64,000 nt of DNA, taken from assembly GCF_002831565.1 (NCBI RefSeq), contig NZ_CP025096.1, forward strand, positions 1-64,000. The letters are read 5' to 3'. Source of the DNA: Spirosoma pollinicola. Lineage in GTDB: Bacteria; Bacteroidota; Bacteroidia; Cytophagales; Spirosomataceae. The notes below the pieces were generated by a model, which worked only from the letters and a program-made list of their open reading frames with translations, made no database searches and was not told the DNA's origin. The translations under genes were made by a program, and so were the position numbers. This document shows, piece after piece, positions 1 to 64,000 of the stretch (within the stretch, counting starts at the first letter, position 1; the number at the start of each line of letters is the position of its first letter).

Positions 1-144
1 GTGGAGGAAAACCTGGTGCCCACGAATGGGGAAATCTTGAACCGTGATAGTCGGAAAGAAACCTTTGGAGAGGTGGAGGAAAACCTGGTGCCCACGAATG
101 GGGAAATCTTGAACCGTGATAGTCGGAAAGAAACCTTTGGAGAG
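1..144. repeat. Perfect 72-bp tandem duplication
   Basis: Bases 1-72 and 73-144 are identical. The unit is 24 codons in the minus-strand transposase frame, so the duplication keeps the frame open. Because it sits exactly at the window edge it may be a real tandem duplication or an artefact of assembling a multicopy IS. Confidence 0.9.
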
Positions 145-297
145 TAGGTTTTTACGTTCCGGATCCCGCTGATCGGCATTTTTCTCTTCGATATGAACGT
201 GAAAGACGCCCTGGAGCCGGTCAATGGATGTCAATTCGAAATTTTCCAGAATAAACTCAGGCAACAGGAACTGGATGATGGGTAAGAAACTCTCCAA
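1..297 (-). CDS. ISAon1-type transposase N-terminal region, partial
   Basis: An open frame of 99 codons runs from a candidate TTG start at 297-295 off the left edge. It begins LESFLPIIQFLLPEF and contains the ITVQDFPIRGHQVFLH block, which resembles the zinc-binding N-terminal region of ISAon1/ISL3-like transposases just before the RRR-W-C segment. No ATG lies in frame; a TAA lies upstream, so TTG is the best start. The last 48 codons are two copies of a 24-codon unit, which is abnormal for the family: one copy would be expected. The catalytic part lies outside the window. The IS end may lie near 300-360, but its partner inverted repeat cannot be seen. Family call is from memory of motif; moderate confidence. 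Confidence 0.6.
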   Translation of the reverse strand, partial: MESFLPIIQFLLPEFILENFELTSIDRLQGVFHVHIEEKNADQRDPERKNLLSKGFFPTITVQDFPIRGHQVFLHLSKGFFPTITVQDFPIRGHQVFLH

Positions 298-410
298 AGC
301 AAGTAGGTTTGATTAAGAACACAAACCTAGAAAAATACAACGCTCTCCACAACTTTTGGAATTGATCCTAATTATGGTCTTCACTGCGTAGTGGAATAAG
401 GCGGAAAAAC

Positions 411-440
411 AAAAAAGCACTTATCATTTCTGATAAGTGC
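411..440 (-). terminator. Intrinsic terminator after the tRNA pair
   Basis: A 10-bp perfect stem (417-426 with 431-440, loop TTTC) is followed on the minus strand by six T residues at 416-411. It lies just downstream of the minus-strand tRNAs. Confidence 0.85.
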
Positions 441-456
441 TTTTACCGATGGTCAG

Positions 457-530
457 TCGGGGTGGCAGGATTCGAACCTACGACCTCCTGCTCCCAAAGC
501 AGGCGCGATACCGGGCTACGCTACACCCCG
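457..530 (-). tRNA. tRNA-Pro (anticodon TGG)
   Basis: Acceptor stem CGGGGTG/CACCCCG with discriminator A, a T-arm with the GGTTCGAATCC-type loop, and an anticodon stem-loop CCTGC-TTTGGGA-GCAGG with TGG in the centre of the seven-base loop. CCA is not encoded; the next bases read CTG. It is the second gene of a minus-strand tRNA pair, 21 bp after tRNA-Ser, and is followed by the terminator at 411-440. Confidence 0.95.
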
Positions 531-551
531 AAGGTTTATTCGTTCACTCAG

Positions 552-638
552 CGGAGAGAGAGGGATTCGAACCCTCGGTACCGTTACCAGTACGACAGTT
601 TAGCAAACTGTTCCTTTCGGCCACTCAGGCATCTCTCC
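552..638 (-). tRNA. tRNA-Ser (anticodon GCT)
   Basis: Class II tRNA of 87 nt with acceptor stem GGAGAGA/TCTCTCC, discriminator G, anticodon stem-loop ACAGT-TTGCTAA-ACTGT (GCT, reading AGC/AGT) and a long variable arm. CCA is not encoded. It is the first gene of the pair and has a promoter-like sequence 36 bp upstream. Confidence 0.95.
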
Positions 639-673
639 GAAGCCAACCACTTCCTTCCTTAATGATTGGGACA

Positions 674-704
674 CAAAGGTAAGGCAAAAGTTGATTCTCC
701 GCAA
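674..704 (-). promoter_or_regulatory. Bacteroidota-type promoter for the tRNA pair
   Basis: On the minus strand TACCTTTG (681-674) matches the -7 consensus TAnnTTTG. A TTG at 704-702 lies 20 bp upstream and fits the -33 element. Position just upstream of tRNA-Ser supports the call. Confidence 0.55.
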
Positions 705-817
705 GGGTTTCGCAAAAAAATCTTTTTAAAATCGCTAATTTCGCCCTTTCTGGTGCTTATCCAACCTAATAAATAAGAGGGCGATTTCGCTCAAGATCAG
801 GAAGATACTCGCTCAAA

Positions 818-1780
818 ATGAACTGGCTTTACCCTTTTACAACCACCGAATTTTTTTTTATTGGGCTGTTCATTGCCCTATATACGCTTTATGTCTGGCG
901 TACTTTTCGACTCGCTCGACAATTAAATACAGCCGCATGGGGTGTAGTCCCCAAGTTTTTTTTGCGAGGCAGCTACCTGACTTTATTAATTATTGCGCTG
1001 CTTGGCCCTTCCTTTGGTGAAGCTGGAGAAGATTTGATGACTACTGGCCACGACACATTTTTACTCATAGACATTTCGCGCTCAATGGACGCAGGTGATG
1101 TGGTCCCTACCCGACTGGAACGTGTTAAATATGATATACAGCTCCTTTGCGATACACTCCCGTCCGACCGCTTCGGTTTAATTTTGGCAACGAATGAGTC
1201 GTTCGTTCTCTCACCCCTCACCGCCGATCATGATGCCCTTAAACAGTTCATACGGGAAGTACACACCAGTGCCTCACCCACCGGAAGTACCGATTTGTGT
1301 AACGCGATTGAACTGGCTCGGCAAAAACTAACGGCCGACTCTACCACTCACCAAAGCGTTAGAGCTATTGTGCTGTTCAGCGATGGCGAGAATTTTGCCC
1401 CCTGCGAACGCAGTGAATTGGCACGCTTGCGATCATTTGGACTGTCGCTAATTACGGTCGGAATTGGTACAGAAACGGGCGCATCGATAAAAGAGGGACG
1501 TGATTTTGTCCGGGACGACGATAAACAGATCGTTCGTAGCCGTCTTAATCGCACTTTTTTACAGGAACTAACCCGCGATGGACGGGGGCAATATCTTGAA
1601 GCCGACCCAAATGGACTCTATGTAAATAAGTTAGCAGGTATTATGCGCTCGTTAAAAGGTCGGGGCATTGACCAACATCGGGTGGCCGTTTCCACTAATA
1701 AATATTATTATTTCTTATTGGCTGCGCTGGGATTGATAGTCCTGGATTTAATTGTGACCATTCGAACGTTCAGGCTGTGA
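818..1780 (+). CDS. BatB-like vWA-domain membrane protein
   Basis: A 320-residue protein with hydrophobic segments near residues 10-28 and 52-70, a von Willebrand factor A domain from about 80 to 270, and a C-terminal membrane helix near 295-315. The MIDAS metal site is visible as DISRS (D85), followed by GST and SDGE. This architecture is that of BatA/BatB proteins of the Bacteroidetes aerotolerance operon, thought to assemble at the inner membrane with TPR partners. The next gene is a TPR protein of BatC type, 50 bp downstream, which strengthens the call. The usual MoxR ATPase, DUF58 and BatD genes are absent here, so this is an isolated pair. Exact role is not proven in this lineage. Confidence 0.8.
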   Translation: MNWLYPFTTTEFFFIGLFIALYTLYVWRTFRLARQLNTAAWGVVPKFFLRGSYLTLLIIALLGPSFGEAGEDLMTTGHDTFLLIDISRSMDAGDVVPTRLERVKYDIQLLCDTLPSDRFGLILATNESFVLSPLTADHDALKQFIREVHTSASPTGSTDLCNAIELARQKLTADSTTHQSVRAIVLFSDGENFAPCERSELARLRSFGLSLITVGIGTETGASIKEGRDFVRDDDKQIVRSRLNRTFLQELTRDGRGQYLEADPNGLYVNKLAGIMRSLKGRGIDQHRVAVSTNKYYYFLLAALGLIVLDLIVTIRTFRL

Positions 1781-1830
1781 GTAGGTCTCCTTATTTCGTC
1801 TTATTTTTGCCGACCATCTGTTAGTACCTG

Positions 1831-2523
1831 ATGATTTACCTGTTGTTCACGGCCTGGCTTTGGTGGAACCAACTACTACCGGCAAGCCCAATTTCACGAA
1901 ATAACCAAATGCGCCAGGAAGCGCAGACTGCTTTTCGAGCAGGTCAGTACGCTCGTGCGCTGTCATTATATGCCTATCTAAGTCGGACTACAACGACTAT
2001 AGATCCAGCGGTGCGACTGAACTTGGGTCATACCTATTTCAAATTAAATCAATTTGCAAAAGCAAAGCCTCAATATGAAACCCTACTTCAGTCTGATCGG
2101 TCAAATTTACGCACAGCGGCTGCCACACAATTAGGGGTTATCGCATGCCTTCAACACGATAGTGCCACAGCATTGAGCCTATTTGAACAGGCATTGCTCG
2201 AAAATGCGGATAATGAATCTGCCCGCTATAATTTTGAATTAGTAAAGAAATATTACTCGGGTAAAAAGCCTGAGACAAACCCGCAGCATAAACCAGCCAG
2301 TAAAAAACCGAAACAGGTCAACAAATCTCGCCCGGCAGGCGGACAACAGGTAGAACGATCAGCCCGGCAGGATGAGTTACTGCGCCGGTTCCAACGCTTA
2401 AACCTGAGCGAAGAGCAGGCACGTCAACTACTTGATGCGATGCAGGGAGATGATTTGCCCTATGCACTAACTCGCTCGGCCCGGCGTTCAACAAAACCAG
2501 CTTCTGGCGAAAATCGGTGGTAA
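1831..2523 (+). CDS. BatC-like TPR protein
   Basis: A 230-residue protein with an N-terminal hydrophobic stretch (about 1-18), then two to three TPR units from roughly residue 30 to 145 (ARALSLYAYLS, VRLNLGHTYFKLNQFAKA, ALENA-type helices). A lysine- and glutamine-rich linker follows, then a conserved-looking tail (RRFQRLNLSEEQARQLLDAM). BatC proteins share this TPR plus charged tail plan. It follows the vWA gene by 50 bp on the same strand and precedes a thiolase by 27 bp, so all three may be cotranscribed. Function is inferred from the neighbour; the fold call is from TPR-like spacing. Confidence 0.7.
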   Translation: MIYLLFTAWLWWNQLLPASPISRNNQMRQEAQTAFRAGQYARALSLYAYLSRTTTTIDPAVRLNLGHTYFKLNQFAKAKPQYETLLQSDRSNLRTAAATQLGVIACLQHDSATALSLFEQALLENADNESARYNFELVKKYYSGKKPETNPQHKPASKKPKQVNKSRPAGGQQVERSARQDELLRRFQRLNLSEEQARQLLDAMQGDDLPYALTRSARRSTKPASGENRW

Positions 2524-2550
2524 ACCGACAACAGAGTCAACAAAACCAGT

Positions 2551-3726
2551 ATGAACGAAGTCGTAATTGTTTCTGCCGTTCGAACACCTATCGGGGGTTT
2601 CGGGGGCGTTTTATCCACTTTATCAGCTACAGACCTGGGCGCAGCGGCCATACGGGGAGCCGTTAGTCGTGCAGGCATACAGGCCGAGCTGGTGCAGGAA
2701 GTGTATATGGGAAATGTGGTATCGGCCAATGTCGGGCAGGCTCCAGCTAAACAGGCAGCGTTGAAAGCAGGCTTACCCGCCACGATTCCCTGCACAACCA
2801 TTAACAAAGTTTGCGCATCAGGCACTAAAGCCATTATGCTGGCCGCTCAGGCGATCCAGTTGGGGCAGGCCGATGTGGTGGTAGCGGGTGGTATGGAAAG
2901 TATGTCAAATACCCCATATTACATTCCTAAAGCCCGATTTGGCTATAAATACGGTAATGCTGAATTGGTAGATGGGTTGGCGCGCGATGGTTTGGTTGAC
3001 ATATACGATCAATGTGCTATGGGCGTTTTCGCCGATAAAACAGCAGAAACGTATGGAATAAGCCGGCAGGAGCAGGATGCCTTTACGGTTCAGTCATATC
3101 GCCGGTCGGAAGCCAGTACGCAAAGTGGCCGATTCAATGCTGAAATTGTACCGATTGAGGTTGCTGGCCGTAAAGGTAGCGTGACAGTGAGCGAAGATGA
3201 GGAATATAAAAACGTTATTTACGATAAAATCCCAACGCTGAAAGCCGCTTTTACGCCCAATGGCACGGTTACACCCGCCAGTTCGTCGCCCATTAGTGAT
3301 GGGGCGTCGGCGCTGGTTATCATGAATAGACGAAAAGCGGATGAGTTAGGATTGACGCCATTAGCCCGAATTCTGGCTTATGCCGATGCCGAGCAGGAGC
3401 CGCAATGGTTTACTACTGCCCCAACTAAAGCCGTGCCCCTGGCCCTCCAACGAGCCGGGTTAAGTGCAAGCGACATTGACTTTTTCGAAATCAACGAAGC
3501 TTTTTCGGTAGTACCGCTCACGTTCAGTAAAGTACTGGAGATCCCGCAAGAGAAACTGAATGTATTTGGCGGGGCGGTATCTCTGGGCCATCCGCTGGGC
3601 GCATCCGGTGCTCGTATCGTGACAACACTTACTAATGTCCTGCAGCAAAACGGCGGCCGTTACGGAGCGGTAGGTATTTGTAACGGCGGGGGCGGTGCCT
3701 CTGCTATTATCATTGAGAAACTTTAA
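2551..3726 (+). CDS. Acetyl-CoA C-acyltransferase (thiolase)
   Basis: 391 residues, full length for the thiolase family, which catalyses thiolytic cleavage or condensation of acyl-CoA and acetyl-CoA. The three catalytic positions are visible: nucleophile C88 in NKVCASGTKA, H347 in SLGHPLGASGAR, and C377 in ICNGGGGAS. The N-terminal VSAVRTPIGGFGG is typical of biosynthetic acetyl-CoA acetyltransferases as well as degradative FadA-type enzymes, so substrate length cannot be decided. No beta-oxidation partners are adjacent; upstream is the BatC-like gene (27 bp), downstream purC after a hairpin. Cytosolic. Confidence 0.92.
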   Translation: MNEVVIVSAVRTPIGGFGGVLSTLSATDLGAAAIRGAVSRAGIQAELVQEVYMGNVVSANVGQAPAKQAALKAGLPATIPCTTINKVCASGTKAIMLAAQAIQLGQADVVVAGGMESMSNTPYYIPKARFGYKYGNAELVDGLARDGLVDIYDQCAMGVFADKTAETYGISRQEQDAFTVQSYRRSEASTQSGRFNAEIVPIEVAGRKGSVTVSEDEEYKNVIYDKIPTLKAAFTPNGTVTPASSSPISDGASALVIMNRRKADELGLTPLARILAYADAEQEPQWFTTAPTKAVPLALQRAGLSASDIDFFEINEAFSVVPLTFSKVLEIPQEKLNVFGGAVSLGHPLGASGARIVTTLTNVLQQNGGRYGAVGICNGGGGASAIIIEKL

Positions 3727-3737
3727 CTAATGGTTGT

Positions 3738-3767
3738 GATGGCGCAAGGCTTTGGCCTTGTGCCATC
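3738..3767 (+). terminator. Hairpin between thiolase and purC
   Basis: A 13-bp stem with one mismatch (3738-3750 with 3755-3767, loop TTTG) and no T-tract. It could attenuate read-through or protect a 3' end rather than terminate fully. Confidence 0.5.
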
Positions 3768-3781
3768 AATCCCAAAAATAA

Positions 3782-4720
3782 ATGAACGCAATTCAGGAGA
3801 CTACTTTTCAATTTCCCGGCCAAACGGCCTTTTATCGCGGTAAAGTCCGGGATGTGTATTCCTTTCCAGAGAAATTGGTCATGATTGCATCCGACCGCAT
3901 CTCGGCATTCGATGTGGTGTTACCCCGGCCTATTCCGTTCAAAGGACAGGTGCTGAACCAGACGGCCTCCTACTTTCTGAACGCAACTGCCGACATTGTT
4001 CCTAACTGGCTATTGGCCGTTCCCGACCCAAACGTAAGCATTGGTTTCAAATGCGAGCCCTATGCAGTCGAAATGGTGGTTCGGGGCTATTTGGCGGGCC
4101 ATGCCTGGCGTGAGTACCGCGAGGGAAAACGGATGCTGTGCGGTGTAGCCTTACCCGACGGTCTGCATGAGAATGATAAACTGCCTACCCCTATCATTAC
4201 TCCCTCGACCAAAGCTCACGAAGGCCATGACGAGGACATTAGTCGGGAAGAAATCCTGAGCCGTGGCATTGTTCCTGAGAATGAATACATCCAACTGGAA
4301 CACTATGCACTGGCACTTTTTGCACGCGGAACGGACATGGCTGCCGAGCGGGGCTTAATTCTCGTTGATACTAAATACGAGTTCGGCAATCTGGATGGCA
4401 AAGTATACCTGATTGATGAAGTACATACCCCCGACTCGTCGCGTTATTTTTACGCTGACACCTATGCAGAAAATCAGCGGGCGGGTTTGACCCAAAAACA
4501 ATTGTCGAAAGAATTCGTTAGAGAATGGCTTATTGCGAATGGTTTTCAAGGGAAAACCGGACAAATCATTCCAACAATGTCTGATGAGTGGGTGAATCAA
4601 ATTACAACCCGCTATATTGAATTGTTCGAAACGGTTACCGGGCAAACGTTTCAACCCGCCGATGCCGTCGATCCACTCGCCCGCATTGAAGCAAATATTT
4701 TACAGGCAATCACAGAATAA
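3782..4720 (+). CDS. purC: Phosphoribosylaminoimidazole-succinocarboxamide synthase
   Basis: 312 residues, the longer eukaryote-like version of SAICAR synthetase. It joins aspartate to CAIR with ATP in purine biosynthesis. Visible signatures are the N-terminal [11 protein letters not shown] nucleotide-binding strand pair, [19 protein letters not shown], the [11 protein letters not shown] block, and LVDTKYEFG with [14 protein letters not shown] near residues 200-225. The start ATG at 3782 leaves the usual short N-terminal leader. No other pur genes are adjacent. A long hairpin follows the stop codon. Confidence 0.96.
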
Positions 4721-4725
4721 AGTCG

Positions 4726-4782
4726 AGTGATTGAATGAGCGAATAGCCCTTTGCCCTTCAATCGTTCGCTCATTTAATCACT
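4726..4782. repeat. Long imperfect intergenic hairpin
   Basis: Arms 4726-4743 and 4765-4782 pair over 18 positions with a single G-T wobble and a 21-nt loop. It fills most of the gap between purC and the STAS-like gene and lacks a terminator T-tract. It belongs to a recurring class of spacer palindromes in this window. Confidence 0.75.
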
Positions 4783-4797
4783 TAAAATTGTTTATTC

Positions 4798-5214
4798 ATG
4801 AATTACACAATTGAAAAAAACGAACAGTACGCCCTGATCCGATTAGCTGAAAGTCAGTTTGGGGAGGAGGTTTCCGCTACGTTTGATACCTTGAGCCGGG
4901 GGCTATTTCGGGAAGGATATAGCAATATAATCATCGATATTGACCCTGTACAGGCAGTTGATCAGGCGGGGCTCATGACCATCCGAAAAATAAACAGACA
5001 ATGCACAAATGAAGTTGGTTTATTAATACTGGTCACAAAAAATGATGAGCTGATCACCTTTCTGGATAAGGCCAACATCAGCGATCTGACCATTATGCCA
5101 ACGGTAGAAGAAGCCATTGACGCTGTTTTTATGAATGAATTGGAAAACGACTTTCGGAGCGAAGAGGATGACGAGTACGACATCGGAGGCAGCGTCGGCA
5201 ATGCCGAAGCCTAA
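4798..5214 (+). CDS. STAS-domain-like protein (anti-sigma antagonist type)
   Basis: 138 residues. The first 105 or so follow the alternating strand-helix plan of STAS domains: a beta strand YALIRLAES, a central IIIDIDPVQAVDQAGLMTIRKI resembling the DxSxxxSxGL loop, then LLILVTKNDELITFLDKANI. The phosphorylatable Ser/Thr seen in SpoIIAA-type proteins is replaced by VDQAG, so classical kinase switching is doubtful. The C-terminal tail is very acidic (RSEEDDEYD). Its last codons overlap the start of the RNase Z gene by 14 bp, so translation of the two is probably coupled. Function unknown beyond a likely protein-protein interaction role. Confidence 0.65.
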   Translation: MNYTIEKNEQYALIRLAESQFGEEVSATFDTLSRGLFREGYSNIIIDIDPVQAVDQAGLMTIRKINRQCTNEVGLLILVTKNDELITFLDKANISDLTIMPTVEEAIDAVFMNELENDFRSEEDDEYDIGGSVGNAEA

Positions 5215-6169
5215 TGCATTAATTAATCAGGAAACGGACCATGCCCGACCCGCGAACCCGGTCTTTTCCCTCACAATTTTGGGGGCAGGTTCGGCTACGC
5301 CCACCCTACGGCTCCACCAAACGGCGCAGTTGCTAACAATTGGCAGCGATTATGTGCTGATTGACTGTGGAGAAGGCACGCAGTTGCGTTTGATTGAGCA
5401 ACGGATCAGGCCGGGGCGGTTACGCTATATTTTCATAAGTCATCTGCACGGCGACCATTATTTTGGATTGGCACCACTCCTATCGAGTCTGAATATGAGT
5501 GGTCGAACAGAAGATTTGTATCTTTTTGGTCCGCGTGGTCTGGACGAGGTCTTAACAACGATCTTTCGAGTATCTGACTCGCGGCTTAATTTCAGGCTCC
5601 ATTTCCAAGTCGTAGAGCCAACTACATCTGCTCTCATTCTTGATCATCCGTTAATGACCGTGGAATCGATTCCACTGCAGCACCGAATTGATTGTACCGG
5701 TTATCTTTTTCGGGAAAAACCACACAAACCGCATTTGCTGCGCGAAAAACTTCCGGCCGATGTACCGGTAACTTATCTCAAACAATTGAAGGAGGGTAAG
5801 GACATTCTGGGAGCTGAGGGTGAGGTTATTTACGCAGCAGCCGACTATACAGAACCAGGACCATTGCCCCGCTCCTACGCATTTTGTTCAGATACACGCT
5901 ATGTGGCCGAATTGGTACCGCAATTACAGGGTGTCAATTTACTTTATCATGAAGCCACATTCCTGGACGACAATGCCCAACGAGCAGCGGAAGTCTATCA
6001 TTCTACTGCGAAGCAAGCGGCTACTATTGCGGCTAAAGCTGGGGTTGGTAAACTGTTTATTGGTCACTTCTCGTCCCGCTATAAACAGTTTGACTTATTT
6101 TTAGACGAAGCTCGGACAATTTTCCCGGAAACGTATCTGGCTGATGAAGGTGAAACAACCCATATTTAA
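5201..6169 (+). CDS. rnz: Ribonuclease Z
   Basis: A metallo-beta-lactamase-fold tRNA 3' endonuclease that trims precursors lacking an encoded CCA, as both tRNAs in this window do. With the start at 5201 it has 322 residues and the family N-terminus FSLTILGAGSATPT near residues 22-35. The zinc motif is H81-L-H83-G-D85-H86, with further ligands in FCSDTRY, LYHEATF and IGHFSSRY. I chose 5201 over 5135 and 5168 because a GGAGG lies 11 bp upstream and the longer versions add residues with no family counterpart. The gene overlaps the end of the STAS-like gene. Confidence 0.93.
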   Translation: MPKPNALINQETDHARPANPVFSLTILGAGSATPTLRLHQTAQLLTIGSDYVLIDCGEGTQLRLIEQRIRPGRLRYIFISHLHGDHYFGLAPLLSSLNMSGRTEDLYLFGPRGLDEVLTTIFRVSDSRLNFRLHFQVVEPTTSALILDHPLMTVESIPLQHRIDCTGYLFREKPHKPHLLREKLPADVPVTYLKQLKEGKDILGAEGEVIYAAADYTEPGPLPRSYAFCSDTRYVAELVPQLQGVNLLYHEATFLDDNAQRAAEVYHSTAKQAATIAAKAGVGKLFIGHFSSRYKQFDLFLDEARTIFPETYLADEGETTHI

Positions 6170-6358
6170 AGAGTATAATTATCTTACTGGATTAGGGCAA
6201 AACGGTAGTAATTTGACCAAGCCTACAGTTTACAATCCTGCTGCAGCAATAAGTTACTGATTATATTTAAGTAGGATTTCAGGAAGAAAGCGCTTTACAA
6301 AAACAGGCACACTACAGACGGGTTTCTAACAATAGTTGACCCGAAACTTTATTCATTC

Positions 6359-7171
6359 ATGCTGGCATTTCGCCTGGGTTTTTTAGATATTGGTTGGCTC
6401 GACTTGCTCGATATAGGGCTGGTGGCCCTGCTTATTTACCAGATTTACAATCTCGTTCGGGGTAGCGTTGCAAGCCGTGTATTTGTGGGTTATTTGCTGG
6501 TTTATTTAGCCTATTTGGTCGTTAAGGCGCTCGGACTCAACCTGATGACGACCATTCTTGAGTACTTCATTAGTGTAGGGGCATTAGCGTTGATTATCAT
6601 TTTTCAGCACGAAATTCGACGTTTTTTGTTGATTATTGGCAAGTCCACGAGCTTGACCAATAACCGCTTGTTCCGGCAATGGTTTTTGCGCGATGGCGTT
6701 TCTGCCGAGTCAAGTACTCCATTGAAGCCCATTCTGGAAACCTGCAAAACGCTGGGAGCCGAGTTTTCGGGCGGGTTACTGGTTCTTCAAAAAAATGATG
6801 ATTTAGAAAAGTTTTCCCAGTCTGGTGAAGTAATCGACGCCGATATATCAAAACCATTATTACTGGCTATTTTCAGTCAATACAGTCCACTACACGATGG
6901 GGCCGTTATTATTAGTGAAGGTCGAATCCGGGCAGCCCGTTGCATTTTACCCGTTTCGGATGATGATGAGCTGCCGCCCTCTTTGGGATTTCGTCACCGG
7001 GCAGCCCTTGGTATGAGCGAAGCGACTGATGCGGCCGTTATTGCTGTTTCGGAAGAGAGTGGTCGATTATCTTTGGCCCTCAACGGCGAGCTATTCCCGA
7101 ATTTGAGCCAACAGGAATTAGAAAGTCGATTGGAACGCTATCTGCACGAACCCAAAAGCCGACATAACTAA
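6359..7171 (+). CDS. cdaA: Diadenylate cyclase CdaA
   Basis: 270 residues that make cyclic di-AMP from two ATP. Three membrane helices occupy about residues 10-100, followed by the cytosolic DAC (DisA_N) domain. The catalytic DGA (D180 in LHDGAVII) and the RHR motif (FRHRAALG) are intact, as is the EESG segment. This is the CdaA/DacA architecture. In many bacteria cdaA is followed by a YbbR-type regulator; none is seen here. A 189-bp gap with no recognisable element separates it from rnz, and a strong terminator follows, so it is probably monocistronic. Confidence 0.95.
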   Translation: MLAFRLGFLDIGWLDLLDIGLVALLIYQIYNLVRGSVASRVFVGYLLVYLAYLVVKALGLNLMTTILEYFISVGALALIIIFQHEIRRFLLIIGKSTSLTNNRLFRQWFLRDGVSAESSTPLKPILETCKTLGAEFSGGLLVLQKNDDLEKFSQSGEVIDADISKPLLLAIFSQYSPLHDGAVIISEGRIRAARCILPVSDDDELPPSLGFRHRAALGMSEATDAAVIAVSEESGRLSLALNGELFPNLSQQELESRLERYLHEPKSRHN

Positions 7172-7185
7172 TTGTTATATTATAC

Positions 7186-7236
7186 AAAGTTAAGGCCCAA
7201 CCGGATTGCATCGGGTTGGGCCTTAACTTTTTTAAA
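7186..7236 (+). terminator. Intrinsic terminator of cdaA
   Basis: A perfect 17-bp stem (starting at 7186, returning to 7230) with an 11-nt loop and a TTTTTT run at its right foot. Confidence 0.9.
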
Positions 7237-7364
7237 CTTAAATTTTTTGACTTACTCCTGGCGATTAGATTACCCGAATAAATATCAACAACGGGAAGTC
7301 AATGAGTTTATTAGCTTATTAGTTGAATTAGGTATTGTAACATGAAGTCAAGACAAGTAAATGC

Positions 7365-7772
7365 TTAGTACTCCAGCATGTACGTGAGGCTCTTAGCCTG
7401 CTCAATAAAATCGCCAATTTGCTCGACAGAAGGCGGACGTTGCGTAAACTGCCGAACACTGTTTATCTTAATTAATTTGGCGTGCAGGTTCGCAGGGACA
7501 CGCTCGGCCAATTCTTTGACGGTGTCAACACCTGCTTCTTCCATAAGGTCACTGTACACCCGACCGATCCCTTTTACACGGGCCAGATCAGCACGATTAG
7601 CTAGCTCAAGAATAGTCGTTGCTTCTACACCACTTGCCGATGCAAGAGCTTTGCGATCTGCGGGCGTTTTAGTCGCTTCCAACAACGAATAGCTGTCGCT
7701 GATTCCCTGTCCTTTTAATGCATTTAATACGCTGTCAGTTATGCCACGTAATTCTCCTAAGGTAAGGCTCAT
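7365..7772 (-). CDS. DUF4332 (helix-hairpin-helix) protein
   Basis: 135 residues. Two HhH-like units are visible: LGELRGITDSVLNALKGQGI near the N-terminus and ARVKGIGRVYSDLMEEAGVD at about 63-83, with LNALKGQGI and VKGIG hairpins. This pattern, with a following VKELAERVPANLHAKL segment, is that of DUF4332 proteins, small predicted DNA- or nucleotide-interacting proteins of unknown role. No signal peptide. It is on the opposite strand to cdaA, 193 bp from it, and is followed by its own spacer. Transcription is probably independent. Confidence 0.7.
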   Translation of the reverse strand: MSLTLGELRGITDSVLNALKGQGISDSYSLLEATKTPADRKALASASGVEATTILELANRADLARVKGIGRVYSDLMEEAGVDTVKELAERVPANLHAKLIKINSVRQFTQRPPSVEQIGDFIEQAKSLTYMLEY

Positions 7773-7834
7773 ATAAAAACTAGTTGAGTGATTAATGGAA
7801 AATGGGCCTGACCTTCAGACCACAGAATACACTT

Positions 7835-8083
7835 TTAACGAACAAGGTACTTTCTTCGGATATCATTCAAAAGAAATTTCTTTTGAGCGGTAAAGCTTTC
7901 CGGATGAACGTCAACAAAAACTCGCTGCCAATCGACATACGTTGCTGGGTCAGCCTGTTTAAATTGGATGGCATTAATTTTTTTCTGAATCAAATAATCT
8001 TCGAATGTCATAAAGATAGATTCGTTATCTGTTGTCAATAAAGCAAAGCTATTTTGAACCTCAACAATTTCACTAAACCTCAA
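7835..8083 (-). CDS. Small hypothetical protein
   Basis: 82 residues (MRFSEIVEVQNSFALLTTD...) with a balanced charged and aromatic composition (YVDWQRVFVDVHPESF), ending NDIRRKYLVR. The antisense frame over the same bases is hydrophobic and cysteine-rich and reads like a shadow, so the minus-strand frame is preferred. No domain recognised, no signal peptide, no membrane segment. It lies upstream of the DUF4332 gene on the same strand, 62 bp away, so the two may be cotranscribed. Confidence 0.5.
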   Translation of the reverse strand: MRFSEIVEVQNSFALLTTDNESIFMTFEDYLIQKKINAIQFKQADPATYVDWQRVFVDVHPESFTAQKKFLLNDIRRKYLVR

Positions 8084-8989
8084 GCCTTAATCAAGAAGTT
8101 GATAATGATTAATTTATCATATTTAAGTGCAAAAATAACCATGAATTTAGCGAATATAGACTCAGACAAACTGATAGAATAGCTATCTCAGCCAGTAAAT
8201 GCCAAGTCTCTATTTGCAAGTTACAGGTAAAGAACAAAATTTCTTTTATTCTGATTGAAACCACTCGAACAGACAAAAATTTAAAACTTGCCCTATTTGC
8301 CTTATAGTTTACAACGACTAGTCAATTTGTTATAAACAGATCAATCAAATCCGGGATTTCTTCTGTTCCTGTTTAGTTAACAGAAAGATTCTTATTTGAT
8401 TGTGCCAATCTATAGGTTTACACCCCTGTTAGTGCCCATTAGAATTAAATTTCAGCCCTAAAAACGATAGTTCAAGCAATACTCAAGAATCTGTTTAGTA
8501 ACTTAATTTGCAATTAAAAATACTAATTAATCACATAATATCAACTTATACATCTTTAACGTGTAATAAGTAGCTTCTGATATAATTGGAGATAAAACCA
8601 CTACTCTAAATCAAGTACATTTTAGTATACAACTACAATTATAGCATAATTTTATTAACATTATCATTACTTTTACTTATTCATAGAAACATTTCTTACT
8701 TCATTGACAAAATACACCTGCTACATTGTCAAACCCGACCGATATAGCTGTTGTTGTGCACATTATTTTCTACCCGCTACTAAATAATTACGCCCTATTA
8801 ACCCAGTAAATTAATAGATATAATGAATGTCACGTTCTCCAGAAATTCCACAAGAAATGAAGGCGGAGTGTATAATTTAAGTTAGAGGTGAAAGCAGCGA
8901 TTAAACTACCAATGGAAAAAAGTGAATCATTATACAAACCGATCGTTCATTTCACTCGTTGTTGATATAATGCTGCTTTAAAATTATAC
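8084..8989. other. AT-rich region without recognised genes
   Basis: About 900 bp rich in A and T, with frequent stops in all frames. I see no tRNA, no long inverted repeat and no protein-like frame. It may hold the promoter of the small gene ending at 8083. Confidence 0.6.
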
Positions 8990-9934
8990 CTACTCTTTTG
9001 GCAAAATAAAGGGATGGAATCGAACCCCTTTTAGGCGATTGTACTCTAGTGAAGGAGCTGGAATTTTGAAGAATTGCGCTGTGCCAATGAAGCGCTGTAA
9101 AGAGGGAGAAAATTCATTGATACGCGACAAATCTGCATCTGGTGAAATAAAGAATTGACGGTGGCGATCAAATGTAATAGCCTTGCCTTCGCTATCAAAA
9201 ACGGGTGGGTTTTCATGTCCACCAATCATACCGCTACCACTATAACCCACATCCAAATTCAGCCAGCGCGGAAACGAGGCCCCAACAGGCAATGCCGAAG
9301 CCAAATTAACTGATAGCCAGTATTGTTGACCGTTATAGTCTTTCAACATTTGTACCCCGGTAGTTTTGCCTAATACATTAGGGCGATATGGTGGGAATAT
9401 CGTTTTTCGAAATCCGTATTTCAAGCTTACCACCTGCTGCCCGGAACCATATTGCTGCCCGGCAAACAGTGCTGTGCCTGCTACGTTTGCCAGCATGTCA
9501 CCTTTGGAAAAACCCCAGCCCTCGGAATGCCCGTCGAATACTTCAAGGGTCGTTTGAAACAGTAAAGCCAGCAACCCACCGGTTAGAATACTGGCTTTCT
9601 CATTGACGCCACTCCAGCGCATTAATTCATAACCTCCCCGACTCATACTGTAGGCAGTTGCCGCATGGCCAACTTTATCCATCTGAAGCCACTCCCGATT
9701 ATCATTGAAGGAGTGAAAGGGTACTTTTTTCTTATACCACTGTTTTCGAAGCATCAGTAGCGTAATGGTGTAGAAAGCAGCAGTACCCACTAAAACTCCA
9801 ATGAAACGCCCCTGATTGATACCCGAGGGATCAGGCGTTGGGACGGCTACCGGCAAAGGTTGTGCCCGAACGGACTGACCAAGCAGCAGACTATACAAAA
9901 AAAGCAGCACCACGGCCCGGATTCGGTATTTCAT
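8990..9934 (-). CDS. DUF2279 family exported protein
   Basis: 314 residues with an N-terminal signal peptide (VVLLFLYSLLLGQSVRAQP, cleavage near residue 25). The core contains FNDNREWLQMDKVGHAATAY, the hallmark of DUF2279 (YfiM-like) proteins, then several hydrophobic segments (ASILTGGLLALLFQTTLEVFDG, GDMLANVAGTALFAGQQ), and a C-terminal half rich in Y, S and F. Predicted envelope location; biochemical role unknown. It stands alone, convergent with nothing close, and is divergent from mqo. Confidence 0.8.
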   Translation of the reverse strand: MKYRIRAVVLLFLYSLLLGQSVRAQPLPVAVPTPDPSGINQGRFIGVLVGTAAFYTITLLMLRKQWYKKKVPFHSFNDNREWLQMDKVGHAATAYSMSRGGYELMRWSGVNEKASILTGGLLALLFQTTLEVFDGHSEGWGFSKGDMLANVAGTALFAGQQYGSGQQVVSLKYGFRKTIFPPYRPNVLGKTTGVQMLKDYNGQQYWLSVNLASALPVGASFPRWLNLDVGYSGSGMIGGHENPPVFDSEGKAITFDRHRQFFISPDADLSRINEFSPSLQRFIGTAQFFKIPAPSLEYNRLKGVRFHPFILPKE

Positions 9935-10193
9935 AGGCTAAAATTACAAAGCGTTGGTCCAACTTTCCTGTTACATAGTTCATACTTGTAATTTACAGAC
10001 CTAAAAACTAGTTTCAGGTCTGTAAATAAGCGTATAAAAGGGCATTCGCCTAAAATGCATGGAATGCCCAGTCGATAACAAAAAAGATAAAACGGTTGGA
10101 AATTCTTCATTCTGGAACATCCAGGCACCCAATTTTGTAATTATATCTGGAATATATACCTGATAGGAATACTTACATAGTTGCAATTGAATC

Positions 10194-11726
10194 ATGCCGA
10201 AAAACAATAAACCAGTAAAAAAGGGCCCCGATGTGGTGCTAATTGGGGCTGGTATCATGAGTGCCACCCTGGGCGTGTTGCTGAAAGAACTGCAACCCGA
10301 CATAACCATTGATATTTACGAACGCCTGGACAGTGCAGCCGCCGAAAGTTCGGATGCATGGAATAATGCAGGGACTGGTCACTCAGCTTTTTGTGAGCTT
10401 AATTATACACCAGAAAAAGAAGACGGCACTATTGACCCCTCCAAGGCTATCAAGATTGCTGAGTCGTTTGAGCAGTCAAAACAATTCTGGTCTTTTCTTA
10501 TTCAGCAGGGGTTCCTGCATGATGCGCCTAATTTTATTCGGTCCATTCCGCATATGAGTTTTGTATGGGGAGAGGATAACGTTTCGTATCTCCGCAAACG
10601 CTTCGATGCGCTTCAGCGAAATTACCTTTTCCACGGCATGCAGTATTCACAAGAGCCAGCTCAATTGGCTAATTGGATGCCGCTGGTTATGCAGGACCGC
10701 GACCCATCGCAACCGGTAGCTGCCACACGTATGGAAATTGGCACCGATGTAAACTTTGGGACGCTGACCCGTGCCATGTTTCGTCGTTTGTATGACATGC
10801 CCGGTGTCCATATACATTTCGCCCATGATGTACGTGACCTTTGGCGTTCAAAATCGCTGGGTGGCTGGAAAATCCGGGTTGAAAACGTGACAACAAATCA
10901 GGTTCGCGATGTGCAGACCCAGTTCATTTTTATTGGTGCCGGGGGCGGCTCTCTGCGGCTGCTCGAAAAATCAGATATACCTGAAAGCAGAGGATTTGGT
11001 GGCTTTCCAGTAAGCGGACAATGGCTCAAATGCGTCAATCAGGACGTTATTGAGCTGCATCAGGCAAAAGTATATGGTAAGGCATCGGTGGGGGCTCCAC
11101 CAATGTCGGTGCCCCATTTGGATACCCGCATGATTGATGGCAAACGCGAATTACTATTTGGCCCCTATGCCGGTTTTTCGACTAAATTCTTAAAAAGTGG
11201 CTCATACATGGATCTTCCAAAATCCATTCAGTTGAGCAACATGGCCCCTATGTTGATGGCGGGTCTTCACAACGTTTCTCTAACGAAGTACCTCATTCAG
11301 CAAGTGTTACAATCGCCCGAAGACCGTTTAAATGCCCTGAGAGAGTATTACCCCGACGCCAGAATGGACGATTGGGAGTTAGAAATTGCTGGTCAGCGAG
11401 TACAGGTTATCAAAAAAGACGAAGAGGAAGGCGGAGTTCTTGAATTTGGTACCGAAGTGGTAAGTGCGGCCGATGGCAGCATTGCGGCTTTGTTGGGCGC
11501 GTCGCCGGGTGCATCGACCGCCGTATCGATTATGCTTGACTTATTAAAACGCTGTTTTCCAGAACAATTAAAAACAGAAGCCTGGCAACAGAAGCTGAAG
11601 GAGATGATTCCGAGCTACGGACAGATTTTGGCTGATAACCCAACGCTGGGTCAACAGCTTCGCCAACATACAAGTGATATTTTGGGCTTGGGTACGTTTG
11701 TTTATACACCCAGCGAACAAGTGTAA
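10194..11726 (+). CDS. mqo: Malate:quinone oxidoreductase
   Basis: 510 residues. FAD-dependent membrane-peripheral enzyme that oxidises malate to oxaloacetate and passes electrons to quinone, bypassing NAD malate dehydrogenase. Visible features are the dinucleotide-binding VVLIGAGIMSATLGVLL at residues 14-30, the Mqo signature SSDAWNNAGTGHSAFCELNYT, and near the C-terminus FGTEVVSAADGSIAALLGASPGAS-type sequence. No signal peptide, as expected. The intergenic region on its left (260 bp) separates it from the divergent DUF2279 gene. A weak terminator hairpin follows. Confidence 0.96.
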   Translation: MPKNNKPVKKGPDVVLIGAGIMSATLGVLLKELQPDITIDIYERLDSAAAESSDAWNNAGTGHSAFCELNYTPEKEDGTIDPSKAIKIAESFEQSKQFWSFLIQQGFLHDAPNFIRSIPHMSFVWGEDNVSYLRKRFDALQRNYLFHGMQYSQEPAQLANWMPLVMQDRDPSQPVAATRMEIGTDVNFGTLTRAMFRRLYDMPGVHIHFAHDVRDLWRSKSLGGWKIRVENVTTNQVRDVQTQFIFIGAGGGSLRLLEKSDIPESRGFGGFPVSGQWLKCVNQDVIELHQAKVYGKASVGAPPMSVPHLDTRMIDGKRELLFGPYAGFSTKFLKSGSYMDLPKSIQLSNMAPMLMAGLHNVSLTKYLIQQVLQSPEDRLNALREYYPDARMDDWELEIAGQRVQVIKKDEEEGGVLEFGTEVVSAADGSIAALLGASPGASTAVSIMLDLLKRCFPEQLKTEAWQQKLKEMIPSYGQILADNPTLGQQLRQHTSDILGLGTFVYTPSEQV

Positions 11727-11747
11727 TCCTGTTGGTACTCTTAATAA

Positions 11748-11783
11748 CGGCTCGTGCTACATACCAGATTGTGGCACGGGCCG
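11748..11783 (+). terminator. Candidate terminator hairpin of mqo
   Basis: A 10-bp GC-rich stem with one G-U pair (11748-11757 with 11774-11783) and a short TTTC tail. Weak T-tract, so only moderately likely to terminate. Confidence 0.45.
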
Positions 11784-12005
11784 CTTTCGTATTAGCAGCT
11801 ATCTTTTTTATTTTACCAAAATTGTGCCTTTTTCTGAAAGTTGACGTCTAGTTAGTATGATCTACTTCCAGAAACTAATCGACATCATACTTGTCGCTCT
11901 TTTACTGATCGGCCATGAGCTAAGCCGGGAGATAAACTAATATAAAGGTATTCGGTGTCACCACGTAGAATTTCTTTGTTTATTATTGGCATGTCAAAAA
12001 ATGAA

Positions 12006-12908
12006 TCAAGCATCAAATTCGAAAGCTGACATTCCAGTAAAACCGCAATCAGGCCACACAAACAAGGATCCGGCTAATGGCTGTTCTTCTATCTCTTTCT
12101 CGCTCAGGCCAACCCGTGCTGTTGTAATATACAAATCACCTAATGTTGGCCCACCAAACGTACAGGACGTCACTTTTGCTACTGGTAATGGTAAACGAAG
12201 GAGAATTTCTCCGGTATTTGGATTCCAGCGGGTTATCTGCCAACCATCCCAGTGAGCAATCCAAAGCATTCCTTCATTATCAATGGTCATCCCATCTGGA
12301 TAGCCTTCCTGCTCAGGAATGTCAAGTACCGTCCGCACCGGTCCTAACTGACCCGTCTTGTTATTAAAAAGAAACGACTTTACGGTAAAGGTGGGGGTAT
12401 CAATATAATATAGTTGCGAATGGCCAAGGCTCCATGCCATTCCGTTAGAAATAGTGACTTTGCCAATTTTCCGGGTAACCGACAGGTCTGGATTAAGTGT
12501 GTATACGCTTCCTGCTTCGGGTTCTTCTATCAGTGACATCGTACCTGCCCAGAACCGGCCAGCCGGATCACACTTTCCTTCGTTGAACCGATTGCCAGGC
12601 CGTGAAGCCTCCGGGTTAGCAATCATTGACACCGCCCCTGTTTGGCGATCAATAAAACAAAACCCATCTTTTATGGCTGCCACAAAACGACTATCCCGCT
12701 GGCAAAGCGCAAATGAGCCAATGGGTTGATAGACCTGAACTGTGGAGTGCGTTGTCTGCGTTGGTTCAACTTGATGAATTTCGCCATTCAAAATATCAAT
12801 CCAGCAAATCAGACCCTGCCGGGCATCCCAAACAGGCCCTTCACCTAATAGGCAGCGATGATCAAGTACGACTCGAATTGCTGGGGTATCAGTTTTTGAT
12901 GGAAACAT
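12006..12908 (-). CDS. SMP-30/gluconolactonase/LRE family protein
   Basis: 300 residues from the ATG at 12908; an upstream ATG at 12950 would add 14 residues with no family counterpart. A six-bladed beta-propeller family that hydrolyses sugar lactones. Metal ligands are visible: E in CLLGEGPVWD, N in NRFNEGKCDPAGRFWAGTM, N in KVTISNGMAWS and D in GYPDGMTID. No signal peptide, so cytosolic. No sugar gene is adjacent: the left neighbour is mqo, convergent at 280 bp, and the right flank holds a decayed AraC regulator. Substrate not predictable. Confidence 0.88.
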   Translation of the reverse strand: MFPSKTDTPAIRVVLDHRCLLGEGPVWDARQGLICWIDILNGEIHQVEPTQTTHSTVQVYQPIGSFALCQRDSRFVAAIKDGFCFIDRQTGAVSMIANPEASRPGNRFNEGKCDPAGRFWAGTMSLIEEPEAGSVYTLNPDLSVTRKIGKVTISNGMAWSLGHSQLYYIDTPTFTVKSFLFNNKTGQLGPVRTVLDIPEQEGYPDGMTIDNEGMLWIAHWDGWQITRWNPNTGEILLRLPLPVAKVTSCTFGGPTLGDLYITTARVGLSEKEIEEQPLAGSLFVWPDCGFTGMSAFEFDA

Positions 12909-12950
12909 AGACGTTATAAAAAATTGTTGAGTTATCAGGGTGCATCCCAC

Positions 12951-14342
12951 AACTTCAAGAGAGTCATTCGCCGATTATCCGGTCCGACAGGTGGGCATGT
13001 AGAGTTCGTAAATATACGAATGAACAAAATATTTGTCGGGGTTAAGTAAGTCTATTACTGTCGGGAAGCCAGCTAATGATCGAATCAATACAGGATATAT
13101 TTTATCCCTTCGGATCAATAGACTTTCTTGTACAACGCCCCAGAAAACAAAAAGCGTTAGCATGCCGACGTTGAACGGCGTATTTGCCAACTTTCCACGA
13201 GCCTTATGAAAAGTAATAGCGCTCATGGTGAGCGCATCGCAACGCAGCAGTACCGTTAGGCTTCCCCATTTCCTTACGCATTTCAAAAGACCAAAATGAA
13301 CTGATCCTCTATTACTTTGGGCATTTTGTACGTTTGTGATATTGCCGATCTACGCATTCGTGTCATAACAAACCCTGGTACTAATGGACAAAGCTCTCTT
13401 GCTTTGCAAGTGGAATTATATCATTGCCTGAAGTTGACGAAGTATATATGAATCGTAATTGTACATGCATTTAATGTTTGCGTGGAGCAATTTAATTACT
13501 TGACCGGGCGGAATTTGTCCACCTTCAAACGAGAGTTTGAAATAACATTTCATGAAACGTCAAGTCACTGGTTGGTACAAAAACAGCTTCAGTAAGCTTA
13601 TTTTCTGGTTAAGTAAATGTCAATGAAACTCGCTGATATTCATCTGGCCATCGGTTTCGAAGACTTGTTACATTTTTCGTTGGTCTTTAAAAAACTCTTC
13701 GGTCGGGCACTAACGCATTTAACTTAGCAGAACCAATTGATAAACGGCTAACAGCTCATTGAAACACGACTTTTTCGTTTGGCTGGTCATTAGCCTATTT
13801 ATTATTACTTTATTCCTATATATAGAACTACAATAAAATTGCCTCAACAACATCATCAGTTACTTGTATATACATAATCTATTTAACCTATTACTAATGA
13901 AATATAAATCATAAAGAATAAAAAATTCATTAAACAAGTATTTACAAATAGATTACTTTTGTTAACTACAGAATATTAATGACATTTTATCTGGTTTTTA
14001 GTTATTCTCTTCAATACGAGCAGTTTAAAATTAAATCATTGTAGTGTCGTTAGTTACTAAGCTTCACCAATCAGCTAGTAGAAGGGGTTAGGTGAATTTG
14101 CCTTTAATTTATTATTCGTTCATATGTTTATTATTACTTTTAATGAGTTTGCTTTTCTCTACTCAATATTCAACAGTGACTATCATCGACAGGTAGAGCA
14201 ATTATATTTTAACAAACATGATCAGCTATCAAAATTGAACTACCCTGATTTTTACTCTTCCGAAAGAGCGAGTAATCTCTAAAGAAAATACAAAGTCAAT
14301 TTCTCTAAACTGTGTTTAGACCTTACTCAACCTCTTTTAACA
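12951..14342. other. Gene-poor region with a regulator remnant
   Basis: About 1.4 kb with no intact gene. It contains the AraC-type pseudogene at 13452-13727 and a minus-strand frame of 103 codons (13286-12975) with no recognised domain. The last 600 bp are strongly AT-rich and probably include the promoter of the first beta-helix gene. Confidence 0.6.
13452..13727 (+). pseudogene. Decayed AraC-family regulator (C-terminal HTH remnant)
   Basis: In one frame, codons from 13470 to the TAG at 13725-13727 read VEQFNYLTGRNLSTFKREF, then SSHWLVQKQLQ, a TAA, AYFLVK, a second TAA, and KLADIHLAIGFEDLLHFS with VFKKLFG. This is the two-helix-turn-helix region of AraC regulators (normally LSGRSLSTFKREF ... 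LxVGFEDLSHFSxxFKKxFG) interrupted by two in-frame stops. No N-terminal domain is readable upstream. The frame kept its order and length, so decay is recent or limited to point mutations in this part. Confidence 0.75.
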
Positions 14343-17300
14343 TTGATTAATAAATATTTACTTTTCTCAACGGGTAGCCCATGCTATTCAATTCTCGCTC
14401 CTTCTGCACCTGTACTACTGAGCGAAATTCGTCCCTCAAACTTCATAAACCAAGGTGCTTTAGTAAGACGATTAGTCGGCGATAAAAAACAACTGACTTT
14501 TTACGGTCTATGGCTTCTTCTTATCTCAATTTCGTTGAATAGTCTGGGGCAAACAACCTACTATGTGGCTAGCACAGGTAAGGATACCAATAATGGTACG
14601 TCCATGACCGCTCCTTTTCAAACGTTAGTAAAAGTTAACAGCTTATCACTAAGACCGGGCGATGTAGTGCTTTTCCGACGGGGGGATACATTTCAGGGCA
14701 CGCTTACCATTCGAAAGTCCGGCTCAGCTAATTTGCCCATTACGTTTGATGCCTATGGCAACGGGCCAAAACCTATTCTTTCCGGCTCGGTACCGGTTAG
14801 TAACTGGTCGGCAGTTGGGGGGAATGTATGGCAGGCATCCTGTTCATCCTGTGGTAGTGCCGTTACGGGTTTGTACCGGGATGGTGTTGGTTTACCACTT
14901 GGCCGATATCCAAATGCTGATGCCCCGAACAAAGGCAATTTAACGATACGTGCTCATACAGAGAGGTACCAGATTTTTAGTCTGGAACACTTGCCCACCA
15001 CCATTGACTGGCAGGGTGCTGAGGTTGTTATGCGCCCCACAGCCTGGATTATTGACCGCGCCGTTGTCGATCATCAGTATGGCGACGCGCTTAATCTGTT
15101 TAACTACTCAACGTATACACCAAAGGATAATTCAGAGTATTTCTTCCAGAATCATCCGGCAACACTGGATAGACAGGGAGAATGGTGTTATACATCAGCG
15201 AACAAGAGCCTACAGGTTTATGACACCACCGGCTGCATTAATGATCGAGTAATAACGGCTACTGTTTCCGCCAGAGCTGTCGACATTGCCAATAGTTCAT
15301 ATTTGAGTTTAAGGAATTTGCAAATCACACAAACTCTTAACACCAACGTATTTACTCAAAACGTATCGAATCTAACACTAATCAACCTCGACATTACCAA
15401 TGCAGGTGAAGATGGACTGGCTATAACCGGATCGGGAACGAATCTATTACTTGAAAATAATACAGTAACTAATGTTAACAATAATGGCATAAGTATAGAC
15501 ACCTACCAGACCGTTACGCTGAAGGGCAACACAATTCGGGCTATTGGTGCCGTTACAGGGCGCGGAAAAAGTGGTGATGGCATGTATAATGGTGTAGCCT
15601 CAAAAGCAAACAAGGCGGTTTCAATAGAGAATAACACCATTGACAGTGTCGGCTATAACGGTATCACCTTTGGCAATAATACAACGATTCGTCAGAATGT
15701 AATTTCCAACTATTGCATAAGTAAAGTTGACGGCGGAGGGATCTACGCATGGAATGGCAATAAGACATCGATGACCAATATTAATATTTTATCGAATATC
15801 ATATTCGCCAGTCCTAATGTGCGAGGAAAATACGCGTACCAGGATTACTCGATCGGTATATTTCTAGATGATTGTGTCGAAAATGTAGCCATAAGAAATA
15901 ACACAATATTTGGGAATACCCAATGGGGTGTATTTCTTCATGGAAATCCGAACATTGTATTTACGGATAATACCTTGTTCGACAACTTCGCCAGTCAACT
16001 GGTCGTCTATCACAACGGAGGAGTCTGCCCGATTCGAAATGATATAATTACTCGGAATATCATTGTCAGTAAGTTACCTTCTCAATTAGTTGCTCAGTAC
16101 GAATCAAACGCGAATGATTTGTTTCAGTATGGTCTGATTGATTCAAATTATTATGCTCGTCCTTTTGATGAAACCGCTACTATATTAGGTATAATGAACT
16201 CAACTCAGGGTGGGCGTTATGAACTCAACGACTGGAAGAATTTTTCTGGTGGTCTTGATCTCCACTCAAAAGGAAGCCCCATTACTTACAAACCATACAA
16301 AAACGAAGGCGCCGGCGGCACAAGCCGTGTCAACAGTACGTTTGATACGAATAACGACAACTGGTTTTTGATTTACAGTCGCTACAATAACGGGGAGGTT
16401 GTACGAGACAACTCAAATAAACTCGATGGTGGCAGTCTGCGGGTAGGGTTTTCTACCCCCTCCGGACAGAGCGATTCATATGCTCAGGCAGTTAAGCCTG
16501 TAGCACTTACGAAGGGCAAAACGTATGTCCTTCGATTCGACGCGATAGCCACCGTGAATGTAAATCTACTGGTTTATCTCCGCCAATACGGGGCTCCCTT
16601 TAAGGAGTATGACAGACGTTATTCAGTACCTCTTGGGACAACACGTAAAAGCTTTGAATTTCCCTTTACACCTTCTGATAGTGACACCAACGCTGTCATA
16701 CTAGTACAGATTGACGGTGAAGGGCCAACTTTCTGGCTGGATAATATCCGCTTGCAGGAAGATGTTCCAATCCAAAATAATCCGGATGATTTTATTAAGC
16801 TTTATTATAATCCAACCCTAAAAGATAGTACAATCAAGTTGACGGGCCTTTATCGGGATGTGAAGAATCAAGCATATTCTGGTTCTGTTCTTCTAAAACC
16901 CTTTACGTCCATTATCTTATTAAAAGACACAATACCAGTATCAGTTGCCGACTTAAGCCTCTCGTTAGAAACTGACAAACGGGTATTGCGTGTTAATGAA
17001 ACAACCCGGCTCAGCCTTCGTGTTACTAATCAGGGCACGACACCGGCAACTCTATCCCGATGGACATATCGGCTGCCAACTAATCTCCAGCTTATCTGCC
17101 CTGACGGGCAGCCATACAGTGATAATGTATTGACAGGAACAGTGTCCTCTTTAGAACCAATGTGCGACACAACGTTTACGTTTCTGGTTAAACCAACTGC
17201 AAATGGCCTTTTCCGGACAGCAGCGCAAATAACGACCGCAACATCACCTGACCCCGACAGTACCCCTAACTCAGGTACGGCCGACGGTGAAGACGATGCA

Positions 17301-17798
17301 GCCGTGGTAGAATTCCGCGTTGGTGGGCTTACAACAAATGTATATGAGTCACCTAATCCTAACCAACGCCCACTATCTCCAATTGCCACCAGTCAGCCAG
17401 CACCAAATGTCACCACAGCTGACCTCAGTTTGCGTATGCAAGTGAGCAAGCGTGCTCCTACTGTTGGTCAAATAATTACATTGACCCTGTTTGTAAATAA
17501 TGCCGGTGGTGGTAATGCCCAGTCCGTTCAATTGGAAAACGAACTTCCCAGTGGCTTGGAATTATATGGCTCAACAAACTGGACGGTAAACGGACGTTCC
17601 ATGAGCATTACTTTACCTTCTGTTTCAGCTAATACCACAATAAATACATCCTTTCAGGTCCGTGTAAATACACCGGGCGTTTGGATTAATAAAGCTCAAA
17701 TTAGTTCATCATCAATTACTGATCCCGACTCTACACCAGGGAATGGATTCGCCAATGGGGAGGATGATCAGGCTCAAACGGATATAAGATGCCTTTAG
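14343..17798 (+). CDS. Secreted right-handed beta-helix protein with DUF11-type repeats
   Basis: 1151 residues from a TTG start at 14343; no in-frame ATG precedes the signal sequence (LTFYGLWLLLISISLNSLGQ, about 53-72). Residues 73-130 are the YYVASTGKDTNNGTS and PGDVVLFRRGD segment typical of DUF1565-type beta-helix proteins. A beta-helix with many N-rich turns (LLLENNTVTNVNNNGISI) spans about 310-600. A carbohydrate-binding-like jelly roll follows (about 660-810, WFLIYSRYNNG ... FWLDNIRLQ). Two CARDB/DUF11-like domains end the protein, each closing with DPDSTPxxGxAxGEDD. No T9SS sorting domain is visible. Probably a surface or secreted polysaccharide-active protein; enzyme class unknown. 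It is a paralogue of the next gene. Confidence 0.8.
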   Translation: MINKYLLFSTGSPCYSILAPSAPVLLSEIRPSNFINQGALVRRLVGDKKQLTFYGLWLLLISISLNSLGQTTYYVASTGKDTNNGTSMTAPFQTLVKVNSLSLRPGDVVLFRRGDTFQGTLTIRKSGSANLPITFDAYGNGPKPILSGSVPVSNWSAVGGNVWQASCSSCGSAVTGLYRDGVGLPLGRYPNADAPNKGNLTIRAHTERYQIFSLEHLPTTIDWQGAEVVMRPTAWIIDRAVVDHQYGDALNLFNYSTYTPKDNSEYFFQNHPATLDRQGEWCYTSANKSLQVYDTTGCINDRVITATVSARAVDIANSSYLSLRNLQITQTLNTNVFTQNVSNLTLINLDITNAGEDGLAITGSGTNLLLENNTVTNVNNNGISIDTYQTVTLKGNTIRAIGAVTGRGKSGDGMYNGVASKANKAVSIENNTIDSVGYNGITFGNNTTIRQNVISNYCISKVDGGGIYAWNGNKTSMTNINILSNIIFASPNVRGKYAYQDYSIGIFLDDCVENVAIRNNTIFGNTQWGVFLHGNPNIVFTDNTLFDNFASQLVVYHNGGVCPIRNDIITRNIIVSKLPSQLVAQYESNANDLFQYGLIDSNYYARPFDETATILGIMNSTQGGRYELNDWKNFSGGLDLHSKGSPITYKPYKNEGAGGTSRVNSTFDTNNDNWFLIYSRYNNGEVVRDNSNKLDGGSLRVGFSTPSGQSDSYAQAVKPVALTKGKTYVLRFDAIATVNVNLLVYLRQYGAPFKEYDRRYSVPLGTTRKSFEFPFTPSDSDTNAVILVQIDGEGPTFWLDNIRLQEDVPIQNNPDDFIKLYYNPTLKDSTIKLTGLYRDVKNQAYSGSVLLKPFTSIILLKDTIPVSVADLSLSLETDKRVLRVNETTRLSLRVTNQGTTPATLSRWTYRLPTNLQLICPDGQPYSDNVLTGTVSSLEPMCDTTFTFLVKPTANGLFRTAAQITTATSPDPDSTPNSGTADGEDDAAVVEFRVGGLTTNVYESPNPNQRPLSPIATSQPAPNVTTADLSLRMQVSKRAPTVGQIITLTLFVNNAGGGNAQSVQLENELPSGLELYGSTNWTVNGRSMSITLPSVSANTTINTSFQVRVNTPGVWINKAQISSSSITDPDSTPGNGFANGEDDQAQTDIRCL

Positions 17799-17880
17799 AA
17801 TAAGAAGCGACTTTAATCTGGCAAGTCGATTCGATCCAATTCTAGCCAGCAAAAACCAGACTTTTCTACTATTATTCAGC

Positions 17881-17922
17881 AGCCCATGCCCCATCTGAAC
17901 AGATGGGGCATGGGCTTTTTTC
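17881..17922 (+). terminator. Intrinsic terminator of the first beta-helix gene
   Basis: A perfect 16-bp stem (17881-17896 with 17901-17916, loop GAAC) followed by six T residues. Confidence 0.93.
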
Positions 17923-18251
17923 ATTAAGCTGGTTAAGGCAATCTAATGCCATTTATAACCAGTTGGCCTAAAGCTATTCAGTAATGACCTGCACGACATA
18001 AGTGTTCACTGTCAATAGATACATATGTATTAATTATTTAGTATATATGATTAACTAAACGGTCAAAAACAATTTATTATATAACTTATTACCCCGTATT
18101 GATTACTATTAAATAAATCATAAATACTTTTTTCTAGTAAAATAGAATAATCATTGCACTTTAAAATACGATTTAGTATGTTTATTGTGATATTTGAAAA
18201 CTTTTTATAAACATATATCATAATTCATTAACTAGGTACTTTATACTTACT

Positions 18252-21200
18252 ATGAAAGGAAATTTACCTCTGCGAGTGGTTCTTCAGAATTGCCATTTGA
18301 TTACTTATTTGTTGCTCATTAGTAGTGTGACAGCCCTCGGGCAAAGCATTTATTATGTTTCCAACTCAGGAAACGACTCCAATAGCGGTCGCTCAAGCGA
18401 TAGCCCTTTTCAGACAGTTTTCAAAATCAACAGCCTTCCTTTACAACCTGGCGATCAAGTGCTATTTAAACGAAACGAAACGTTTCGGGGCAGTTTGAAA
18501 CTAGTTCAATCTGGTATAGCTGGTAGTCCAATCGTCATCGACGCATATGGTTCCGGCAACAAACCCATTATAACAGGTGGGGCACTCGTTACGAACTGGA
18601 TCAATACTGGCAACAATACATGGCAGGCCAGTTGCCCTGACTGTGGAGACCGGATAACCGGATTATATCGGAATAACGTACCCTTACCACTGGGTCGATA
18701 TCCCAATCTGGATGCATCAAACAAGGGCTACCTTACTGTTCAATCGCATTCGGGGAAAACCCAGCTTACCAGCCAGCAAGCCTTGTCAACAACCTGGACA
18801 GGCGGAGAAGCCGTATTCAGGCCTGTACAATGGATATTAAATCGAGCCACCATAACGGGTCAAACTGGTAATACGTTGACAATTGTTGGTGGCGGCAATT
18901 ATGACATTAGCGATAACTGGGGGTACTTTATTCAGAATCACCCGTCTACCCTTGACCAGACAGGCGAGTGGTATTACAACCCAGCCAACAAAACTATCCT
19001 GTTGTACGACAGCCAGACAAACCCCAACAGTCAGGTCATTACGGCAACAGCCTTTTCTGAGGGCATAAATTTGTCGGCGGTGTCTTACGTCACTATCCGA
19101 AATATACAAGTAACTCAAACACTGGCCACCGGCCTGTTGGCCACCAATAGTTCAAATATTGCGGTTAGCAATATCAATATTACCCAGTCAGGTGAGGATG
19201 GAATCAGCATAAAAGGCGATGGACAGCAATTTCTGCTGGAAAATAACCTGATCGATGAGGCTAATAATAATGGCGTAACTATCGAAACTTACCAGAATAT
19301 CACGTTTAGGGGCAACACCATTCGACGTATTGGCCTCATTCCGGGTCGGGGTAAAAGTGGCGATGGCACCTATGTAGGCTTCCAGTCGGCTAGTACAGCA
19401 AATACCCTGATTGAGAATAATGTGCTTGATAATATTGGTTACAATGCGCTAAACTTCTCCACCAATACTACGGTTCAGCGCAACCAGATCAGCAATTTTT
19501 GTATGACAAAAAGTGATGGCAGCGCCCTGTATATCTGGAACGGGAATCAACTGCCAATGAGCAACATTCACCTTATATCGAATATTGTTTATAATGGTAT
19601 AGGGGCGTCGGAAGGCTCACCAAGCGGCACATTTTCGGGGGCAAATGGTATTTACCTCGACGATTGTACAACCAATATTGAGGTGACCGGTAATTCGGTT
19701 TATAACTGTCAGGGCTATGGCTTTTTCCTGCATGGTTCATCGAATATCCAGCTCACCGGCAATACAGCCTATAATAACGCTGGCGGGCAGTTATCCATTA
19801 CCAGTGCAGGTGGTTGCCAGCCACGTAATAACCAGATTCTGAACAATGTTTTTGTAAGCCGACTGGCTAACCAGTTTACTGTCAAGTATGAGTCGAACCA
19901 AAATGATTTGGTTAGCTATGGTCAATTTGACAATAATACATATGCACGCCCCTTCGAAGACACCTATAAGGTTCTTGCCGTCTATAATTCTACCACAGGT
20001 GCTAATCTCTCGCTGGCGCAATGGCAAAGTCAGTACAACAAGGATTTGTCAACAACAAATAGTCCGCTTACCTACACATCGGGCAACCCCGACGACTATA
20101 TCAAATGCATGTCAAATCCAACGGCTAATGCGAGTCAGGTCACACTAGACGGCACCTTTCGCGATATGCGAAACAGAGTGTGCTCGGGTCAGATAATTAT
20201 ACCGGCCTATTCAATGGTCGTTTTACTAAAAGATATTACTTTATCAACTCCATTACGGGCTCCCGAAAATCCGGCGAATACGGTTGCCGGTCTTGATTAC
20301 CAGTATTATGAAGGCTCCTGGAGTAATTTGCCTGATTTTACTACGCTGACTCCGGCAAAATCAAACACTGTTGCCACCACAGACATTACCGTTCGCAACC
20401 GTACAGACCAGTATGGTATTCGGTATAAAGGCTATATCAATGTGCCAACCGATGGCCTTTATACGTTCTATACATCGTCAGACGATGGCAGTAAACTACT
20501 CATTGGTACAACGGAGGTAGTCAGTAATGATGGGGTTCATGCATCAATCGAAAAATCAGGAACAATTGGCCTTAAAGCCGGAAAACACGCTATAACAGTT
20601 CTCTTCTTCCAGGGAAACTCAGGCCAGGAACTCACAACCCGTTACGAAGGTCCCGGTATCAGCAAACAGACGATTCCAGCTTCTGCCTTCTTCCGCATAC
20701 GCCCCAGCAGCGACAATGGCACTGGTCTTTTGGGAGAATATTTCAACAGCACAACTCTTGCAGCACCAGCCGTACTAACCAGAACCGATGCTACGATAAA
20801 CTTTAGTTGGGGCAGCGGTTCACCTGCTACCAGCATCAATTCCGACAATTTTTCTGTTCGATGGACTGGCCAGATAGAAGCACCTGTAACGGGTACTTAC
20901 TCATTCAGCACTACATCCGATGATGGTGTTCGGCTGTGGGTAAACGGTACGCAACTTGTTACTAACTGGACTGGTCATGCTACAACTGTCAACGTTAGCT
21001 CTCCAATTACGCTAACTGCCGGCCAGCGCTACACCATCAAGATGGAATATTTTGATGGTACTGGGGGAGCAACAGCCAAACTATTTTGGGAGTATCCGGG
21101 ACAGACACAGCAAGCCGTTCCACAGAGGTATTTGTATCCAGCCACAGCGGTTACCCCTCCCCCGGCTACCACTAGCACAGGCATATATCTATCTGATTTG

Positions 21201-21917
21201 AATTGGGCAAGTGCTACAAGTGGTTATGGCCCTGTAGAAAAAGACCGTAGCAATGGTGAATCGAACGCCGGGGATGGTAAGACCATAACCCTCAATGGCG
21301 TCACTTACACGAAAGGGCTTGGAGTTCACTCACCTTCCGAAATCATTTACAACCTCAATGGTCAATATACCCGTTTTCTGACAGATGTGGGTATTGATGA
21401 CGAGATCAACACGGGTTGCGGTACAGTAAGTTTTGATGTCTATGTTGATAACGTTCTGATTTACAGTAGCGGTATCATGACGTCGACATCGGCTACCAAA
21501 TCAATTGATCTAAACGTTACAGGTAAGCAGACACTGAAACTGGTGGTGACCAATGGGGGCGACAACTCGACGTGCGATCACGCCGATTGGGCAGGAGCTC
21601 GGTTGGTTCCCCTTAATGGTGCACGGGTAGCAACCATCGAACCCAATGAGTTTTCTGCGGTGGAATCTGGTTTGCATATTTATCCTGTACCTGCTCAGAC
21701 TAATCTATCAATACGCTACTATGCACAAACAGCCGGGGAAGCCGTGCTGCAGTTAACCAGTATGGCAGCTCTGCCCGTAAGCCATTCGCTTCATCAGGTA
21801 TTACCCGGGGAAAATATCATTCAGTTAGCGGTAGACCAGCTAAACAGGGGAAACTATGTGCTGACACTTACCCAAAACAATCAGCGTTTAAGCCGCAAAG
21901 TGATTTTAACAGAATGA
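18252..21917 (+). CDS. T9SS-sorted beta-helix protein with PA14 and NPCBM domains
   Basis: 1221 residues. Signal peptide about 1-31 (TYLLLISSVTALGQS). The beta-helix half (about 32-640) closely parallels the upstream gene: SGNDSNSGRSSDSPFQTV, a shared CxxC (CPDC here, CSSC there), LPLGRYPN, and NNNGVTIETYQNIT. Two PA14-like domains follow (about 675-815 and 825-965, with SSDDGSKLLIG and TSDDGVRLWVNG), then an NPCBM domain (about 975-1125, KGLGVHS). The end (LHIYPVPAQTNLSIRY ... LSRKVILTE) is a type A T9SS sorting domain. Predicted to be exported by type IX secretion and to act on or bind glycans at the surface. Confidence 0.88.
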   Translation: MKGNLPLRVVLQNCHLITYLLLISSVTALGQSIYYVSNSGNDSNSGRSSDSPFQTVFKINSLPLQPGDQVLFKRNETFRGSLKLVQSGIAGSPIVIDAYGSGNKPIITGGALVTNWINTGNNTWQASCPDCGDRITGLYRNNVPLPLGRYPNLDASNKGYLTVQSHSGKTQLTSQQALSTTWTGGEAVFRPVQWILNRATITGQTGNTLTIVGGGNYDISDNWGYFIQNHPSTLDQTGEWYYNPANKTILLYDSQTNPNSQVITATAFSEGINLSAVSYVTIRNIQVTQTLATGLLATNSSNIAVSNINITQSGEDGISIKGDGQQFLLENNLIDEANNNGVTIETYQNITFRGNTIRRIGLIPGRGKSGDGTYVGFQSASTANTLIENNVLDNIGYNALNFSTNTTVQRNQISNFCMTKSDGSALYIWNGNQLPMSNIHLISNIVYNGIGASEGSPSGTFSGANGIYLDDCTTNIEVTGNSVYNCQGYGFFLHGSSNIQLTGNTAYNNAGGQLSITSAGGCQPRNNQILNNVFVSRLANQFTVKYESNQNDLVSYGQFDNNTYARPFEDTYKVLAVYNSTTGANLSLAQWQSQYNKDLSTTNSPLTYTSGNPDDYIKCMSNPTANASQVTLDGTFRDMRNRVCSGQIIIPAYSMVVLLKDITLSTPLRAPENPANTVAGLDYQYYEGSWSNLPDFTTLTPAKSNTVATTDITVRNRTDQYGIRYKGYINVPTDGLYTFYTSSDDGSKLLIGTTEVVSNDGVHASIEKSGTIGLKAGKHAITVLFFQGNSGQELTTRYEGPGISKQTIPASAFFRIRPSSDNGTGLLGEYFNSTTLAAPAVLTRTDATINFSWGSGSPATSINSDNFSVRWTGQIEAPVTGTYSFSTTSDDGVRLWVNGTQLVTNWTGHATTVNVSSPITLTAGQRYTIKMEYFDGTGGATAKLFWEYPGQTQQAVPQRYLYPATAVTPPPATTSTGIYLSDLNWASATSGYGPVEKDRSNGESNAGDGKTITLNGVTYTKGLGVHSPSEIIYNLNGQYTRFLTDVGIDDEINTGCGTVSFDVYVDNVLIYSSGIMTSTSATKSIDLNVTGKQTLKLVVTNGGDNSTCDHADWAGARLVPLNGARVATIEPNEFSAVESGLHIYPVPAQTNLSIRYYAQTAGEAVLQLTSMAALPVSHSLHQVLPGENIIQLAVDQLNRGNYVLTLTQNNQRLSRKVILTE

Positions 21918-21947
21918 TGGGTGGATGAGCTTGTCCATTACAACAGA

Positions 21948-21991
21948 AGCCAGGGTCCTTCCGTGACATATGTCACGGAAGGACCCTGGCT
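21948..21991. terminator. Perfect 44-nt palindrome after the beta-helix gene
   Basis: Bases 21948-21969 are the exact reverse complement of 21970-21991, with no loop bases apart from the central dyad. It follows the stop codon by 31 bp and is followed by CATTTTATAG rather than a clean T-tract. It may terminate transcription of the beta-helix gene, but perfect dyad symmetry without a loop is unusual for that job. Confidence 0.8.
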
Positions 21992-22034
21992 CATTTTATA
22001 GCTTTGTCGCAGAAACTTAAACGCCACAAAAGCT

Positions 22035-22340
22035 ATGTTGACTATATTTAAATCAATTTTCGGAGCGTCTGATACGAGAAAAATCGACGAAGTACTGGCT
22101 CAGGGAGCCGTTATTATTGACGTACGCTCAGTTGGCGAATTTGCCGGTGGCCACGCCAAAGGAGCGGTAAATATTCCATTAGATCAACTTGATGCAAAAA
22201 TCGCCAAGGTTAAAAGCTACAAGAAACCGATTGTCGTTTGCTGCGCATCGGGTATGCGGAGTGCCCGCGCCAAGAGCTTACTGGCAAGTCATGGAATCAC
22301 CGACCTATACGATGCCGGTGGCTGGAGAAATATCAGCTAA
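22035..22340 (+). CDS. Rhodanese-like domain protein
   Basis: 101 residues, a single rhodanese domain, which moves sulfane sulfur through an active-site cysteine. The loop is intact: C70-A-S-G-M-R in VVCCASGMRSARAK, and the N-terminal IIDVRSVGEFAGGHAKGAVNIP is canonical. Preceding C69 gives a vicinal cysteine pair. No signal peptide, so cytosolic. A TAGCTTTG at 21999-22006 fits a -7 box 29 bp before the start, without a clear -33 element. It stands alone between two long inverted repeats. Confidence 0.92.
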   Translation: MLTIFKSIFGASDTRKIDEVLAQGAVIIDVRSVGEFAGGHAKGAVNIPLDQLDAKIAKVKSYKKPIVVCCASGMRSARAKSLLASHGITDLYDAGGWRNIS

Positions 22341-22433
22341 CGACCAATTATTGGTTTTTAATGGATAATGGATAAAATGAAGAGTGAATAATAATGAAGC
22401 TGTTTATACTTTTGAAATAGCTGCCAGAAGAGT

Positions 22434-22529
22434 GGTTTTTGTCATTCTGACGAAGGAAGAATCTTAAGGTATCCCCACTTCCAGACATGGATACCTTAAG
22501 ATTCTTCCTTCGTCAGAATGACAAAAACC
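22434..22529. repeat. 41-bp perfect inverted repeat (REP/MITE-like element)
   Basis: Arms 22434-22474 and 22489-22529 are exact reverse complements over 41 bp with a 14-nt loop. Its core (TCATTCTGACGAAGGAAGA) is of a kind I recall as dispersed in Bacteroidota genomes, but copy number here cannot be checked. It sits between rhodanese and lacI stop codons and is far longer than a normal terminator stem. Confidence 0.85.
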
Positions 22530-22606
22530 CGTTCGGAAACAAAAGACTAAACAACCTCAATACAATCTGATTAACTAACCATGATTAATTCTTAATTTTT
22601 CCCTCT

Positions 22607-23635
22607 TCATTCAATTAGCCGCAACGACGATTTGCGGGCGATCAGCTTTGTTTTTAAAACGTTACTGATCGACGTGGTATGTTCGCCGGGATTTCTGATT
22701 AGGTTAATCAACAACTCGGCCGCCGAGCGACCCATCTCGAAGGCAGGCTGTGCTACCGAACTTAAGGGCGGATTCATCAGGGCAGCCATCGGCAGGTCAG
22801 AAAAGCCGATTAAGGCAATCTCATTGGGCATTGATAAGCCCGCTTCTGTAATGGCCGCATGACAGCCAATGGCAATGTTATCGCTGGAAGCGAAAATACC
22901 ATCCGGACGGTCAGCTCTGGCTAACAAAACGCGTGTGGCCTCCAGAGCGCTGTCTGGCGAATAGGCCGAAGCAACGACCCAGTCATCACTTATAGGTTTA
23001 CCGTAATCCAGTAGCGCAGCCCGATAGCCATGCAATCGCCGACGGCTTATCAACAGATGATCGGGGCCCGATACATGGGCAATACGCTCGCAACCCTGGT
23101 TGATAAGGTGTTCTGTAGCGGTGTAAGCCCCGTCAAAATCATCGACCGATACTTTATGCGTGTCGATTTCTTCGCAAATACGATCAAAAAACACGATAGG
23201 AAATCCGCGATCGTGTATGTGTTTAAAATGGGAGTAGTCTGTTGTGGTTGTGGCAATGGAGACTAACAAGCCATCTTTTCGTCGGTTATAAATGTGTTTT
23301 ACATTCAGCACCTCGCGCTCATAGTCCTCGTGACTTTGGTAAATAACAACATGGTATCCCTGGGCAAATGCCACGTCTTCAATACCGGCAATGACAATAG
23401 CAAAAAATGGATTGGCAATCTCCGGTACGATAACCCCAATGTCGTTACTCTGGCTATTCAGCAAACTAAGGGCGACCGGGTTCGGATTGTAGTCAAGCCG
23501 GTGCGCTAGTTCAAGGACCCGCTTCTTTGTTTCGGCACCAATCTCCGAGCTATCTCTCAACGCCCGGGAAACCGTGGATGTTGAGATATTCAACTCACGC
23601 GCAATGTCTTTGATCGTTATGCTCTTTGCGCCCAT
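22607..23635 (-). CDS. LacI-family transcriptional regulator
   Basis: 342 residues. N-terminal HTH (ITIKDIARELNISTSTVSRALRD, about 5-27) and hinge helix (NPNPVALSLL), followed by a periplasmic-binding-like sensor domain beginning IGVIVPEIANPFFA and including GIFASSDNIAIGCH and IGFSDLPMAALMNPPLSSV. It is divergent from the GH3-uxuA genes, and two operator-like sites lie in the shared 376-bp region, so it probably represses that locus and perhaps itself. Ligand is likely a sugar or uronate, inferred from the target genes. Confidence 0.93.
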   Translation of the reverse strand: MGAKSITIKDIARELNISTSTVSRALRDSSEIGAETKKRVLELAHRLDYNPNPVALSLLNSQSNDIGVIVPEIANPFFAIVIAGIEDVAFAQGYHVVIYQSHEDYEREVLNVKHIYNRRKDGLLVSIATTTTDYSHFKHIHDRGFPIVFFDRICEEIDTHKVSVDDFDGAYTATEHLINQGCERIAHVSGPDHLLISRRRLHGYRAALLDYGKPISDDWVVASAYSPDSALEATRVLLARADRPDGIFASSDNIAIGCHAAITEAGLSMPNEIALIGFSDLPMAALMNPPLSSVAQPAFEMGRSAAELLINLIRNPGEHTTSISNVLKTKLIARKSSLRLIE

Positions 23636-23757
23636 ACCACATTGAAATAATTATATTCCTTCCTTATCTAAAAATAAGCTAACAAATTACTTTTATTAAA
23701 GCGACACACATAATATTACTACTTTTCTTATAAATAATTAAAGGATTATAAGGTTAC

Positions 23758-23782
23758 GCAAGCGTTCCCGAAAACGTTTGCG
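23758..23782. promoter_or_regulatory. Paired LacI/GalR-type operator candidates
   Basis: GCAAGCGTTCCC (23758-23769) and CGAAAACGTTTGCG (23769-23782) both match the AAnCGnTT core of LacI-family operators, with centres 11-12 bp apart, so on the same face of the helix. ACGCAAGCG and CGTTTGCGT also form one larger imperfect dyad. They lie between divergent lacI and the GH3 gene. Confidence 0.6.
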
Positions 23783-24011
23783 TAGATATATTGTACTTTT
23801 CCCGAGAAATAACTTGCTATCGGTCATAATTAGAGATAATATTCCTGAGTGATCACTCACGATAAGAGGCTGCAAAAACGTTCATAATCTTGTTTTTTTA
23901 CAAAACATTCCTAATCGAAGGTCTTCACTTAATAGGCACCTATCAATTAGAATTCCCTCGAATTATCGTTTACGTACCTACTAACTAAACCCGCCTGCGC
24001 TGCTAAAATAC

Positions 24012-26045
24012 ATGAAACCATTTAGACCCTTCTTTTCTACTAACTACCTGACAGTCGTTGCTCTGGCCTTCACAACAACCATTGTATTGGCACAAAAACC
24101 CGTACAACCTGCGCTGGGTGTTCGGTCGGTTAAAACGTTGACAACAAACGGTTTTTCGTTTAAAGACCTCAATAAAAACGGCAAACTCGATAAATACGAA
24201 GACTGGCGGTTGCCCATCGAACAGCGTGTTCAGGACTTGATCAGCCAGATGACTATTGAAGAAAAAGTTGGCTTCATGCTCATTAGCACAACTCGACTGG
24301 CGGGAGATGCATCCTTTCAGCAGGGCGCGCCAAAGGCAGAGATCACGAGTGGGTTTAATGAGGAAGACTTGGTGCAGAACATGAATATGTTCACCCGGAA
24401 GCCACTGCCCTACCCCATGATGATGGCCGCCGGAACCACCAAAGGCGTGATGCAGAATCAACTGCGCCATTTCATTTTGCGGGCCAATACCTCGGCTAAA
24501 ATTATGGCCGACTGGAGTAATAATTTGCAAGCCCTCTGCGAAAGCTCCCGGTTGGGTATTCCAGCTATCGTGGCCTCGAATCCGCGCAACCACATTACAG
24601 CCGACGCGTCTATTGGCCTGAGTGTGGGCACCACGATTTTCTCGAAATGGCCCGGCGAGTTAGGGCTGTCAGCCATGCATGACCTAAAGCTCACGCGTGA
24701 ATTTGCCGACATTGCCCGGCAGGAGTGGGCGGCTGTTGGCCTGCGTAAAGGGTACCAGTATATGGCTGACTTAGCGACCGAACCGCGCTGGCAACGAATT
24801 GAAGGTACTTTTGGTGAAGATGCCGACTGGACCGCCGACATGACCCGAGAAATTGTGCTGGGTTTTCAGGGGCCCAAACTGGGCATCCATTCGGTAGGGT
24901 TAACGACCAAGCACTTTCCGGGTGGCGGACCGCAGGTTGAGGGTCAGGACCCGCATTTCGATTGGGGTAAAGATCAGCATTACCCCGGCAATATGTTCGA
25001 TTATCACCTGAAACCCTTTCAGGCAGCTATCGACGCGGGTACATCGGCCATTATGCCCTATTACGCCAAACCCATCGGCACAAAGTATGAGGAGGTAGCC
25101 TTCGCGTATAACAAAGCGATCATTAAGGATTTACTGCGCGATAAAATGGGTTTTCAGGGCATTATTAATTCAGACACCGGCCCTATCGAAATGATGCCCT
25201 GGGGTGTAGAAAAATTGTCTATTCTGGAGCGATACCAGAAAGCCATCGACTGCGGAGTCGATCTGTTTTCCGGCTCCGGCGACCCAGGCCTTTTGCTTGA
25301 AACGGTAAAAAAAGGGCTCGTTTCGGAGAAGCGAATCAACGAATCCATAGCCCGTTTGCTCCGCGAGAAATTTGTGCTGGGCCTGTTTGAAAACCCGTAC
25401 GTCGACCCAGAGGTGGCTCAGAAAACGGTTGGTAAACCAGAATTTCAACAACGTGCCGATCTGGCTCTTCGTAAATCCATTGTGCTCCTGCGCAATTCGG
25501 CCAGCCTCCTCCCCCTGGCCCCAAAAACGAAAGTGTATATGGAATCCTATTTCGATAATGGCCGGTCAAAAGACCCGATCACCGTGCTGAAGCCAATCAG
25601 CCATACCGGCAGTCTTGAGTTTGTTGCCACCAAGGAAGAAGCGGATGTCGTGGTACTTTGGCTACTGCCCAATAGCGGAAGTTTGTTTAGCTCAAACGGC
25701 GGCCCTATTGAACTTCAGCTCTCTAAAAACAAGGTCGATGTAGCCCATATCAATGCCCTAACGAGCCAGAAGCCAACCGTGTTATTGCTCAATTATACGA
25801 GCCCCTGGGTCATTGACGAAATCGACAACGCAAACCTTAAAACCGTACTGGCTACCTTTGGCACCACAACCGATGCAGTACTCGACGTACTGAGTGGCGC
25901 GTTCAATCCAACCGGAAAAATGCCGTTTACGACACCCGTTTCCCGACAGGCCGTACTCGACAATCAATCCGATGTGCCAGGGCATTTGAAGCCCAAAGGA
26001 TATGCTCTTTTCACGTTCGGCGACGGTTTAAGCTATAAAAAATAA
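24012..26045 (+). CDS. Glycoside hydrolase family 3 protein
   Basis: 677 residues with a signal peptide ([16 protein letters not shown], cleavage near 28), so periplasmic or exported. Residues about 45-65 carry an EF-hand or dockerin-like calcium loop, [13 protein letters not shown]. The GH3 (alpha/beta)8 domain follows, with TKHFPGGG at 298-305 and the candidate nucleophile D388 in INSDTGP, which replaces the common SDW. The second GH3 domain is visible as [19 protein letters not shown] and later FGDGLSYKK. Family members hydrolyse beta-glucosides or beta-xylosides. It starts 8 bp before uxuA, so it may release a uronate-bearing oligosaccharide that uxuA processes; inference. Confidence 0.9.
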
Positions 26046-26053
26046 ATCTATCA

Positions 26054-27244
26054 ATGGCATTAGAACAAACATGGCGGTGGTTCGGACCTAACGACCCTGT
26101 TAGCCTGGCCGATGTACGACAGGCGGGGGCAACGGGCATTGTATCGGCCCTGCACCACATTCCCAACGGGAAAGTCTGGCCGGTGAGTGAAATAAAACAC
26201 CGCAAATCCATTATTGAACAGGCTGGCTTAAGCTGGTCGGTAGTGGAGAGCATCCCGGTGCATGAAGACATCAAAAAACGGTCGGGCAACGTTAAACAGC
26301 ACATCGATACGTACAAAGAATGTCTGGTAAACCTGGCAGCTGTTGGCATCGACACGGTCTGTTACAATTTCATGCCTGTGCTCGACTGGACGCGTACCGA
26401 TCTGGATTACCAAATGCCGGATGGGTCTACCGGTTTGCGGTTCGACACGACCGAGTTTTGCGCGTTTGAGGTCTATATTCTGAATCGGCCTGGTGCCGAA
26501 AAAAGTTACACCCAAACCCAGTTGACTCAGGCAAAACGCTGGCTCGACGCGGCTTCCGACACAGACGTTCAACGGTTGACTCGCAACATAATTGCCGGTT
26601 TGCCGGGCAGCGAAGAGAGCTTTACACTGGAAGCCTTTGCCGATGTGCTAGCCAGTTACAACGGAGTCGGCGATGCCGCTCTGCGCGCTAACCTGTACTC
26701 TTTTTTGCAGGAAATCACACCCATAGCCGAAGATGCAGGCATAAGATTAGCCATTCACCCCGACGATCCACCGTTTCCGATTCTGGGTTTACCCCGCGTA
26801 GTGAGTACAGAAGCTGATGCCCGGCAACTATTGGCCGCGTATGAAAGCGACCACAACGGCCTTTGTTTTTGTACAGGCAGCTATGGCGTTCGGGCCGATA
26901 ATGACCTCGTTGGCATGGTTGAACGATTGGGTAGCCGCATCAATTTTGTACACCTACGCGCCACCCAGCGCGATGCTGAAGGAAATTTCCACGAAGCCGA
27001 CCATCTGGCGGGTGACGTTGATATGTACGGTGTGATGAAAGCCCTTCTGGTCGAGCAGAACCGCCGAAAAGACGCTGACAGACAGGATTACCGCCTACCT
27101 TTCCGCCCCGACCACGGGCACCGCATGCTTGATGATCTCCTACCCGGTAAAAAAACCAATCCTGGCTATACGGCCATTGGTCGACTACGCGGACTGGCCG
27201 AATTACGCGGACTGGAGATGGGTATTGAACGAAGTCTGTTTTAA
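26054..27244 (+). CDS. uxuA: Mannonate dehydratase
   Basis: 396 residues. Converts D-mannonate to 2-keto-3-deoxygluconate in glucuronate degradation; Mn-dependent TIM-barrel fold. Family blocks visible: [21 protein letters not shown] at the N-terminus, [64 protein letters not shown] and [12 protein letters not shown]. Cytosolic, no signal peptide. It follows the GH3 gene by 8 bp and precedes a hairpin, then a DUF819 membrane protein. uxuB, uxaC and kdgK are not in this window. Confidence 0.96.
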
Positions 27245-27249
27245 GGACT

Positions 27250-27290
27250 GATGGTATATAACGCAGATTACATATGCGTTATATACCATC
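27250..27290. repeat. 16-bp perfect hairpin after uxuA
   Basis: Arms 27250-27265 and 27275-27290 with a 9-nt loop, immediately after the uxuA stop codon and followed by AAAATTTCAT. It may act as a partial terminator between uxuA and the DUF819 gene. An ATG at 27274 lies inside it and is not the real start of the next gene. Confidence 0.75.
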
Positions 27291-27327
27291 AAAATTTCAT
27301 ATTCGGATTTGCTGTAACTTGCCATTG

Positions 27328-28575
27328 ATGCAGCCACTCATTACGAACGATGCCATTATTCTCGGCATTTTCCTGGTCTTACTGACCCTCATCTTTAAAA
27401 CGTCGCAGTCAGAACATCCCTTCTGGAAACGGGCCTATACGTTCATACCTTCGCTGTTACTCTGCTACATTTTTCCGGCTGCCATGAACAGTCTGGGCAT
27501 TATATCGGGCGAGCAATCCAGCCTTTACAAAGTATCAACCAATTATTTATTACCGGCCGCGCTGGTACTCCTTACCTCAACCGCCGATCTACGGGCAATT
27601 ATACGACTAGGCCCTAAAGCCCTGATTACATTCATGTCGGGCACGGTAGGCATCATTATTGGCGCACCCATTGCCTTTTTTCTGGTCATGTGGCTCATTC
27701 CCGGTTTTCGCGAACAGGCCATTGCCAATGAATACTGGAAGGGATTAGTGACAATTTCGGGGAGTTGGATTGGCGGTAGCAGTAGCCAACTGGCCTTGAA
27801 AGAAATTTACGGTTGCAACGAAGCCCTTTTTGCCGTAATCCTCGTAGTCGATGCGGTCGTTTCGACAACCTGGACAGCCTGCCTGATTTACGGAGCCGCT
27901 TATCGGGACAAAATCGACGGGTGGCTCAAGGCCGACACAAGTTCGATTGAGGAAGTCAAACAGCGGATTCTGGCCTATAAAGTTGAACCTGATCGACCTG
28001 CCAACTTACTGGATCTAAGTACTATTCTGGCCCTTGGTTTTGGGGGCGGTGCGCTTGCTCATGCACTGGCATATGTCATTTCGAGTACGCTTCAACCTTA
28101 CAAAGCGTCCCTAACGACCTATGGTCTGGACCCGTTTACCTCCAATTTTCTATGGGTTGTTATTCTTTCCACCTCCCTCGGCATCGGGCTTTCATTCACG
28201 CGATTGCGAAAACTCGAAAAATTAGGGACAACAGATCTGGCTACGCTATTCGTCTACTTCCTCATCATGACTATTGGCATGCGGCTTGATCTTTCCAATC
28301 TGGGTGGCAATATGGGATTGTTTCTGGTAGCCGTAATCTGGATGCTTATCCACATTACCGTTATGCTCATCACGGCACGCATCATTCGAGCGCCTTATTT
28401 CTTTGTCGCTGTTGGTAGTCAGGCCAACATTGGGGGCGTATCCACTGCCCCGGCGGTAGCGTCCATTTTTCACCCCGCTCTGGCACCTGTTGGTGTCCTG
28501 CTGGCTGTACTGAGTCACGTTCTGGGCACTTACGGCGGATTGCTCACCGCCTGGTTGATGCGACTGGTGGAGTAG
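27328..28575 (+). CDS. DUF819 family membrane protein
   Basis: 415 residues from the ATG at 27328 (MQPLITNDAIILGIFLVLL), preferred over 27274 because the upstream codons lie in a hairpin and add no family sequence. About ten to twelve membrane helices are visible. Hallmarks of DUF819 are LPAALVLLTSTADLRAI, WIGGSSSQLALKEIYG and GSQANIGGVSTAPAVASIF. The family is a predicted transporter resembling anion or amino acid carriers, with unproven substrate. Position after uxuA suggests uptake of a uronate or related compound, but the hairpin between them makes cotranscription uncertain. Confidence 0.85.
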   Translation: MQPLITNDAIILGIFLVLLTLIFKTSQSEHPFWKRAYTFIPSLLLCYIFPAAMNSLGIISGEQSSLYKVSTNYLLPAALVLLTSTADLRAIIRLGPKALITFMSGTVGIIIGAPIAFFLVMWLIPGFREQAIANEYWKGLVTISGSWIGGSSSQLALKEIYGCNEALFAVILVVDAVVSTTWTACLIYGAAYRDKIDGWLKADTSSIEEVKQRILAYKVEPDRPANLLDLSTILALGFGGGALAHALAYVISSTLQPYKASLTTYGLDPFTSNFLWVVILSTSLGIGLSFTRLRKLEKLGTTDLATLFVYFLIMTIGMRLDLSNLGGNMGLFLVAVIWMLIHITVMLITARIIRAPYFFVAVGSQANIGGVSTAPAVASIFHPALAPVGVLLAVLSHVLGTYGGLLTAWLMRLVE

Positions 28576-28704
28576 CAATAAACCTGACAGCAGTTCTTTT
28601 TTACCCGGTATCACCACATTTTTGTCTGTGGTCTCATGGTGGGTGAATCAAAACAGGTCATTAATTCAAGTCGCATCCAGATACGTTCACATACGTTGAA
28701 ACAC

Positions 28705-28735
28705 AAAAATGCCGGAAGAAAATCTCCCGGCATTT
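28705..28735 (-). terminator. Terminator of the efflux operon
   Basis: 9-bp stem (28707-28715 with 28727-28735) followed on the minus strand by a T run. It lies just beyond the emrB stop codon. Confidence 0.75.
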
Positions 28736-28781
28736 CTAGCTATTTAATCTACTACAAACAAGATAGGGCACTCTTATTATC

Positions 28782-30341
28782 TTACTCCATCACCATTTCC
28801 GTGTGAGCAGGTGCTTCAATTTTCTTGCCGATAAATAGCAATAGCAGCGGTACACAGATCAGGAAGAAGCCGCCGATAACCAGAAACGCATCGGCATAAG
28901 TCATAACCAATGCCTGTTTCATCATGGTACCCTGCATCAGCCCATAGGCTTTGCTGGTAGCTGCCGCCAAAGCATCCCCTTTCGAAAGAAACAGACCGGT
29001 AAGTTGCTTGATTCGGTCAACCGATAGCGGATTATAAATTGATACATTATCGCCCAACCGCGACGCATGAAACATGGTGCGTGTTGAGATATAAGTCGTC
29101 ATAATGGCCGTTCCGAAGGTACCACCCAACTGACGAATCATACCTGTAAGGGCCGAGCCTTGTGGAATTTCGATATTCTTCAAATCAGCCAGGGTAACGG
29201 TCGTCAACGGGATAAAGATCAACCCCATGCCAATGCCCCGGATAATGAGCGGCCAGAAGAAATAATCCGGGCCAGCCGCCAAACTAATGGCCGACAGATC
29301 GAAACAGAAACCAAAGAACAGCAGGAAGCCAATACCCGCATACCAAACCGGAGATATGTAGTTTTTACTCATCAATCCACCCACAATGGGCATCATCAAC
29401 CCCGTGGCAATGGAGCCCGGCATGAGCAGCAAGCCCGTTTGACTGGCCGTGAATCCGAGGATGGTCTGGCAGAAAACCGGGATGATAAAGACCGACGCAA
29501 ACAGCCCGAAACCAAGGATAAAGTTGAACAGCGTACCCACCGCAAATCGACGCTGGAGCAGTAGTCTTAAATCCAGGATGGGTATTTTAACGGCCAGTTG
29601 CCGCCAGATGAAGCCAATTAACCCAATACCAGCCGCAAGGGACATGCCTACGATGAATGCTGAATCGAACCAATCCTTTTCCTGACCTTTTTCCAGGATG
29701 ATCTGTAACCCACCAATACCCATAACCAGAAGTATCAACGCGAGCCAGTCCATCTTACCAGCCGCCATTTTCTCGGCGGGTTCCTTAATGTATGTGTACG
29801 TGAGGAAAGTAGCCAGAATACCGAAGGGAATGTTGATGTAAAACACCCAGTTCCACGACAGGTTATCAGTAATGAAGCCCCCCAGCGTAGGGCCAATGGA
29901 AGGACCAATAATGACCCCTAACCCGAATATAGAGTTGGCAATACCCAGGTCTTCTTTTGGAAATGTCTGAATCAGAATGGACTGAGCTGTTGTGAGCAGG
30001 CCTCCCCCGCCAATACCCTGTACCACCCGGAAAAAGACAAGCTCCCATACATTGGTCGAGGTTCCGCAGAAGACCGAAGCAATCGTAAATAATATGATGG
30101 ATGCGGCAAAGTAATTCCGGCGACCCAGTTTGGCTGTCAACCAGCCCGACATCGTAATCATAACGGCACTGGCGGCTGCGTAGCCCGTAACGACCCAGCT
30201 AATATCGCCGAGCGATGCGCCGAGATTACCCATCATCTGGTTCAGCGTAACGTTCACAATCGACGAGTCGATGGTTTGCAGCAGGGCGGCCGTCGTAACG
30301 GTTATAACGACGATCCATTTATCAAAACCTAATTTTTTCAT
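28782..30341 (-). CDS. emrB: DHA2-family drug efflux MFS permease
   Basis: 519 residues with fourteen predicted membrane helices, the number of the DHA2/EmrB-QacA group of proton antiporters. Visible motifs: LQTIDSSIVNVTLNQM (motif D1-like) in helix 1, GWLTAKLGRRNYF (motif A), and GLGVIIGPSIGPTLGGF (motif C, antiporter). It is the last gene of a minus-strand operon with marR, tolC and emrA, so it is the inner-membrane pump of a tripartite exporter. The gap before it (113 bp) holds an imperfect hairpin. Confidence 0.93.
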   Translation of the reverse strand: MKKLGFDKWIVVITVTTAALLQTIDSSIVNVTLNQMMGNLGASLGDISWVVTGYAAASAVMITMSGWLTAKLGRRNYFAASIILFTIASVFCGTSTNVWELVFFRVVQGIGGGGLLTTAQSILIQTFPKEDLGIANSIFGLGVIIGPSIGPTLGGFITDNLSWNWVFYINIPFGILATFLTYTYIKEPAEKMAAGKMDWLALILLVMGIGGLQIILEKGQEKDWFDSAFIVGMSLAAGIGLIGFIWRQLAVKIPILDLRLLLQRRFAVGTLFNFILGFGLFASVFIIPVFCQTILGFTASQTGLLLMPGSIATGLMMPIVGGLMSKNYISPVWYAGIGFLLFFGFCFDLSAISLAAGPDYFFWPLIIRGIGMGLIFIPLTTVTLADLKNIEIPQGSALTGMIRQLGGTFGTAIMTTYISTRTMFHASRLGDNVSIYNPLSVDRIKQLTGLFLSKGDALAAATSKAYGLMQGTMMKQALVMTYADAFLVIGGFFLICVPLLLLFIGKKIEAPAHTEMVME

Positions 30342-30354
30342 AAAGAGTGATGAA

Positions 30355-30450
30355 TAATGGATAATGTAAAATGAATAATGCGAACAACTTCAAAGGCAAT
30401 CAATTACTTCACAGGCCACCTTTTTGCATTATTCATTCTACATTATTCAT
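30355..30450. repeat. Imperfect long hairpin between emrA and emrB
   Basis: AATGTAAAATGAATAATGC on the left and the near-exact reverse complement on the right (GCATTATTCATTCTACATT) pair with one mismatch across about 55 nt. Built from an AATGAATAATG-type word that recurs in other gaps of this window. Confidence 0.7.
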
Positions 30451-30454
30451 TGAA

Positions 30455-31567
30455 TTACTTAGCCTGCAAATCAACCGCTACTGTAGCGCTCATACCAGGG
30501 CGCAGTTTGGCATACAGCGGACTGTTTTTGTCCAGATCGATCCGAACCGGAACCCGTTGCACCACTTTCACATAGTTACCCGTGGCGTTGTCGGGAGGAA
30601 GCAGGGTAAATTTCGCACCCGTTGCCCCGGCAAATGAACCGACATGACCAACCAGCTTATCCCCTTCAAACGCATCCACATCAATATCGACGGTTTGCCC
30701 CGGCTGCATTTGTTTCAGCTGCGTTTCCTTGAAGTTTGCCGTTACCCACAGAGACGTGTTACCAACAATCGAACACAACGCCTGACCGGGTTGAACCAAC
30801 TGCCCGATTTGTACCGCCCGTTTTGACACAACACCCGATACCGGAGCCCGTACAATCGTGTACGAAAGTTGCAGATTGGCTAAATCCAGATCGGTCTGAC
30901 GTTGTTTGACAGCGGCCTGCGCTACGGTAATCTGACCTTCGGTAGCCCGGCGCTGCGAACTGGTAACACCCGTTTGCGTTCCGGCAGCAGCAACTTGCGC
31001 CTGAGCCGTTTGCAATTGTGCCTGAGCCGCCTGTACCTGAGCCTGAGCGGCATCGCGCTCAGCTTCAACAGCATCAAACTGTTGCTGGGGAACGGTTTTT
31101 TCGGCCAGTAATCGGCTGTAGCGATCAAAATCCTGGCTGGCTTTGCGAGCGCGGGCCTGAGCCGCCGTTAAGTTAGCCTGCGCAGTAGCGACCTGATTCC
31201 GAGCGGTAAACACACTTGCCTGTGAACTCTGAATCGTAGCCGATGCCACGTTAACCTGCGAACGAGACACCCCGGCAGAAGCCATAGCACTTTGCAAAGC
31301 GGCTTCGGCCTGTGCTACCCGAATTTTGTAATCGGCATCGTCGAGCACAACCAGCGTATCGCCTTCTTTAACAAACTGGTTGTCGGCGAACTTGATCGCT
31401 TTTACATACCCACCGGCTTTCGGAATCACCGGGTTCACGTCGCCATCAATCTGCGCATCGTCGGTACTTTCATGACGTTGCAGGTAGCGAAATTCACTAT
31501 ACCCAAAAAAGATAGCAATGACCAGGACAATGACGCCCCCTACTTGGAATAAAGTTTTCTTGTTCAT
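30455..31567 (-). CDS. emrA: HlyD-family periplasmic adaptor
   Basis: 370 residues: a short cytosolic tail, one membrane helix (about 7-24, VGGVIVLVIAIFFGY), a lipoyl half-motif (DDAQIDGDVNPVIPKAGGYV), a long alanine- and glutamine-rich coiled coil (about 85-225, ERDAAQAQVQAAQAQLQ), the second lipoyl half (IVRAPVSGVVSKRAV) and a beta-barrel domain. This is the EmrA adaptor plan. It links the MFS pump to the TolC channel encoded in the same operon. Separated from tolC by 96 bp and emrB by 113 bp. Confidence 0.93.
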   Translation of the reverse strand: MNKKTLFQVGGVIVLVIAIFFGYSEFRYLQRHESTDDAQIDGDVNPVIPKAGGYVKAIKFADNQFVKEGDTLVVLDDADYKIRVAQAEAALQSAMASAGVSRSQVNVASATIQSSQASVFTARNQVATAQANLTAAQARARKASQDFDRYSRLLAEKTVPQQQFDAVEAERDAAQAQVQAAQAQLQTAQAQVAAAGTQTGVTSSQRRATEGQITVAQAAVKQRQTDLDLANLQLSYTIVRAPVSGVVSKRAVQIGQLVQPGQALCSIVGNTSLWVTANFKETQLKQMQPGQTVDIDVDAFEGDKLVGHVGSFAGATGAKFTLLPPDNATGNYVKVVQRVPVRIDLDKNSPLYAKLRPGMSATVAVDLQAK

Positions 31568-31663
31568 GATTTCTATAAAAAGGGGATGGATGATGAAAAA
31601 TGGTGGCAGTGTTCAGGCTGCATTAGTCATTTTACATTGTTCATCATCCATTGACATAGTTGA

Positions 31664-32992
31664 TTAAAGATTATGACCTGTGGCTTTTAGCAGACGTTGG
31701 TACGCCAATTGAGCATCCACGGTGGCATTAATGACATTAAGTTGTGCCTGAAGCAGAAAGCTATTAGCCTCCAGGAAGTCGGTAGAGCCAACGAGTCCAT
31801 TGCGAAAACGGGATTCTGTCAGGCGATAATTTTCCTGCGCCTGTCCTACAGCGGTGCGGATAACATTTTGCTGTTCCAGTGCCAATTGGTAGTTGTTATA
31901 GGCCGTAACAACCTCACTGCGAATCTGATCGGTTTGTTGCTGCCCTTGTAAATCGGCCTGATCGATAGCCGTTTTAGCCGTGTTCAGCTTACCTTTTATG
32001 TTATAGAGCGAACCAATATTATAACTCAAGCCTAGCCCGACATTCCAGGCACTAATAAAGGAGCCTCCTTCGGGAATGATCCGGGCCGTTGGGTTAATGT
32101 AATTATACCCCAGCGACGCACCCAAATGCGGATACATAACGCTCTTCGTATTACGTAACATAGCCTCAGCCGAGTGCACACGAAGCACATTAGCCTGAAC
32201 CTCAGGACGGCTTTGCAAAGCCTGCCCCATAAAGTTGCTTAGTGGTTCGGCCGTAGCTACCGGGTTGGTCAGTGTTGTGTCAACCGTAATAAGTTGATCT
32301 TCGGGCAACCCGAGCAACAGGTTGAAATTATAAAGAGCTGTTTGGCGTGCTTTCTCCACTTGCAGGCGGCTTAACTGTAGATTGTTGCGCTGTAGCTGAA
32401 TTTTCAAAACTTCGTTGGCCGTTACAACGCCCTCTTTTTGCAAATTCTGAGCCTCCCGCTCCCGTTCGTCGAACTGTTTGATGTTCTGGTCGATGACACT
32501 TGTCGAACGAATCAGTTTGACGATGTTGTAATACGCGTCGGTAACGGTGTAAACCAGTTCAGACCGATTTCGCTGGGCATCGAGGTGACTGGCTTTGGCC
32601 AATAAACTCGCCGATAGTTCGGCTGATTTTTCGGCAAAGCCGCCAAATAGCTCCTTGCTGATCGTGGCGCCCCCAATCATCGCGTTGAATGCGCCTGCCG
32701 GAATCGACAGCAACGCCTTTCCATCGCTCCCCTGCCCAAAAGCGACCGGACCGGTCAAACTATAGCGTGAATAAGCCAGCGATGCGTTGGCTTGTGGTAA
32801 ACTGCGATCCTTCGCTTCCTGCGAACGCGCTTCGGCCGCCAGCGTGCGCGAATCGGCCAGTTTAATACCCTTGTTATTTTGTAAGGCCCGTTGAACGGCC
32901 TGATCCAGGGGAAGCACAGATGGCGTTGGCTGGGCGTTTGTAAAGCCCAGACCCAGCAACCATAGACCAGCCCCGATTACGTATTTTTTCAT
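31664..32992 (-). CDS. TolC-family outer membrane efflux protein
   Basis: 442 residues with a signal peptide (about 1-20, AGLWLLGLGFTNAQP). Two homologous outer membrane efflux halves can be seen, each with long amphipathic helices (PLDQAVQRALQNNKGIKLADSR at the N-terminus; YRLTESRFRNGLVGSTDFLEA near the C-terminus). It supplies the outer membrane exit channel of the operon. Its ATG overlaps the marR stop by 4 bp (ATGA), so translation is coupled to the regulator gene. Confidence 0.94.
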   Translation of the reverse strand: MKKYVIGAGLWLLGLGFTNAQPTPSVLPLDQAVQRALQNNKGIKLADSRTLAAEARSQEAKDRSLPQANASLAYSRYSLTGPVAFGQGSDGKALLSIPAGAFNAMIGGATISKELFGGFAEKSAELSASLLAKASHLDAQRNRSELVYTVTDAYYNIVKLIRSTSVIDQNIKQFDEREREAQNLQKEGVVTANEVLKIQLQRNNLQLSRLQVEKARQTALYNFNLLLGLPEDQLITVDTTLTNPVATAEPLSNFMGQALQSRPEVQANVLRVHSAEAMLRNTKSVMYPHLGASLGYNYINPTARIIPEGGSFISAWNVGLGLSYNIGSLYNIKGKLNTAKTAIDQADLQGQQQTDQIRSEVVTAYNNYQLALEQQNVIRTAVGQAQENYRLTESRFRNGLVGSTDFLEANSFLLQAQLNVINATVDAQLAYQRLLKATGHNL

Positions 32993-33429
32993 TTTACTGA
33001 TTGATTTCTAATCTTATCCAGGAGTGTGTTCATTATGCGTACTTCCTCGTCAGTTAAATGGCTGACAATCGACTCAAAATTCTTAAACTCAATAGCTACA
33101 GCCTCCACAAATCGATAGGATTCTTCGGTAAGCCGCAGGTTAACTTTCCGACGATTATGCTGATCTACTTCTCGAACGATCAGGTTTTTCGCCACCAGCC
33201 GATCCGTTAGCCGGGTCATGTCTGAGTTCAAATCCGTCATTTTTTCCTTCAACTCGCCAGCAGTCAAACTGTTAGGATAGACTTCTGAAAGACGTCGTAA
33301 CGTGATATACTGTTGAACTGACAAATCAAACGGCGCTAGCTTTTGTCCAAAATGGTTAAAAATGTAGCCATCTGTTTGGTGCAGATTTTTAATAAGCCGG
33401 TAGTATTCATTTAGGTGTTGCGTTTCCAT
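32989..33429 (-). CDS. MarR-family transcriptional regulator
   Basis: 146 residues with the winged-helix pattern of MarR proteins (YITLRRLSEVYPNSLTAGELKEK, then DMTRLTDRLVAKNLIVREVDQHNRR as recognition helix and wing). It is the first gene of the efflux operon. Two GTTTAAAC dyads sit over its promoter, so autorepression and control of tolC-emrA-emrB is likely. The inducing ligand is unknown. Confidence 0.93.
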   Translation of the reverse strand: METQHLNEYYRLIKNLHQTDGYIFNHFGQKLAPFDLSVQQYITLRRLSEVYPNSLTAGELKEKMTDLNSDMTRLTDRLVAKNLIVREVDQHNRRKVNLRLTEESYRFVEAVAIEFKNFESIVSHLTDEEVRIMNTLLDKIRNQSVK

Positions 33430-33445
33430 GTCAGTTAGGGCGTAT

Positions 33446-33490
33446 CAAAGGTATAACCAATATTCGTTTAAACAAATTTCGTTTAAACAA
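33446..33490 (-). promoter_or_regulatory. marR promoter with two operator-like dyads
   Basis: Minus-strand TACCTTTG (33453-33446) is a -7 box; TTG at 33475-33473 lies exactly 19 bp upstream as -33. The 13-bp direct repeat TTCGTTTAAACAA occurs at 33463-33475 and 33478-33490, each with the palindrome GTTTAAAC, 15 bp apart. The first copy covers the -33 element. Confidence 0.7.
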
Positions 33491-33724
33491 TAGAAAATTA
33501 GCAGAGATAGGCAATTTCAGTGAGTACTTAATTCATTAGCTTTTTATAATACAACAAAATCAAATTATAGGAATAATGCAATTATGCATTTGTATACCCT
33601 ATAGAAAAATGCATATAGAAATAGTCAGTCGAGTAAGACTAGTTTTAATGGAATTTTAATAATTATCTGATTGTAGAGCGTTTAAAAACGTACGACCTAA
33701 CTAACCCAATCATACTGCTTATTA

Positions 33725-33760
33725 CATAAAAAAACGCCCCGATTAATTAGCAGGGCGTTT
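33725..33760 (-). terminator. Terminator of the dioxygenase gene
   Basis: 8-bp stem (33732-33739 with 33753-33760) followed on the minus strand by a run of seven T residues. Confidence 0.8.
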
Positions 33761-33794
33761 GAATAGGTTGCATCAGGTTTATTGTTGGCTTAAT

Positions 33795-33874
33795 GTATCA
33801 AACAGCTTCTGGCTGTTTAAGCCGAAGGCTTATAATCTAACCTTCGACACAAACAGCCAGAAGCTGTTTGATAC
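33795..33874. repeat. Nested inverted repeat
   Basis: Outer arms of 24 bp (33795-33818 and 33851-33874) match perfectly; an inner stem CGAAGG/CCTTCG (33823-33828 and 33841-33846) closes a 12-nt loop. It lies between the dioxygenase stop codon and its terminator, so it would be part of that transcript. Confidence 0.85.
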
Positions 33875-33885
33875 AAACCGATCAA

Positions 33886-34767
33886 TTATACATTTGCGAT
33901 TTTCACTGATGTCATGGTCAAGGAACCAGCAACGGCTACATCGTTGAAAAACGAAACCTCGTCCTTCTTCCCCTGCAAGCCCAGCGTATATAATAAAGGC
34001 AGATAATGCTCGGGCGTGGGAATGGCCAGACGCGCTTCAGGCCCTAGTTTATCGTAGGCAATCAACGAAGCATGGTCGCCATTGCAGATTAGTTTCTTAA
34101 ATGTCGTGTTCATGTGTATTGCCCAATCAAGCCCATAAGCCGCGTTGAAACTCCCGGACGGCGGCAGCGAAATCATGCGCAGGTTATGCACCATGTTGCC
34201 GCTACCCAAAATCAGCACTCCTTTCCGGCGCAGCGCACTTAACTCTTTCGCCAGATTATAGTGGTACTGCCCATCCTTCGTATAGTCAATACTGAGTTGC
34301 AGAACCGGGATATTGGCTTGTGGATACATCTGCCGCACCACACTCCAGGTACCGTGGTCAAGTCCCCAATCGTGATCCATTCCCACTACAGTCGAATGAA
34401 CCAGGCCAGCGGTTTCTTTTGCCAGTGAAGGGCTACCCTTGGCCGGATATTGCACGTCGAATAACGCTTGCGGAAATCCTCCGAAATCGTGAATGGTCTT
34501 TGGTGATTCCATTGCCGTAATCAACGTTCCCCGACTCAGCCAGTGGGCCGAAATAACCAGTACAGCTTTCGGGACGGGGATTTCACTGGCCAGTTTTTTC
34601 CAATAGTTACTAAACTCATTCGTTTCTATACCATTCATGGGCGACCCGTGCCCTACAAATAAAACGGGCATTTCCGGGCCCTGTTCAGGCAATTCGCTCG
34701 TGAACTGCTTGAAGCCAGGTAACATGGTTGTTCCTATCATGGCGGTTAAAAAGTCTTTACGTTTCAT
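33886..34767 (-). CDS. ygiD: Class III extradiol dioxygenase (DODA/YgiD type)
   Basis: 293 residues. Non-haem dioxygenase family that opens catechol rings, including 4,5-DOPA. Metal ligands are in LFVGHGSPMNG (H), VLVISAHWLSRG (H) and GSGNMVHNLR (H). The first 20 or so residues (MKRKDFLTAMIGTTMLPGF) look like a signal or lipoprotein-type leader, which E. coli YgiD lacks; a second Met at the start of PVLFVGHGS could be used instead, but the leader is of a type common in Bacteroidota exported proteins. It is on the minus strand, 28 bp after the NAD(P)-binding gene, so probably in one operon with it. Confidence 0.85.
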   Translation of the reverse strand: MKRKDFLTAMIGTTMLPGFKQFTSELPEQGPEMPVLFVGHGSPMNGIETNEFSNYWKKLASEIPVPKAVLVISAHWLSRGTLITAMESPKTIHDFGGFPQALFDVQYPAKGSPSLAKETAGLVHSTVVGMDHDWGLDHGTWSVVRQMYPQANIPVLQLSIDYTKDGQYHYNLAKELSALRRKGVLILGSGNMVHNLRMISLPPSGSFNAAYGLDWAIHMNTTFKKLICNGDHASLIAYDKLGPEARLAIPTPEHYLPLLYTLGLQGKKDEVSFFNDVAVAGSLTMTSVKIANV

Positions 34768-34795
34768 AGTCTTTTAGTAGTGATCAGCGTCGTTA

Positions 34796-35239
34796 TCAGG
34801 CCAGCAACGTGGCTGCGTGATAGCGAAAATCAGCCAGTGAAGCGTTAATGATACGGGTGTGTGGTAGCATAGTCTCCAGTAGTTCGATCTGATGATGGAC
34901 TGCGATCAGTTGTTCCCCTGGTGCTTCATCCGGGCAATCACGAATCCAAATTACCCGCTTACCTGTAACCACTTCACAGATAGCCTGTGCCGATTCGGCT
35001 TGTTCCTGTTCGCTTAGGGCGAGGACAACTATGTCGGCCTCCCAGGCACTTTCGCGTGCGCAGGTGGCGACCTCAATCATAGACAGCGGATTGTCATTTA
35101 GTAGGGATAGTCGAAGTGACGCACACCTTTCCGATTGTTTATCCATCAGCAGCAGAATGTACCCGGCACCAGCCAATTCGTGCGCAATGGCAGCTCCGGC
35201 AGTATTTCCGGCACCAAGGATAGCGATTGTCTTTGTCAT
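34796..35239 (-). CDS. Small NAD(P)-binding Rossmann protein
   Basis: 147 residues. A clear N-terminal dinucleotide-binding motif, IAILGAGNTAGAAIAHELAG, and then strands IEVATCARESAWEADIVVLALSEQ. This matches the F420-dependent NADP oxidoreductase-like fold but the protein stops after the nucleotide domain; no catalytic domain follows. A candidate -7 box TACCTTTG lies at 35271-35264, 25 bp upstream. Cofactor and substrate unknown. Confidence 0.7.
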   Translation of the reverse strand: MTKTIAILGAGNTAGAAIAHELAGAGYILLLMDKQSERCASLRLSLLNDNPLSMIEVATCARESAWEADIVVLALSEQEQAESAQAICEVVTGKRVIWIRDCPDEAPGEQLIAVHHQIELLETMLPHTRIINASLADFRYHAATLLA

Positions 35240-35308
35240 GTGATTTACTGATTAAGAACAGAGCAAAGGTAGGGTGAAGGTGGGCTGAAAACCCTTGACC
35301 TGAAACAA

Positions 35309-35340
35309 GAAAAAACATTGACCTGGGTCAATGTTTTTTC
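35309..35340 (-). terminator. Terminator of the Crp/Fnr gene
   Basis: A perfect 15-bp stem with a 2-nt loop (35309-35323 with 35326-35340) that ends in six T residues on the minus strand. It also works on the plus strand. Confidence 0.85.
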
Positions 35341-35379
35341 AGATAATAAACTAAAAATCAATAACTTAACTATAAAACG

Positions 35380-35964
35380 TTACCCTGTTTGTTGAGATAT
35401 TCGTTTCCGTATCCGGCTTAGTGTTTCAGGTTTCAGCCCTAAATATGAGGCTATCATGTGTTGCGGAACGCGCTGAAATAAGGTGGGGTATTGCTCTAAT
35501 AAACTCAGATACCGCACTTCGCCCGTTCGGCTCATGATCAACTCCACTCGAGCCTGGGTGGCAACGAGGTTGTTTTGCTGTAAAATTCGGATGTAGCGTT
35601 CCATTTTAGGCACCTGATTCATGAGGGTTTCAGAGGCTGTTACACTCATCAATAATAACTCCGAATCTTCCAGCGCATCGATGTTATGGTTCGAGGGCGT
35701 CTGTGTCTGAAAACTCTGAATATCAGAAATCCAGTGATTTTCCATCGCAAATTGAAGAATATGCTCCTCCCCCGTATCATCGACCATATAGGAACGCAGG
35801 CACCCTTTATTTACAAAAGCCGTGTACTCGCACACATCACCAGCCTGTAGGAAATACTGCCGTCGCCGAAGTTTTTTCGGAATAAACTGCGTTTTGATGA
35901 ACGCCTGCTCGTCCTTGCTCAGGATAACGTGCTGCTGAATATGCTGGAATAACAGATCGAACAT
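35380..35964 (-). CDS. Crp/Fnr-family transcriptional regulator
   Basis: 194 residues from the ATG at 35964 (MFDLLFQHIQQHVILSKDEQAF), which is the family's usual length; the frame stays open upstream to 36096 but that part lies in the fumC terminator. A cNMP-binding beta-roll (FLQAGDVCEYTAFVNKGCLRSY) precedes the dimer helix and an HTH (QRVPQHMIASYLGLKPETLSRIRKR). No iron-sulfur cysteine cluster, so it is not an Fnr oxygen sensor. Effector unknown. Target genes not apparent. Confidence 0.9.
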   Translation of the reverse strand: MFDLLFQHIQQHVILSKDEQAFIKTQFIPKKLRRRQYFLQAGDVCEYTAFVNKGCLRSYMVDDTGEEHILQFAMENHWISDIQSFQTQTPSNHNIDALEDSELLLMSVTASETLMNQVPKMERYIRILQQNNLVATQARVELIMSRTGEVRYLSLLEQYPTLFQRVPQHMIASYLGLKPETLSRIRKRISQQTG

Positions 35965-36054
35965 GAGCGGCTTGGGGAATAAACAGGTAAAGATACGGGT
36001 TGTGTTGTTCTCCCAAGCCTTGGAATGTACTTCTGGATAGAAACAAAACTGCAT

Positions 36055-36083
36055 GAAAAAAGACCCCATTGCTGAGGTCTTTT
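36055..36083 (-). terminator. fumC terminator
   Basis: 8-bp stem AAAAGACC/GGTCTTTT (36058-36065 with 36076-36083) followed on the minus strand by T residues, immediately after the fumC stop codon. Confidence 0.8.
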
Positions 36084-36105
36084 CTAGCAAAGTCAATTGA
36101 TCAAT

Positions 36106-37506
36106 TTACTTAATCTGTCCAACCATATCTTCCGGCTTCACCCATTCGTTAAACTCTTCTTCGGTCAAATAGCCAAGTTTTAGAGCGGTTTCCTTCAGGG
36201 TTGAGCCGTTCTTGTGGGCCGTCTGAGCAATTTCGGCAGCTTTGTAATAGCCGATTTTTGTATTCAGCGCCGTAACCAGCATCAGCGACGAATCGACGTG
36301 CTTCTTGATATTCGCTTCAATGGGTTCGATACCTTCTGCACATTTATCATTGAACGACACGCACACATCGCCGATGAGCCGGGCCGAATGCAGGAAGTTG
36401 AAAATCATGACGGGTTTGAACACGTTCAGTTCAAAATGGCCGCTCATACCACCAATATTGATGGCCACATCGTTGCCCATTACCTGCGCGGCTACCATCG
36501 TCATGGCTTCACACTGGGTTGGGTTTACTTTACCTGGCATGATTGACGAACCCGGCTCGTTGTCAGGAATATGCAATTCGCCGATGCCCGCCCGTGGTCC
36601 GCTCGACAACATCCGAATATCGTTACCGATTTTCATCAGGCTGGCGGCTACGGTTTTCAATGCACCGTGCGCTTCGACAATTGCATCGTGTGCGGCCAGC
36701 GCTTCGAACTTATTTTCGGCTGTTATGAACGGTAAGCCCGTTACGGTCGCAATATGTTTGGCTACGTTTTCCGAATAGTTGGGGGGCGTGTTGATCCCCG
36801 TACCAACGGCGGTTCCGCCCAATGCCAGCTCGCTCAGGTGAGCCAGCGAATTATTGATAGCACGTAGTCCGTGGTCGAGTTGCGAAACATAACCCGAAAA
36901 CTCCTGGCCCACTGTTAAGGGCGTGGCATCCATGAAGTGCGTCCGGCCAATTTTAACGATATGCATAAACTGCTTCGCCTTGGCGGCCAGCGTGTCACGT
37001 AGTTTCGTAATACCCGGAATCGTTACGTCGAGCAGGATTTTATAGGCCGCAATGTGCATAGCCGTTGGGAACGTATCGTTCGATGACTGCGACTTGTTGA
37101 CATCATCGTTTGGGTGTAAAAACTTCTTCTCATCGCTGAGTTGACCGCCCTGCAACACGTGTCCGCGATAGGCAACAACCTCGTTTACGTTCATGTTCGA
37201 CTGCGTACCCGATCCGGTTTGCCATACGACAAGCGGAAATTGGTCGTCCAGTTTCCCGGCCAGAATTTCGTCGCAGGCCTGTCCGATGAGGTCGCTTTTT
37301 TCCTGCGACAATACGCCCGCATCGAGGTTGGTCAGTGCGGCTGCTTTCTTGAGGTACGCAAACGCCCGGATAATTTCGCGGGGCATTTTATTAATGTCCT
37401 GGGCAATTTTGAAATTTTCAATTGAACGCTGCGTCTGGGCGCCCCAGTAAACGTTAGCCGGGACTTGTACCAGGCCCATCGTATCTTTTTCGATGCGGTA
37501 TTCCAT
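36106..37506 (-). CDS. fumC: Fumarate hydratase, class II
   Basis: 466 residues, the usual length for the iron-independent fumarase of the TCA cycle. Signature [16 protein letters not shown] near residue 320 and [14 protein letters not shown] near 97 are intact, as is [11 protein letters not shown]. The start ([28 protein letters not shown]) is canonical. A -7 box lies upstream at 37622-37615. Monocistronic, ending at its own terminator. Confidence 0.97.
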
Positions 37507-37614
37507 AGGTGAAAGAGTGAAATAGCGAAAGAGCGAAGGATTGCCGAAGTTAACTAAATTCGCTTCGGCTGGAGCAGCATAGACCGCCTGACTTCACTCT
37601 TCCTGTTTTGACGG

Positions 37615-37622
37615 CAAAGGTA
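37615..37622 (-). promoter_or_regulatory. Candidate -7 box of fumC
   Basis: Minus-strand TACCTTTG, 109 bp upstream of the fumC start codon. I see no convincing -33 element at the usual distance, so support is partial. Confidence 0.35.
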
Positions 37623-37804
37623 GGGCGAGGCTTGTGTTTTACCATACTTTTCTGTCGGTTTCCCAATAGCGACAAACAATAGAAGCGCAACTGGTCAAAA
37701 CGATGCCCGGTCTGAATCAGCAAATTTCTGCAACATCAGGTAGGGAACCCATGACCATAAGCTTTAAAGGGTATACCTTCATACAGGACCAAACCAATCA
37801 GCTT

Positions 37805-38662
37805 ATGGATCAGCGCATTATTAATCTCTTTGACGAATACACGCACAAACCACTAAAACGTGATGTATTTTTGAAAAAACTGGCAAACCTGACTGGCAGT
37901 ATGGCTGCGGCCTTAACTGTATTGCCTCTACTGGAAGTCAATTATGCAAAAGCCGAAACAGTGCCGCAGCAGGACGACCGAATAAAGACCGAATCGGTCA
38001 CGTTTCCAGGTGCCGACACCACCATGAAAGGCTATCTGGCTCGCCCGTCGGCCGCAGGCAAATACCCCGCCGTAGTAGTCATTCATGAAAACCGGGGATT
38101 AAATCCGCACATCGAAGACGTAACTCGTCGAATGGCATTAGCAGGTTTTGTAGCCCTCGCCCCCGATGCTCTCTCGGCAGCAGGTGGCACCCCTACTGAC
38201 GAAACCCAGATGCGGGAGTTATTTGGCAAACTCGATGCCGAAAAAACTCGACAGAACTTTGAAAAAGCCCTTGATTACCTGAAAACCCATCCTGATAGCA
38301 CAGGCAAAGTAGGTTGTGTAGGATTCTGCTGGGGTGGCGCTATGGCCAATCAGTTGGCCGTTCACTATCCTGACTTAAAAGCGGCTGTCCCCTTCTACGG
38401 TCGTCAGCCCGACGCAGCCGATGTACCCAAAATCAAAGCCGCCGTACAACTCCATTATGGCGGTCTGGATGAGCGCATCAATGCGGGTATCCCGTCTTAT
38501 GAAGCTGAGCTCAAAAAAGCGGGCGTTCCTTACGAACTATACGTTTATGAGGGTGCTCAGCATGCGTTTAACAACGATACGGCACCAACCCGGTATAATG
38601 AAGCGGCTGCCAAATTGGCCTGGGAACGGACAACAAAGTTTTTAAAAGCTAAACTGGTATAA
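37805..38662 (+). CDS. Dienelactone hydrolase family protein
   Basis: 285 residues from the ATG at 37805 (MDQRIINLFDEYTHKPLKRDVF), the N-terminus typical of the exported subgroup; earlier Mets at 37703 and 37751 add unrelated sequence. A hydrophobic segment (ANLTGSMAAALTVLPLLEV, about 28-48) may be a signal or anchor. The alpha/beta-hydrolase core has the nucleophile C in GFCWGGAM, D in GGLDERIN and H in GAQHAFNNDT. Such enzymes hydrolyse cyclic dienelactones, but many have other esterase roles. It is divergent from fumC. Confidence 0.88.
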   Translation: MDQRIINLFDEYTHKPLKRDVFLKKLANLTGSMAAALTVLPLLEVNYAKAETVPQQDDRIKTESVTFPGADTTMKGYLARPSAAGKYPAVVVIHENRGLNPHIEDVTRRMALAGFVALAPDALSAAGGTPTDETQMRELFGKLDAEKTRQNFEKALDYLKTHPDSTGKVGCVGFCWGGAMANQLAVHYPDLKAAVPFYGRQPDAADVPKIKAAVQLHYGGLDERINAGIPSYEAELKKAGVPYELYVYEGAQHAFNNDTAPTRYNEAAAKLAWERTTKFLKAKLV

Positions 38663-38868
38663 GTTATTTTAGAAGCCAGCAGTTCAATCCTACTAATAGA
38701 ATATGTGGCTGTGCAATACCTAGGCAGTTTATATTATCTGAAACTTCGTTAACTTATTTAGAAAATAGTGGCGAAATCAGAAAATTATAGAATCATATGG
38801 GTTACTTTTCTTTTAGTTCGGCATTAATAGCGTAGAAACGAACTAATCACGACAATTTCAGCATCAAC

Positions 38869-39063
38869 ATGGCAAAATCTGCATTCTTCTTTCTCTCGAT
38901 GATGGCTTTAGCCACGGCTTGTTCCAGCACGAAAACAGAATCGACTACATCGTCTACAACTGTAACCGATACAACCTCGATGATGAGTGACACAACCAAA
39001 ATGGCTGGCGATTCAACGTCGACCATGACGACCGACACAACCAAGAAAGATTCGATCAAGTAG
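38869..39063 (+). CDS. Small Ser/Thr-rich lipoprotein
   Basis: 64 residues. A signal sequence (MAKSAFFFLSMMALATAC) ends in a lipobox ATAC with the lipidated Cys at 18. The mature part is a low-complexity tail of S, T, M, D and K (STTVTDTTSMMSDTTKM). Small lipoproteins of this plan are common in Cytophagales; no function is known. The strong terminator 18 bp after the stop supports a real gene. Confidence 0.75.
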   Translation: MAKSAFFFLSMMALATACSSTKTESTTSSTTVTDTTSMMSDTTKMAGDSTSTMTTDTTKKDSIK

Positions 39064-39080
39064 TCAATTTCTTTCTCGTT

Positions 39081-39128
39081 CAATAAACAAAGAAGACCCT
39101 CCTTTCGGGGGGTCTTCTTTGTTTATTG
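39081..39128. terminator. Strong bidirectional terminator
   Basis: 19-bp perfect stem (39081-39099 with 39110-39128) with a 10-nt loop. It lies between the lipoprotein gene and the convergent pgl gene and can serve both strands, although the T residues are embedded in the stem. Confidence 0.8.
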
Positions 39129-39155
39129 ACTCTTCGTTTTTCTATATATAGACAT

Positions 39156-39881
39156 CTACTTTTTGAGTAATGCTGCGGCCTTTTCATCGACTAGCCACAC
39201 CAGTTCACCATCCAGAGGTTTAATTATCTGCGACGGGTATTTGTCCGGATTGTACTCACCTTCGAGTACTTCTTTCAGCGGTTCGGCTTTTTTAGGACCC
39301 GCTACCAGAAAGGCTATGCACGATGCCCGATTGGTAATAGGGGCTGTCAGGGTCAGGCGATACATATTTTGCTGTGTCAGAAAATACGCTTTCGTCCAGG
39401 CAGTTTCTTCGTGCACAACTTCTGTTCCGGGAAAAAGCGAGAGCGTATGGCCATCATCGCCCATGCCGAGTAGCACCAGATCGAAAGAAGGACCGCTGTC
39501 GCCGAAATACTCGTGCAGAATACGGTCATAATCAGCAGCCGCAACATCGGGCTCCAGATCTGTACGCCAAACGTGAATCTGCTCTTCGGGGGTGTACACA
39601 TGCCCCAACAAGGTGTCATAAGCCATGCCCGCATTATTTTGCTCATCGTCAATGGGCACGTAACGCTCATCGCCCCAGAAAACGTGCAGTTGTAGCCACG
39701 GAATCTGGTCAACATAAGGAGCCTTAGCCAGTAATTCGTGAAGGGCTTTTGGCGTACTTCCCCCCGACAATGCGATCGTGAATCTGTCCTGTTTTTTCAG
39801 AACTTCTTTGATACGCTTTGTAATAAAGTCGGCCGCAGCTTTTGCCAGATCAGCCGGATTCTTTTTTATGATGACTTGCAT
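39156..39881 (-). CDS. pgl: 6-phosphogluconolactonase
   Basis: 241 residues. Hydrolyses 6-phosphogluconolactone, step two of the oxidative pentose phosphate pathway. Visible: FTIALSGGSTPKALHELLA near residue 35, VFWGDERYVPIDDEQNNAGMA and LLGMGDDGHTLSLFPG, the family's substrate-binding blocks. It lies on the minus strand downstream of a cupin gene and zwf, so the three probably form one operon, with hairpins in both gaps. Confidence 0.96.
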   Translation of the reverse strand: MQVIIKKNPADLAKAAADFITKRIKEVLKKQDRFTIALSGGSTPKALHELLAKAPYVDQIPWLQLHVFWGDERYVPIDDEQNNAGMAYDTLLGHVYTPEEQIHVWRTDLEPDVAAADYDRILHEYFGDSGPSFDLVLLGMGDDGHTLSLFPGTEVVHEETAWTKAYFLTQQNMYRLTLTAPITNRASCIAFLVAGPKKAEPLKEVLEGEYNPDKYPSQIIKPLDGELVWLVDEKAAALLKK

Positions 39882-39895
39882 AAACTCATTTCAGT

Positions 39896-39926
39896 GTAGT
39901 GCCATATCTTTAAGATATGGCACTAC
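39896..39926. repeat. Perfect hairpin overlapping the cupin stop codon
   Basis: 15-bp arms (39896-39910 and 39912-39926) around one central base. The stop codon of the cupin gene (39925-39923) lies inside the right arm and the structure fills most of the gap to pgl. Confidence 0.8.
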
Positions 39927-40270
39927 TGGTTCACAAAATCCTCACGCATGGGTGTAAACACATCGACCAGCACACCGGCTTCTTCGCAAACAGCCCCGTG
40001 CCATATATTCGGTGGAATGTAATACGCATCGCCCGCCCGTACAACCCTGATTTCGTCGGCAATAGTGATTGAAAATGCACCACTTGCCACATAACTCATT
40101 TGCGTATGATAATGGCTGTGAGCCGCACCGATACCACCCGTTTCGAAGGCGACCTTCACCATCATCAGGTTGGTATCGTAGGTCATGATCTTACGTTTCA
40201 CACCTTCGGCAACCTGCTCCCACGGCAGGCTTTCATCATCAACAAAAAGAGTAGCAAGTTGGGTCGACAT
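39923..40270 (-). CDS. KdgF-like cupin protein
   Basis: 115 residues forming a single cupin barrel. The pattern VKRKIMTYDTNLMMVKV, HSHYHTQMSYVASGAF, GDAYYIPPNIWHGAVCEE and LVDVFTPMREDF follows KdgF, which linearises 4,5-unsaturated monouronates in pectin and alginate breakdown. Metal ligands are in HSHYH, the Q after it, and the late H. It sits between zwf and pgl, not in a pectin operon, so its role may be different, for example on another sugar lactone or ketose. Confidence in family is fair, in role low. Confidence 0.75.
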   Translation of the reverse strand: MSTQLATLFVDDESLPWEQVAEGVKRKIMTYDTNLMMVKVAFETGGIGAAHSHYHTQMSYVASGAFSITIADEIRVVRAGDAYYIPPNIWHGAVCEEAGVLVDVFTPMREDFVNQ

Positions 40271-40300
40271 TGGGAGTTTGGTTTATGGTATTATGTATTT

Positions 40301-40338
40301 GGTTTACGGTTGGCTGACGCGCCAGCCAACCGTAAACC
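40301..40338. repeat. Hairpin between zwf and the cupin gene
   Basis: 16-bp perfect arms (40301-40316 and 40323-40338), with looser pairing outside them (GTATTT/GAATAC). It occupies most of the 86-bp gap and has no T-tract, so the operon may still be transcribed through it. Confidence 0.75.
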
Positions 40339-40356
40339 GTACACCGAATACATATG

Positions 40357-41856
40357 TTACTTCATCATCCAGTGAAAGCCATCCTTCTCAACCAGTTGCA
40401 TGGCGGCATCCGGGCCCCATGAACCGGGGACATAGTTCGGAAAATCCACGGTATTGGCTTCCCAGGCTTCCAGAATTGGGGTAACTACCTTCCAGGCAGC
40501 TTCCACCTGATCGGCCCGCATAAAAAGGGTAGCATCTCCGGTCATCACATCCAGCAGGAGTGTTTCGTAGGCTTCCGGTTCCTGCCCCTCATAAGCATCT
40601 TTGTAGCTGAAAACCATCTCCACCGGGTCAATGGCCAGCGTTTGACCAGGCCGTTTCGCCTGGAAGCGCAACCGAATATCCATCGCAGGTTGGATGCCGA
40701 TAGTTAATTGGTTCGAAAGCCAGTTTTCGGTGGCTTCGTCGGGGAAAGCGTAATTTGGTGCTGGCTTAAACTGAATATTGATAACCGTTGCTTTTTCGGG
40801 CAGCGACTTACCGGTACGCAGGTAAAACGGCACATCCTCCCACCGCCAGTTATCAACAAAAAGTTTAACGGCGGCAAAGGTCTCCGTTGTCGAATCAGGT
40901 TTAACACCCTCCTCTTCCCGGTAACCCGGAATAGTTTTGCCGTCTTTTTCACCCGGGCCATATTGCCCACGAACGGCCACGTCTTTCACCTGCTCGGGTT
41001 TAATCCGGCGAATGGCATTCAGCACATCTACCTTTTTGTTACGGACTTCGTTGGCATCGAACGAAATAGGGGCTTCGGTCGCCACCATGCACAGCATCTG
41101 AAGCAGGTGATTCTGTATCATGTCGCGCAACGCACCCGATCCTTCATAATAGCCTCCGCGTCCTTCGAGTCCAACCGTTTCAGAAGCGGTTATCTGCACG
41201 AATTCAATGTATCGGCGATTCCAGATCGGTTCGAACAAGGAGTTAGCGAATCGAAGCGCCAGAATATTCTGTACGGTTTCTTTTCCTAAATAATGGTCGA
41301 TTCGGTAAATCTGCTCTTCGGCAAACAAGCCGCCGAGCAAGCCATTCAGCTCCTGAGCTGTTTTCAAATCATGCCCAAATGGTTTTTCGACCACAATCCG
41401 CACACGTCCTTTATCGCAACAAAGGGGTAATTTGCCAAGATTTGTCGCAATGCCCGGCACTAATTGAGGGGCCACGGCTAAATAAAAGACGACGTTGGCA
41501 TGTCCTCCCCATTCGCCTTCCTTAGCCGCAACGAAATCGGTGAGCTTTGTATAAGCACCCGCATCGCCCGCATCCATTTGCAGATACGTGATAGTAGTCG
41601 AAAACGACGCCCAGGTGTCATCAGGCCCGTTTTTCCGGCGAGAAAACGACTGGACACCATCGAGTAAACGCTCCCGAAACGATTCATCTGTATACGGGCT
41701 TCTGCCTAGCCCAACCACAGCAAAGTGGTCCGATAAATAGTTATCAAGGTACAAATTATAAAGCGCAGGAGTCAATTTGCGCAGGTTCAGATCACCGCTT
41801 CCACCAAAGATAAACAGGATCGTAGCTGGTGGACGCTGATTAGTAGCTGGAATCAT
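40357..41856 (-). CDS. zwf: Glucose-6-phosphate 1-dehydrogenase
   Basis: 499 residues. First enzyme of the oxidative pentose phosphate pathway, NADP-linked. Nucleotide-binding IFIFGGSGDLNLRKLTPALYN sequence near residue 14, active-site RIDHYLGKETVQN near 200, and RWEDVPFYLRTGKSLPEK are all intact. It is divergent from rpiB and leads a probable zwf-cupin-pgl operon. The 6-phosphogluconate dehydrogenase gene (gnd) is not in the window. Confidence 0.97.
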   Translation of the reverse strand: MIPATNQRPPATILFIFGGSGDLNLRKLTPALYNLYLDNYLSDHFAVVGLGRSPYTDESFRERLLDGVQSFSRRKNGPDDTWASFSTTITYLQMDAGDAGAYTKLTDFVAAKEGEWGGHANVVFYLAVAPQLVPGIATNLGKLPLCCDKGRVRIVVEKPFGHDLKTAQELNGLLGGLFAEEQIYRIDHYLGKETVQNILALRFANSLFEPIWNRRYIEFVQITASETVGLEGRGGYYEGSGALRDMIQNHLLQMLCMVATEAPISFDANEVRNKKVDVLNAIRRIKPEQVKDVAVRGQYGPGEKDGKTIPGYREEEGVKPDSTTETFAAVKLFVDNWRWEDVPFYLRTGKSLPEKATVINIQFKPAPNYAFPDEATENWLSNQLTIGIQPAMDIRLRFQAKRPGQTLAIDPVEMVFSYKDAYEGQEPEAYETLLLDVMTGDATLFMRADQVEAAWKVVTPILEAWEANTVDFPNYVPGSWGPDAAMQLVEKDGFHWMMK

Positions 41857-41986
41857 AGTCGCTTTTATGGACGGGCTGCAAATTACCGCCAGTCTGTTTT
41901 CCGAACAAGTTTACTCCATTAAGGTTTCATCTTGGGCAACCTTTCTGCTACTTTTGGCCCTTGTTTTTACTTCCTATCATTTACGT

Positions 41987-42418
41987 ATGAAAATTGCCAT
42001 AGGTTCCGATCACGCTGGTTTCCTTTACAAAGAAGCGATCAAACAATTCCTCACAGGCCTCGGACATGAGGTTATTGATAAAGGCACGTATGCCGAAACG
42101 CCCTCCGTCGACTATCCGGTTTATATCCGACCAGTAGCCGAAGCTGTTGCGGCTGGCGAAGTTGAGCGGGGTGTTGTTCTGGGCGGTTCAGGCAATGGCG
42201 AAGCCATGATGTCTAACCGGATCAAGGGCGTGCGCTGCGGTCTTTGCTGGAATGAAGAGTCGGCTCGCCTGACCCGCCAGCATAACGATGCCAATGTCAT
42301 CTCGCTCGGCGAACGGATGATGAGTGAAGAAACGGCCCTCAAGCTAGTTCAAATCTGGCTCGATACGCCGTTTGAAGGTGGCCGACATCAGAGTCGAATT
42401 CAGCAGTTGGATCAATAG
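41987..42418 (+). CDS. rpiB: Ribose 5-phosphate isomerase B
   Basis: 143 residues from the ATG at 41987 (MKIAIGSDHAGFLYKEAI), the standard N-terminus; the frame is open from 41867 but the upstream part encodes an unlikely hydrophobic leader. RpiB family motifs are visible: SDHAGF, VDYPVYIRPVAEAV, VLGGSGNGEAMMSNRIKGVR with C in GLCWN, and QHNDANVISLGERM. Interconverts ribose 5-phosphate and ribulose 5-phosphate. It is divergent from zwf, so pathway genes share one intergenic region. Confidence 0.95.
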   Translation: MKIAIGSDHAGFLYKEAIKQFLTGLGHEVIDKGTYAETPSVDYPVYIRPVAEAVAAGEVERGVVLGGSGNGEAMMSNRIKGVRCGLCWNEESARLTRQHNDANVISLGERMMSEETALKLVQIWLDTPFEGGRHQSRIQQLDQ

Positions 42419-42420
42419 GT

Positions 42421-42518
42421 ATTGGTTATTAGTTGATTAGTTAAGTGGTTAATTAGTTAGTAAAAGCCTCGCAACCAATTAACTAATCAACCATTTGACC
42501 ACTTAACTAATAACCAAT
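42421..42518. repeat. Long AT-rich hairpin reaching the ABC gene start codon
   Basis: A 14-bp perfect outer stem (42421-42434 with 42505-42518) with further internal pairing of TTAGT- and TTAAC-type words. The right arm ends at AT of the next start codon (42517), so the structure could occlude initiation. Confidence 0.75.
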
Positions 42519-44277
42519 GACTATTCTCTGGAAATACCTTAAGCCTTACCGCTGGCTGGCAATGCTTGCATTAGCACTGGCAGGTATCGCCCAGATACTG
42601 GCACTGGTTGACCCCATCATTTTTGGTAAGCTTATCGACGAATATGCCACAAATCCCGGCCAGAAAACTGACTCGGAGAAAATTCGGGGTGTATTGTATC
42701 TATTAGGCGTAGCCGTTGGGGTGGCTATTCTTTCGAACATAACCAAAGCCTTTCAGGAGTACTTTACCCGGCTGGTCGTCCAGAAATTTGGTACCGACAT
42801 TTTTAACGATGGCCTTAAACAAACGCTTCGGCTGTCGTATGAGGAATTTGGCGATCAAAGTAGTGGCGTCACGCTGTCCATTCTTCAAAAAGTCCGTACC
42901 GATACCGAGAAGTTTATCAACGCGTTTGTTAATATCCTGTTTTCGTCGCTCGTCGGTATCGGTTTTCTCGTTTGGTATGCCGTTACAAAACACTGGGCCC
43001 TTGTTCCGGTCTTTCTAATTGGTGTATTGCTTCTAGGCGGTCTAACGGGTTTGTTGAGTGCCCAAATCAAAACGACGCAACGCTCCATAAACCGTGAAAC
43101 AGCCCTCCTGTCGGGCGTTATCACTGAATCGCTGCGCAATATCGAACTGATCAAAAGTCTGGGCCTGACCTTTCCTGAAATCCGTCGCCTGAAAGTCCAG
43201 ACGGGCCGCATCTTTGATTTAGAGATGTTCAAAGTAAAGCGGGTTCGACTGTTGTCTTTCTGGCAAAGTACCACCCTTAACATCCTGAAACAGTCGGTAC
43301 TTTTTACTTTACTCTGGCTCATTTTCCGAAATATCCTCAGCACGGGCGAGTTGATTTCCATGCAGTTTATTTCGGTAGCTATTTTTAATCCGCTTCAGGA
43401 ATTAGGCAATATTATTCTGGCCTATCGTGAAGCCGAAGCAGGCTTGCACAGCTTCGACCAGTTGATGCAGAAACCCATCGAACGGAATCCGGAATCGCCC
43501 GTTGTGGTTGGCCCATTGGAACGCTTACGATTCGGTGATGTAGTTTTCAGGCATATGGGAGCCAATCAGAATGCTATTGATGGTGTTTCGTTCGACGCCG
43601 AACTGGGAGACACGATTGCCTTTGTGGGTCCATCTGGCTCAGGAAAATCCACGATGGTGAAACTGCTGGTGGGGTTGTACCGGCCCGTTGACGGTGAGAT
43701 CTATTACAACGACATCTCTACCAAAGACATTCGCTTTAATCCAATGCGTCGGCAAATTGGTTTCGTTACGCAGGATACACACCTGTTTGCCGGAACCATC
43801 CGCGAGAACCTGTTATTTGTGAAGCCCGACGCTACTGAAGCCGAAATGCTCGACGCGCTGGATAAAGCCGCCTGCGATCACCTGCTGGCTCGCTCGGCCA
43901 ATGGGCTCGATACGCAAATTGGCGAAGGTGGTCTTAAAATGTCGGGAGGAGAAAAACAACGGCTATCCATTGCCCGCGCCCTGGTCAGGCACCCACGTCT
44001 GTTGATTTTCGATGAAGCCACGTCGGCCCTCGATTCACTCACCGAAGAAGAAATCACGGATACCGTTCGAAGCGTATCGGCCCTGAACGAACAAATTACC
44101 ATTTTGATTGCCCATCGGCTCTCAACCATTCTTCACGCCAACACTATCTTTGTTCTGGAAAGAGGCAAGATCGTTGAAATGGGTAGTCATGATGTGTTGG
44201 TTGCGAAAAAGGGTCTATATTATGCCATGTGGCGACAGCAAATCGGTGAACGCAGAACAGCGACCGTTGGGGCCTAA
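42517..44277 (+). CDS. ABC exporter, fused permease and ATPase
   Basis: 586 residues. Six membrane helices (about 15-300) with a type IV exporter fold, then the ATPase: Walker A GPSGSGKST at 371-379, signature LKMSGGEKQRLSIARAL, Walker B RLLIFDEATSALD and the H-loop IAHRLST. This is the half-transporter MsbA/BmrA plan, working as a dimer to export lipids or drugs. No substrate clue in the sequence. It is followed 30 bp later by a FUSC gene. Confidence 0.92.
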   Translation: MTILWKYLKPYRWLAMLALALAGIAQILALVDPIIFGKLIDEYATNPGQKTDSEKIRGVLYLLGVAVGVAILSNITKAFQEYFTRLVVQKFGTDIFNDGLKQTLRLSYEEFGDQSSGVTLSILQKVRTDTEKFINAFVNILFSSLVGIGFLVWYAVTKHWALVPVFLIGVLLLGGLTGLLSAQIKTTQRSINRETALLSGVITESLRNIELIKSLGLTFPEIRRLKVQTGRIFDLEMFKVKRVRLLSFWQSTTLNILKQSVLFTLLWLIFRNILSTGELISMQFISVAIFNPLQELGNIILAYREAEAGLHSFDQLMQKPIERNPESPVVVGPLERLRFGDVVFRHMGANQNAIDGVSFDAELGDTIAFVGPSGSGKSTMVKLLVGLYRPVDGEIYYNDISTKDIRFNPMRRQIGFVTQDTHLFAGTIRENLLFVKPDATEAEMLDALDKAACDHLLARSANGLDTQIGEGGLKMSGGEKQRLSIARALVRHPRLLIFDEATSALDSLTEEEITDTVRSVSALNEQITILIAHRLSTILHANTIFVLERGKIVEMGSHDVLVAKKGLYYAMWRQQIGERRTATVGA

Positions 44278-44307
44278 TCACAGTCTGCCCTCACCCAGAA
44301 GTCCCTT

Positions 44308-46443
44308 ATGAACAAACGTAGTCGGCAGGTTAGTTACTTTCTGTCCAGCCAGTACTTTTCTGATGGTCTGCGAACCACGCTATCGATCCTGCTGCCCTCC
44401 TTATTGCTATCGCAATTTGGTCAGCTTCAGGCAGGGATGGCTATGTCGCTGGGGGCGTTGAACGTTAGCCTGAGCGACGCACCCGGCCCGGTTATGCACC
44501 GAAGAAATGGTATGGTAATCAGCGCTTTGATTAGTTTTACGGTAACGTTTGTGACGGGTTTCGCCCGAATGAACGAGTACACGCTGGGTGCCGAGATCTT
44601 ACTTTTCAGCTTTTTCTTTTCCATGTTTGCCATCTATGGCAGTCGGGCAACGTCTGTTGGAACGGCGGCCTTGCTGATCATGATTTTGATGATCGACCGC
44701 CCAATGGATGCCCGGGCAGTTATTCACGAAAGTGCGCTGGTACTGTCGGGGAGTGTTTGGTACAGTGTTATCAGTTTACTGGTGTCACGTCTGCAACCCT
44801 ACCGACTGGCGCAGCAGGCCCTGGGGCAGTGCATCCATGAGATTGCTAAACTCATGGCTATTAAAGCTGATTTTTATGATCTCAAGACCCAGTTAGATGA
44901 TGACTACCGACACCTGATTGCGCAACAGGTCGATGTGAGCGAAAAGCAGGACGCCGTTCGGGAAGTGCTGTTTAAAAGTCGGCGCTTCGTGGCTGAAACA
45001 ACCCGAACAGGCCGGTTACTGCTACTTACATTTGTCGATGTGGTCGATTTGTATGAGCAGATCATTGCCATGTATTATGACTACTCCGACATTCGGGAGC
45101 GCTTTGGCAAGTCGGGCATACTCGACCAAATTGCCCGATCTATACGCCGTTTGTCGGTCGAGCTTGACCACATTGGTCTGGCTATTCAGTTGCCTGTTCC
45201 GTTTCACACACCTATTGACATATCGCCAAGGCTAGACGAGTTAAAACAGCATATCGACGCGCTAGGCGATGAAGACGGCAGTACATTGGTGCTTAAAAAA
45301 GTGCTGGTCAGTTTGCGCACGATAAGCCAGCGAGTAACCGCCTTGCAAAATAATCTTGCCAGCCCCAGTGTTAATCCCGTCGATGACGACGACATGGAAT
45401 ATGGTCGTTTTGTTACACATCAGGAAATTGAGTTCAAATCATTTCTGGATAACCTGACGTTTAGTTCGGCTACCTTTCGGTATTCGTTACGGGTAGCTAT
45501 TGCCATGTTGCTCGGGTATGTTATCACCAAACTTCTCCCCTACGGTCATCATAGCTACTGGGTTTTACTCACGATTTCGGTCATTCTCAAACCGGCCTTT
45601 AGCCTTACCAAACAGCGAAACATCGAACGGATCATGGGTACACTGGCCGGTGGTCTTATTGGTGTACTAATCCTGACGTATATTCCCAACAAAAATGTGC
45701 AGTTTGGCTTTATGGTCTTGTTTATGCTGGGAACGTACAGCGCCCAGCGCATCAATTATATCATGATGGTCATTTGTGTAACGCCCTTTGTGCTGATTCT
45801 CTTCAGCTTTCTGGGAGTCAGTTATTTAGGTGTAGCCGAAGAGCGTTTTTTCGATACGCTTCTGGGTGGTGTAATTGCGTTAATAGCGGGCTATTTACTT
45901 TTTCCCCAATGGGAATCCGATCAGTTGGCCAAACCGTTGCGGGCAATTCTACACGCCAATATACGCTACATGCAGCTCTTGCTGGATAGTTTGTCTGGCC
46001 GACGTATTAACCTGGTTGAGTACAAACTGGCCCGAAAAGAAGTGTATGTTACATCCGCGAATTTGTCGGCGGCTTTTGATCGAATGATATCTGAGCCCAA
46101 GCACAAACAGCGGAATGAGAAACTCATTTATGAATTTGTGGTGCTGAACCATATTTTGTCGGCCAATGTAGCGACCATTACATCTGCTCAACTTACACAG
46201 GAGCCAACGGTTTATCCGACAGCATTCGTTCGACCTGTAAAACGGGCACTGTTTACGTTAACCGAAAGCCTTCGTCGGCTCGACAAATCAACAAAGAAAC
46301 CTGTGCCGGAGAGCACGGTACAGGCATCCATTACAACGTCCGGCAGTCCAATTCATACAGACCCCCTGTTGAGTGAACAATTGAATTTTATTCAACAGGT
46401 TAGCAGCGATATTGGTAAGCTGGTGGAGCGGGTTGATAAATAA
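44308..46443 (+). CDS. FUSC-family membrane protein (YccS/AaeB-like)
   Basis: 711 residues with two clusters of membrane helices (about 20-160 and 385-530) separated by a cytosolic helical region (about 165-380), and a C-terminal helical tail. The repeat of hydrophobic clusters is the hallmark of FUSC proteins (fusaric acid resistance-type, YccS, AaeB), predicted aromatic acid or small-molecule exporters. VITKLLPYGHHSYWVLLTIS and LLGGVIALIAGYLLFP resemble the FUSC_2 core. It may be cotranscribed with the ABC gene; no adaptor protein is adjacent. Confidence 0.85.
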   Translation: MNKRSRQVSYFLSSQYFSDGLRTTLSILLPSLLLSQFGQLQAGMAMSLGALNVSLSDAPGPVMHRRNGMVISALISFTVTFVTGFARMNEYTLGAEILLFSFFFSMFAIYGSRATSVGTAALLIMILMIDRPMDARAVIHESALVLSGSVWYSVISLLVSRLQPYRLAQQALGQCIHEIAKLMAIKADFYDLKTQLDDDYRHLIAQQVDVSEKQDAVREVLFKSRRFVAETTRTGRLLLLTFVDVVDLYEQIIAMYYDYSDIRERFGKSGILDQIARSIRRLSVELDHIGLAIQLPVPFHTPIDISPRLDELKQHIDALGDEDGSTLVLKKVLVSLRTISQRVTALQNNLASPSVNPVDDDDMEYGRFVTHQEIEFKSFLDNLTFSSATFRYSLRVAIAMLLGYVITKLLPYGHHSYWVLLTISVILKPAFSLTKQRNIERIMGTLAGGLIGVLILTYIPNKNVQFGFMVLFMLGTYSAQRINYIMMVICVTPFVLILFSFLGVSYLGVAEERFFDTLLGGVIALIAGYLLFPQWESDQLAKPLRAILHANIRYMQLLLDSLSGRRINLVEYKLARKEVYVTSANLSAAFDRMISEPKHKQRNEKLIYEFVVLNHILSANVATITSAQLTQEPTVYPTAFVRPVKRALFTLTESLRRLDKSTKKPVPESTVQASITTSGSPIHTDPLLSEQLNFIQQVSSDIGKLVERVDK

Positions 46444-46445
46444 AA

Positions 46446-46476
46446 AAGTCCCCGGTAGTTTGACTACGGGGGACTT
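46446..46476 (+). terminator. Terminator after the FUSC gene
   Basis: 13-bp stem with one mismatch (46446-46458 with 46464-46476) just after the FUSC stop, followed by CTCTGGTTT, a weak T-tract. Confidence 0.65.
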
Positions 46477-46610
46477 CTCTGGTTTGTTGTAGGTAAAACG
46501 CCAGCGTATAGCAAAATGTTTCATGCTTGAAAAATAGTTATATAGTTTTTCAACTTATGTGATATTATTTATGAGTAGTCGATTTCAAAAAAACATATAC
46601 ATATTTTCCT

Positions 46611-47228
46611 ATGCCCTACTTAGTTCTTGACCTCGAAATGACTGGCCCTGAGCCAGACTATAATGAGATAATTCAGATTGGTGCCGTGCTGTTCGACGAT
46701 AGCTGGGTTGAGCGCGGACGTTACCTAACGAACGTCTATCCTGAAAATAAGGACGCCTTTTCATCTTCTTCCGAGAAAATCCACAATCTGTCGCTGGCCG
46801 AGTTGGAAGATGCGCCCATGATTTACGACGTATTGCCCGAACTGGAAGAATGGATTTGTACCCAGCTTGGCCTTCGGGTTCCCAAAGGTCAATTAGACCG
46901 AACGCCGTTTTTACGCGATGTAATTATTTGTGGGCAAAGCGTCATCAATGACATTAACTTTTTGAAGGAAGCTTACCGCTATGAGAAATTGAAGTGGCCT
47001 TACTCCCGCGTATTGCTCGATTTGCACACATTGGGCTATTTTACATTCAAAGTCCTGAAAGCCAACGGGCGAAAAACACCCGATCGACTAAGCCTCACGG
47101 CGATTGCCAGTTACTTTGGCTTTGCCCGCGAAGATGGATTTCATAATGCGCTGGAAGATGCCGTTTTAACAGCGCAGTGCCTCAAAGAAGTGTTTAAATT
47201 AGCCGACGTAATGAAAATAACAGGATAA
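46611..47228 (+). CDS. DEDDh 3'-5' exonuclease
   Basis: 205 residues. The exonuclease motifs of the RNase T/DnaQ group are visible: LVLDLEMTGPEP (Exo I D and E), DVIICGQSVINDINFL (Exo II), and FHNALEDAVLTAQ (Exo III with H and D). Single-domain cytosolic nuclease acting on DNA or RNA ends; substrate not decidable. It is followed after 4 bp by an AraC-type regulator, so the two are probably cotranscribed. Confidence 0.85.
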   Translation: MPYLVLDLEMTGPEPDYNEIIQIGAVLFDDSWVERGRYLTNVYPENKDAFSSSSEKIHNLSLAELEDAPMIYDVLPELEEWICTQLGLRVPKGQLDRTPFLRDVIICGQSVINDINFLKEAYRYEKLKWPYSRVLLDLHTLGYFTFKVLKANGRKTPDRLSLTAIASYFGFAREDGFHNALEDAVLTAQCLKEVFKLADVMKITG

Positions 47229-47232
47229 ACCC

Positions 47233-48348
47233 ATGCAGATTCGGTTTACGGTTGAAGTAGTACTGGCTATGTTCATTATTAACGTCGGTTTTTTTTCGGC
47301 TGGTCTGCTTTGGCTTCAGTCGCATAATCGGCAAGCCAACCGATTTCTGGCAGGGCTAATGACAGCTATCTCGTTCTGGCAAATCGACGGGTTCTTCAGA
47401 GTATCGGGTCTGTATGGCCAGAATGCAAATCTTTATTTTCTGCCTATCTTTTACTCATTTTCCTTTGGCCCGCTTATTTATTTTTACGTTAAAAGCCTAA
47501 CAAACAGCAGCTTTCGTTTTACAAAAAAACATTGGCTTCACTTCCTCCCGGTTGCCGTTCAGGCGCTGGGTTATGTGTTCCTTTCGTTTAAATCCTATGA
47601 GTTTCGGAACTGGTTCTGGGCCAACGTTCATTATCCAACCACCTATCGTGTTGAGTTCGACGGCACCTGGCTTTCGTTACTCGTGTACTTACTCTTATCG
47701 CTAAGGCTGTTGCAGAAATACAGTCGATATGTTCAGGAGAATTTCTCCGAAACCAGCCGATTAACCTTGCGCTGGCTACGCGTGCTGTTACTTATTCTGG
47801 CCGTTATCTGCGGCCAGTGGGCAGTCGAGCTTGTTCTCCGCGATATTTTTCACACCTTCTATCAATATGATTATTCGTACTGGCTGCTCGGCTTTTTTCT
47901 GATCGCGCTGGGTGCGGCCGGTTTACAACAAGGCAATTTAGCCAACGTCCAGTTTCAGCCTGAACCGGTTTCGGATACGCCCGCCAACCCGGCAAAAACG
48001 ATAATCGACGTCAATCCGGACTACGTTGAACGAGTTCGTCAATCCATGATAATCCATAAACTTTACCTTAACCCAACCTTAACACTTACGGAACTGGCAC
48101 AACACGTAGCGCTGAACCCGAAAGTTGTTTCGCAGGTCATCAATGCGGGTATCGGCAAGTCATTTAACGACTTTGTGAACGATTACCGGGTCGACGAAGT
48201 AAAGCAACGGCTTCGTACAAACGACATGGCCCGGTTAACCTTACTGGGCATCGCTCTTGAATCGGGTTTTAATTCAAAGACAACCTTCAATCGAATTTTC
48301 CGTCAGCACACTGGTCAATCACCCAGTGAATTTGCTGGGCTCGACTAA
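47233..48348 (+). CDS. AraC-family regulator with N-terminal membrane domain
   Basis: 371 residues. Seven hydrophobic segments occupy about 1-240 (VVLAMFIINVGFFSAGLLWL first, WLLGFFLIALGAAGL last), and an AraC-type double HTH fills the C-terminal 110 (LTLTELAQHVALNPKVVSQVIN; LGIALESGFNSKTTFNRIFRQHTG). This is the membrane-embedded AraC type common in Bacteroidota, thought to sense a membrane or envelope signal. Nearest downstream genes are a secreted unknown and YceI, candidate targets. Confidence 0.9.
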   Translation: MQIRFTVEVVLAMFIINVGFFSAGLLWLQSHNRQANRFLAGLMTAISFWQIDGFFRVSGLYGQNANLYFLPIFYSFSFGPLIYFYVKSLTNSSFRFTKKHWLHFLPVAVQALGYVFLSFKSYEFRNWFWANVHYPTTYRVEFDGTWLSLLVYLLLSLRLLQKYSRYVQENFSETSRLTLRWLRVLLLILAVICGQWAVELVLRDIFHTFYQYDYSYWLLGFFLIALGAAGLQQGNLANVQFQPEPVSDTPANPAKTIIDVNPDYVERVRQSMIIHKLYLNPTLTLTELAQHVALNPKVVSQVINAGIGKSFNDFVNDYRVDEVKQRLRTNDMARLTLLGIALESGFNSKTTFNRIFRQHTGQSPSEFAGLD

Positions 48349-48449
48349 GCCCAAATCATCCGTTGGGCCGTCCCATTCCGGATTTGGGGCGATTTGCCCC
48401 TGTCACCACCCCATCTTTGCATCGTTCAAACGAATTAAACGGTTTACCG

Positions 48450-48965
48450 ATGCGCACGCTCATTCTCCTCACGACCTGTATGCTACTGGCAACAGTCGCT
48501 ACCACTCAAGCCCAGAACCAGCCTAAAGAGGCTACTGCCTGGTCAGATAAAAGGCGCCTGCTTCCCGACAAGCTCCGTTCGCTTCCTGTCGGACTAACGC
48601 TCTGGCATACCAACAATCCCTGTGTTCCAGTATTGGAAAGTGACACATACGTTTGGAAACATTCGACAATGATTCGTGCCGAGGCAGGTGATCTTGACCT
48701 GGTAGAAGCCGGTAGTTTTATCTGGTACGACTCGACCGGCTGGCACCCGAATATGCAGTATGATGCTCAGTTATTTGCCGAAAAATTCAACTGTCCCGGC
48801 GGCAAATTAAAAAGCGGCAAGGTGTACACCTTCGACAAAAACTGGCGGTTCGGCAAGAAACTTTACGGGGGCGATGCCCTCTGGTACATCATTGCCCGAG
48901 ACAAAACGGGTAAGCTCTATAAAGGCTACGGCCTCATTGAAACCGAAGGCAAAACCAGCTTATAA
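48450..48965 (+). CDS. Secreted protein of unknown function
   Basis: 171 residues from the ATG at 48450, whose product starts with a signal peptide (LILLTTCMLLATVATTQAQ, cleavage near 22). The mature part is rich in W, K and G (YVWKHSTMIRAEAGDLDL, WHPNMQYDAQLFAEKFNCPGG) with two cysteines. I do not recognise a family. It is 101 bp after the AraC gene and 30 bp before YceI, on the same strand, so it may be coexpressed with YceI. Confidence 0.7.
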   Translation: MRTLILLTTCMLLATVATTQAQNQPKEATAWSDKRRLLPDKLRSLPVGLTLWHTNNPCVPVLESDTYVWKHSTMIRAEAGDLDLVEAGSFIWYDSTGWHPNMQYDAQLFAEKFNCPGGKLKSGKVYTFDKNWRFGKKLYGGDALWYIIARDKTGKLYKGYGLIETEGKTSL

Positions 48966-48995
48966 TCATTAATCAACTCAAACCGATCAAGCCAA

Positions 48996-49589
48996 ATGAA
49001 AACGCTTCCTATTTTCGCATGTATTCTTATGTTGGTCACAGCAACAGGCACGCTGGCACAAAACCAACCCATCACCATTGACGCCAACGCCAGCCAGCTT
49101 TCCTGGACGGGTTATGCCGAAGTTGGTTCGTGGGCACCGACTGGCACCATACATTTACTAAAAGGACAGTTAACACGAGTCGGCAGTCAAATCAATAGCG
49201 CCACGATTACAATGGACATGACGACGATTCAGCATGAAAATGATCGCCTGCAAGCGCACCTCCGGGACGAAGCCTTTTTTGACGTTATCCACTTCCCAAC
49301 GGCAACATTCGCTTTGCGCTCGCTGACGGGCACAACCGCTACAGGGCAGCTCACCGTAAAAGGGGTCACCAGGTCTATCTCGTTTCCCGTGGTTGTGAGT
49401 GAGGAGAATAATGGGCTTCGACTTAAAGGGAGGGCACTCATTGACCGCACCCAGTTTGGTATTCGCTACAACTCAACCAGCTTCTTCGCTGACCTGGGTG
49501 ATCAGGCCATAAAGAATGAGTTTTCCCTTTCATTCGACCTGATAACCAAGCCAATTATGAAAGCAGCCAGGCAACGCACGGCCCGATAA
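48996..49589 (+). CDS. YceI-family periplasmic protein
   Basis: 197 residues with a signal peptide (about 1-22, ILMLVTATGTLAQ). The lipocalin-like YceI domain follows, with ASQLSWTGYAEVGSWAPTGTI at its start, LRDEAFFDVIHFPTATFAL and LTVKGVTRSISFPV in the middle, and IDRTQFGIRYNS near the end. The family binds isoprenoid quinone-like lipids. Follows the secreted unknown by 30 bp. Confidence 0.92.
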   Translation: MKTLPIFACILMLVTATGTLAQNQPITIDANASQLSWTGYAEVGSWAPTGTIHLLKGQLTRVGSQINSATITMDMTTIQHENDRLQAHLRDEAFFDVIHFPTATFALRSLTGTTATGQLTVKGVTRSISFPVVVSEENNGLRLKGRALIDRTQFGIRYNSTSFFADLGDQAIKNEFSLSFDLITKPIMKAARQRTAR

Positions 49590-49607
49590 ACCAGGAATAG
49601 TTTTTTA

Positions 49608-52430
49608 TCAGGCAAGGGCGCCCGGCGCTGTTACGATCAGGTTAGAGGACTTGCGTTTGCGTCGTTCATGCCAGATAATCAGAATGGCAGCTCCTAGAAA
49701 CGCGAACAATACGCTTACCCATACCATGATACCAAGGCGGGGGAGCGGTTCACTATCGCCCACAATAATCAGCCCTGCCCAGTTATTGGGCAGTTGATTG
49801 ACTCCCTCGGCTGTTTTAAGCCAATCCTGTTTGGCGCGTTGCAGGGCAATATCTTTCGAAAAGCCCTGGTCTAAATAGCTATAAAAGAGATCGGTCAGTT
49901 GATATGTGGCTACATTCTGGACACTCCAAAGTGTTGTCAGTACGCTGGGCACACCTAAAGCCGCAAAGCCTCGCGCCAGACTAAAAATACCCTCTCCCCG
50001 CTGATTGGCCCCAATGCCGGTTTTGCAAGCGGCCAACACCACCAGTTGCGCATTGGGTAGTGCCTCATTGCTCAAGTCCGAGAGTTGAAGGGTAGAATCG
50101 GCGAAGTACAGTTTGGGTTCTTGATCGGTGCTATCGGCGGTAGCGTGTGTGAACAGATGTATAATTCTCGCATTAGCCGCTTTTGACAGAAACGCCTGAC
50201 GTGTGGCAGCATTGTGGGTTAGTAAGGTAGAATTAGTAAACCGGCTGGCAATAGGTACCAAGGCATTATCGGAACCCGGCAAAACGACCTGTTTGAGCGA
50301 AGGTGAAAAATCTACCGGGGCTATTCCTAAAAAATCAATCACATGAAAACCGGCTGTTTGAACCGATTTTTTCTCATTTTTCAGCAACAACCCAACCGAG
50401 TAAACATAACTGAACGCATAGTCATTCATGGCGTAATCTGGTCTGGTAGCTGACCGGCTCAATGCATCGAATGGAACAAAAAAGCCATCGGGAGAAACCA
50501 CTACCCGCCCCTCTGGCAACGACATTGGGCCCAGCAACTGCTGATACAACCCATTACTAAGCGACAGGAATCGAGCCACATCGTTGCGTTTGCTCATGGC
50601 CGTTGGGTTTGATAACAAATTACCAAATTGACGAAGCAACTGGTTGTAGGTCTTGATAGACTGCTTTTTCAGTAGGATTTTTCCGTCCGTAACACCCATC
50701 AGGTATAAAGCACTGTCGCCGACAAAATAGGTAATGAGCGAACCTGACTGTTTTTTCAGGTATTGCTGTACATCAGCGAGTGATGTCGTTGAGTTATCGT
50801 ATTTATATTGATAATAGGCTGGATTTGACGCTTCCAGTTTTTTCAGAAATGTGGTCAGGCTATCCTGTTTGGCAAAGAGAAGAATACGGGCAGCATTATA
50901 AGCTGAACTATTTCCGGGCTCAATACTGGCGAGTTTACTTTGCTGATTATTAACTGATTGCTGCAATAGTTGCTCCTGCGCTACCTGCTCATTCGTAAGC
51001 TTATGCTGTGCACCAAGTTCATTGATCTTATCGGCCAGCATAACGGCCCGACTTTTCTCCAAAAAACGAAATGCCTGTTTTGCATCACCCAGTCGATAAC
51101 AGGTTTCGATTGCCCGTTCGTACATACCCCGGGTTTTCTGCCGCCAGAATAGTTTCGATTGGTCTCCTGTATGTTCCCACCGCATAAAATCAACCATCTG
51201 ATCAGCAACTTTGTAGGTGTCGAGGGCGGCTTTTAACCGGTTGCTGTCACTGTTTGTTGCTTTTGCATAGTCGAGCCAGGTGTCGGCTTTGTCCTGAATT
51301 AGGGTAAAAACATATTCCTTGTATGCAGATGAGCGAATACTGCTAATAGATGGCAAATTATCAATTTTCAACCCATTAAAACCTCCAAAGATAGCACTAA
51401 ACCCACGTTGATACGTTTTCAAGGCTTGCACAAGATTCTTTTTTCGCCAATAAACTGCCCCTAAATTATTGAATGCCCTCGCAGTAATGTAGGGTGCCTG
51501 ACTAAATAGAATTGCCTGAGTTAATACAGTTTCTGCTGCGTCATACTGCCTTAACTCATACAGAAAATAGCCAAAGTCAGTACTATTTGTCGCAATACCG
51601 AGACTATCATTTAGTTGTCTACTAAGCGAAATAGCTTTCTGAAAGTAATGAATGCCTTGCTGGGCTTTTGCCTCCGCTTTGCATACATAGGCGAGAGTGA
51701 CGTAATAGAGAGACAAATCGTATACTAACTCCTGATTATGTTCAGCTATGTATATAGCCCGTTCAAGATCGGGTCTGGTTTCACGCGTGTGCCCTAATTC
51801 ACGTAGTGCTTTAGCTTTTTCGAAAAGGCCATTCGCAACAGCTCTGTCACTATGAACAGATTCTCCAATTCTAATCGCCTGTTCTGCGTGTATTAAAGCT
51901 TTTTCATAGTCGCCCGATTGATATAAGCCGAACGCTAATGTACTATGCATGTAAGAAACCCAACGGCTGTCTGGCCTGTCTCGGCAAGCTACAATACCCT
52001 GCTCCAGATACCTGCGAGCTGATATAAAGTCACCATTATCCTGATAAGAAATACCCAGGCGATGATAAGCCTTTGCCAAAATCTCTGGATTCAGAACAGA
52101 GGCATAGTTTGGGTACAATCGAATTACCTTTTTCAGTAATTGAATAGCTTCTGGCCAGTGTTTATTCTGTGCTACTAGTTTTGCCAACTCAATATGGAGG
52201 TTTACATACAAAGAATCAGGCGGCACACGGTTTTGCTCCCATTGCTTAAGCAGGTGTGGAAGTTTCTTTATTTTTTGATCATTCGATTCGTTTAATACTT
52301 CTTTACATAACGACGCAAGCTCAAACCGGTTCATGGCTTGAGCTTGTAAAAAAGAAGTGCGAATAAGTGACAAAATTACAAAACCGAGCCACAAACATAA
52401 TCGGTACTCATACCTTGATATAGTTACCAT
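49608..52430 (-). CDS. Membrane-anchored TPR-CHAT protease-like protein
   Basis: 940 residues. Signal sequence or first helix at about 8-31 (LCLWLGFVILSLIRTSFLQA). Residues about 40-400 are TPR repeats (AKAYHRLGISYQDNGDF; FNNLGAVYWRKKNLVQALKTY). The CHAT (caspase-like) domain lies at about 640-890 with H762 in HLFTHATAD and C802 in LAACKTGIGANQRGEG, the expected catalytic dyad. A C-terminal membrane helix (WVSVLFAFLGAAILIIW) and a basic tail (ERRKRKSS) follow. Such proteins are predicted proteases. It is the last gene of a sigma/anti-sigma/S8/CHAT operon, and its start overlaps the S8 gene by 23 bp. Whether the CHAT domain is periplasmic depends on the N-terminal segment being a cleaved signal. 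Confidence 0.9.
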   Translation of the reverse strand: MVTISRYEYRLCLWLGFVILSLIRTSFLQAQAMNRFELASLCKEVLNESNDQKIKKLPHLLKQWEQNRVPPDSLYVNLHIELAKLVAQNKHWPEAIQLLKKVIRLYPNYASVLNPEILAKAYHRLGISYQDNGDFISARRYLEQGIVACRDRPDSRWVSYMHSTLAFGLYQSGDYEKALIHAEQAIRIGESVHSDRAVANGLFEKAKALRELGHTRETRPDLERAIYIAEHNQELVYDLSLYYVTLAYVCKAEAKAQQGIHYFQKAISLSRQLNDSLGIATNSTDFGYFLYELRQYDAAETVLTQAILFSQAPYITARAFNNLGAVYWRKKNLVQALKTYQRGFSAIFGGFNGLKIDNLPSISSIRSSAYKEYVFTLIQDKADTWLDYAKATNSDSNRLKAALDTYKVADQMVDFMRWEHTGDQSKLFWRQKTRGMYERAIETCYRLGDAKQAFRFLEKSRAVMLADKINELGAQHKLTNEQVAQEQLLQQSVNNQQSKLASIEPGNSSAYNAARILLFAKQDSLTTFLKKLEASNPAYYQYKYDNSTTSLADVQQYLKKQSGSLITYFVGDSALYLMGVTDGKILLKKQSIKTYNQLLRQFGNLLSNPTAMSKRNDVARFLSLSNGLYQQLLGPMSLPEGRVVVSPDGFFVPFDALSRSATRPDYAMNDYAFSYVYSVGLLLKNEKKSVQTAGFHVIDFLGIAPVDFSPSLKQVVLPGSDNALVPIASRFTNSTLLTHNAATRQAFLSKAANARIIHLFTHATADSTDQEPKLYFADSTLQLSDLSNEALPNAQLVVLAACKTGIGANQRGEGIFSLARGFAALGVPSVLTTLWSVQNVATYQLTDLFYSYLDQGFSKDIALQRAKQDWLKTAEGVNQLPNNWAGLIIVGDSEPLPRLGIMVWVSVLFAFLGAAILIIWHERRKRKSSNLIVTAPGALA

Positions 52431-53862
52431 GCCGAACTCCGTTTTGCAGTTTACGACGATGTTTTACGTTTAATTTACGCATCACTTGTTTCTTCCCGTC
52501 CGCATATCCTTTATGTAAAATACTGGCCACCAACCCTGTAATGTAAGCAGTAGCATATGAAGTACCCGGTCTGGGCTGGAATTTCGGTGCAGAGAACGTG
52601 TGATCATCAATTACAAAGGGAGGACTAGGGTGTCCATTTGCAACAACGCCTACATCAACAAACTGATTTGAATAACATTCACCAATTTTCATATTCGTAA
52701 TCCTGACCTTCCCGTCGGCATCGCTTTTTCTTCTGGTACAACTTATAGTTGTTACGGTTATCACACGATTTTTAGTCTTGTCTCTGCTGTAACAGGCGGG
52801 TAAGTTTAGGGGTGCATTCTGACCAAGTGGCGGTGTGTTTCCTGAAGCATTTTTTATGTACTGGCCTGCATTACCGGCAGCAGCAACCACCCATATGTCA
52901 TCTTTTTTCAGCGCATTCATTATCGTTTTCAATAATGAAATGCTTTTCCCCGGATTAATTCTAAAACTAAAACTAGCGTTAATTATGCGGGCTTTATTGA
53001 CTCGGGCGTATTCTAATCCACATAAAATATCATATAACTCGCAAACGCCGGTATCGTTAGCCGTTTTAACAGGTAGCAATTCAACATCCTTACACGAGTT
53101 CATAATTATTGCACTGATGCGGGTGCCATGCAGTTCAGGGTGACCATCCTCTACGTTTGGTGTGTCATCTACAAAATTCCAACCTGTTGAATAATCACTG
53201 CAAGTCTCTCCTCGACTATATTTTTCGCCCTCTTCACTTGATTGTACCAGTAGCCCTGTGTCTAATACAGCTACTTTAATTGGACAAATGGATTTATACG
53301 TTGCCAAAACGGTAGTAGAACTTCCTCTTTCTTTTTGAACTTCAAGTGGATTGAGCTGCTTAAAATCTCTCAATAAATCTGTAGAAAGCACAGGTCGATT
53401 GAGACCGTAAGCATTTGAGTAGCCTTCACTACTGCCTCGTCCTCCAGTTGGGCCAGGGTGAATTTGTCCAACGATATTACTACCAATGCTAGTTCTTACG
53501 TCCAGTTCGACAAAGTTCGCCATACCACGTAAATCCTTACCTGCAAGCGCCCTAAGTAAGACAAACGTTCGGGCATCGGGCCCACAGTTATTTCTTCTAG
53601 CAACAGTGACAGTAAACGAATGTCCCTCTTTCTCTAATACGTAATTTTCGTTAACTATTAGAAAGTCAAGCGACTGATGTACATCGCTCATAACTATATA
53701 TTCTTCCGGAATCTTAATCAGACCATCCTGAACAATAAATTTCTTCCTGAAAAGATTTTCGGTTACTTGAGCGTCAACGCAACAGACGTCGGCCAGATTT
53801 TCGGGCACAAACGGTACATCAAAATAGGAAGTTGATTGTGGTGTGGGATCAGAGACATTCAT
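52408..53862 (-). CDS. Subtilisin-like S8 serine protease
   Basis: 484 residues with the full catalytic set: D201 in VAVLDTGL, H245 in ELHGTRIS, N331 in AAAGNAG and S435 in GTSYATAYITG. A 190-residue N-terminal region (from FDVPFVPENLADVCCVDA) matches no family I recognise and could be a regulatory or prodomain. No signal peptide or membrane helix is visible, so the enzyme is predicted cytosolic, unusual for subtilases. It is 29 bp after the anti-sigma gene and overlaps the CHAT gene by 23 bp. Base composition looks more AT-rich than the sigma genes, hinting at separate ancestry (by eye). Confidence 0.92.
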   Translation of the reverse strand: MNVSDPTPQSTSYFDVPFVPENLADVCCVDAQVTENLFRKKFIVQDGLIKIPEEYIVMSDVHQSLDFLIVNENYVLEKEGHSFTVTVARRNNCGPDARTFVLLRALAGKDLRGMANFVELDVRTSIGSNIVGQIHPGPTGGRGSSEGYSNAYGLNRPVLSTDLLRDFKQLNPLEVQKERGSSTTVLATYKSICPIKVAVLDTGLLVQSSEEGEKYSRGETCSDYSTGWNFVDDTPNVEDGHPELHGTRISAIIMNSCKDVELLPVKTANDTGVCELYDILCGLEYARVNKARIINASFSFRINPGKSISLLKTIMNALKKDDIWVVAAAGNAGQYIKNASGNTPPLGQNAPLNLPACYSRDKTKNRVITVTTISCTRRKSDADGKVRITNMKIGECYSNQFVDVGVVANGHPSPPFVIDDHTFSAPKFQPRPGTSYATAYITGLVASILHKGYADGKKQVMRKLNVKHRRKLQNGVRHGNYIKV

Positions 53863-53891
53863 GCTTGTTAAGTGGGTTAACTGTTGTGAAA

Positions 53892-54644
53892 CTAGTCTGA
53901 GCTTTTTATAATTTTCTCTGCTTCGCTTTTCCCTTCCAAGTTCTTGGTAATCACCTCATCAAGCAACTTTTTGGCGTTCTCTTTATCCATCGGTCGTCCG
54001 CGCTTGATAAGCACTAGGCTTTCGTAAAATAAACCGGGGTTGCTGATGAGGTCTGTTTGTTGGCTAAGGCGGTGAAACAGGCTAATAGCTTGGTCGTAAT
54101 TACCCTGACGCAGGGAAACAATACCGGCTAATTTTAACGCGCTATCATCATCGGGCTTACGTGTCAACACGTCCTGAAAGATGCCGTCGGCCTCGGCAAG
54201 CTTACCCTCATTGAAGAGCCCAACGCCCAGTTTCACACTGTCAACAGCTGGTGAGCCGGACGTGCCACCGTCCATTGTTGTTGGCAATTGCATGAAATGC
54301 TGAGTCACGTACTCGTCAGTCAAACGGGTTGCCATAACAGCGGAATCAGTTGGACGGAAGAAGGTCCAGCCAAGACCCAACAGGAGGACAATGCTGGCGG
54401 CAGCGGCCCAACGCATTGGCGAACTCCAGAATGGTACTGAAACGATGTTTCGATGCAGGGCATCCAGTTCAGCCTTGCGTTGTTCGAGGGCTTGTTCCCT
54501 CGCCACTTGTTTTGTCAGTGTGTAGAACGCCAGTGCTTCGGTTAAAGCGGGATTGGTGCGCAGCTCGGCCTCAAAACGTGTTCGTTCGTCGGGTGCAAGC
54601 TGGCCGGTTACATAATTTTCGATAATCTCCAGATCAGTGTTCAT
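53892..54644 (-). CDS. TPR membrane protein, candidate anti-sigma factor
   Basis: 250 residues. Residues 1-66 are a charged helical region (IENYVTGQLAPDERTRFEAELR) as in cytosolic anti-sigma domains of Bacteroidota. One membrane helix follows (about 79-97, WAAAASIVLLLGLGWTFF). The outer part (about 135-240) holds TPR-like repeats (GLFNEGKLAEADGIFQDVLTRK, VSLRQGNYDQAISLFHRLS). Its start overlaps the sigma gene stop by 4 bp (ATGA), so they are coupled. No zinc-binding HxxxCxxC motif, so the anti-sigma role is inferred from position and topology, not shown by motif. Confidence 0.75.
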   Translation of the reverse strand: MNTDLEIIENYVTGQLAPDERTRFEAELRTNPALTEALAFYTLTKQVAREQALEQRKAELDALHRNIVSVPFWSSPMRWAAAASIVLLLGLGWTFFRPTDSAVMATRLTDEYVTQHFMQLPTTMDGGTSGSPAVDSVKLGVGLFNEGKLAEADGIFQDVLTRKPDDDSALKLAGIVSLRQGNYDQAISLFHRLSQQTDLISNPGLFYESLVLIKRGRPMDKENAKKLLDEVITKNLEGKSEAEKIIKSSD

Positions 54645-55231
54645 AGTATGTCGCGGAAACGTTCGCGTAATTTTTCCAAACAGCGTAAACGGCTTGTTTT
54701 AGCCACAGCCGCCGAATTATAGCCCATTGCCTGTGCAATTTCGTCGTCAGAATACCCTTCTCCCCAGGACAAGATCATGGCGCGACATTTCTCACCCAAA
54801 TCGTTCAAATGCCGATGCAGCTTTTCTACATCGCTTTCGGCAATGAGTTTCTGCACCACCGAGCGCGCTTCGTCGGGCAGTTGCATCAGCGAATCATCAA
54901 GCGAAAAGGCATCGTGGACACTACTACGCTTAGTCGTCTTTTTACGAATTTCGTCAACACATTTATTCGAAAATATTTGATAGATGTACGTTTTAAGTTC
55001 CGATCGGCCCTCAAAACGATCGCTGCTAATGCTCTCGAACACGGTAAGGATCGTATCAGAATAAACACTGGCGCATTCATCGTCGGAGAGACGATGCTTG
55101 CGAGTGCCATCAGCTATAAAATAGTGGTATTTCTCGTAGAGTTTATTCTCGTAAAGCCGTCGCTCTGAGCCGCCAGCTCGGATACCGGCCATCAACTCAG
55201 CGTCGGAGAGCTGTCGGGAAGGAAGTCGCAT
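54641..55231 (-). CDS. Sigma-70 family (ECF-like) RNA polymerase sigma factor
   Basis: 196 residues. Region 2 (ECASVYSDTILTVFE ... RSELKTYIYQIFSNKCVDEIRK, about 50-95) and region 4 (CRAMILSWGEGYSDDEIAQAMGYNSAAVAKTSRLRCLEKLR, about 148-188) are visible. It fits the Bacteroidota ECF group that lacks a classical N-terminal region 1. It heads the anti-sigma/S8/CHAT block and is preceded by an M50 protease gene 82 bp upstream on the same strand, a set-up expected for regulated intramembrane proteolysis. Confidence 0.9.
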   Translation of the reverse strand: MRLPSRQLSDAELMAGIRAGGSERRLYENKLYEKYHYFIADGTRKHRLSDDECASVYSDTILTVFESISSDRFEGRSELKTYIYQIFSNKCVDEIRKKTTKRSSVHDAFSLDDSLMQLPDEARSVVQKLIAESDVEKLHRHLNDLGEKCRAMILSWGEGYSDDEIAQAMGYNSAAVAKTSRLRCLEKLRERFRDIL

Positions 55232-55313
55232 AGAATAGAGGGGGATTATGCGGCCTCAAGATAAGTAAATTCAACTGATTGATTTAACGATTCCAGTGAT
55301 TGGAGTAACCCTA

Positions 55314-56465
55314 TTACGAAAACATGAAGGGGCGGGGGCTAAAACATAACACAAAGACAATCAAGGCAATCCAGCCCAACACCTGCCGCTTACTATCCAA
55401 TGGTTCCTCCAGTTCTGTTTCGGGATGGTAAATACCCAAGAACCGACCAAGCACAAAGGCAAACGCCAGAAAACCCTGATACCCCTCGATGTCGGGACGC
55501 GCCCACGATAACACCAATTGCGCGGCAACCACACTCAGTGTGACGATCAGGGAAGTCATGCGATTTTCGCTTATGCGCGAAAAAGCCAGGTACAGGACAC
55601 CCATATACAGGCCAAATTTGCCTAGTGCCGAGAAAAATGCTTCGTCGGTTTGCACCGCAAAATCGCTCGGCTTGAACAGGCCCAATCCAGCATAAAACGC
55701 AAACAGGGTAAACAACACAGGTGATACCAAACGAAAGCGTTTATAGCCAATGAGGGCATACATAATATGACCACCATCCAGTTGCCCGATGGGAATGAGG
55801 TTCAGGGAGGTAAAAAACAACGCCAGATACCCTGCCAGCAGGTATGGGTAGTGAATCATTTCATACGCGTGTGGCAAGCGGGCGGGATCGGCAACATGGT
55901 TCTTGAAAAAGTTGAACAATATATTATCGCCCAGCCCCATAGCGGCCCCTTCCGGCAAATGCTGGTAAGCATGTTTGCCATAGTCGAGTCCCCACTTCTT
56001 GTACTCAGGGTGAATGGTAAAGATGAATTCGGGCGGGGGTAAATGTGTGAAGCCGTACCACAGTACAACCAGGGCAAGGGCAAAACCAGCCAGGGGTCCG
56101 GCAATACCGATGTCGAAGTATTTCCGGCGACTGTTGATAAAATCCTGAATCCGGATAAAAGCCCCCAGCGTGCCAATGCTTTGACCAATACCAATCCAGA
56201 GCGGAATATAATAGGGCAACGTAACCCGAACATGATTGGCCCTGGCGGTAAAATAATGGCCAAATTCATGGACGGTCAGAATGGCCAGAAAGGGTACCGA
56301 AAAATTAAATCCAGCCACAAACTCATCCCAGCCGAGGGTTACCATGCCGTCAATTGGAATAAACAACCGGCCAAACATCCACTCGGCTCCGGCCATTGTG
56401 GTTGTAACGAGGGTAATTAAAAAAAGACCTCCATGCAGGAGGTAGGTGCGGGTACTTTTATTCAT
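55314..56465 (-). CDS. Site-2 protease family (M50) metalloprotease
   Basis: 383 residues with about seven to eight membrane helices. Zinc ligands H66-E-F-G-H70 in LTVHEFGHYF and the second-site motif N222 ... D230 in NLIPIGQLDGG are both present, so it is predicted active. S2P enzymes cut substrates inside the membrane, classically anti-sigma factors after a first cut. It precedes the sigma gene by 82 bp on the same strand. Whether its substrate is the adjacent anti-sigma protein is inference. Confidence 0.93.
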   Translation of the reverse strand: MNKSTRTYLLHGGLFLITLVTTTMAGAEWMFGRLFIPIDGMVTLGWDEFVAGFNFSVPFLAILTVHEFGHYFTARANHVRVTLPYYIPLWIGIGQSIGTLGAFIRIQDFINSRRKYFDIGIAGPLAGFALALVVLWYGFTHLPPPEFIFTIHPEYKKWGLDYGKHAYQHLPEGAAMGLGDNILFNFFKNHVADPARLPHAYEMIHYPYLLAGYLALFFTSLNLIPIGQLDGGHIMYALIGYKRFRLVSPVLFTLFAFYAGLGLFKPSDFAVQTDEAFFSALGKFGLYMGVLYLAFSRISENRMTSLIVTLSVVAAQLVLSWARPDIEGYQGFLAFAFVLGRFLGIYHPETELEEPLDSKRQVLGWIALIVFVLCFSPRPFMFS

Positions 56466-56494
56466 AAAGCAGGAAAGAGGTATGACATTTAATG

Positions 56495-56575
56495 CATAAT
56501 GGAGAATGTAGAGTGTATAATGTGTTGCTTTCGTGGCCAGCTATAGTATACATTCTACACTATTCATTCTCCATT
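56495..56575. repeat. Imperfect long hairpin between HAD and M50 genes
   Basis: CATAATGGAGAATG and TAGAGTGTATA on the left pair with reverse-complement words on the right (TATACATTCTACACTATT, CATTCTCCATTA), with a small internal bulge. It fills the gap of 114 bp. Confidence 0.65.
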
Positions 56576-56579
56576 AATA

Positions 56580-57233
56580 TCATACATCCTTTAAGTGGTC
56601 TAGTATTGTTAATGGGGGCTGAACATGTATAGCCTGAATACCTAACCCGGCAGCGGCTTTGATGTTCGCGGCATTATCGTCTAAAAAAGCGGTTTCTCCG
56701 GCAATTAGCCCGGCATCAGCCAGAACGTGCTGATAAATTTCGGGGGAGGGTTTCATCATCTGAACAGCATACGAATAATATACCTTCTCAAAAATTTCCT
56801 CCAATGTCGGCTGATTCATGCCTTTCAGCACATCATTTACCCTCCGAATATGAATAGGACTGGTATTGCTCAGCAGGAACACTCGGTACTTCGTTGTAAG
56901 CTCCTTAACACGCTCAAGCCGTTCGACAGGCAAGTCGAGCAGAATGGTATTCCAGGCAGTATCAATCACTTCATCAGCCCAGCCATCCGGTGCATCGTTT
57001 CTGGTTTTTACCAATTGCCGAACATGGCTGCGAAAGGCTTCATCATCAATAAGACCAGTTTCGTACTGACCCACAATGTCGTGCTGCATCCAGAGGTCGC
57101 GCACCTCATCTTCAGGGAGGTTAGCCAACATGGCGAAGTTCCGAATGGGGGCCGTCAGGTCTATCGGGATGATCACATCGCCGAGGTCGAAAATAATGTT
57201 TTTGAGGGTTGTTGTGTTGAGCGTAGACTCCAT
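56580..57233 (-). CDS. HAD-superfamily hydrolase
   Basis: 217 residues from the ATG at 57233; the frame is open to 57317 but the extra 28 residues have no family counterpart. Motif I is NIIFDLGDVIIPID, which has the first Asp but GDV in place of the usual DxD (second residue is G, not D); motif II is LLSNTSPIH, motif III K in MMKPSPEIY, and motif IV FLDDNAANIKAA. It resembles HAD family subfamily IA hydrolases (epoxide hydrolase-like or haloacid-type). With FDLGDV the phosphatase proton donor is missing, so a substrate other than a phosphoester is possible. Confidence 0.85.
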   Translation of the reverse strand: MESTLNTTTLKNIIFDLGDVIIPIDLTAPIRNFAMLANLPEDEVRDLWMQHDIVGQYETGLIDDEAFRSHVRQLVKTRNDAPDGWADEVIDTAWNTILLDLPVERLERVKELTTKYRVFLLSNTSPIHIRRVNDVLKGMNQPTLEEIFEKVYYSYAVQMMKPSPEIYQHVLADAGLIAGETAFLDDNAANIKAAAGLGIQAIHVQPPLTILDHLKDV

Positions 57234-57340
57234 TTGCAGATTCCGTTCAGGTCTTATGTGAACCGGAAGCCAAAGATAGGGTTTGATTTGCAGACAAACG
57301 GAGAAAGAGAATAGCAAAGTTACGTGAAGACGACACTAAC

Positions 57341-57985
57341 TTAATTCGCCTGACTGTTCAACTCGCTCAAACAGTTTTTGAGTTCATCCAGGTACCGGCC
57401 ATACAAGCGGTGAATGTACCACCTGAGCATGAAATAAGTAGCGAGTACCGTACCAAGAGCCAGCACGAGTGAGATAACCAGAAAGGGCAAACCAGGATGC
57501 TCTGGCAACACCGAAAATGCAGGATCACTTCGATCATTAGTAGTACCCATGTAGATGCCCAGAATGGCACCTATTATCGCACCTAATGGTATCGCGCTCA
57601 TACAATAGCGATAGTAAGCGCTTACAAATCGATCAACAATAGCCGCGACTTCCTGTATATAGTTTCGAACAGAGCCGGTTGCCTGATTCAGTCGGGCGGT
57701 CAGCCGACGGTATTGCCAGGTAAAGGCAACCACCTGAACAACACTAATAACAACTAAACCCAGGCCCGCCCACCGAAAAATAGTTGAAGACCAGACCGCC
57801 ATCAAAAAGGACAGTACAAGAACAATCACTAACGCGAAAATAACTTCCCAGAGCATGTTTCTAAGAATTCGTTCAATGGCCGAACGAGACCGCTTCCGAA
57901 GCATTGTTTCGAGGTCAGATCCCGACTTGTCAGCAACTTGTTCAAATTGAGCCTGATAGAATACCTTGAATTCGTCGAGTTCCAT
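57341..57985 (-). CDS. Membrane protein of unknown function, sigma factor partner
   Basis: 214 residues. A charged helical N-terminus (MELDEFKVFYQAQFEQVADK ... RSRSAIERILRN, about 1-42) precedes two membrane helices (about 46-85), a loop helix (YRRLTARLNQATGSVRNYIQE), and two more (about 132-150 and 168-190). No known domain. It starts 2 bp after the sigma gene on the same strand, a spacing that argues for function with it, possibly as the cognate anti-sigma factor. The charged N-terminus would face the cytosol. Role is inference. Confidence 0.7.
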   Translation of the reverse strand: MELDEFKVFYQAQFEQVADKSGSDLETMLRKRSRSAIERILRNMLWEVIFALVIVLVLSFLMAVWSSTIFRWAGLGLVVISVVQVVAFTWQYRRLTARLNQATGSVRNYIQEVAAIVDRFVSAYYRYCMSAIPLGAIIGAILGIYMGTTNDRSDPAFSVLPEHPGLPFLVISLVLALGTVLATYFMLRWYIHRLYGRYLDELKNCLSELNSQAN

Positions 57986-57987
57986 CT

Positions 57988-58473
57988 TTAATTCTGTTGT
58001 ACCGTTTGTTTCAATTGCTGCTTGATACGACTCATTTTAACACCCACGTAATTAGGGGTTATACCCAACAATTGCCCAATGGCGGCATAGTCGTAATCAT
58101 CCAGGTAGAGCAGCACAAGTGCCTTATCTATTTTATCCAGTTGCCCAATCGCGGCATATAGCGCAGCAAATTGTGTTTCTGCAAACTCATCATCGAAGTC
58201 AGGGGGTTGTAAAACTGCGTCAAGACCGTCCTGAGACGGTTTTCGTTTTTCGCGACGGAAATGAGAAATGGCCGTATTTAAGCCAATCTGATAGAGCCAG
58301 GTTGAAAAGGCAGCCTCTTGACGGAAATTACGATTCGCCTTCCAGGCGTTTAGCAGAATTTCCTGAAACAGGTCTTGGCGATCTTCCGGTCTATCAGCAT
58401 AGAGGTGACAAACTTTATGGATGATTTTCTGATGCTGGCCGATCTGGCGAACAAACTCCTGCTCTGACAACAT
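57988..58473 (-). CDS. Sigma-70 family (ECF-like) sigma factor
   Basis: 161 residues from the ATG at 58473 (MLSEQEFVRQ); another ATG at 58488 adds five residues. Region 2 (VCHLYADRPEDRQDLFQEILLNAWKANRNF and STWLYQIGLNTAISHFRREKR) and region 4 (KALVLLYLDDYDYAAIGQLLGITPNYVGVKMSRIKQQLKQ) are clear. It overlaps in order with the other sigma block: M50 gene upstream, membrane gene downstream 2 bp away. Confidence 0.92.
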   Translation of the reverse strand: MLSEQEFVRQIGQHQKIIHKVCHLYADRPEDRQDLFQEILLNAWKANRNFRQEAAFSTWLYQIGLNTAISHFRREKRKPSQDGLDAVLQPPDFDDEFAETQFAALYAAIGQLDKIDKALVLLYLDDYDYAAIGQLLGITPNYVGVKMSRIKQQLKQTVQQN

Positions 58474-58501
58474 AAAAAACGATAGCAAGGTCTAAAGTTG
58501 C

Positions 58502-59665
58502 TTAGATTAGGGCATTTTGCCTACTCAAACTAGCCAGTAACTGCTGCCGTAGCCGATCTTCACTGCGAATGGGGTTGGTTGGCAGTGCTGTTACACCTCT
58601 GGTCACCCACTCGTTAATTTGCTCGGTCGATTCTCCCTGGGCACGGGCCAGTGCTGCCCAAAACAAATAACTGTAGGCTGACGGAAATTCATCGGGAGAG
58701 GGTTTGATTTTCGACCAGTTCATCAACGCCAGTTTCACATCTCGATCAATATAGGCGTAGGCAAAGGCCAGTTCTTTCCAGACCTCAATTTTCATCAGGC
58801 TTGGCTGATCATCGAGCAAATCTTCCGCTTTTCTGAGATGATCAAACGCATTCGTCATCTCTTGCCGATCGAGGTAACGATAATAGGCCATGATATGGGC
58901 AAATAGTTGCAACGATGACTCCGGCTCTTTCGTTAACAGGGCTATTTGTTCCTGATTTAGGGTCGCGTAGGGCTGTCCTGACTGGCTATGTACCAGCAAC
59001 TCAAGCGTTGCCTGTTCTACCGCAGCCGGATGTCCACCACCCATAAGGCGCATGAACCGGGCGCGATCTGTAAAGAATGGACCCGTCCGACCAGGAATGG
59101 TTGTTGCCAGAAAAAACATGCTCGAAAACACACCAAAAATCAAGCTAGAACAAACGGCTATACGCGCCACGGCCGACGAATCGGGTGTTAGCGCATTGGC
59201 ACCTACATACCCTAACCAAAGCGTTAATGCACCCATTAGTAAACTAATAAGCGGACCAGCAGCCACAATAGCCGCAAACTTTTTCCGAAGGAAATTATCC
59301 GTTCGAATGGGCACCGTTCCCGATACTCCCCCATAGAGCCCGGCATCCCGATTGAGGTACCATTGTACTTGATCAGTATCGGGATGCCTACGAATTCCCA
59401 ATGGCCCGACAACCAGTATGTAAAACCGAAAGTTAAGCGCCAGCCCCGTAAGCAGGTGACCTAATTCATGCACCAATAAAGCAGCCCAGGCGGCCACCAG
59501 GACGCTCGCCAGCTTTATGGCATCTTCCCAGCCATTACTGGCGTAGGCTATGTTTTTCAGGACAGCCTCGGAAAAGGCGTGTTGTACTACCCATACACCT
59601 CCATAACCGAGAGTTGCTCCGGCAATGGCCACTAACATCATTCGAAATATGTTCTTCTTTTTCAT
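58502..59665 (-). CDS. M50-family metalloprotease with helical C-terminal tail
   Basis: 387 residues. Membrane helices in the first 190, with zinc site H66-E-L-G-H70 (LLVHELGHLLTG) and a further acid D200 in GPFFTDRARF in place of the usual NPxxxxDG motif. After about residue 200 a soluble helical region follows (ESSLQLFAHIMAYYRYLDRQEMTNAFDHL), with TPR-like spacing. Predicted active as a membrane or periplasmic protease, but the altered second motif leaves substrate cleavage mode open. It precedes the sigma gene by 28 bp and follows a small membrane gene by 5 bp. Confidence 0.85.
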   Translation of the reverse strand: MKKKNIFRMMLVAIAGATLGYGGVWVVQHAFSEAVLKNIAYASNGWEDAIKLASVLVAAWAALLVHELGHLLTGLALNFRFYILVVGPLGIRRHPDTDQVQWYLNRDAGLYGGVSGTVPIRTDNFLRKKFAAIVAAGPLISLLMGALTLWLGYVGANALTPDSSAVARIAVCSSLIFGVFSSMFFLATTIPGRTGPFFTDRARFMRLMGGGHPAAVEQATLELLVHSQSGQPYATLNQEQIALLTKEPESSLQLFAHIMAYYRYLDRQEMTNAFDHLRKAEDLLDDQPSLMKIEVWKELAFAYAYIDRDVKLALMNWSKIKPSPDEFPSAYSYLFWAALARAQGESTEQINEWVTRGVTALPTNPIRSEDRLRQQLLASLSRQNALI

Positions 59666-59670
59666 ACGGC

Positions 59671-59946
59671 TCAGGCGCCAAAGGTTCTCCAGTAGACTAG
59701 AACAATAGCCACCATAACTAACAAATGGGTAATAAGCCAGGCCCGCTGCCAGCGTGGTCGATGGTCCCAGGGTACAGTTTGATCGAAGGGGTCGAAAATC
59801 AGGGCGACTCCCAGATTGGCAGCTGCATCATCATAGGAACCGGTCAGAAAGAAATAGAGACAAAGCAGAACGAACGCTCCATACATCGCGCGATTTATTT
59901 TAATGGAGCGGGGGTTATTTTGGGTAGATGGATTAACAGAGCGCAT
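59671..59946 (-). CDS. Small two-helix membrane protein
   Basis: 91 residues with membrane helices at about 21-40 (MYGAFVLLCLYFFLTGSY) and 68-86 (WLITHLLVMVAIVLVYW). The loop DPFDQTVPWDHRPRWQRAW is conserved-looking in Bacteroidota as far as I recall. No function known. It starts a tight minus-strand run of four genes with the M50 gene 5 bp downstream. Confidence 0.7.
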   Translation of the reverse strand: MRSVNPSTQNNPRSIKINRAMYGAFVLLCLYFFLTGSYDDAAANLGVALIFDPFDQTVPWDHRPRWQRAWLITHLLVMVAIVLVYWRTFGA

Positions 59947-60128
59947 CGTATTAGCTGGTTTTTAGCTTATTAGTCGCTATCGTACCCTAAATATTACAAA
60001 GTGACGAAGTTTTTTTAGTGACCCTGTCCAAGCTACAGGCACCCCCCAGCAATAAGGTATTTGAGCGATGAGAAAAAGATAAGGTTAGATTTGCAGACAA
60101 ACGGTGATATGATAAAGCTTGATTACAA

Positions 60129-60161
60129 AAAAAGCCGCTGGGACTCTCCCAGCGGCTTTTT
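60129..60161 (-). terminator. accA terminator
   Basis: 15-bp perfect stem (60129-60143 with 60147-60161, loop CTC) beginning and ending in A/T runs, so it can act on both strands. It lies just past the accA stop codon. Confidence 0.9.
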
Positions 60162-60184
60162 CTATAAATATATAATCCAGTCTA

Positions 60185-61153
60185 CTATTCCACCACAACA
60201 CCCATATCACAGAATTTATCAATACGTTGATTGATGCGTTCCTGTGGGTCAATGGCGTTTAGTTCGGCAATGGTGTTCAGGATAACTTCTTTCAGATGAT
60301 TGGCCATCGCCTGATGGTCGTTGTGAGCGCCCCCAATAGGCTCTTCCACAATTTCATCTACCAGTTTATTCAGCTTCATATCACGGGCGGTCAGCTTCAT
60401 GGCTTCGGCCGCCTGCTCTTTGAAATCCCAGCTTCGCCAGAGAATGGTCGAACAGTTTTCGGGCGAGATAACCGAATACCAGGTATTTTCCAGCATCATG
60501 ACTTTATCGCCAATCGCAATACCCAACGCTCCGCCCGATGCTCCTTCGCCAATGACGATACAGATAACGGGAACTGTGAGCATGAACATCTCTTTCAAAT
60601 TGCGGGCAATGGCTTCACCCTGCCCCCGCTCTTCGGCTTCCAGACCCGGAAAGGCCCCCGGCGTGTCAATCAGGGTAACAATGGGTATGTTGAACTTCTC
60701 TGCCAGTTTCATCAGGCGAAGAGCTTTTCGGTAGCCCTCGGGATTAGGCATCCCGAAGTTCCGGTGCTGACGCTGCTTGGTATTCCGGCCTTTTTGCTGC
60801 CCAATGATCATGACCGTTTGGCCCGGTTCGCCAGGGTGGCCAATTTCGCAGAAACCACCCACCATAGCCGGATCATCGCGAACGGTACGGTCACCGTGTA
60901 GTTCGATAAACTGATCGCACATAAGCGAAATGTAATCGAGCGTGTAGGGCCGGTCCGGGTGGCGCGACAATTGCACACGCTGCCAACGGGTAAGGTTCTG
61001 AAAAATCTCCCGGCGCAGCCTGTCAATACTCTGCTCCAGCACTTTTACCGCTTCACTAACATCGATATTGCTGGTCTGAGCTAATTTCTTTGTCTCTTCC
61101 AGCCGCGCTTCGAGGTCGGCAATGGGTTTTTCAAAATCGAGGTAGGTTCTCAT
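60185..61153 (-). CDS. accA: Acetyl-CoA carboxylase carboxyltransferase subunit alpha
   Basis: 322 residues. Part of the enzyme that makes malonyl-CoA for fatty acid synthesis. Family blocks visible: [18 protein letters not shown] at the start, [57 protein letters not shown], and [20 protein letters not shown]. accD is not in the window. A purine-rich hairpin fills the 87-bp gap to the next gene. Confidence 0.97.
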
Positions 61154-61159
61154 AAAAAA

Positions 61160-61240
61160 AGGGAGATAGGAGGAAGGGGAATAAAGGGAAAAGCGGTTTT
61201 AAACCCATTCTCCCTTTCCTCCCTTTCGTCCCTTTACTCC
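61160..61240. repeat. Purine-rich imperfect hairpin between accA and the MBL gene
   Basis: A purine-rich left arm (GGGAGATAGGAGGAAGGG) faces a pyrimidine-rich right arm (CTCCCTTTCCTCCCTTTCG) across about 35 nt. Pairing is imperfect. No T-tract for termination. Confidence 0.55.
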
Positions 61241-62671
61241 TTAAAGTTCATAGCTTTCGCCTTTCTTTGGAATAATCACCTGTGGATAACCTTCTTCGGC
61301 CAGTGTGGCTTTGAATGATTCCATGCTTTCATATTCGCCGTGAACCAGAAAAATATTTTTGAGCGATTCGGGCGATTGCATACCCACAAAATTAATCAAA
61401 TCATTGCGGTCGCCGTGACCGCTGAATACGTCAATCTTTTCAATGTTGGCCAGCACCTGATGGTCAGTTCCCTTGATGCTCAGCGTTTGCTGTCCGTTCA
61501 GCAATCGCCAGCCGAGCGTTCCTTCAGCACAGTAGCCGATAATCAGAATGGTGGCGTATGGATTGCTGATATTTTCGGCCACGTGGTATTCAACCCGCCC
61601 GCCCTGTACCATGCCCGACGATGAGATAATAATACACGGCTCGCCAAAATTCGAAACGGCTTTACTGGCTTTTGACGATTCCAAAAACTGAAAATTCTGA
61701 AAATCGAATAAGGCTTCGTTCTCCTTGAAAAACTCCCTTGCCTCTGTACTCAGCATTTTTATGTGCTGAGAATAGATTTTGGAGCTCTCAAACGCCATCG
61801 GACTGTCCGAGAAAACCCGAATTGGCGGAAAATTCCGTTCGGTATACAGTCGGTTAAGGGTATAAAGAAGTGCCTGTGTCCGCCCAACGCTGAAGGACGG
61901 AATGATGAGCCGTCCCGGTATGTCGATACAAGTCCGCTGAATAATATCGGCCAGCGCGTCTTCGGGAGACATCAGGTTCTCGTGGAGACGATTGCCGTAG
62001 GTGCTTTCGCAAACGAGGTAATCGACTTGTGGAACGGTTGCCGGATCAACTAAAAGCGGGTAATTTTTGCGGCCAATGTCACCCGAGAAGCAGATACTTT
62101 TCCGTTCGCCATTTTCCATCACATTGATAACGATGTGCGCTGCACCCAGCAAGTGACCTGCCGGAATAAACGTCACATCGACGCCATCGGCCACTTTAAA
62201 CTTCCGGTTGAAGCCAATGGGCACCACATTTTCCATCGCTTCACGAACCTGTCTGTCTAGAAACAGGTCTTTCTGCATTTGAGACTGCCGGTCTCTTACC
62301 CGCTGCTTTTTACTGGCGTTCAGCTCATTGATACGCTTCTGATTCAAGGAAGCTGCATCTTTGAGCAGCACATTGGTCAGCGCGAACGTTGGTTCAGTAC
62401 ACAAAATCTGGCCTTCGTATCCTTCACGAAACAGATTAGGCAAATTGCCCGAGTGATCCACGTGGGCGTGAGTCAGTAATACCAGATTGATGCTTGAGGC
62501 CTCAAACGGAAAATATCCCGGATGAGTAACGGCGGGGGTCGTTTGACCGTTAGAACTGGAACGCTCCAGATCGGAACCACAGTCAATCAGGATGCGGTAA
62601 TCATCCTCCAGTTCCAGCAGATACATACTGCCGGTTACCTGCCGGGCCGCCCCCAGAAATGATAATTTCAT
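61241..62671 (-). CDS. MBL-fold hydrolase with beta-CASP/RNA-specificity domain
   Basis: 476 residues from the ATG at 62671 (MKLSFLGAARQVTGSMYLL), the standard start; the frame is open to 62749. The zinc motif is HAHVDHSGN, with further ligands in PAGHLLGAAH and CFSGDIG. The beta-CASP insert and C-terminal block with VFSDSPMA, IIISSSGMVQGGRVEYH and VFSGHGDRNDLI place it with the CPSF/YmdA-like MBL enzymes that act on RNA. Cytosolic. The role here, RNA processing or decay, is inferred from family. Confidence 0.9.
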   Translation of the reverse strand: MKLSFLGAARQVTGSMYLLELEDDYRILIDCGSDLERSSSNGQTTPAVTHPGYFPFEASSINLVLLTHAHVDHSGNLPNLFREGYEGQILCTEPTFALTNVLLKDAASLNQKRINELNASKKQRVRDRQSQMQKDLFLDRQVREAMENVVPIGFNRKFKVADGVDVTFIPAGHLLGAAHIVINVMENGERKSICFSGDIGRKNYPLLVDPATVPQVDYLVCESTYGNRLHENLMSPEDALADIIQRTCIDIPGRLIIPSFSVGRTQALLYTLNRLYTERNFPPIRVFSDSPMAFESSKIYSQHIKMLSTEAREFFKENEALFDFQNFQFLESSKASKAVSNFGEPCIIISSSGMVQGGRVEYHVAENISNPYATILIIGYCAEGTLGWRLLNGQQTLSIKGTDHQVLANIEKIDVFSGHGDRNDLINFVGMQSPESLKNIFLVHGEYESMESFKATLAEEGYPQVIIPKKGESYEL

Positions 62672-62805
62672 GCTTGCAACTTTAACTATTCGGTGTCGTT
62701 TATTCGATGTCTTGAGGTAGGTGCTTCTAAAGCAAGTTGGGTGGCGCAAACTTCGTAAGTTTGCAAAAGTACGAAATACCCGTTGAATCGCCTAACTGTT
62801 ACTGA

Positions 62806-64000
62806 ATGCACTTTTTCTCCCATTTTCCAGCTTCTCTGTCTATTTTTTCTGTCGTCTGTTTTCTTACCTTATCAGCCTCGACACCGGCCCTTTCGCAGGC
62901 CCAACCATCTGCCGATTCGCTTGCTATTCAGCAACTAATCAGGCAGGTAGACGAATTTCAGGCGGGCCCGGCAACCCGCTATGGAACAGTCTCTTTGTCG
63001 GTTCGACGGGTGCGGGATGGCGAAGAATTTATTGGTTACAATGCGCGAATGAGTCTGCCTTCGGCCTCCACACTCAAATTAATTACCACCGCTACGGCCC
63101 TGGCTGTTCTTGGGCCAAACTATACCTACACGACTACGCTCGAATACGATGGCGCGATCAAAGACAGCGTATTAACCGGAAATCTATACATTCGGGGCAC
63201 AGGCGACCCCTCGCTGGGTAGCTGGCGATTCCCGAATTACTACGACCTCCCATCGCTCCTTACCAGCTGGTCCGGTGCCGTTCGGGCTGCGGGTATCCGC
63301 CGAATTCAGGGAGCTGTTATTGGCGATGCCAGTTTGTATGATGACCTCACTACCCCCGAAACCTGGCCGTTTGGCGATTTGGGCAACTATTACGGGGCCA
63401 GTCTCAGTGCACTGAATGTGAATGAAAATCTGTATCGGGTATTTTTCCGACCGGGTAAATCGGTCGGTACTCCTGCAAGCGTACTTCGTACAGACCCGCT
63501 ACTCCCCTACCTGAGCTTTCGCAACACAGTCACGACCGACGCAGCCAATACCGGCGATCAGGTAAATATTCTGGGCGCACCATTTATGAACCAGCAGTGG
63601 CTAACGGGCAAAGTCCCTATGGGTGAGCCTGCCAATGAGTTCAGCGTAAAAGGGGCAATGCCCGATCCGGCTTATTTTTCGGCCTACGCCCTTCAGAATC
63701 AACTTATACAGGATAGCATATCGATCAGCAACGCACCAACGTCGATAGGCGGAGGCTTGTCTGCAACGATTGTCACAACAGGTAAACGTACGATGCTGAA
63801 TCAGCATAAATCGCCCTTATTAACGGAACTGGTTCAGCAAACGAATTTCCAGAGTATCAATCTATACGCCGAGGCTCTATTGAGAGCAACAGCGTTGACC
63901 CTCAATAAATCCGTCCGGTCAACAAGCACCAGCATTGACGCATTGATCGCGTTTTGGAAAAGCAAAGGTGTCGCACTGGATGGCTTTCGGATTCGGGATG
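62806..64000 (+). CDS. dacB: D-alanyl-D-alanine carboxypeptidase/endopeptidase (PBP4 type), partial
   Basis: 398 codons before the right edge; the C-terminus is cut off. A signal peptide (SIFSVVCFLTLSASTPALSQA, about 12-32) precedes the penicilloyl-serine domain. The SxxK motif is S88-T-L-K91 in PSASTLKL, and the SxN motif is S350-I-N352 in QSINLYAE. The final KTG box lies beyond the window. Family members trim peptidoglycan stem peptides in the periplasm. It is divergent from the MBL gene. Confidence 0.92.
   Translation, partial: MHFFSHFPASLSIFSVVCFLTLSASTPALSQAQPSADSLAIQQLIRQVDEFQAGPATRYGTVSLSVRRVRDGEEFIGYNARMSLPSASTLKLITTATALAVLGPNYTYTTTLEYDGAIKDSVLTGNLYIRGTGDPSLGSWRFPNYYDLPSLLTSWSGAVRAAGIRRIQGAVIGDASLYDDLTTPETWPFGDLGNYYGASLSALNVNENLYRVFFRPGKSVGTPASVLRTDPLLPYLSFRNTVTTDAANTGDQVNILGAPFMNQQWLTGKVPMGEPANEFSVKGAMPDPAYFSAYALQNQLIQDSISISNAPTSIGGGLSATIVTTGKRTMLNQHKSPLLTELVQQTNFQSINLYAEALLRATALTLNKSVRSTSTSIDALIAFWKSKGVALDGFRIRD

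Follow-up and report, generated by a model that had tools for sequence, protein, structure and literature searches.

A conserved Bacteroidota operon of an ECF sigma factor, an anti-sigma-like protein and two proteases, and a promoter-like motif as its candidate target

The four genes and their predicted products

The 64,000-nucleotide stretch of Spirosoma pollinicola DNA analyzed here (the window) carries on its minus strand, at 49608-55231, an operon encoding an ECF sigma factor, a TPR anti-sigma-like protein, an S8 protease and a TPR-CHAT protein. An earlier note made from the sequence alone had listed these four open reading frames, and we found all of them in place on that strand, together with the ATGA overlap (54641-54644) that joins the sigma and anti-sigma genes. 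The anti-sigma stop and the S8 start are separated by 29 bp, and the S8 and CHAT genes overlap by 23 bp. The sigma factor (54641..55231, 196 aa) matches the sigma70-ECF model TIGR02937 at 6.5e-17, with 61.6 bits against a cut-off of 42.9, and Pfam Sigma70_ECF with 21.8 against 21.1, which places it among the ECF sigma factors; its relatives are 46-81% identical to it (alignment A1). The PADLOC models gave weak partial matches only (TPR, BovA 1.9e-4, subtilase 2.9e-4) and none for the sigma or the anti-sigma-like protein.

The anti-sigma-like protein (53892..54644, 250 aa) has cytosolic N-terminal helices at residues 2-67 in its AlphaFold model, a TM helix at 80-96 and a predicted periplasmic TPR part at 126-250. 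A single TM helix is predicted from hydropathy for 63 of 64 and 79 of 80 unique copies in the two sets of related loci described below. The TPR matches in Pfam are weak, the NCBIfam anti-sigma models match below their cut-offs, and the PDB matches are confined to the TPR part. We presume from its position and its gene overlap with sigma that this protein acts as the sigma inhibitor.

The S8 protein (52408..53862, 484 aa) matches Peptidase_S8 at 7e-19 in Pfam and has both the catalytic triad and the fold of a subtilase. Its N-terminus (about residues 43-125) takes the form of an I9-like pro-domain in the model, with a linker rich in Gly and Pro; Pfam I9 gives no match there, and the kinship rests on fold comparison. 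The TPR-CHAT protein (49608..52430, 940 aa) matches Pfam CHAT, a C14/C50-like protease family, at 3e-41 as well as TPR, with the CHAT domain at residues 626-892 (49755..50555; 49755-50558 in the family search). Based on hydropathy and the termini it has a leader at about 11-29 and a C-terminal TM helix at about 901-919. The catalytic residues that had been named earlier, D201/H245/S435 and H762/C802, are right, and they are invariant in the aligned relatives: the S8 triad in 51/51 rows of the family set and 60/60 of the named set, and the CHAT dyad in 54/54 and 65/65, the window being included in the named set.

In Spirosoma pollinicola the two proteases are predicted to lie on different sides of the inner membrane. 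Both the leader and the C-terminal TM are predicted in 43/53 and 59/64 unique CHAT copies of the two sets, and hence the CHAT protein is, by prediction, not a cytosolic protease but one whose catalytic domain should face the periplasm. The S8 in the window is predicted to be cytosolic, as the earlier note had it; it is leaderless, like 34/50 and 35/59 unique copies. That description does not extend to all relatives, since 16 of the 50 unique S8s in the family set and 24 of the 59 in the named set carry a leader, partly lipobox-like. Because of these predicted locations the S8 and the CHAT protein should not meet in Spirosoma pollinicola. The S8 is also the least conserved part of the operon, with 21-37% identity to the window protein (alignment A3), below the range for sigma.

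Conservation of the operon and its variants

The earlier note had suggested checking whether the four genes form a conserved neighbourhood across Bacteroidota, and our searches indicate that they do. The four-gene order is kept in 47 of the 60 fetched loci of the same family and in 56 of the 80 named loci, which come from three orders of Bacteroidota; the two sets have species in common. The flanking genes change between loci while the operon order persists across the three orders, so the association is real. We found no point in favour of the idea that the genes are neighbours by chance or through faulty annotation; it is refuted by this conservation and keeps practically no probability. With the catalytic residues invariant, the sigma/anti-sigma-like pair is co-inherited with two catalytically intact proteases.

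Some loci deviate from this arrangement. In three Sphingobacteriales loci a small protein without a catalytic domain occupies the S8 place. A profile of the standalone pro-domain matched L228 and L229, as well as L213, which is cut by a contig end, among 1860 open reading frames without an S8 domain; it did not match the slot proteins of L241 and L123, although these look similar. In Sphingobacterium and Olivibacter the place of S8 is held by the pro-domain alone. The gene for an M50 site-2 protease (55314-56465) was considered and rejected as an operon member because its relative lies upstream in only 6 of the 60 family loci, always beside a HAD gene. It could still act in the system from outside the operon.

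The same family has paralogous modules with distant relatives of three of the operon genes. A sigma relative is present in 18 of the 20 paralogous CHAT loci fetched, mostly in a convergent arrangement, and relatives of sigma, anti-sigma and CHAT stand side by side in 16; none of the 20 has an S8. In these independent arrangements, too, CHAT accompanies the sigma pair.

A promoter-like motif associated with the sigma factor

We found a promoter-like motif, TGTTnCC-N16/17-CGACTAA, around the sigma/S8/CHAT operons. With sites of identical sequence counted once, 37 sites lie inside 56 operons or at most 1 kb away from them, versus one elsewhere in 696 kb, and 299 shuffled motifs gave at most two sites inside the operon zones. 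Twenty-six of the 37 sites are outside the 250-bp stretch used for motif discovery. The orientation is consistent: all 14 upstream sites are directed away from sigma, and all 16 sites after CHAT away from CHAT.

The motif follows the sigma factor from genome to genome. It occurs in 47/69 sigma-positive versus 6/81 sigma-negative genomes (p=1.7e-15), where G025 and G077, which have fragmentary sigma matches, enter as positive, and G130 and G148, with four-gene loci (L160, L161) of strongly diverged sigma and no motif site, as negative. The reversed control pattern is found in 12/69 and 14/81 genomes, respectively (p=1). At the class level outside the family, the motif is present in both genomes with a strong orthologue versus 2 of 388 others (p=8e-5). 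A strict site is absent in 22 of the 69 sigma-positive genomes, and there is no enrichment in the sigma-negative genomes, several of which carry paralogous modules. We infer from these sequence patterns that the sigma factor may read TGTTnCC-N16/17-CGACTAA, and part of its regulon, which the earlier note had missed, can be deduced from the sequence.

The 64-kb window has no exact site. A one-mismatch site at 54090-54120 was rejected as a promoter since it lies inside anti-sigma codons, and is probably a coding coincidence. The strict motif has three sites in the whole genome versus one for the control, and the one-mismatch motif has 10 (N17) plus 1 (N16) versus 6 and 6 for the controls. The operon's own promoter has the motif in few loci only (e.g. 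Sphingobacterium L228), and autoregulation is therefore not general.

The S8 and CHAT genes can also stand apart from the sigma pair. In four loci (L146, L148, L149 and L155) the sigma pair stands without an adjacent S8-CHAT pair, which is found there on other contigs. Such a separation had been named in the earlier note as evidence against the proposed system, and these loci count in part against it. However, the split-off S8 of the S8-CHAT pair in Arcicella aurantiaca retains the motif 47 bp upstream, which favours a common regulon and bears out a tie of S8-CHAT to sigma.

Small secreted proteins, S8s and LytTR regulators are preceded by the motif, and a caspase-domain gene and further S8s are also found behind it. 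It also precedes T6SS regions in five genomes and, here, one eCIS cluster. Among the 11 sigma-positive genomes that have a similar sheath, the eCIS link holds for one, and the close eCIS of G114 is without the motif. We rejected a general control of T6SS and eCIS by the motif: among 12 further sigma-positive stretches (10 T6SS, 2 eCIS) a one-mismatch site is present in G140 alone, and no site was found in eight sigma-negative cluster stretches or at the genome's own T6SS at 967640.

Possible roles of the two proteases

Our computations show the gene order, the catalytic residues, the predicted topology, the motif enrichment and the motif-sigma association; from them we infer who may cut whom and what kind of signal may come in. 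We propose, with belief and doubt in about equal measure, that the operon is a dedicated envelope-signal switch of Bacteroidota, in which the membrane CHAT protein opens the anti-sigma and the S8, made as a zymogen, belongs to the output. In the resting state, the TPR protein would use its N-terminal helices to keep the ECF sigma factor bound at the inner membrane, and the membrane-anchored TPR-CHAT protease would face the periplasm on the same side as the TPR half of the anti-sigma. An envelope signal would make CHAT cut or unlock the anti-sigma in a site-1-like step, and the freed sigma would read promoters with the motif. Near the operon its targets may be genes for small secreted proteins, for regulators such as those of the LytTR type and, in some species, the S8 or S8-CHAT itself, and its remote targets secreted S8s, peroxidases, T6SS and, here, the eCIS cluster. 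The S8 would be produced in zymogen form, with the I9-like pro-domain attached; a role as output or amplifier is likelier for it than one as the trigger.

It is possible, if somewhat doubtful, that S8 and CHAT are both outputs, i.e. effectors of antagonism, repair or self-killing, which simply happen to lie in the sigma operon, while a ligand on the TPR domain or other proteases release the anti-sigma. The presence of the same motif before other S8s and the caspase-domain gene, and its persistence at a separated S8-CHAT pair, would fit this. However, in the paralogous modules CHAT stays with the sigma pair although the orientations differ and S8 is missing, which argues for a core signaling role of CHAT.

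The S8 itself might be the activating or second-step protease, stripping the cytosolic domain of the anti-sigma from sigma as ClpXP does for RseA. Its gene lies directly behind the anti-sigma gene, and the window S8 and the majority of the copies are leaderless, but the leaders in the remaining copies, the low conservation of S8, the three Sphingobacteriales operons without a catalytic S8 and the S8-free paralogous modules make this unlikely. A still less probable arrangement has CHAT activate the S8 zymogen by cutting the pro-domain linker, with the sigma pair merely setting their level. The linker, the lone pro-domains of Sphingobacterium and Olivibacter, and the lipoprotein-like S8s, which should share the periplasm with CHAT, are consistent with it; the leaderless S8 of the window and most relatives should not meet CHAT, and pro-subtilisins commonly process themselves.

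The earlier note had drawn a parallel to type III-E CRISPR systems, which is not supported in detail. In the Craspase system, as the consulted part of PMC10028731 describes it, a TPR-CHAT protease is likewise encoded alongside an ECF sigma factor, and cleavage of Csx30 relieves the inhibition of CASP-sigma. Craspase is RNA-guided and activated by target RNA, whereas the operon CHAT has a leader and a TM helix and is accompanied by an additional S8; no RNA-guided partner is seen among the operon genes. The analogy fits poorly because the operon CHAT looks exported. In a sequence look-up of Csx29 kinship the best 60 of 208 PDB matches were TPR proteins. A CRISPR-less derivative of Craspase (Csx29, Csx30, CASP-sigma) has a negligible likelihood, for the III-E sigma model NF041236, among the 61 matching sigma models listed, reaches 41.9 bits where its cut-off is 100, and a membrane TPR anti-sigma stands where Csx30 would be.

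With CHAT predicted to be exported and membrane-anchored, its topology would be closer to that of a DegS-like site-1 protease than to that of Csx29. In the RseA-DegS-RseP-ClpXP cascade a membrane anti-sigma is released by proteases (PMC10028731, consulted part). The operon shares with RseA/RsiW-type systems the ECF sigma, a single-pass membrane anti-sigma-like protein and a protease predicted on the periplasmic side, but differs in several points. Its candidate for the site-1 role is a TPR-CHAT protein that is anchored in the membrane and has its gene in the operon itself; the anti-sigma has TPR in its periplasmic part; there is an S8 zymogen in addition, and no site-2 protease is conserved in the operon. 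The BcpT-induced pair of Bacteroides is also a Bacteroidota ECF sigma/anti-sigma pair reacting to toxin or envelope stress, but its anti-sigma spans both membranes and the periplasm with an outer-membrane barrel, and the consulted part of the source mentions neither CHAT nor S8 (PMC9308784). We found no description of a Bacteroidota sigma/CHAT/S8 operon in the open-licence literature searched.

We tentatively speculate further that the proposed switch is a periplasmic danger sensor of the caspase fold (CHAT), freeing an ECF sigma that commands an arsenal in which secreted proteases and peroxidases are joined by a lysozyme-like enzyme and, in several lineages, by T6SS and eCIS. The S8 would be its zymogen arm, the pro-domain of which survives alone as a separate protein in some Sphingobacteriales.

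CHAT proteases cut effectors in defence systems. If our proposal is true, an exported membrane CHAT coupled to a sigma factor would link proteolysis of the caspase type with classical envelope-stress signaling. The motif is a concrete, testable promoter candidate for the sigma factor and points to possible members of its regulon in Bacteroidota, among them genes of weapon systems, the regulation of which is little known in this phylum.

The operon and its conservation

The four genes claimed at 49608..55231 are real and lie at these coordinates, almost abutting on the single reverse strand of the window, which holds bases 1-64000 of the 8.79 Mb Spirosoma pollinicola genome. The family claims hold as well: an ECF sigma factor above the curated cut-off, a TPR protein with one transmembrane segment (TM), a Peptidase_S8 and a CHAT protein. 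An M50 site-2-protease-like gene (55314-56465, reverse strand) lies 82 bp upstream of sigma; such a gene is adjacent or one gene off in only 6/60 family loci. The region 57341-59665 contains another ECF sigma gene (57988-58488, reverse strand), with a 214-aa membrane protein after it and, before it, a protein (58502-59665, reverse strand) that looks M50-like, with an HExxH-like motif seen by eye.

One set of 150 Spirosomataceae genomes was searched with each of the four proteins, and the gene order of 60 fetched loci was scored. The order sigma, anti-sigma, S8, CHAT is retained in 47/60, a conserved neighbourhood of the kind that the earlier note proposed to look for; five of the 47, of Larkinella type, have the anti-sigma gene doubled or more. 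Among the 13 other loci, the contig ends within the locus in L122, a 194-aa gene occupies the S8 position in L123, and other genes replace S8 in L129, L157 and L159. S8-CHAT is divergent from the sigma pair in L140, behind a small gene resembling LytTR proteins. The sigma pair stands alone in L146, L148, L149 and L155, S8-CHAT alone in L150, S8 without an adjoining CHAT in L153, and a sigma/anti-sigma fusion frame alone in L158. A pattern scan over 84,980 species, one genome each, found 81 sigma relatives, of which 80 were kept as the named set; the scan is not exhaustive because two conserved peptides were required. By their record titles these loci are from Bacteroidota (members looked up belong to Cytophagales, Chitinophagales and Sphingobacteriales), and 56 have the full order. 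The two sets overlap in species.

The catalytic residues described as intact do not deviate in any copy, neither the S8 triad (51 rows in the family set, 60 in the named set) nor the CHAT dyad (54 and 65 rows). By hydropathy rules of our own, used in place of a signal-peptide program, 43/53 and 59/64 unique CHAT copies combine a leader at the N-terminus with a TM at the C-terminus, and the anti-sigma TM is present in 63/64 and 79/80 unique copies; the CHAT domain is therefore predicted to share the periplasm with the TPR half of the anti-sigma. An S8 leader is found in only 16/50 and 24/59 unique copies. The cytosolic S8 of the earlier note is thus predicted for the window and most relatives, while other relatives are lipoprotein-like.

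A promoter-like motif linked to the sigma gene

The DNA upstream of 72 non-identical sigma genes showed an over-represented dyad; in the opposite direction it reads TGTTnCC-N16/17-CGACTAA, a form reminiscent of ECF promoters. We found 37 distinct sites inside or within 1 kb of the 56 complete operons (in 30 loci) and one in the remaining 696 kb, and 299 shuffled motifs gave at most two sites inside operons and flanks. Independent sites matter because the motif was discovered upstream of sigma, and 26/37 fall outside the 250-bp discovery stretch. All 14 upstream sites and all 16 sites after CHAT point outward to the flanking genes. Of 51 distinct sites outside ORFs in the fetched loci, 47 are within 150 bp of the ATG that opens an ORF of at least 50 aa (median 47 bp, a distance given as an uncontrolled figure). 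The window has no exact site, and its genome shows a small excess only: three strict (exact) sites against one for the reversed control pattern or, with one mismatch allowed, 10 against 6 for N17 and 1 against 6 for N16.

In three Larkinella-type loci a small receiver-like gene on the opposite strand lies between the doubled anti-sigma copies, with the motif 27-28 bp upstream. In six Pedobacter loci a secreted protein of 130-143 aa follows CHAT directly, each preceded by the motif; this family is apparently a conserved motif target.

Across the 150 family genomes, strict sites occur in 47/69 sigma-positive genomes (87 sites) versus 6/81 sigma-negative ones (7 sites), p=1.7e-15; since same-family genomes are not independent, this and the following p-values overstate significance to an unknown extent. 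The reversed control occurs in 12/69 versus 14/81. Within Spirosoma the motif is in 13/13 sigma-positive versus 1/5 sigma-negative genomes (p=0.0016). In a class sample of 395 genomes, outside the own family, the two genomes that have a strong orthologue (E < 1e-60) both carry it versus 2/388 others (p=8e-5), one of which, G234, has six weaker sigma relatives; four further genomes with weaker relatives have no site. Within the own family, one genome of this sample has the sigma factor and no site, and another two sites and no sigma factor. The results for the genus, for the class and for site orientation all agree in direction. Five genomes of another family, G234 among them, carry four to eight sigma relatives each, a lineage expansion.

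Genes behind the motif

We read the downstream genes of 71 distinct strict sites, confirming identities by family models where so stated; TssB and some small-protein names are provisional, given by similarity to neighbours or on general grounds. In S. pollinicola a secreted S8 begins 9 bp and a DyP-type peroxidase 44 bp behind a strict site (family models), with a second such peroxidase gene in G098, another family genome. In the same genome a Pvc16-type gene 40 bp behind a site heads a cluster of sheath, tube (gp19), gp25 and baseplate J genes (family models), which is an eCIS-like contractile system; the link is present in only 1/11 sigma-positive genomes with a similar sheath. Elsewhere the motif leads an M4 protease with emfourin, a vanadium chloroperoxidase and a pesticin/lysozyme-like protein (family models), and at four sites LytTR regulators, named by similarity to one confirmed LytTR. 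S8 is within the downstream gene run at 6/71 sites. In S. pollinicola, about 10 kb before a motif-led secreted S8, lies a truncated CHAT paralogue with stops (C1:2299018-2299851).

The TssC query or a relative was found in 44/150 family genomes. Among these 44, eight strict sites lie at most 15 kb upstream on the same strand in 5/21 sigma-positive genomes (0.033 expected at random) and none in 23 sigma-negative ones (p=0.019, by genomes). In G017, G126 and G143 gene content was read, and sites stand at the head of gene runs that include TssH, TssK or a caspase-domain gene followed by T6SS genes; for G003 and G098 the link rests on distance and first genes. T6SS genes adjoin the sigma operon divergently in G017. 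Allowing one mismatch gave one site among 10 further sigma-positive T6SS stretches. T6SS is a recurrent, not general, motif target. At three loci the first genes of motif-led T6SS runs, or of similar ones, encode secreted C14 caspase-domain proteins and PQQ-propeller-like lipoproteins.

The wider module and its possible logic

As a control, 20 paralogous CHAT loci that lie outside the operon were fetched, two of them from S. pollinicola. A sigma relative is present in 18/20 and an anti-sigma relative too in 16/20, CHAT being mostly convergent to the pair, and S8 in 0/20; thus the wider core is sigma, TPR anti-sigma and TPR-CHAT. S8 is confined to the operon's own clade.

The sigma factor may read the motif and the TPR protein would be its anti-sigma, which CHAT may open as a periplasmic protease, with S8 as a putative zymogen output. 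The type III-E precedent drawn by the earlier note stands in part: a TPR-CHAT protease relieves an anti-sigma in Csx29/Csx30/CASP-sigma (PMC10028731), a parallel to the operon, but the predicted topology makes DegS/RseA closer in logic than Csx29.

Arcicella aurantiaca has, besides a complete operon, one S8-CHAT pair on a different contig from its sigma pair, with the motif 47 bp before S8. In another genome, G097, the coordinates place a strict site a short way upstream of the split S8 and on the matching strand. Of all single observations, this split arrangement speaks most clearly for S8-CHAT being a member of the sigma regulon and not a mere neighbour.
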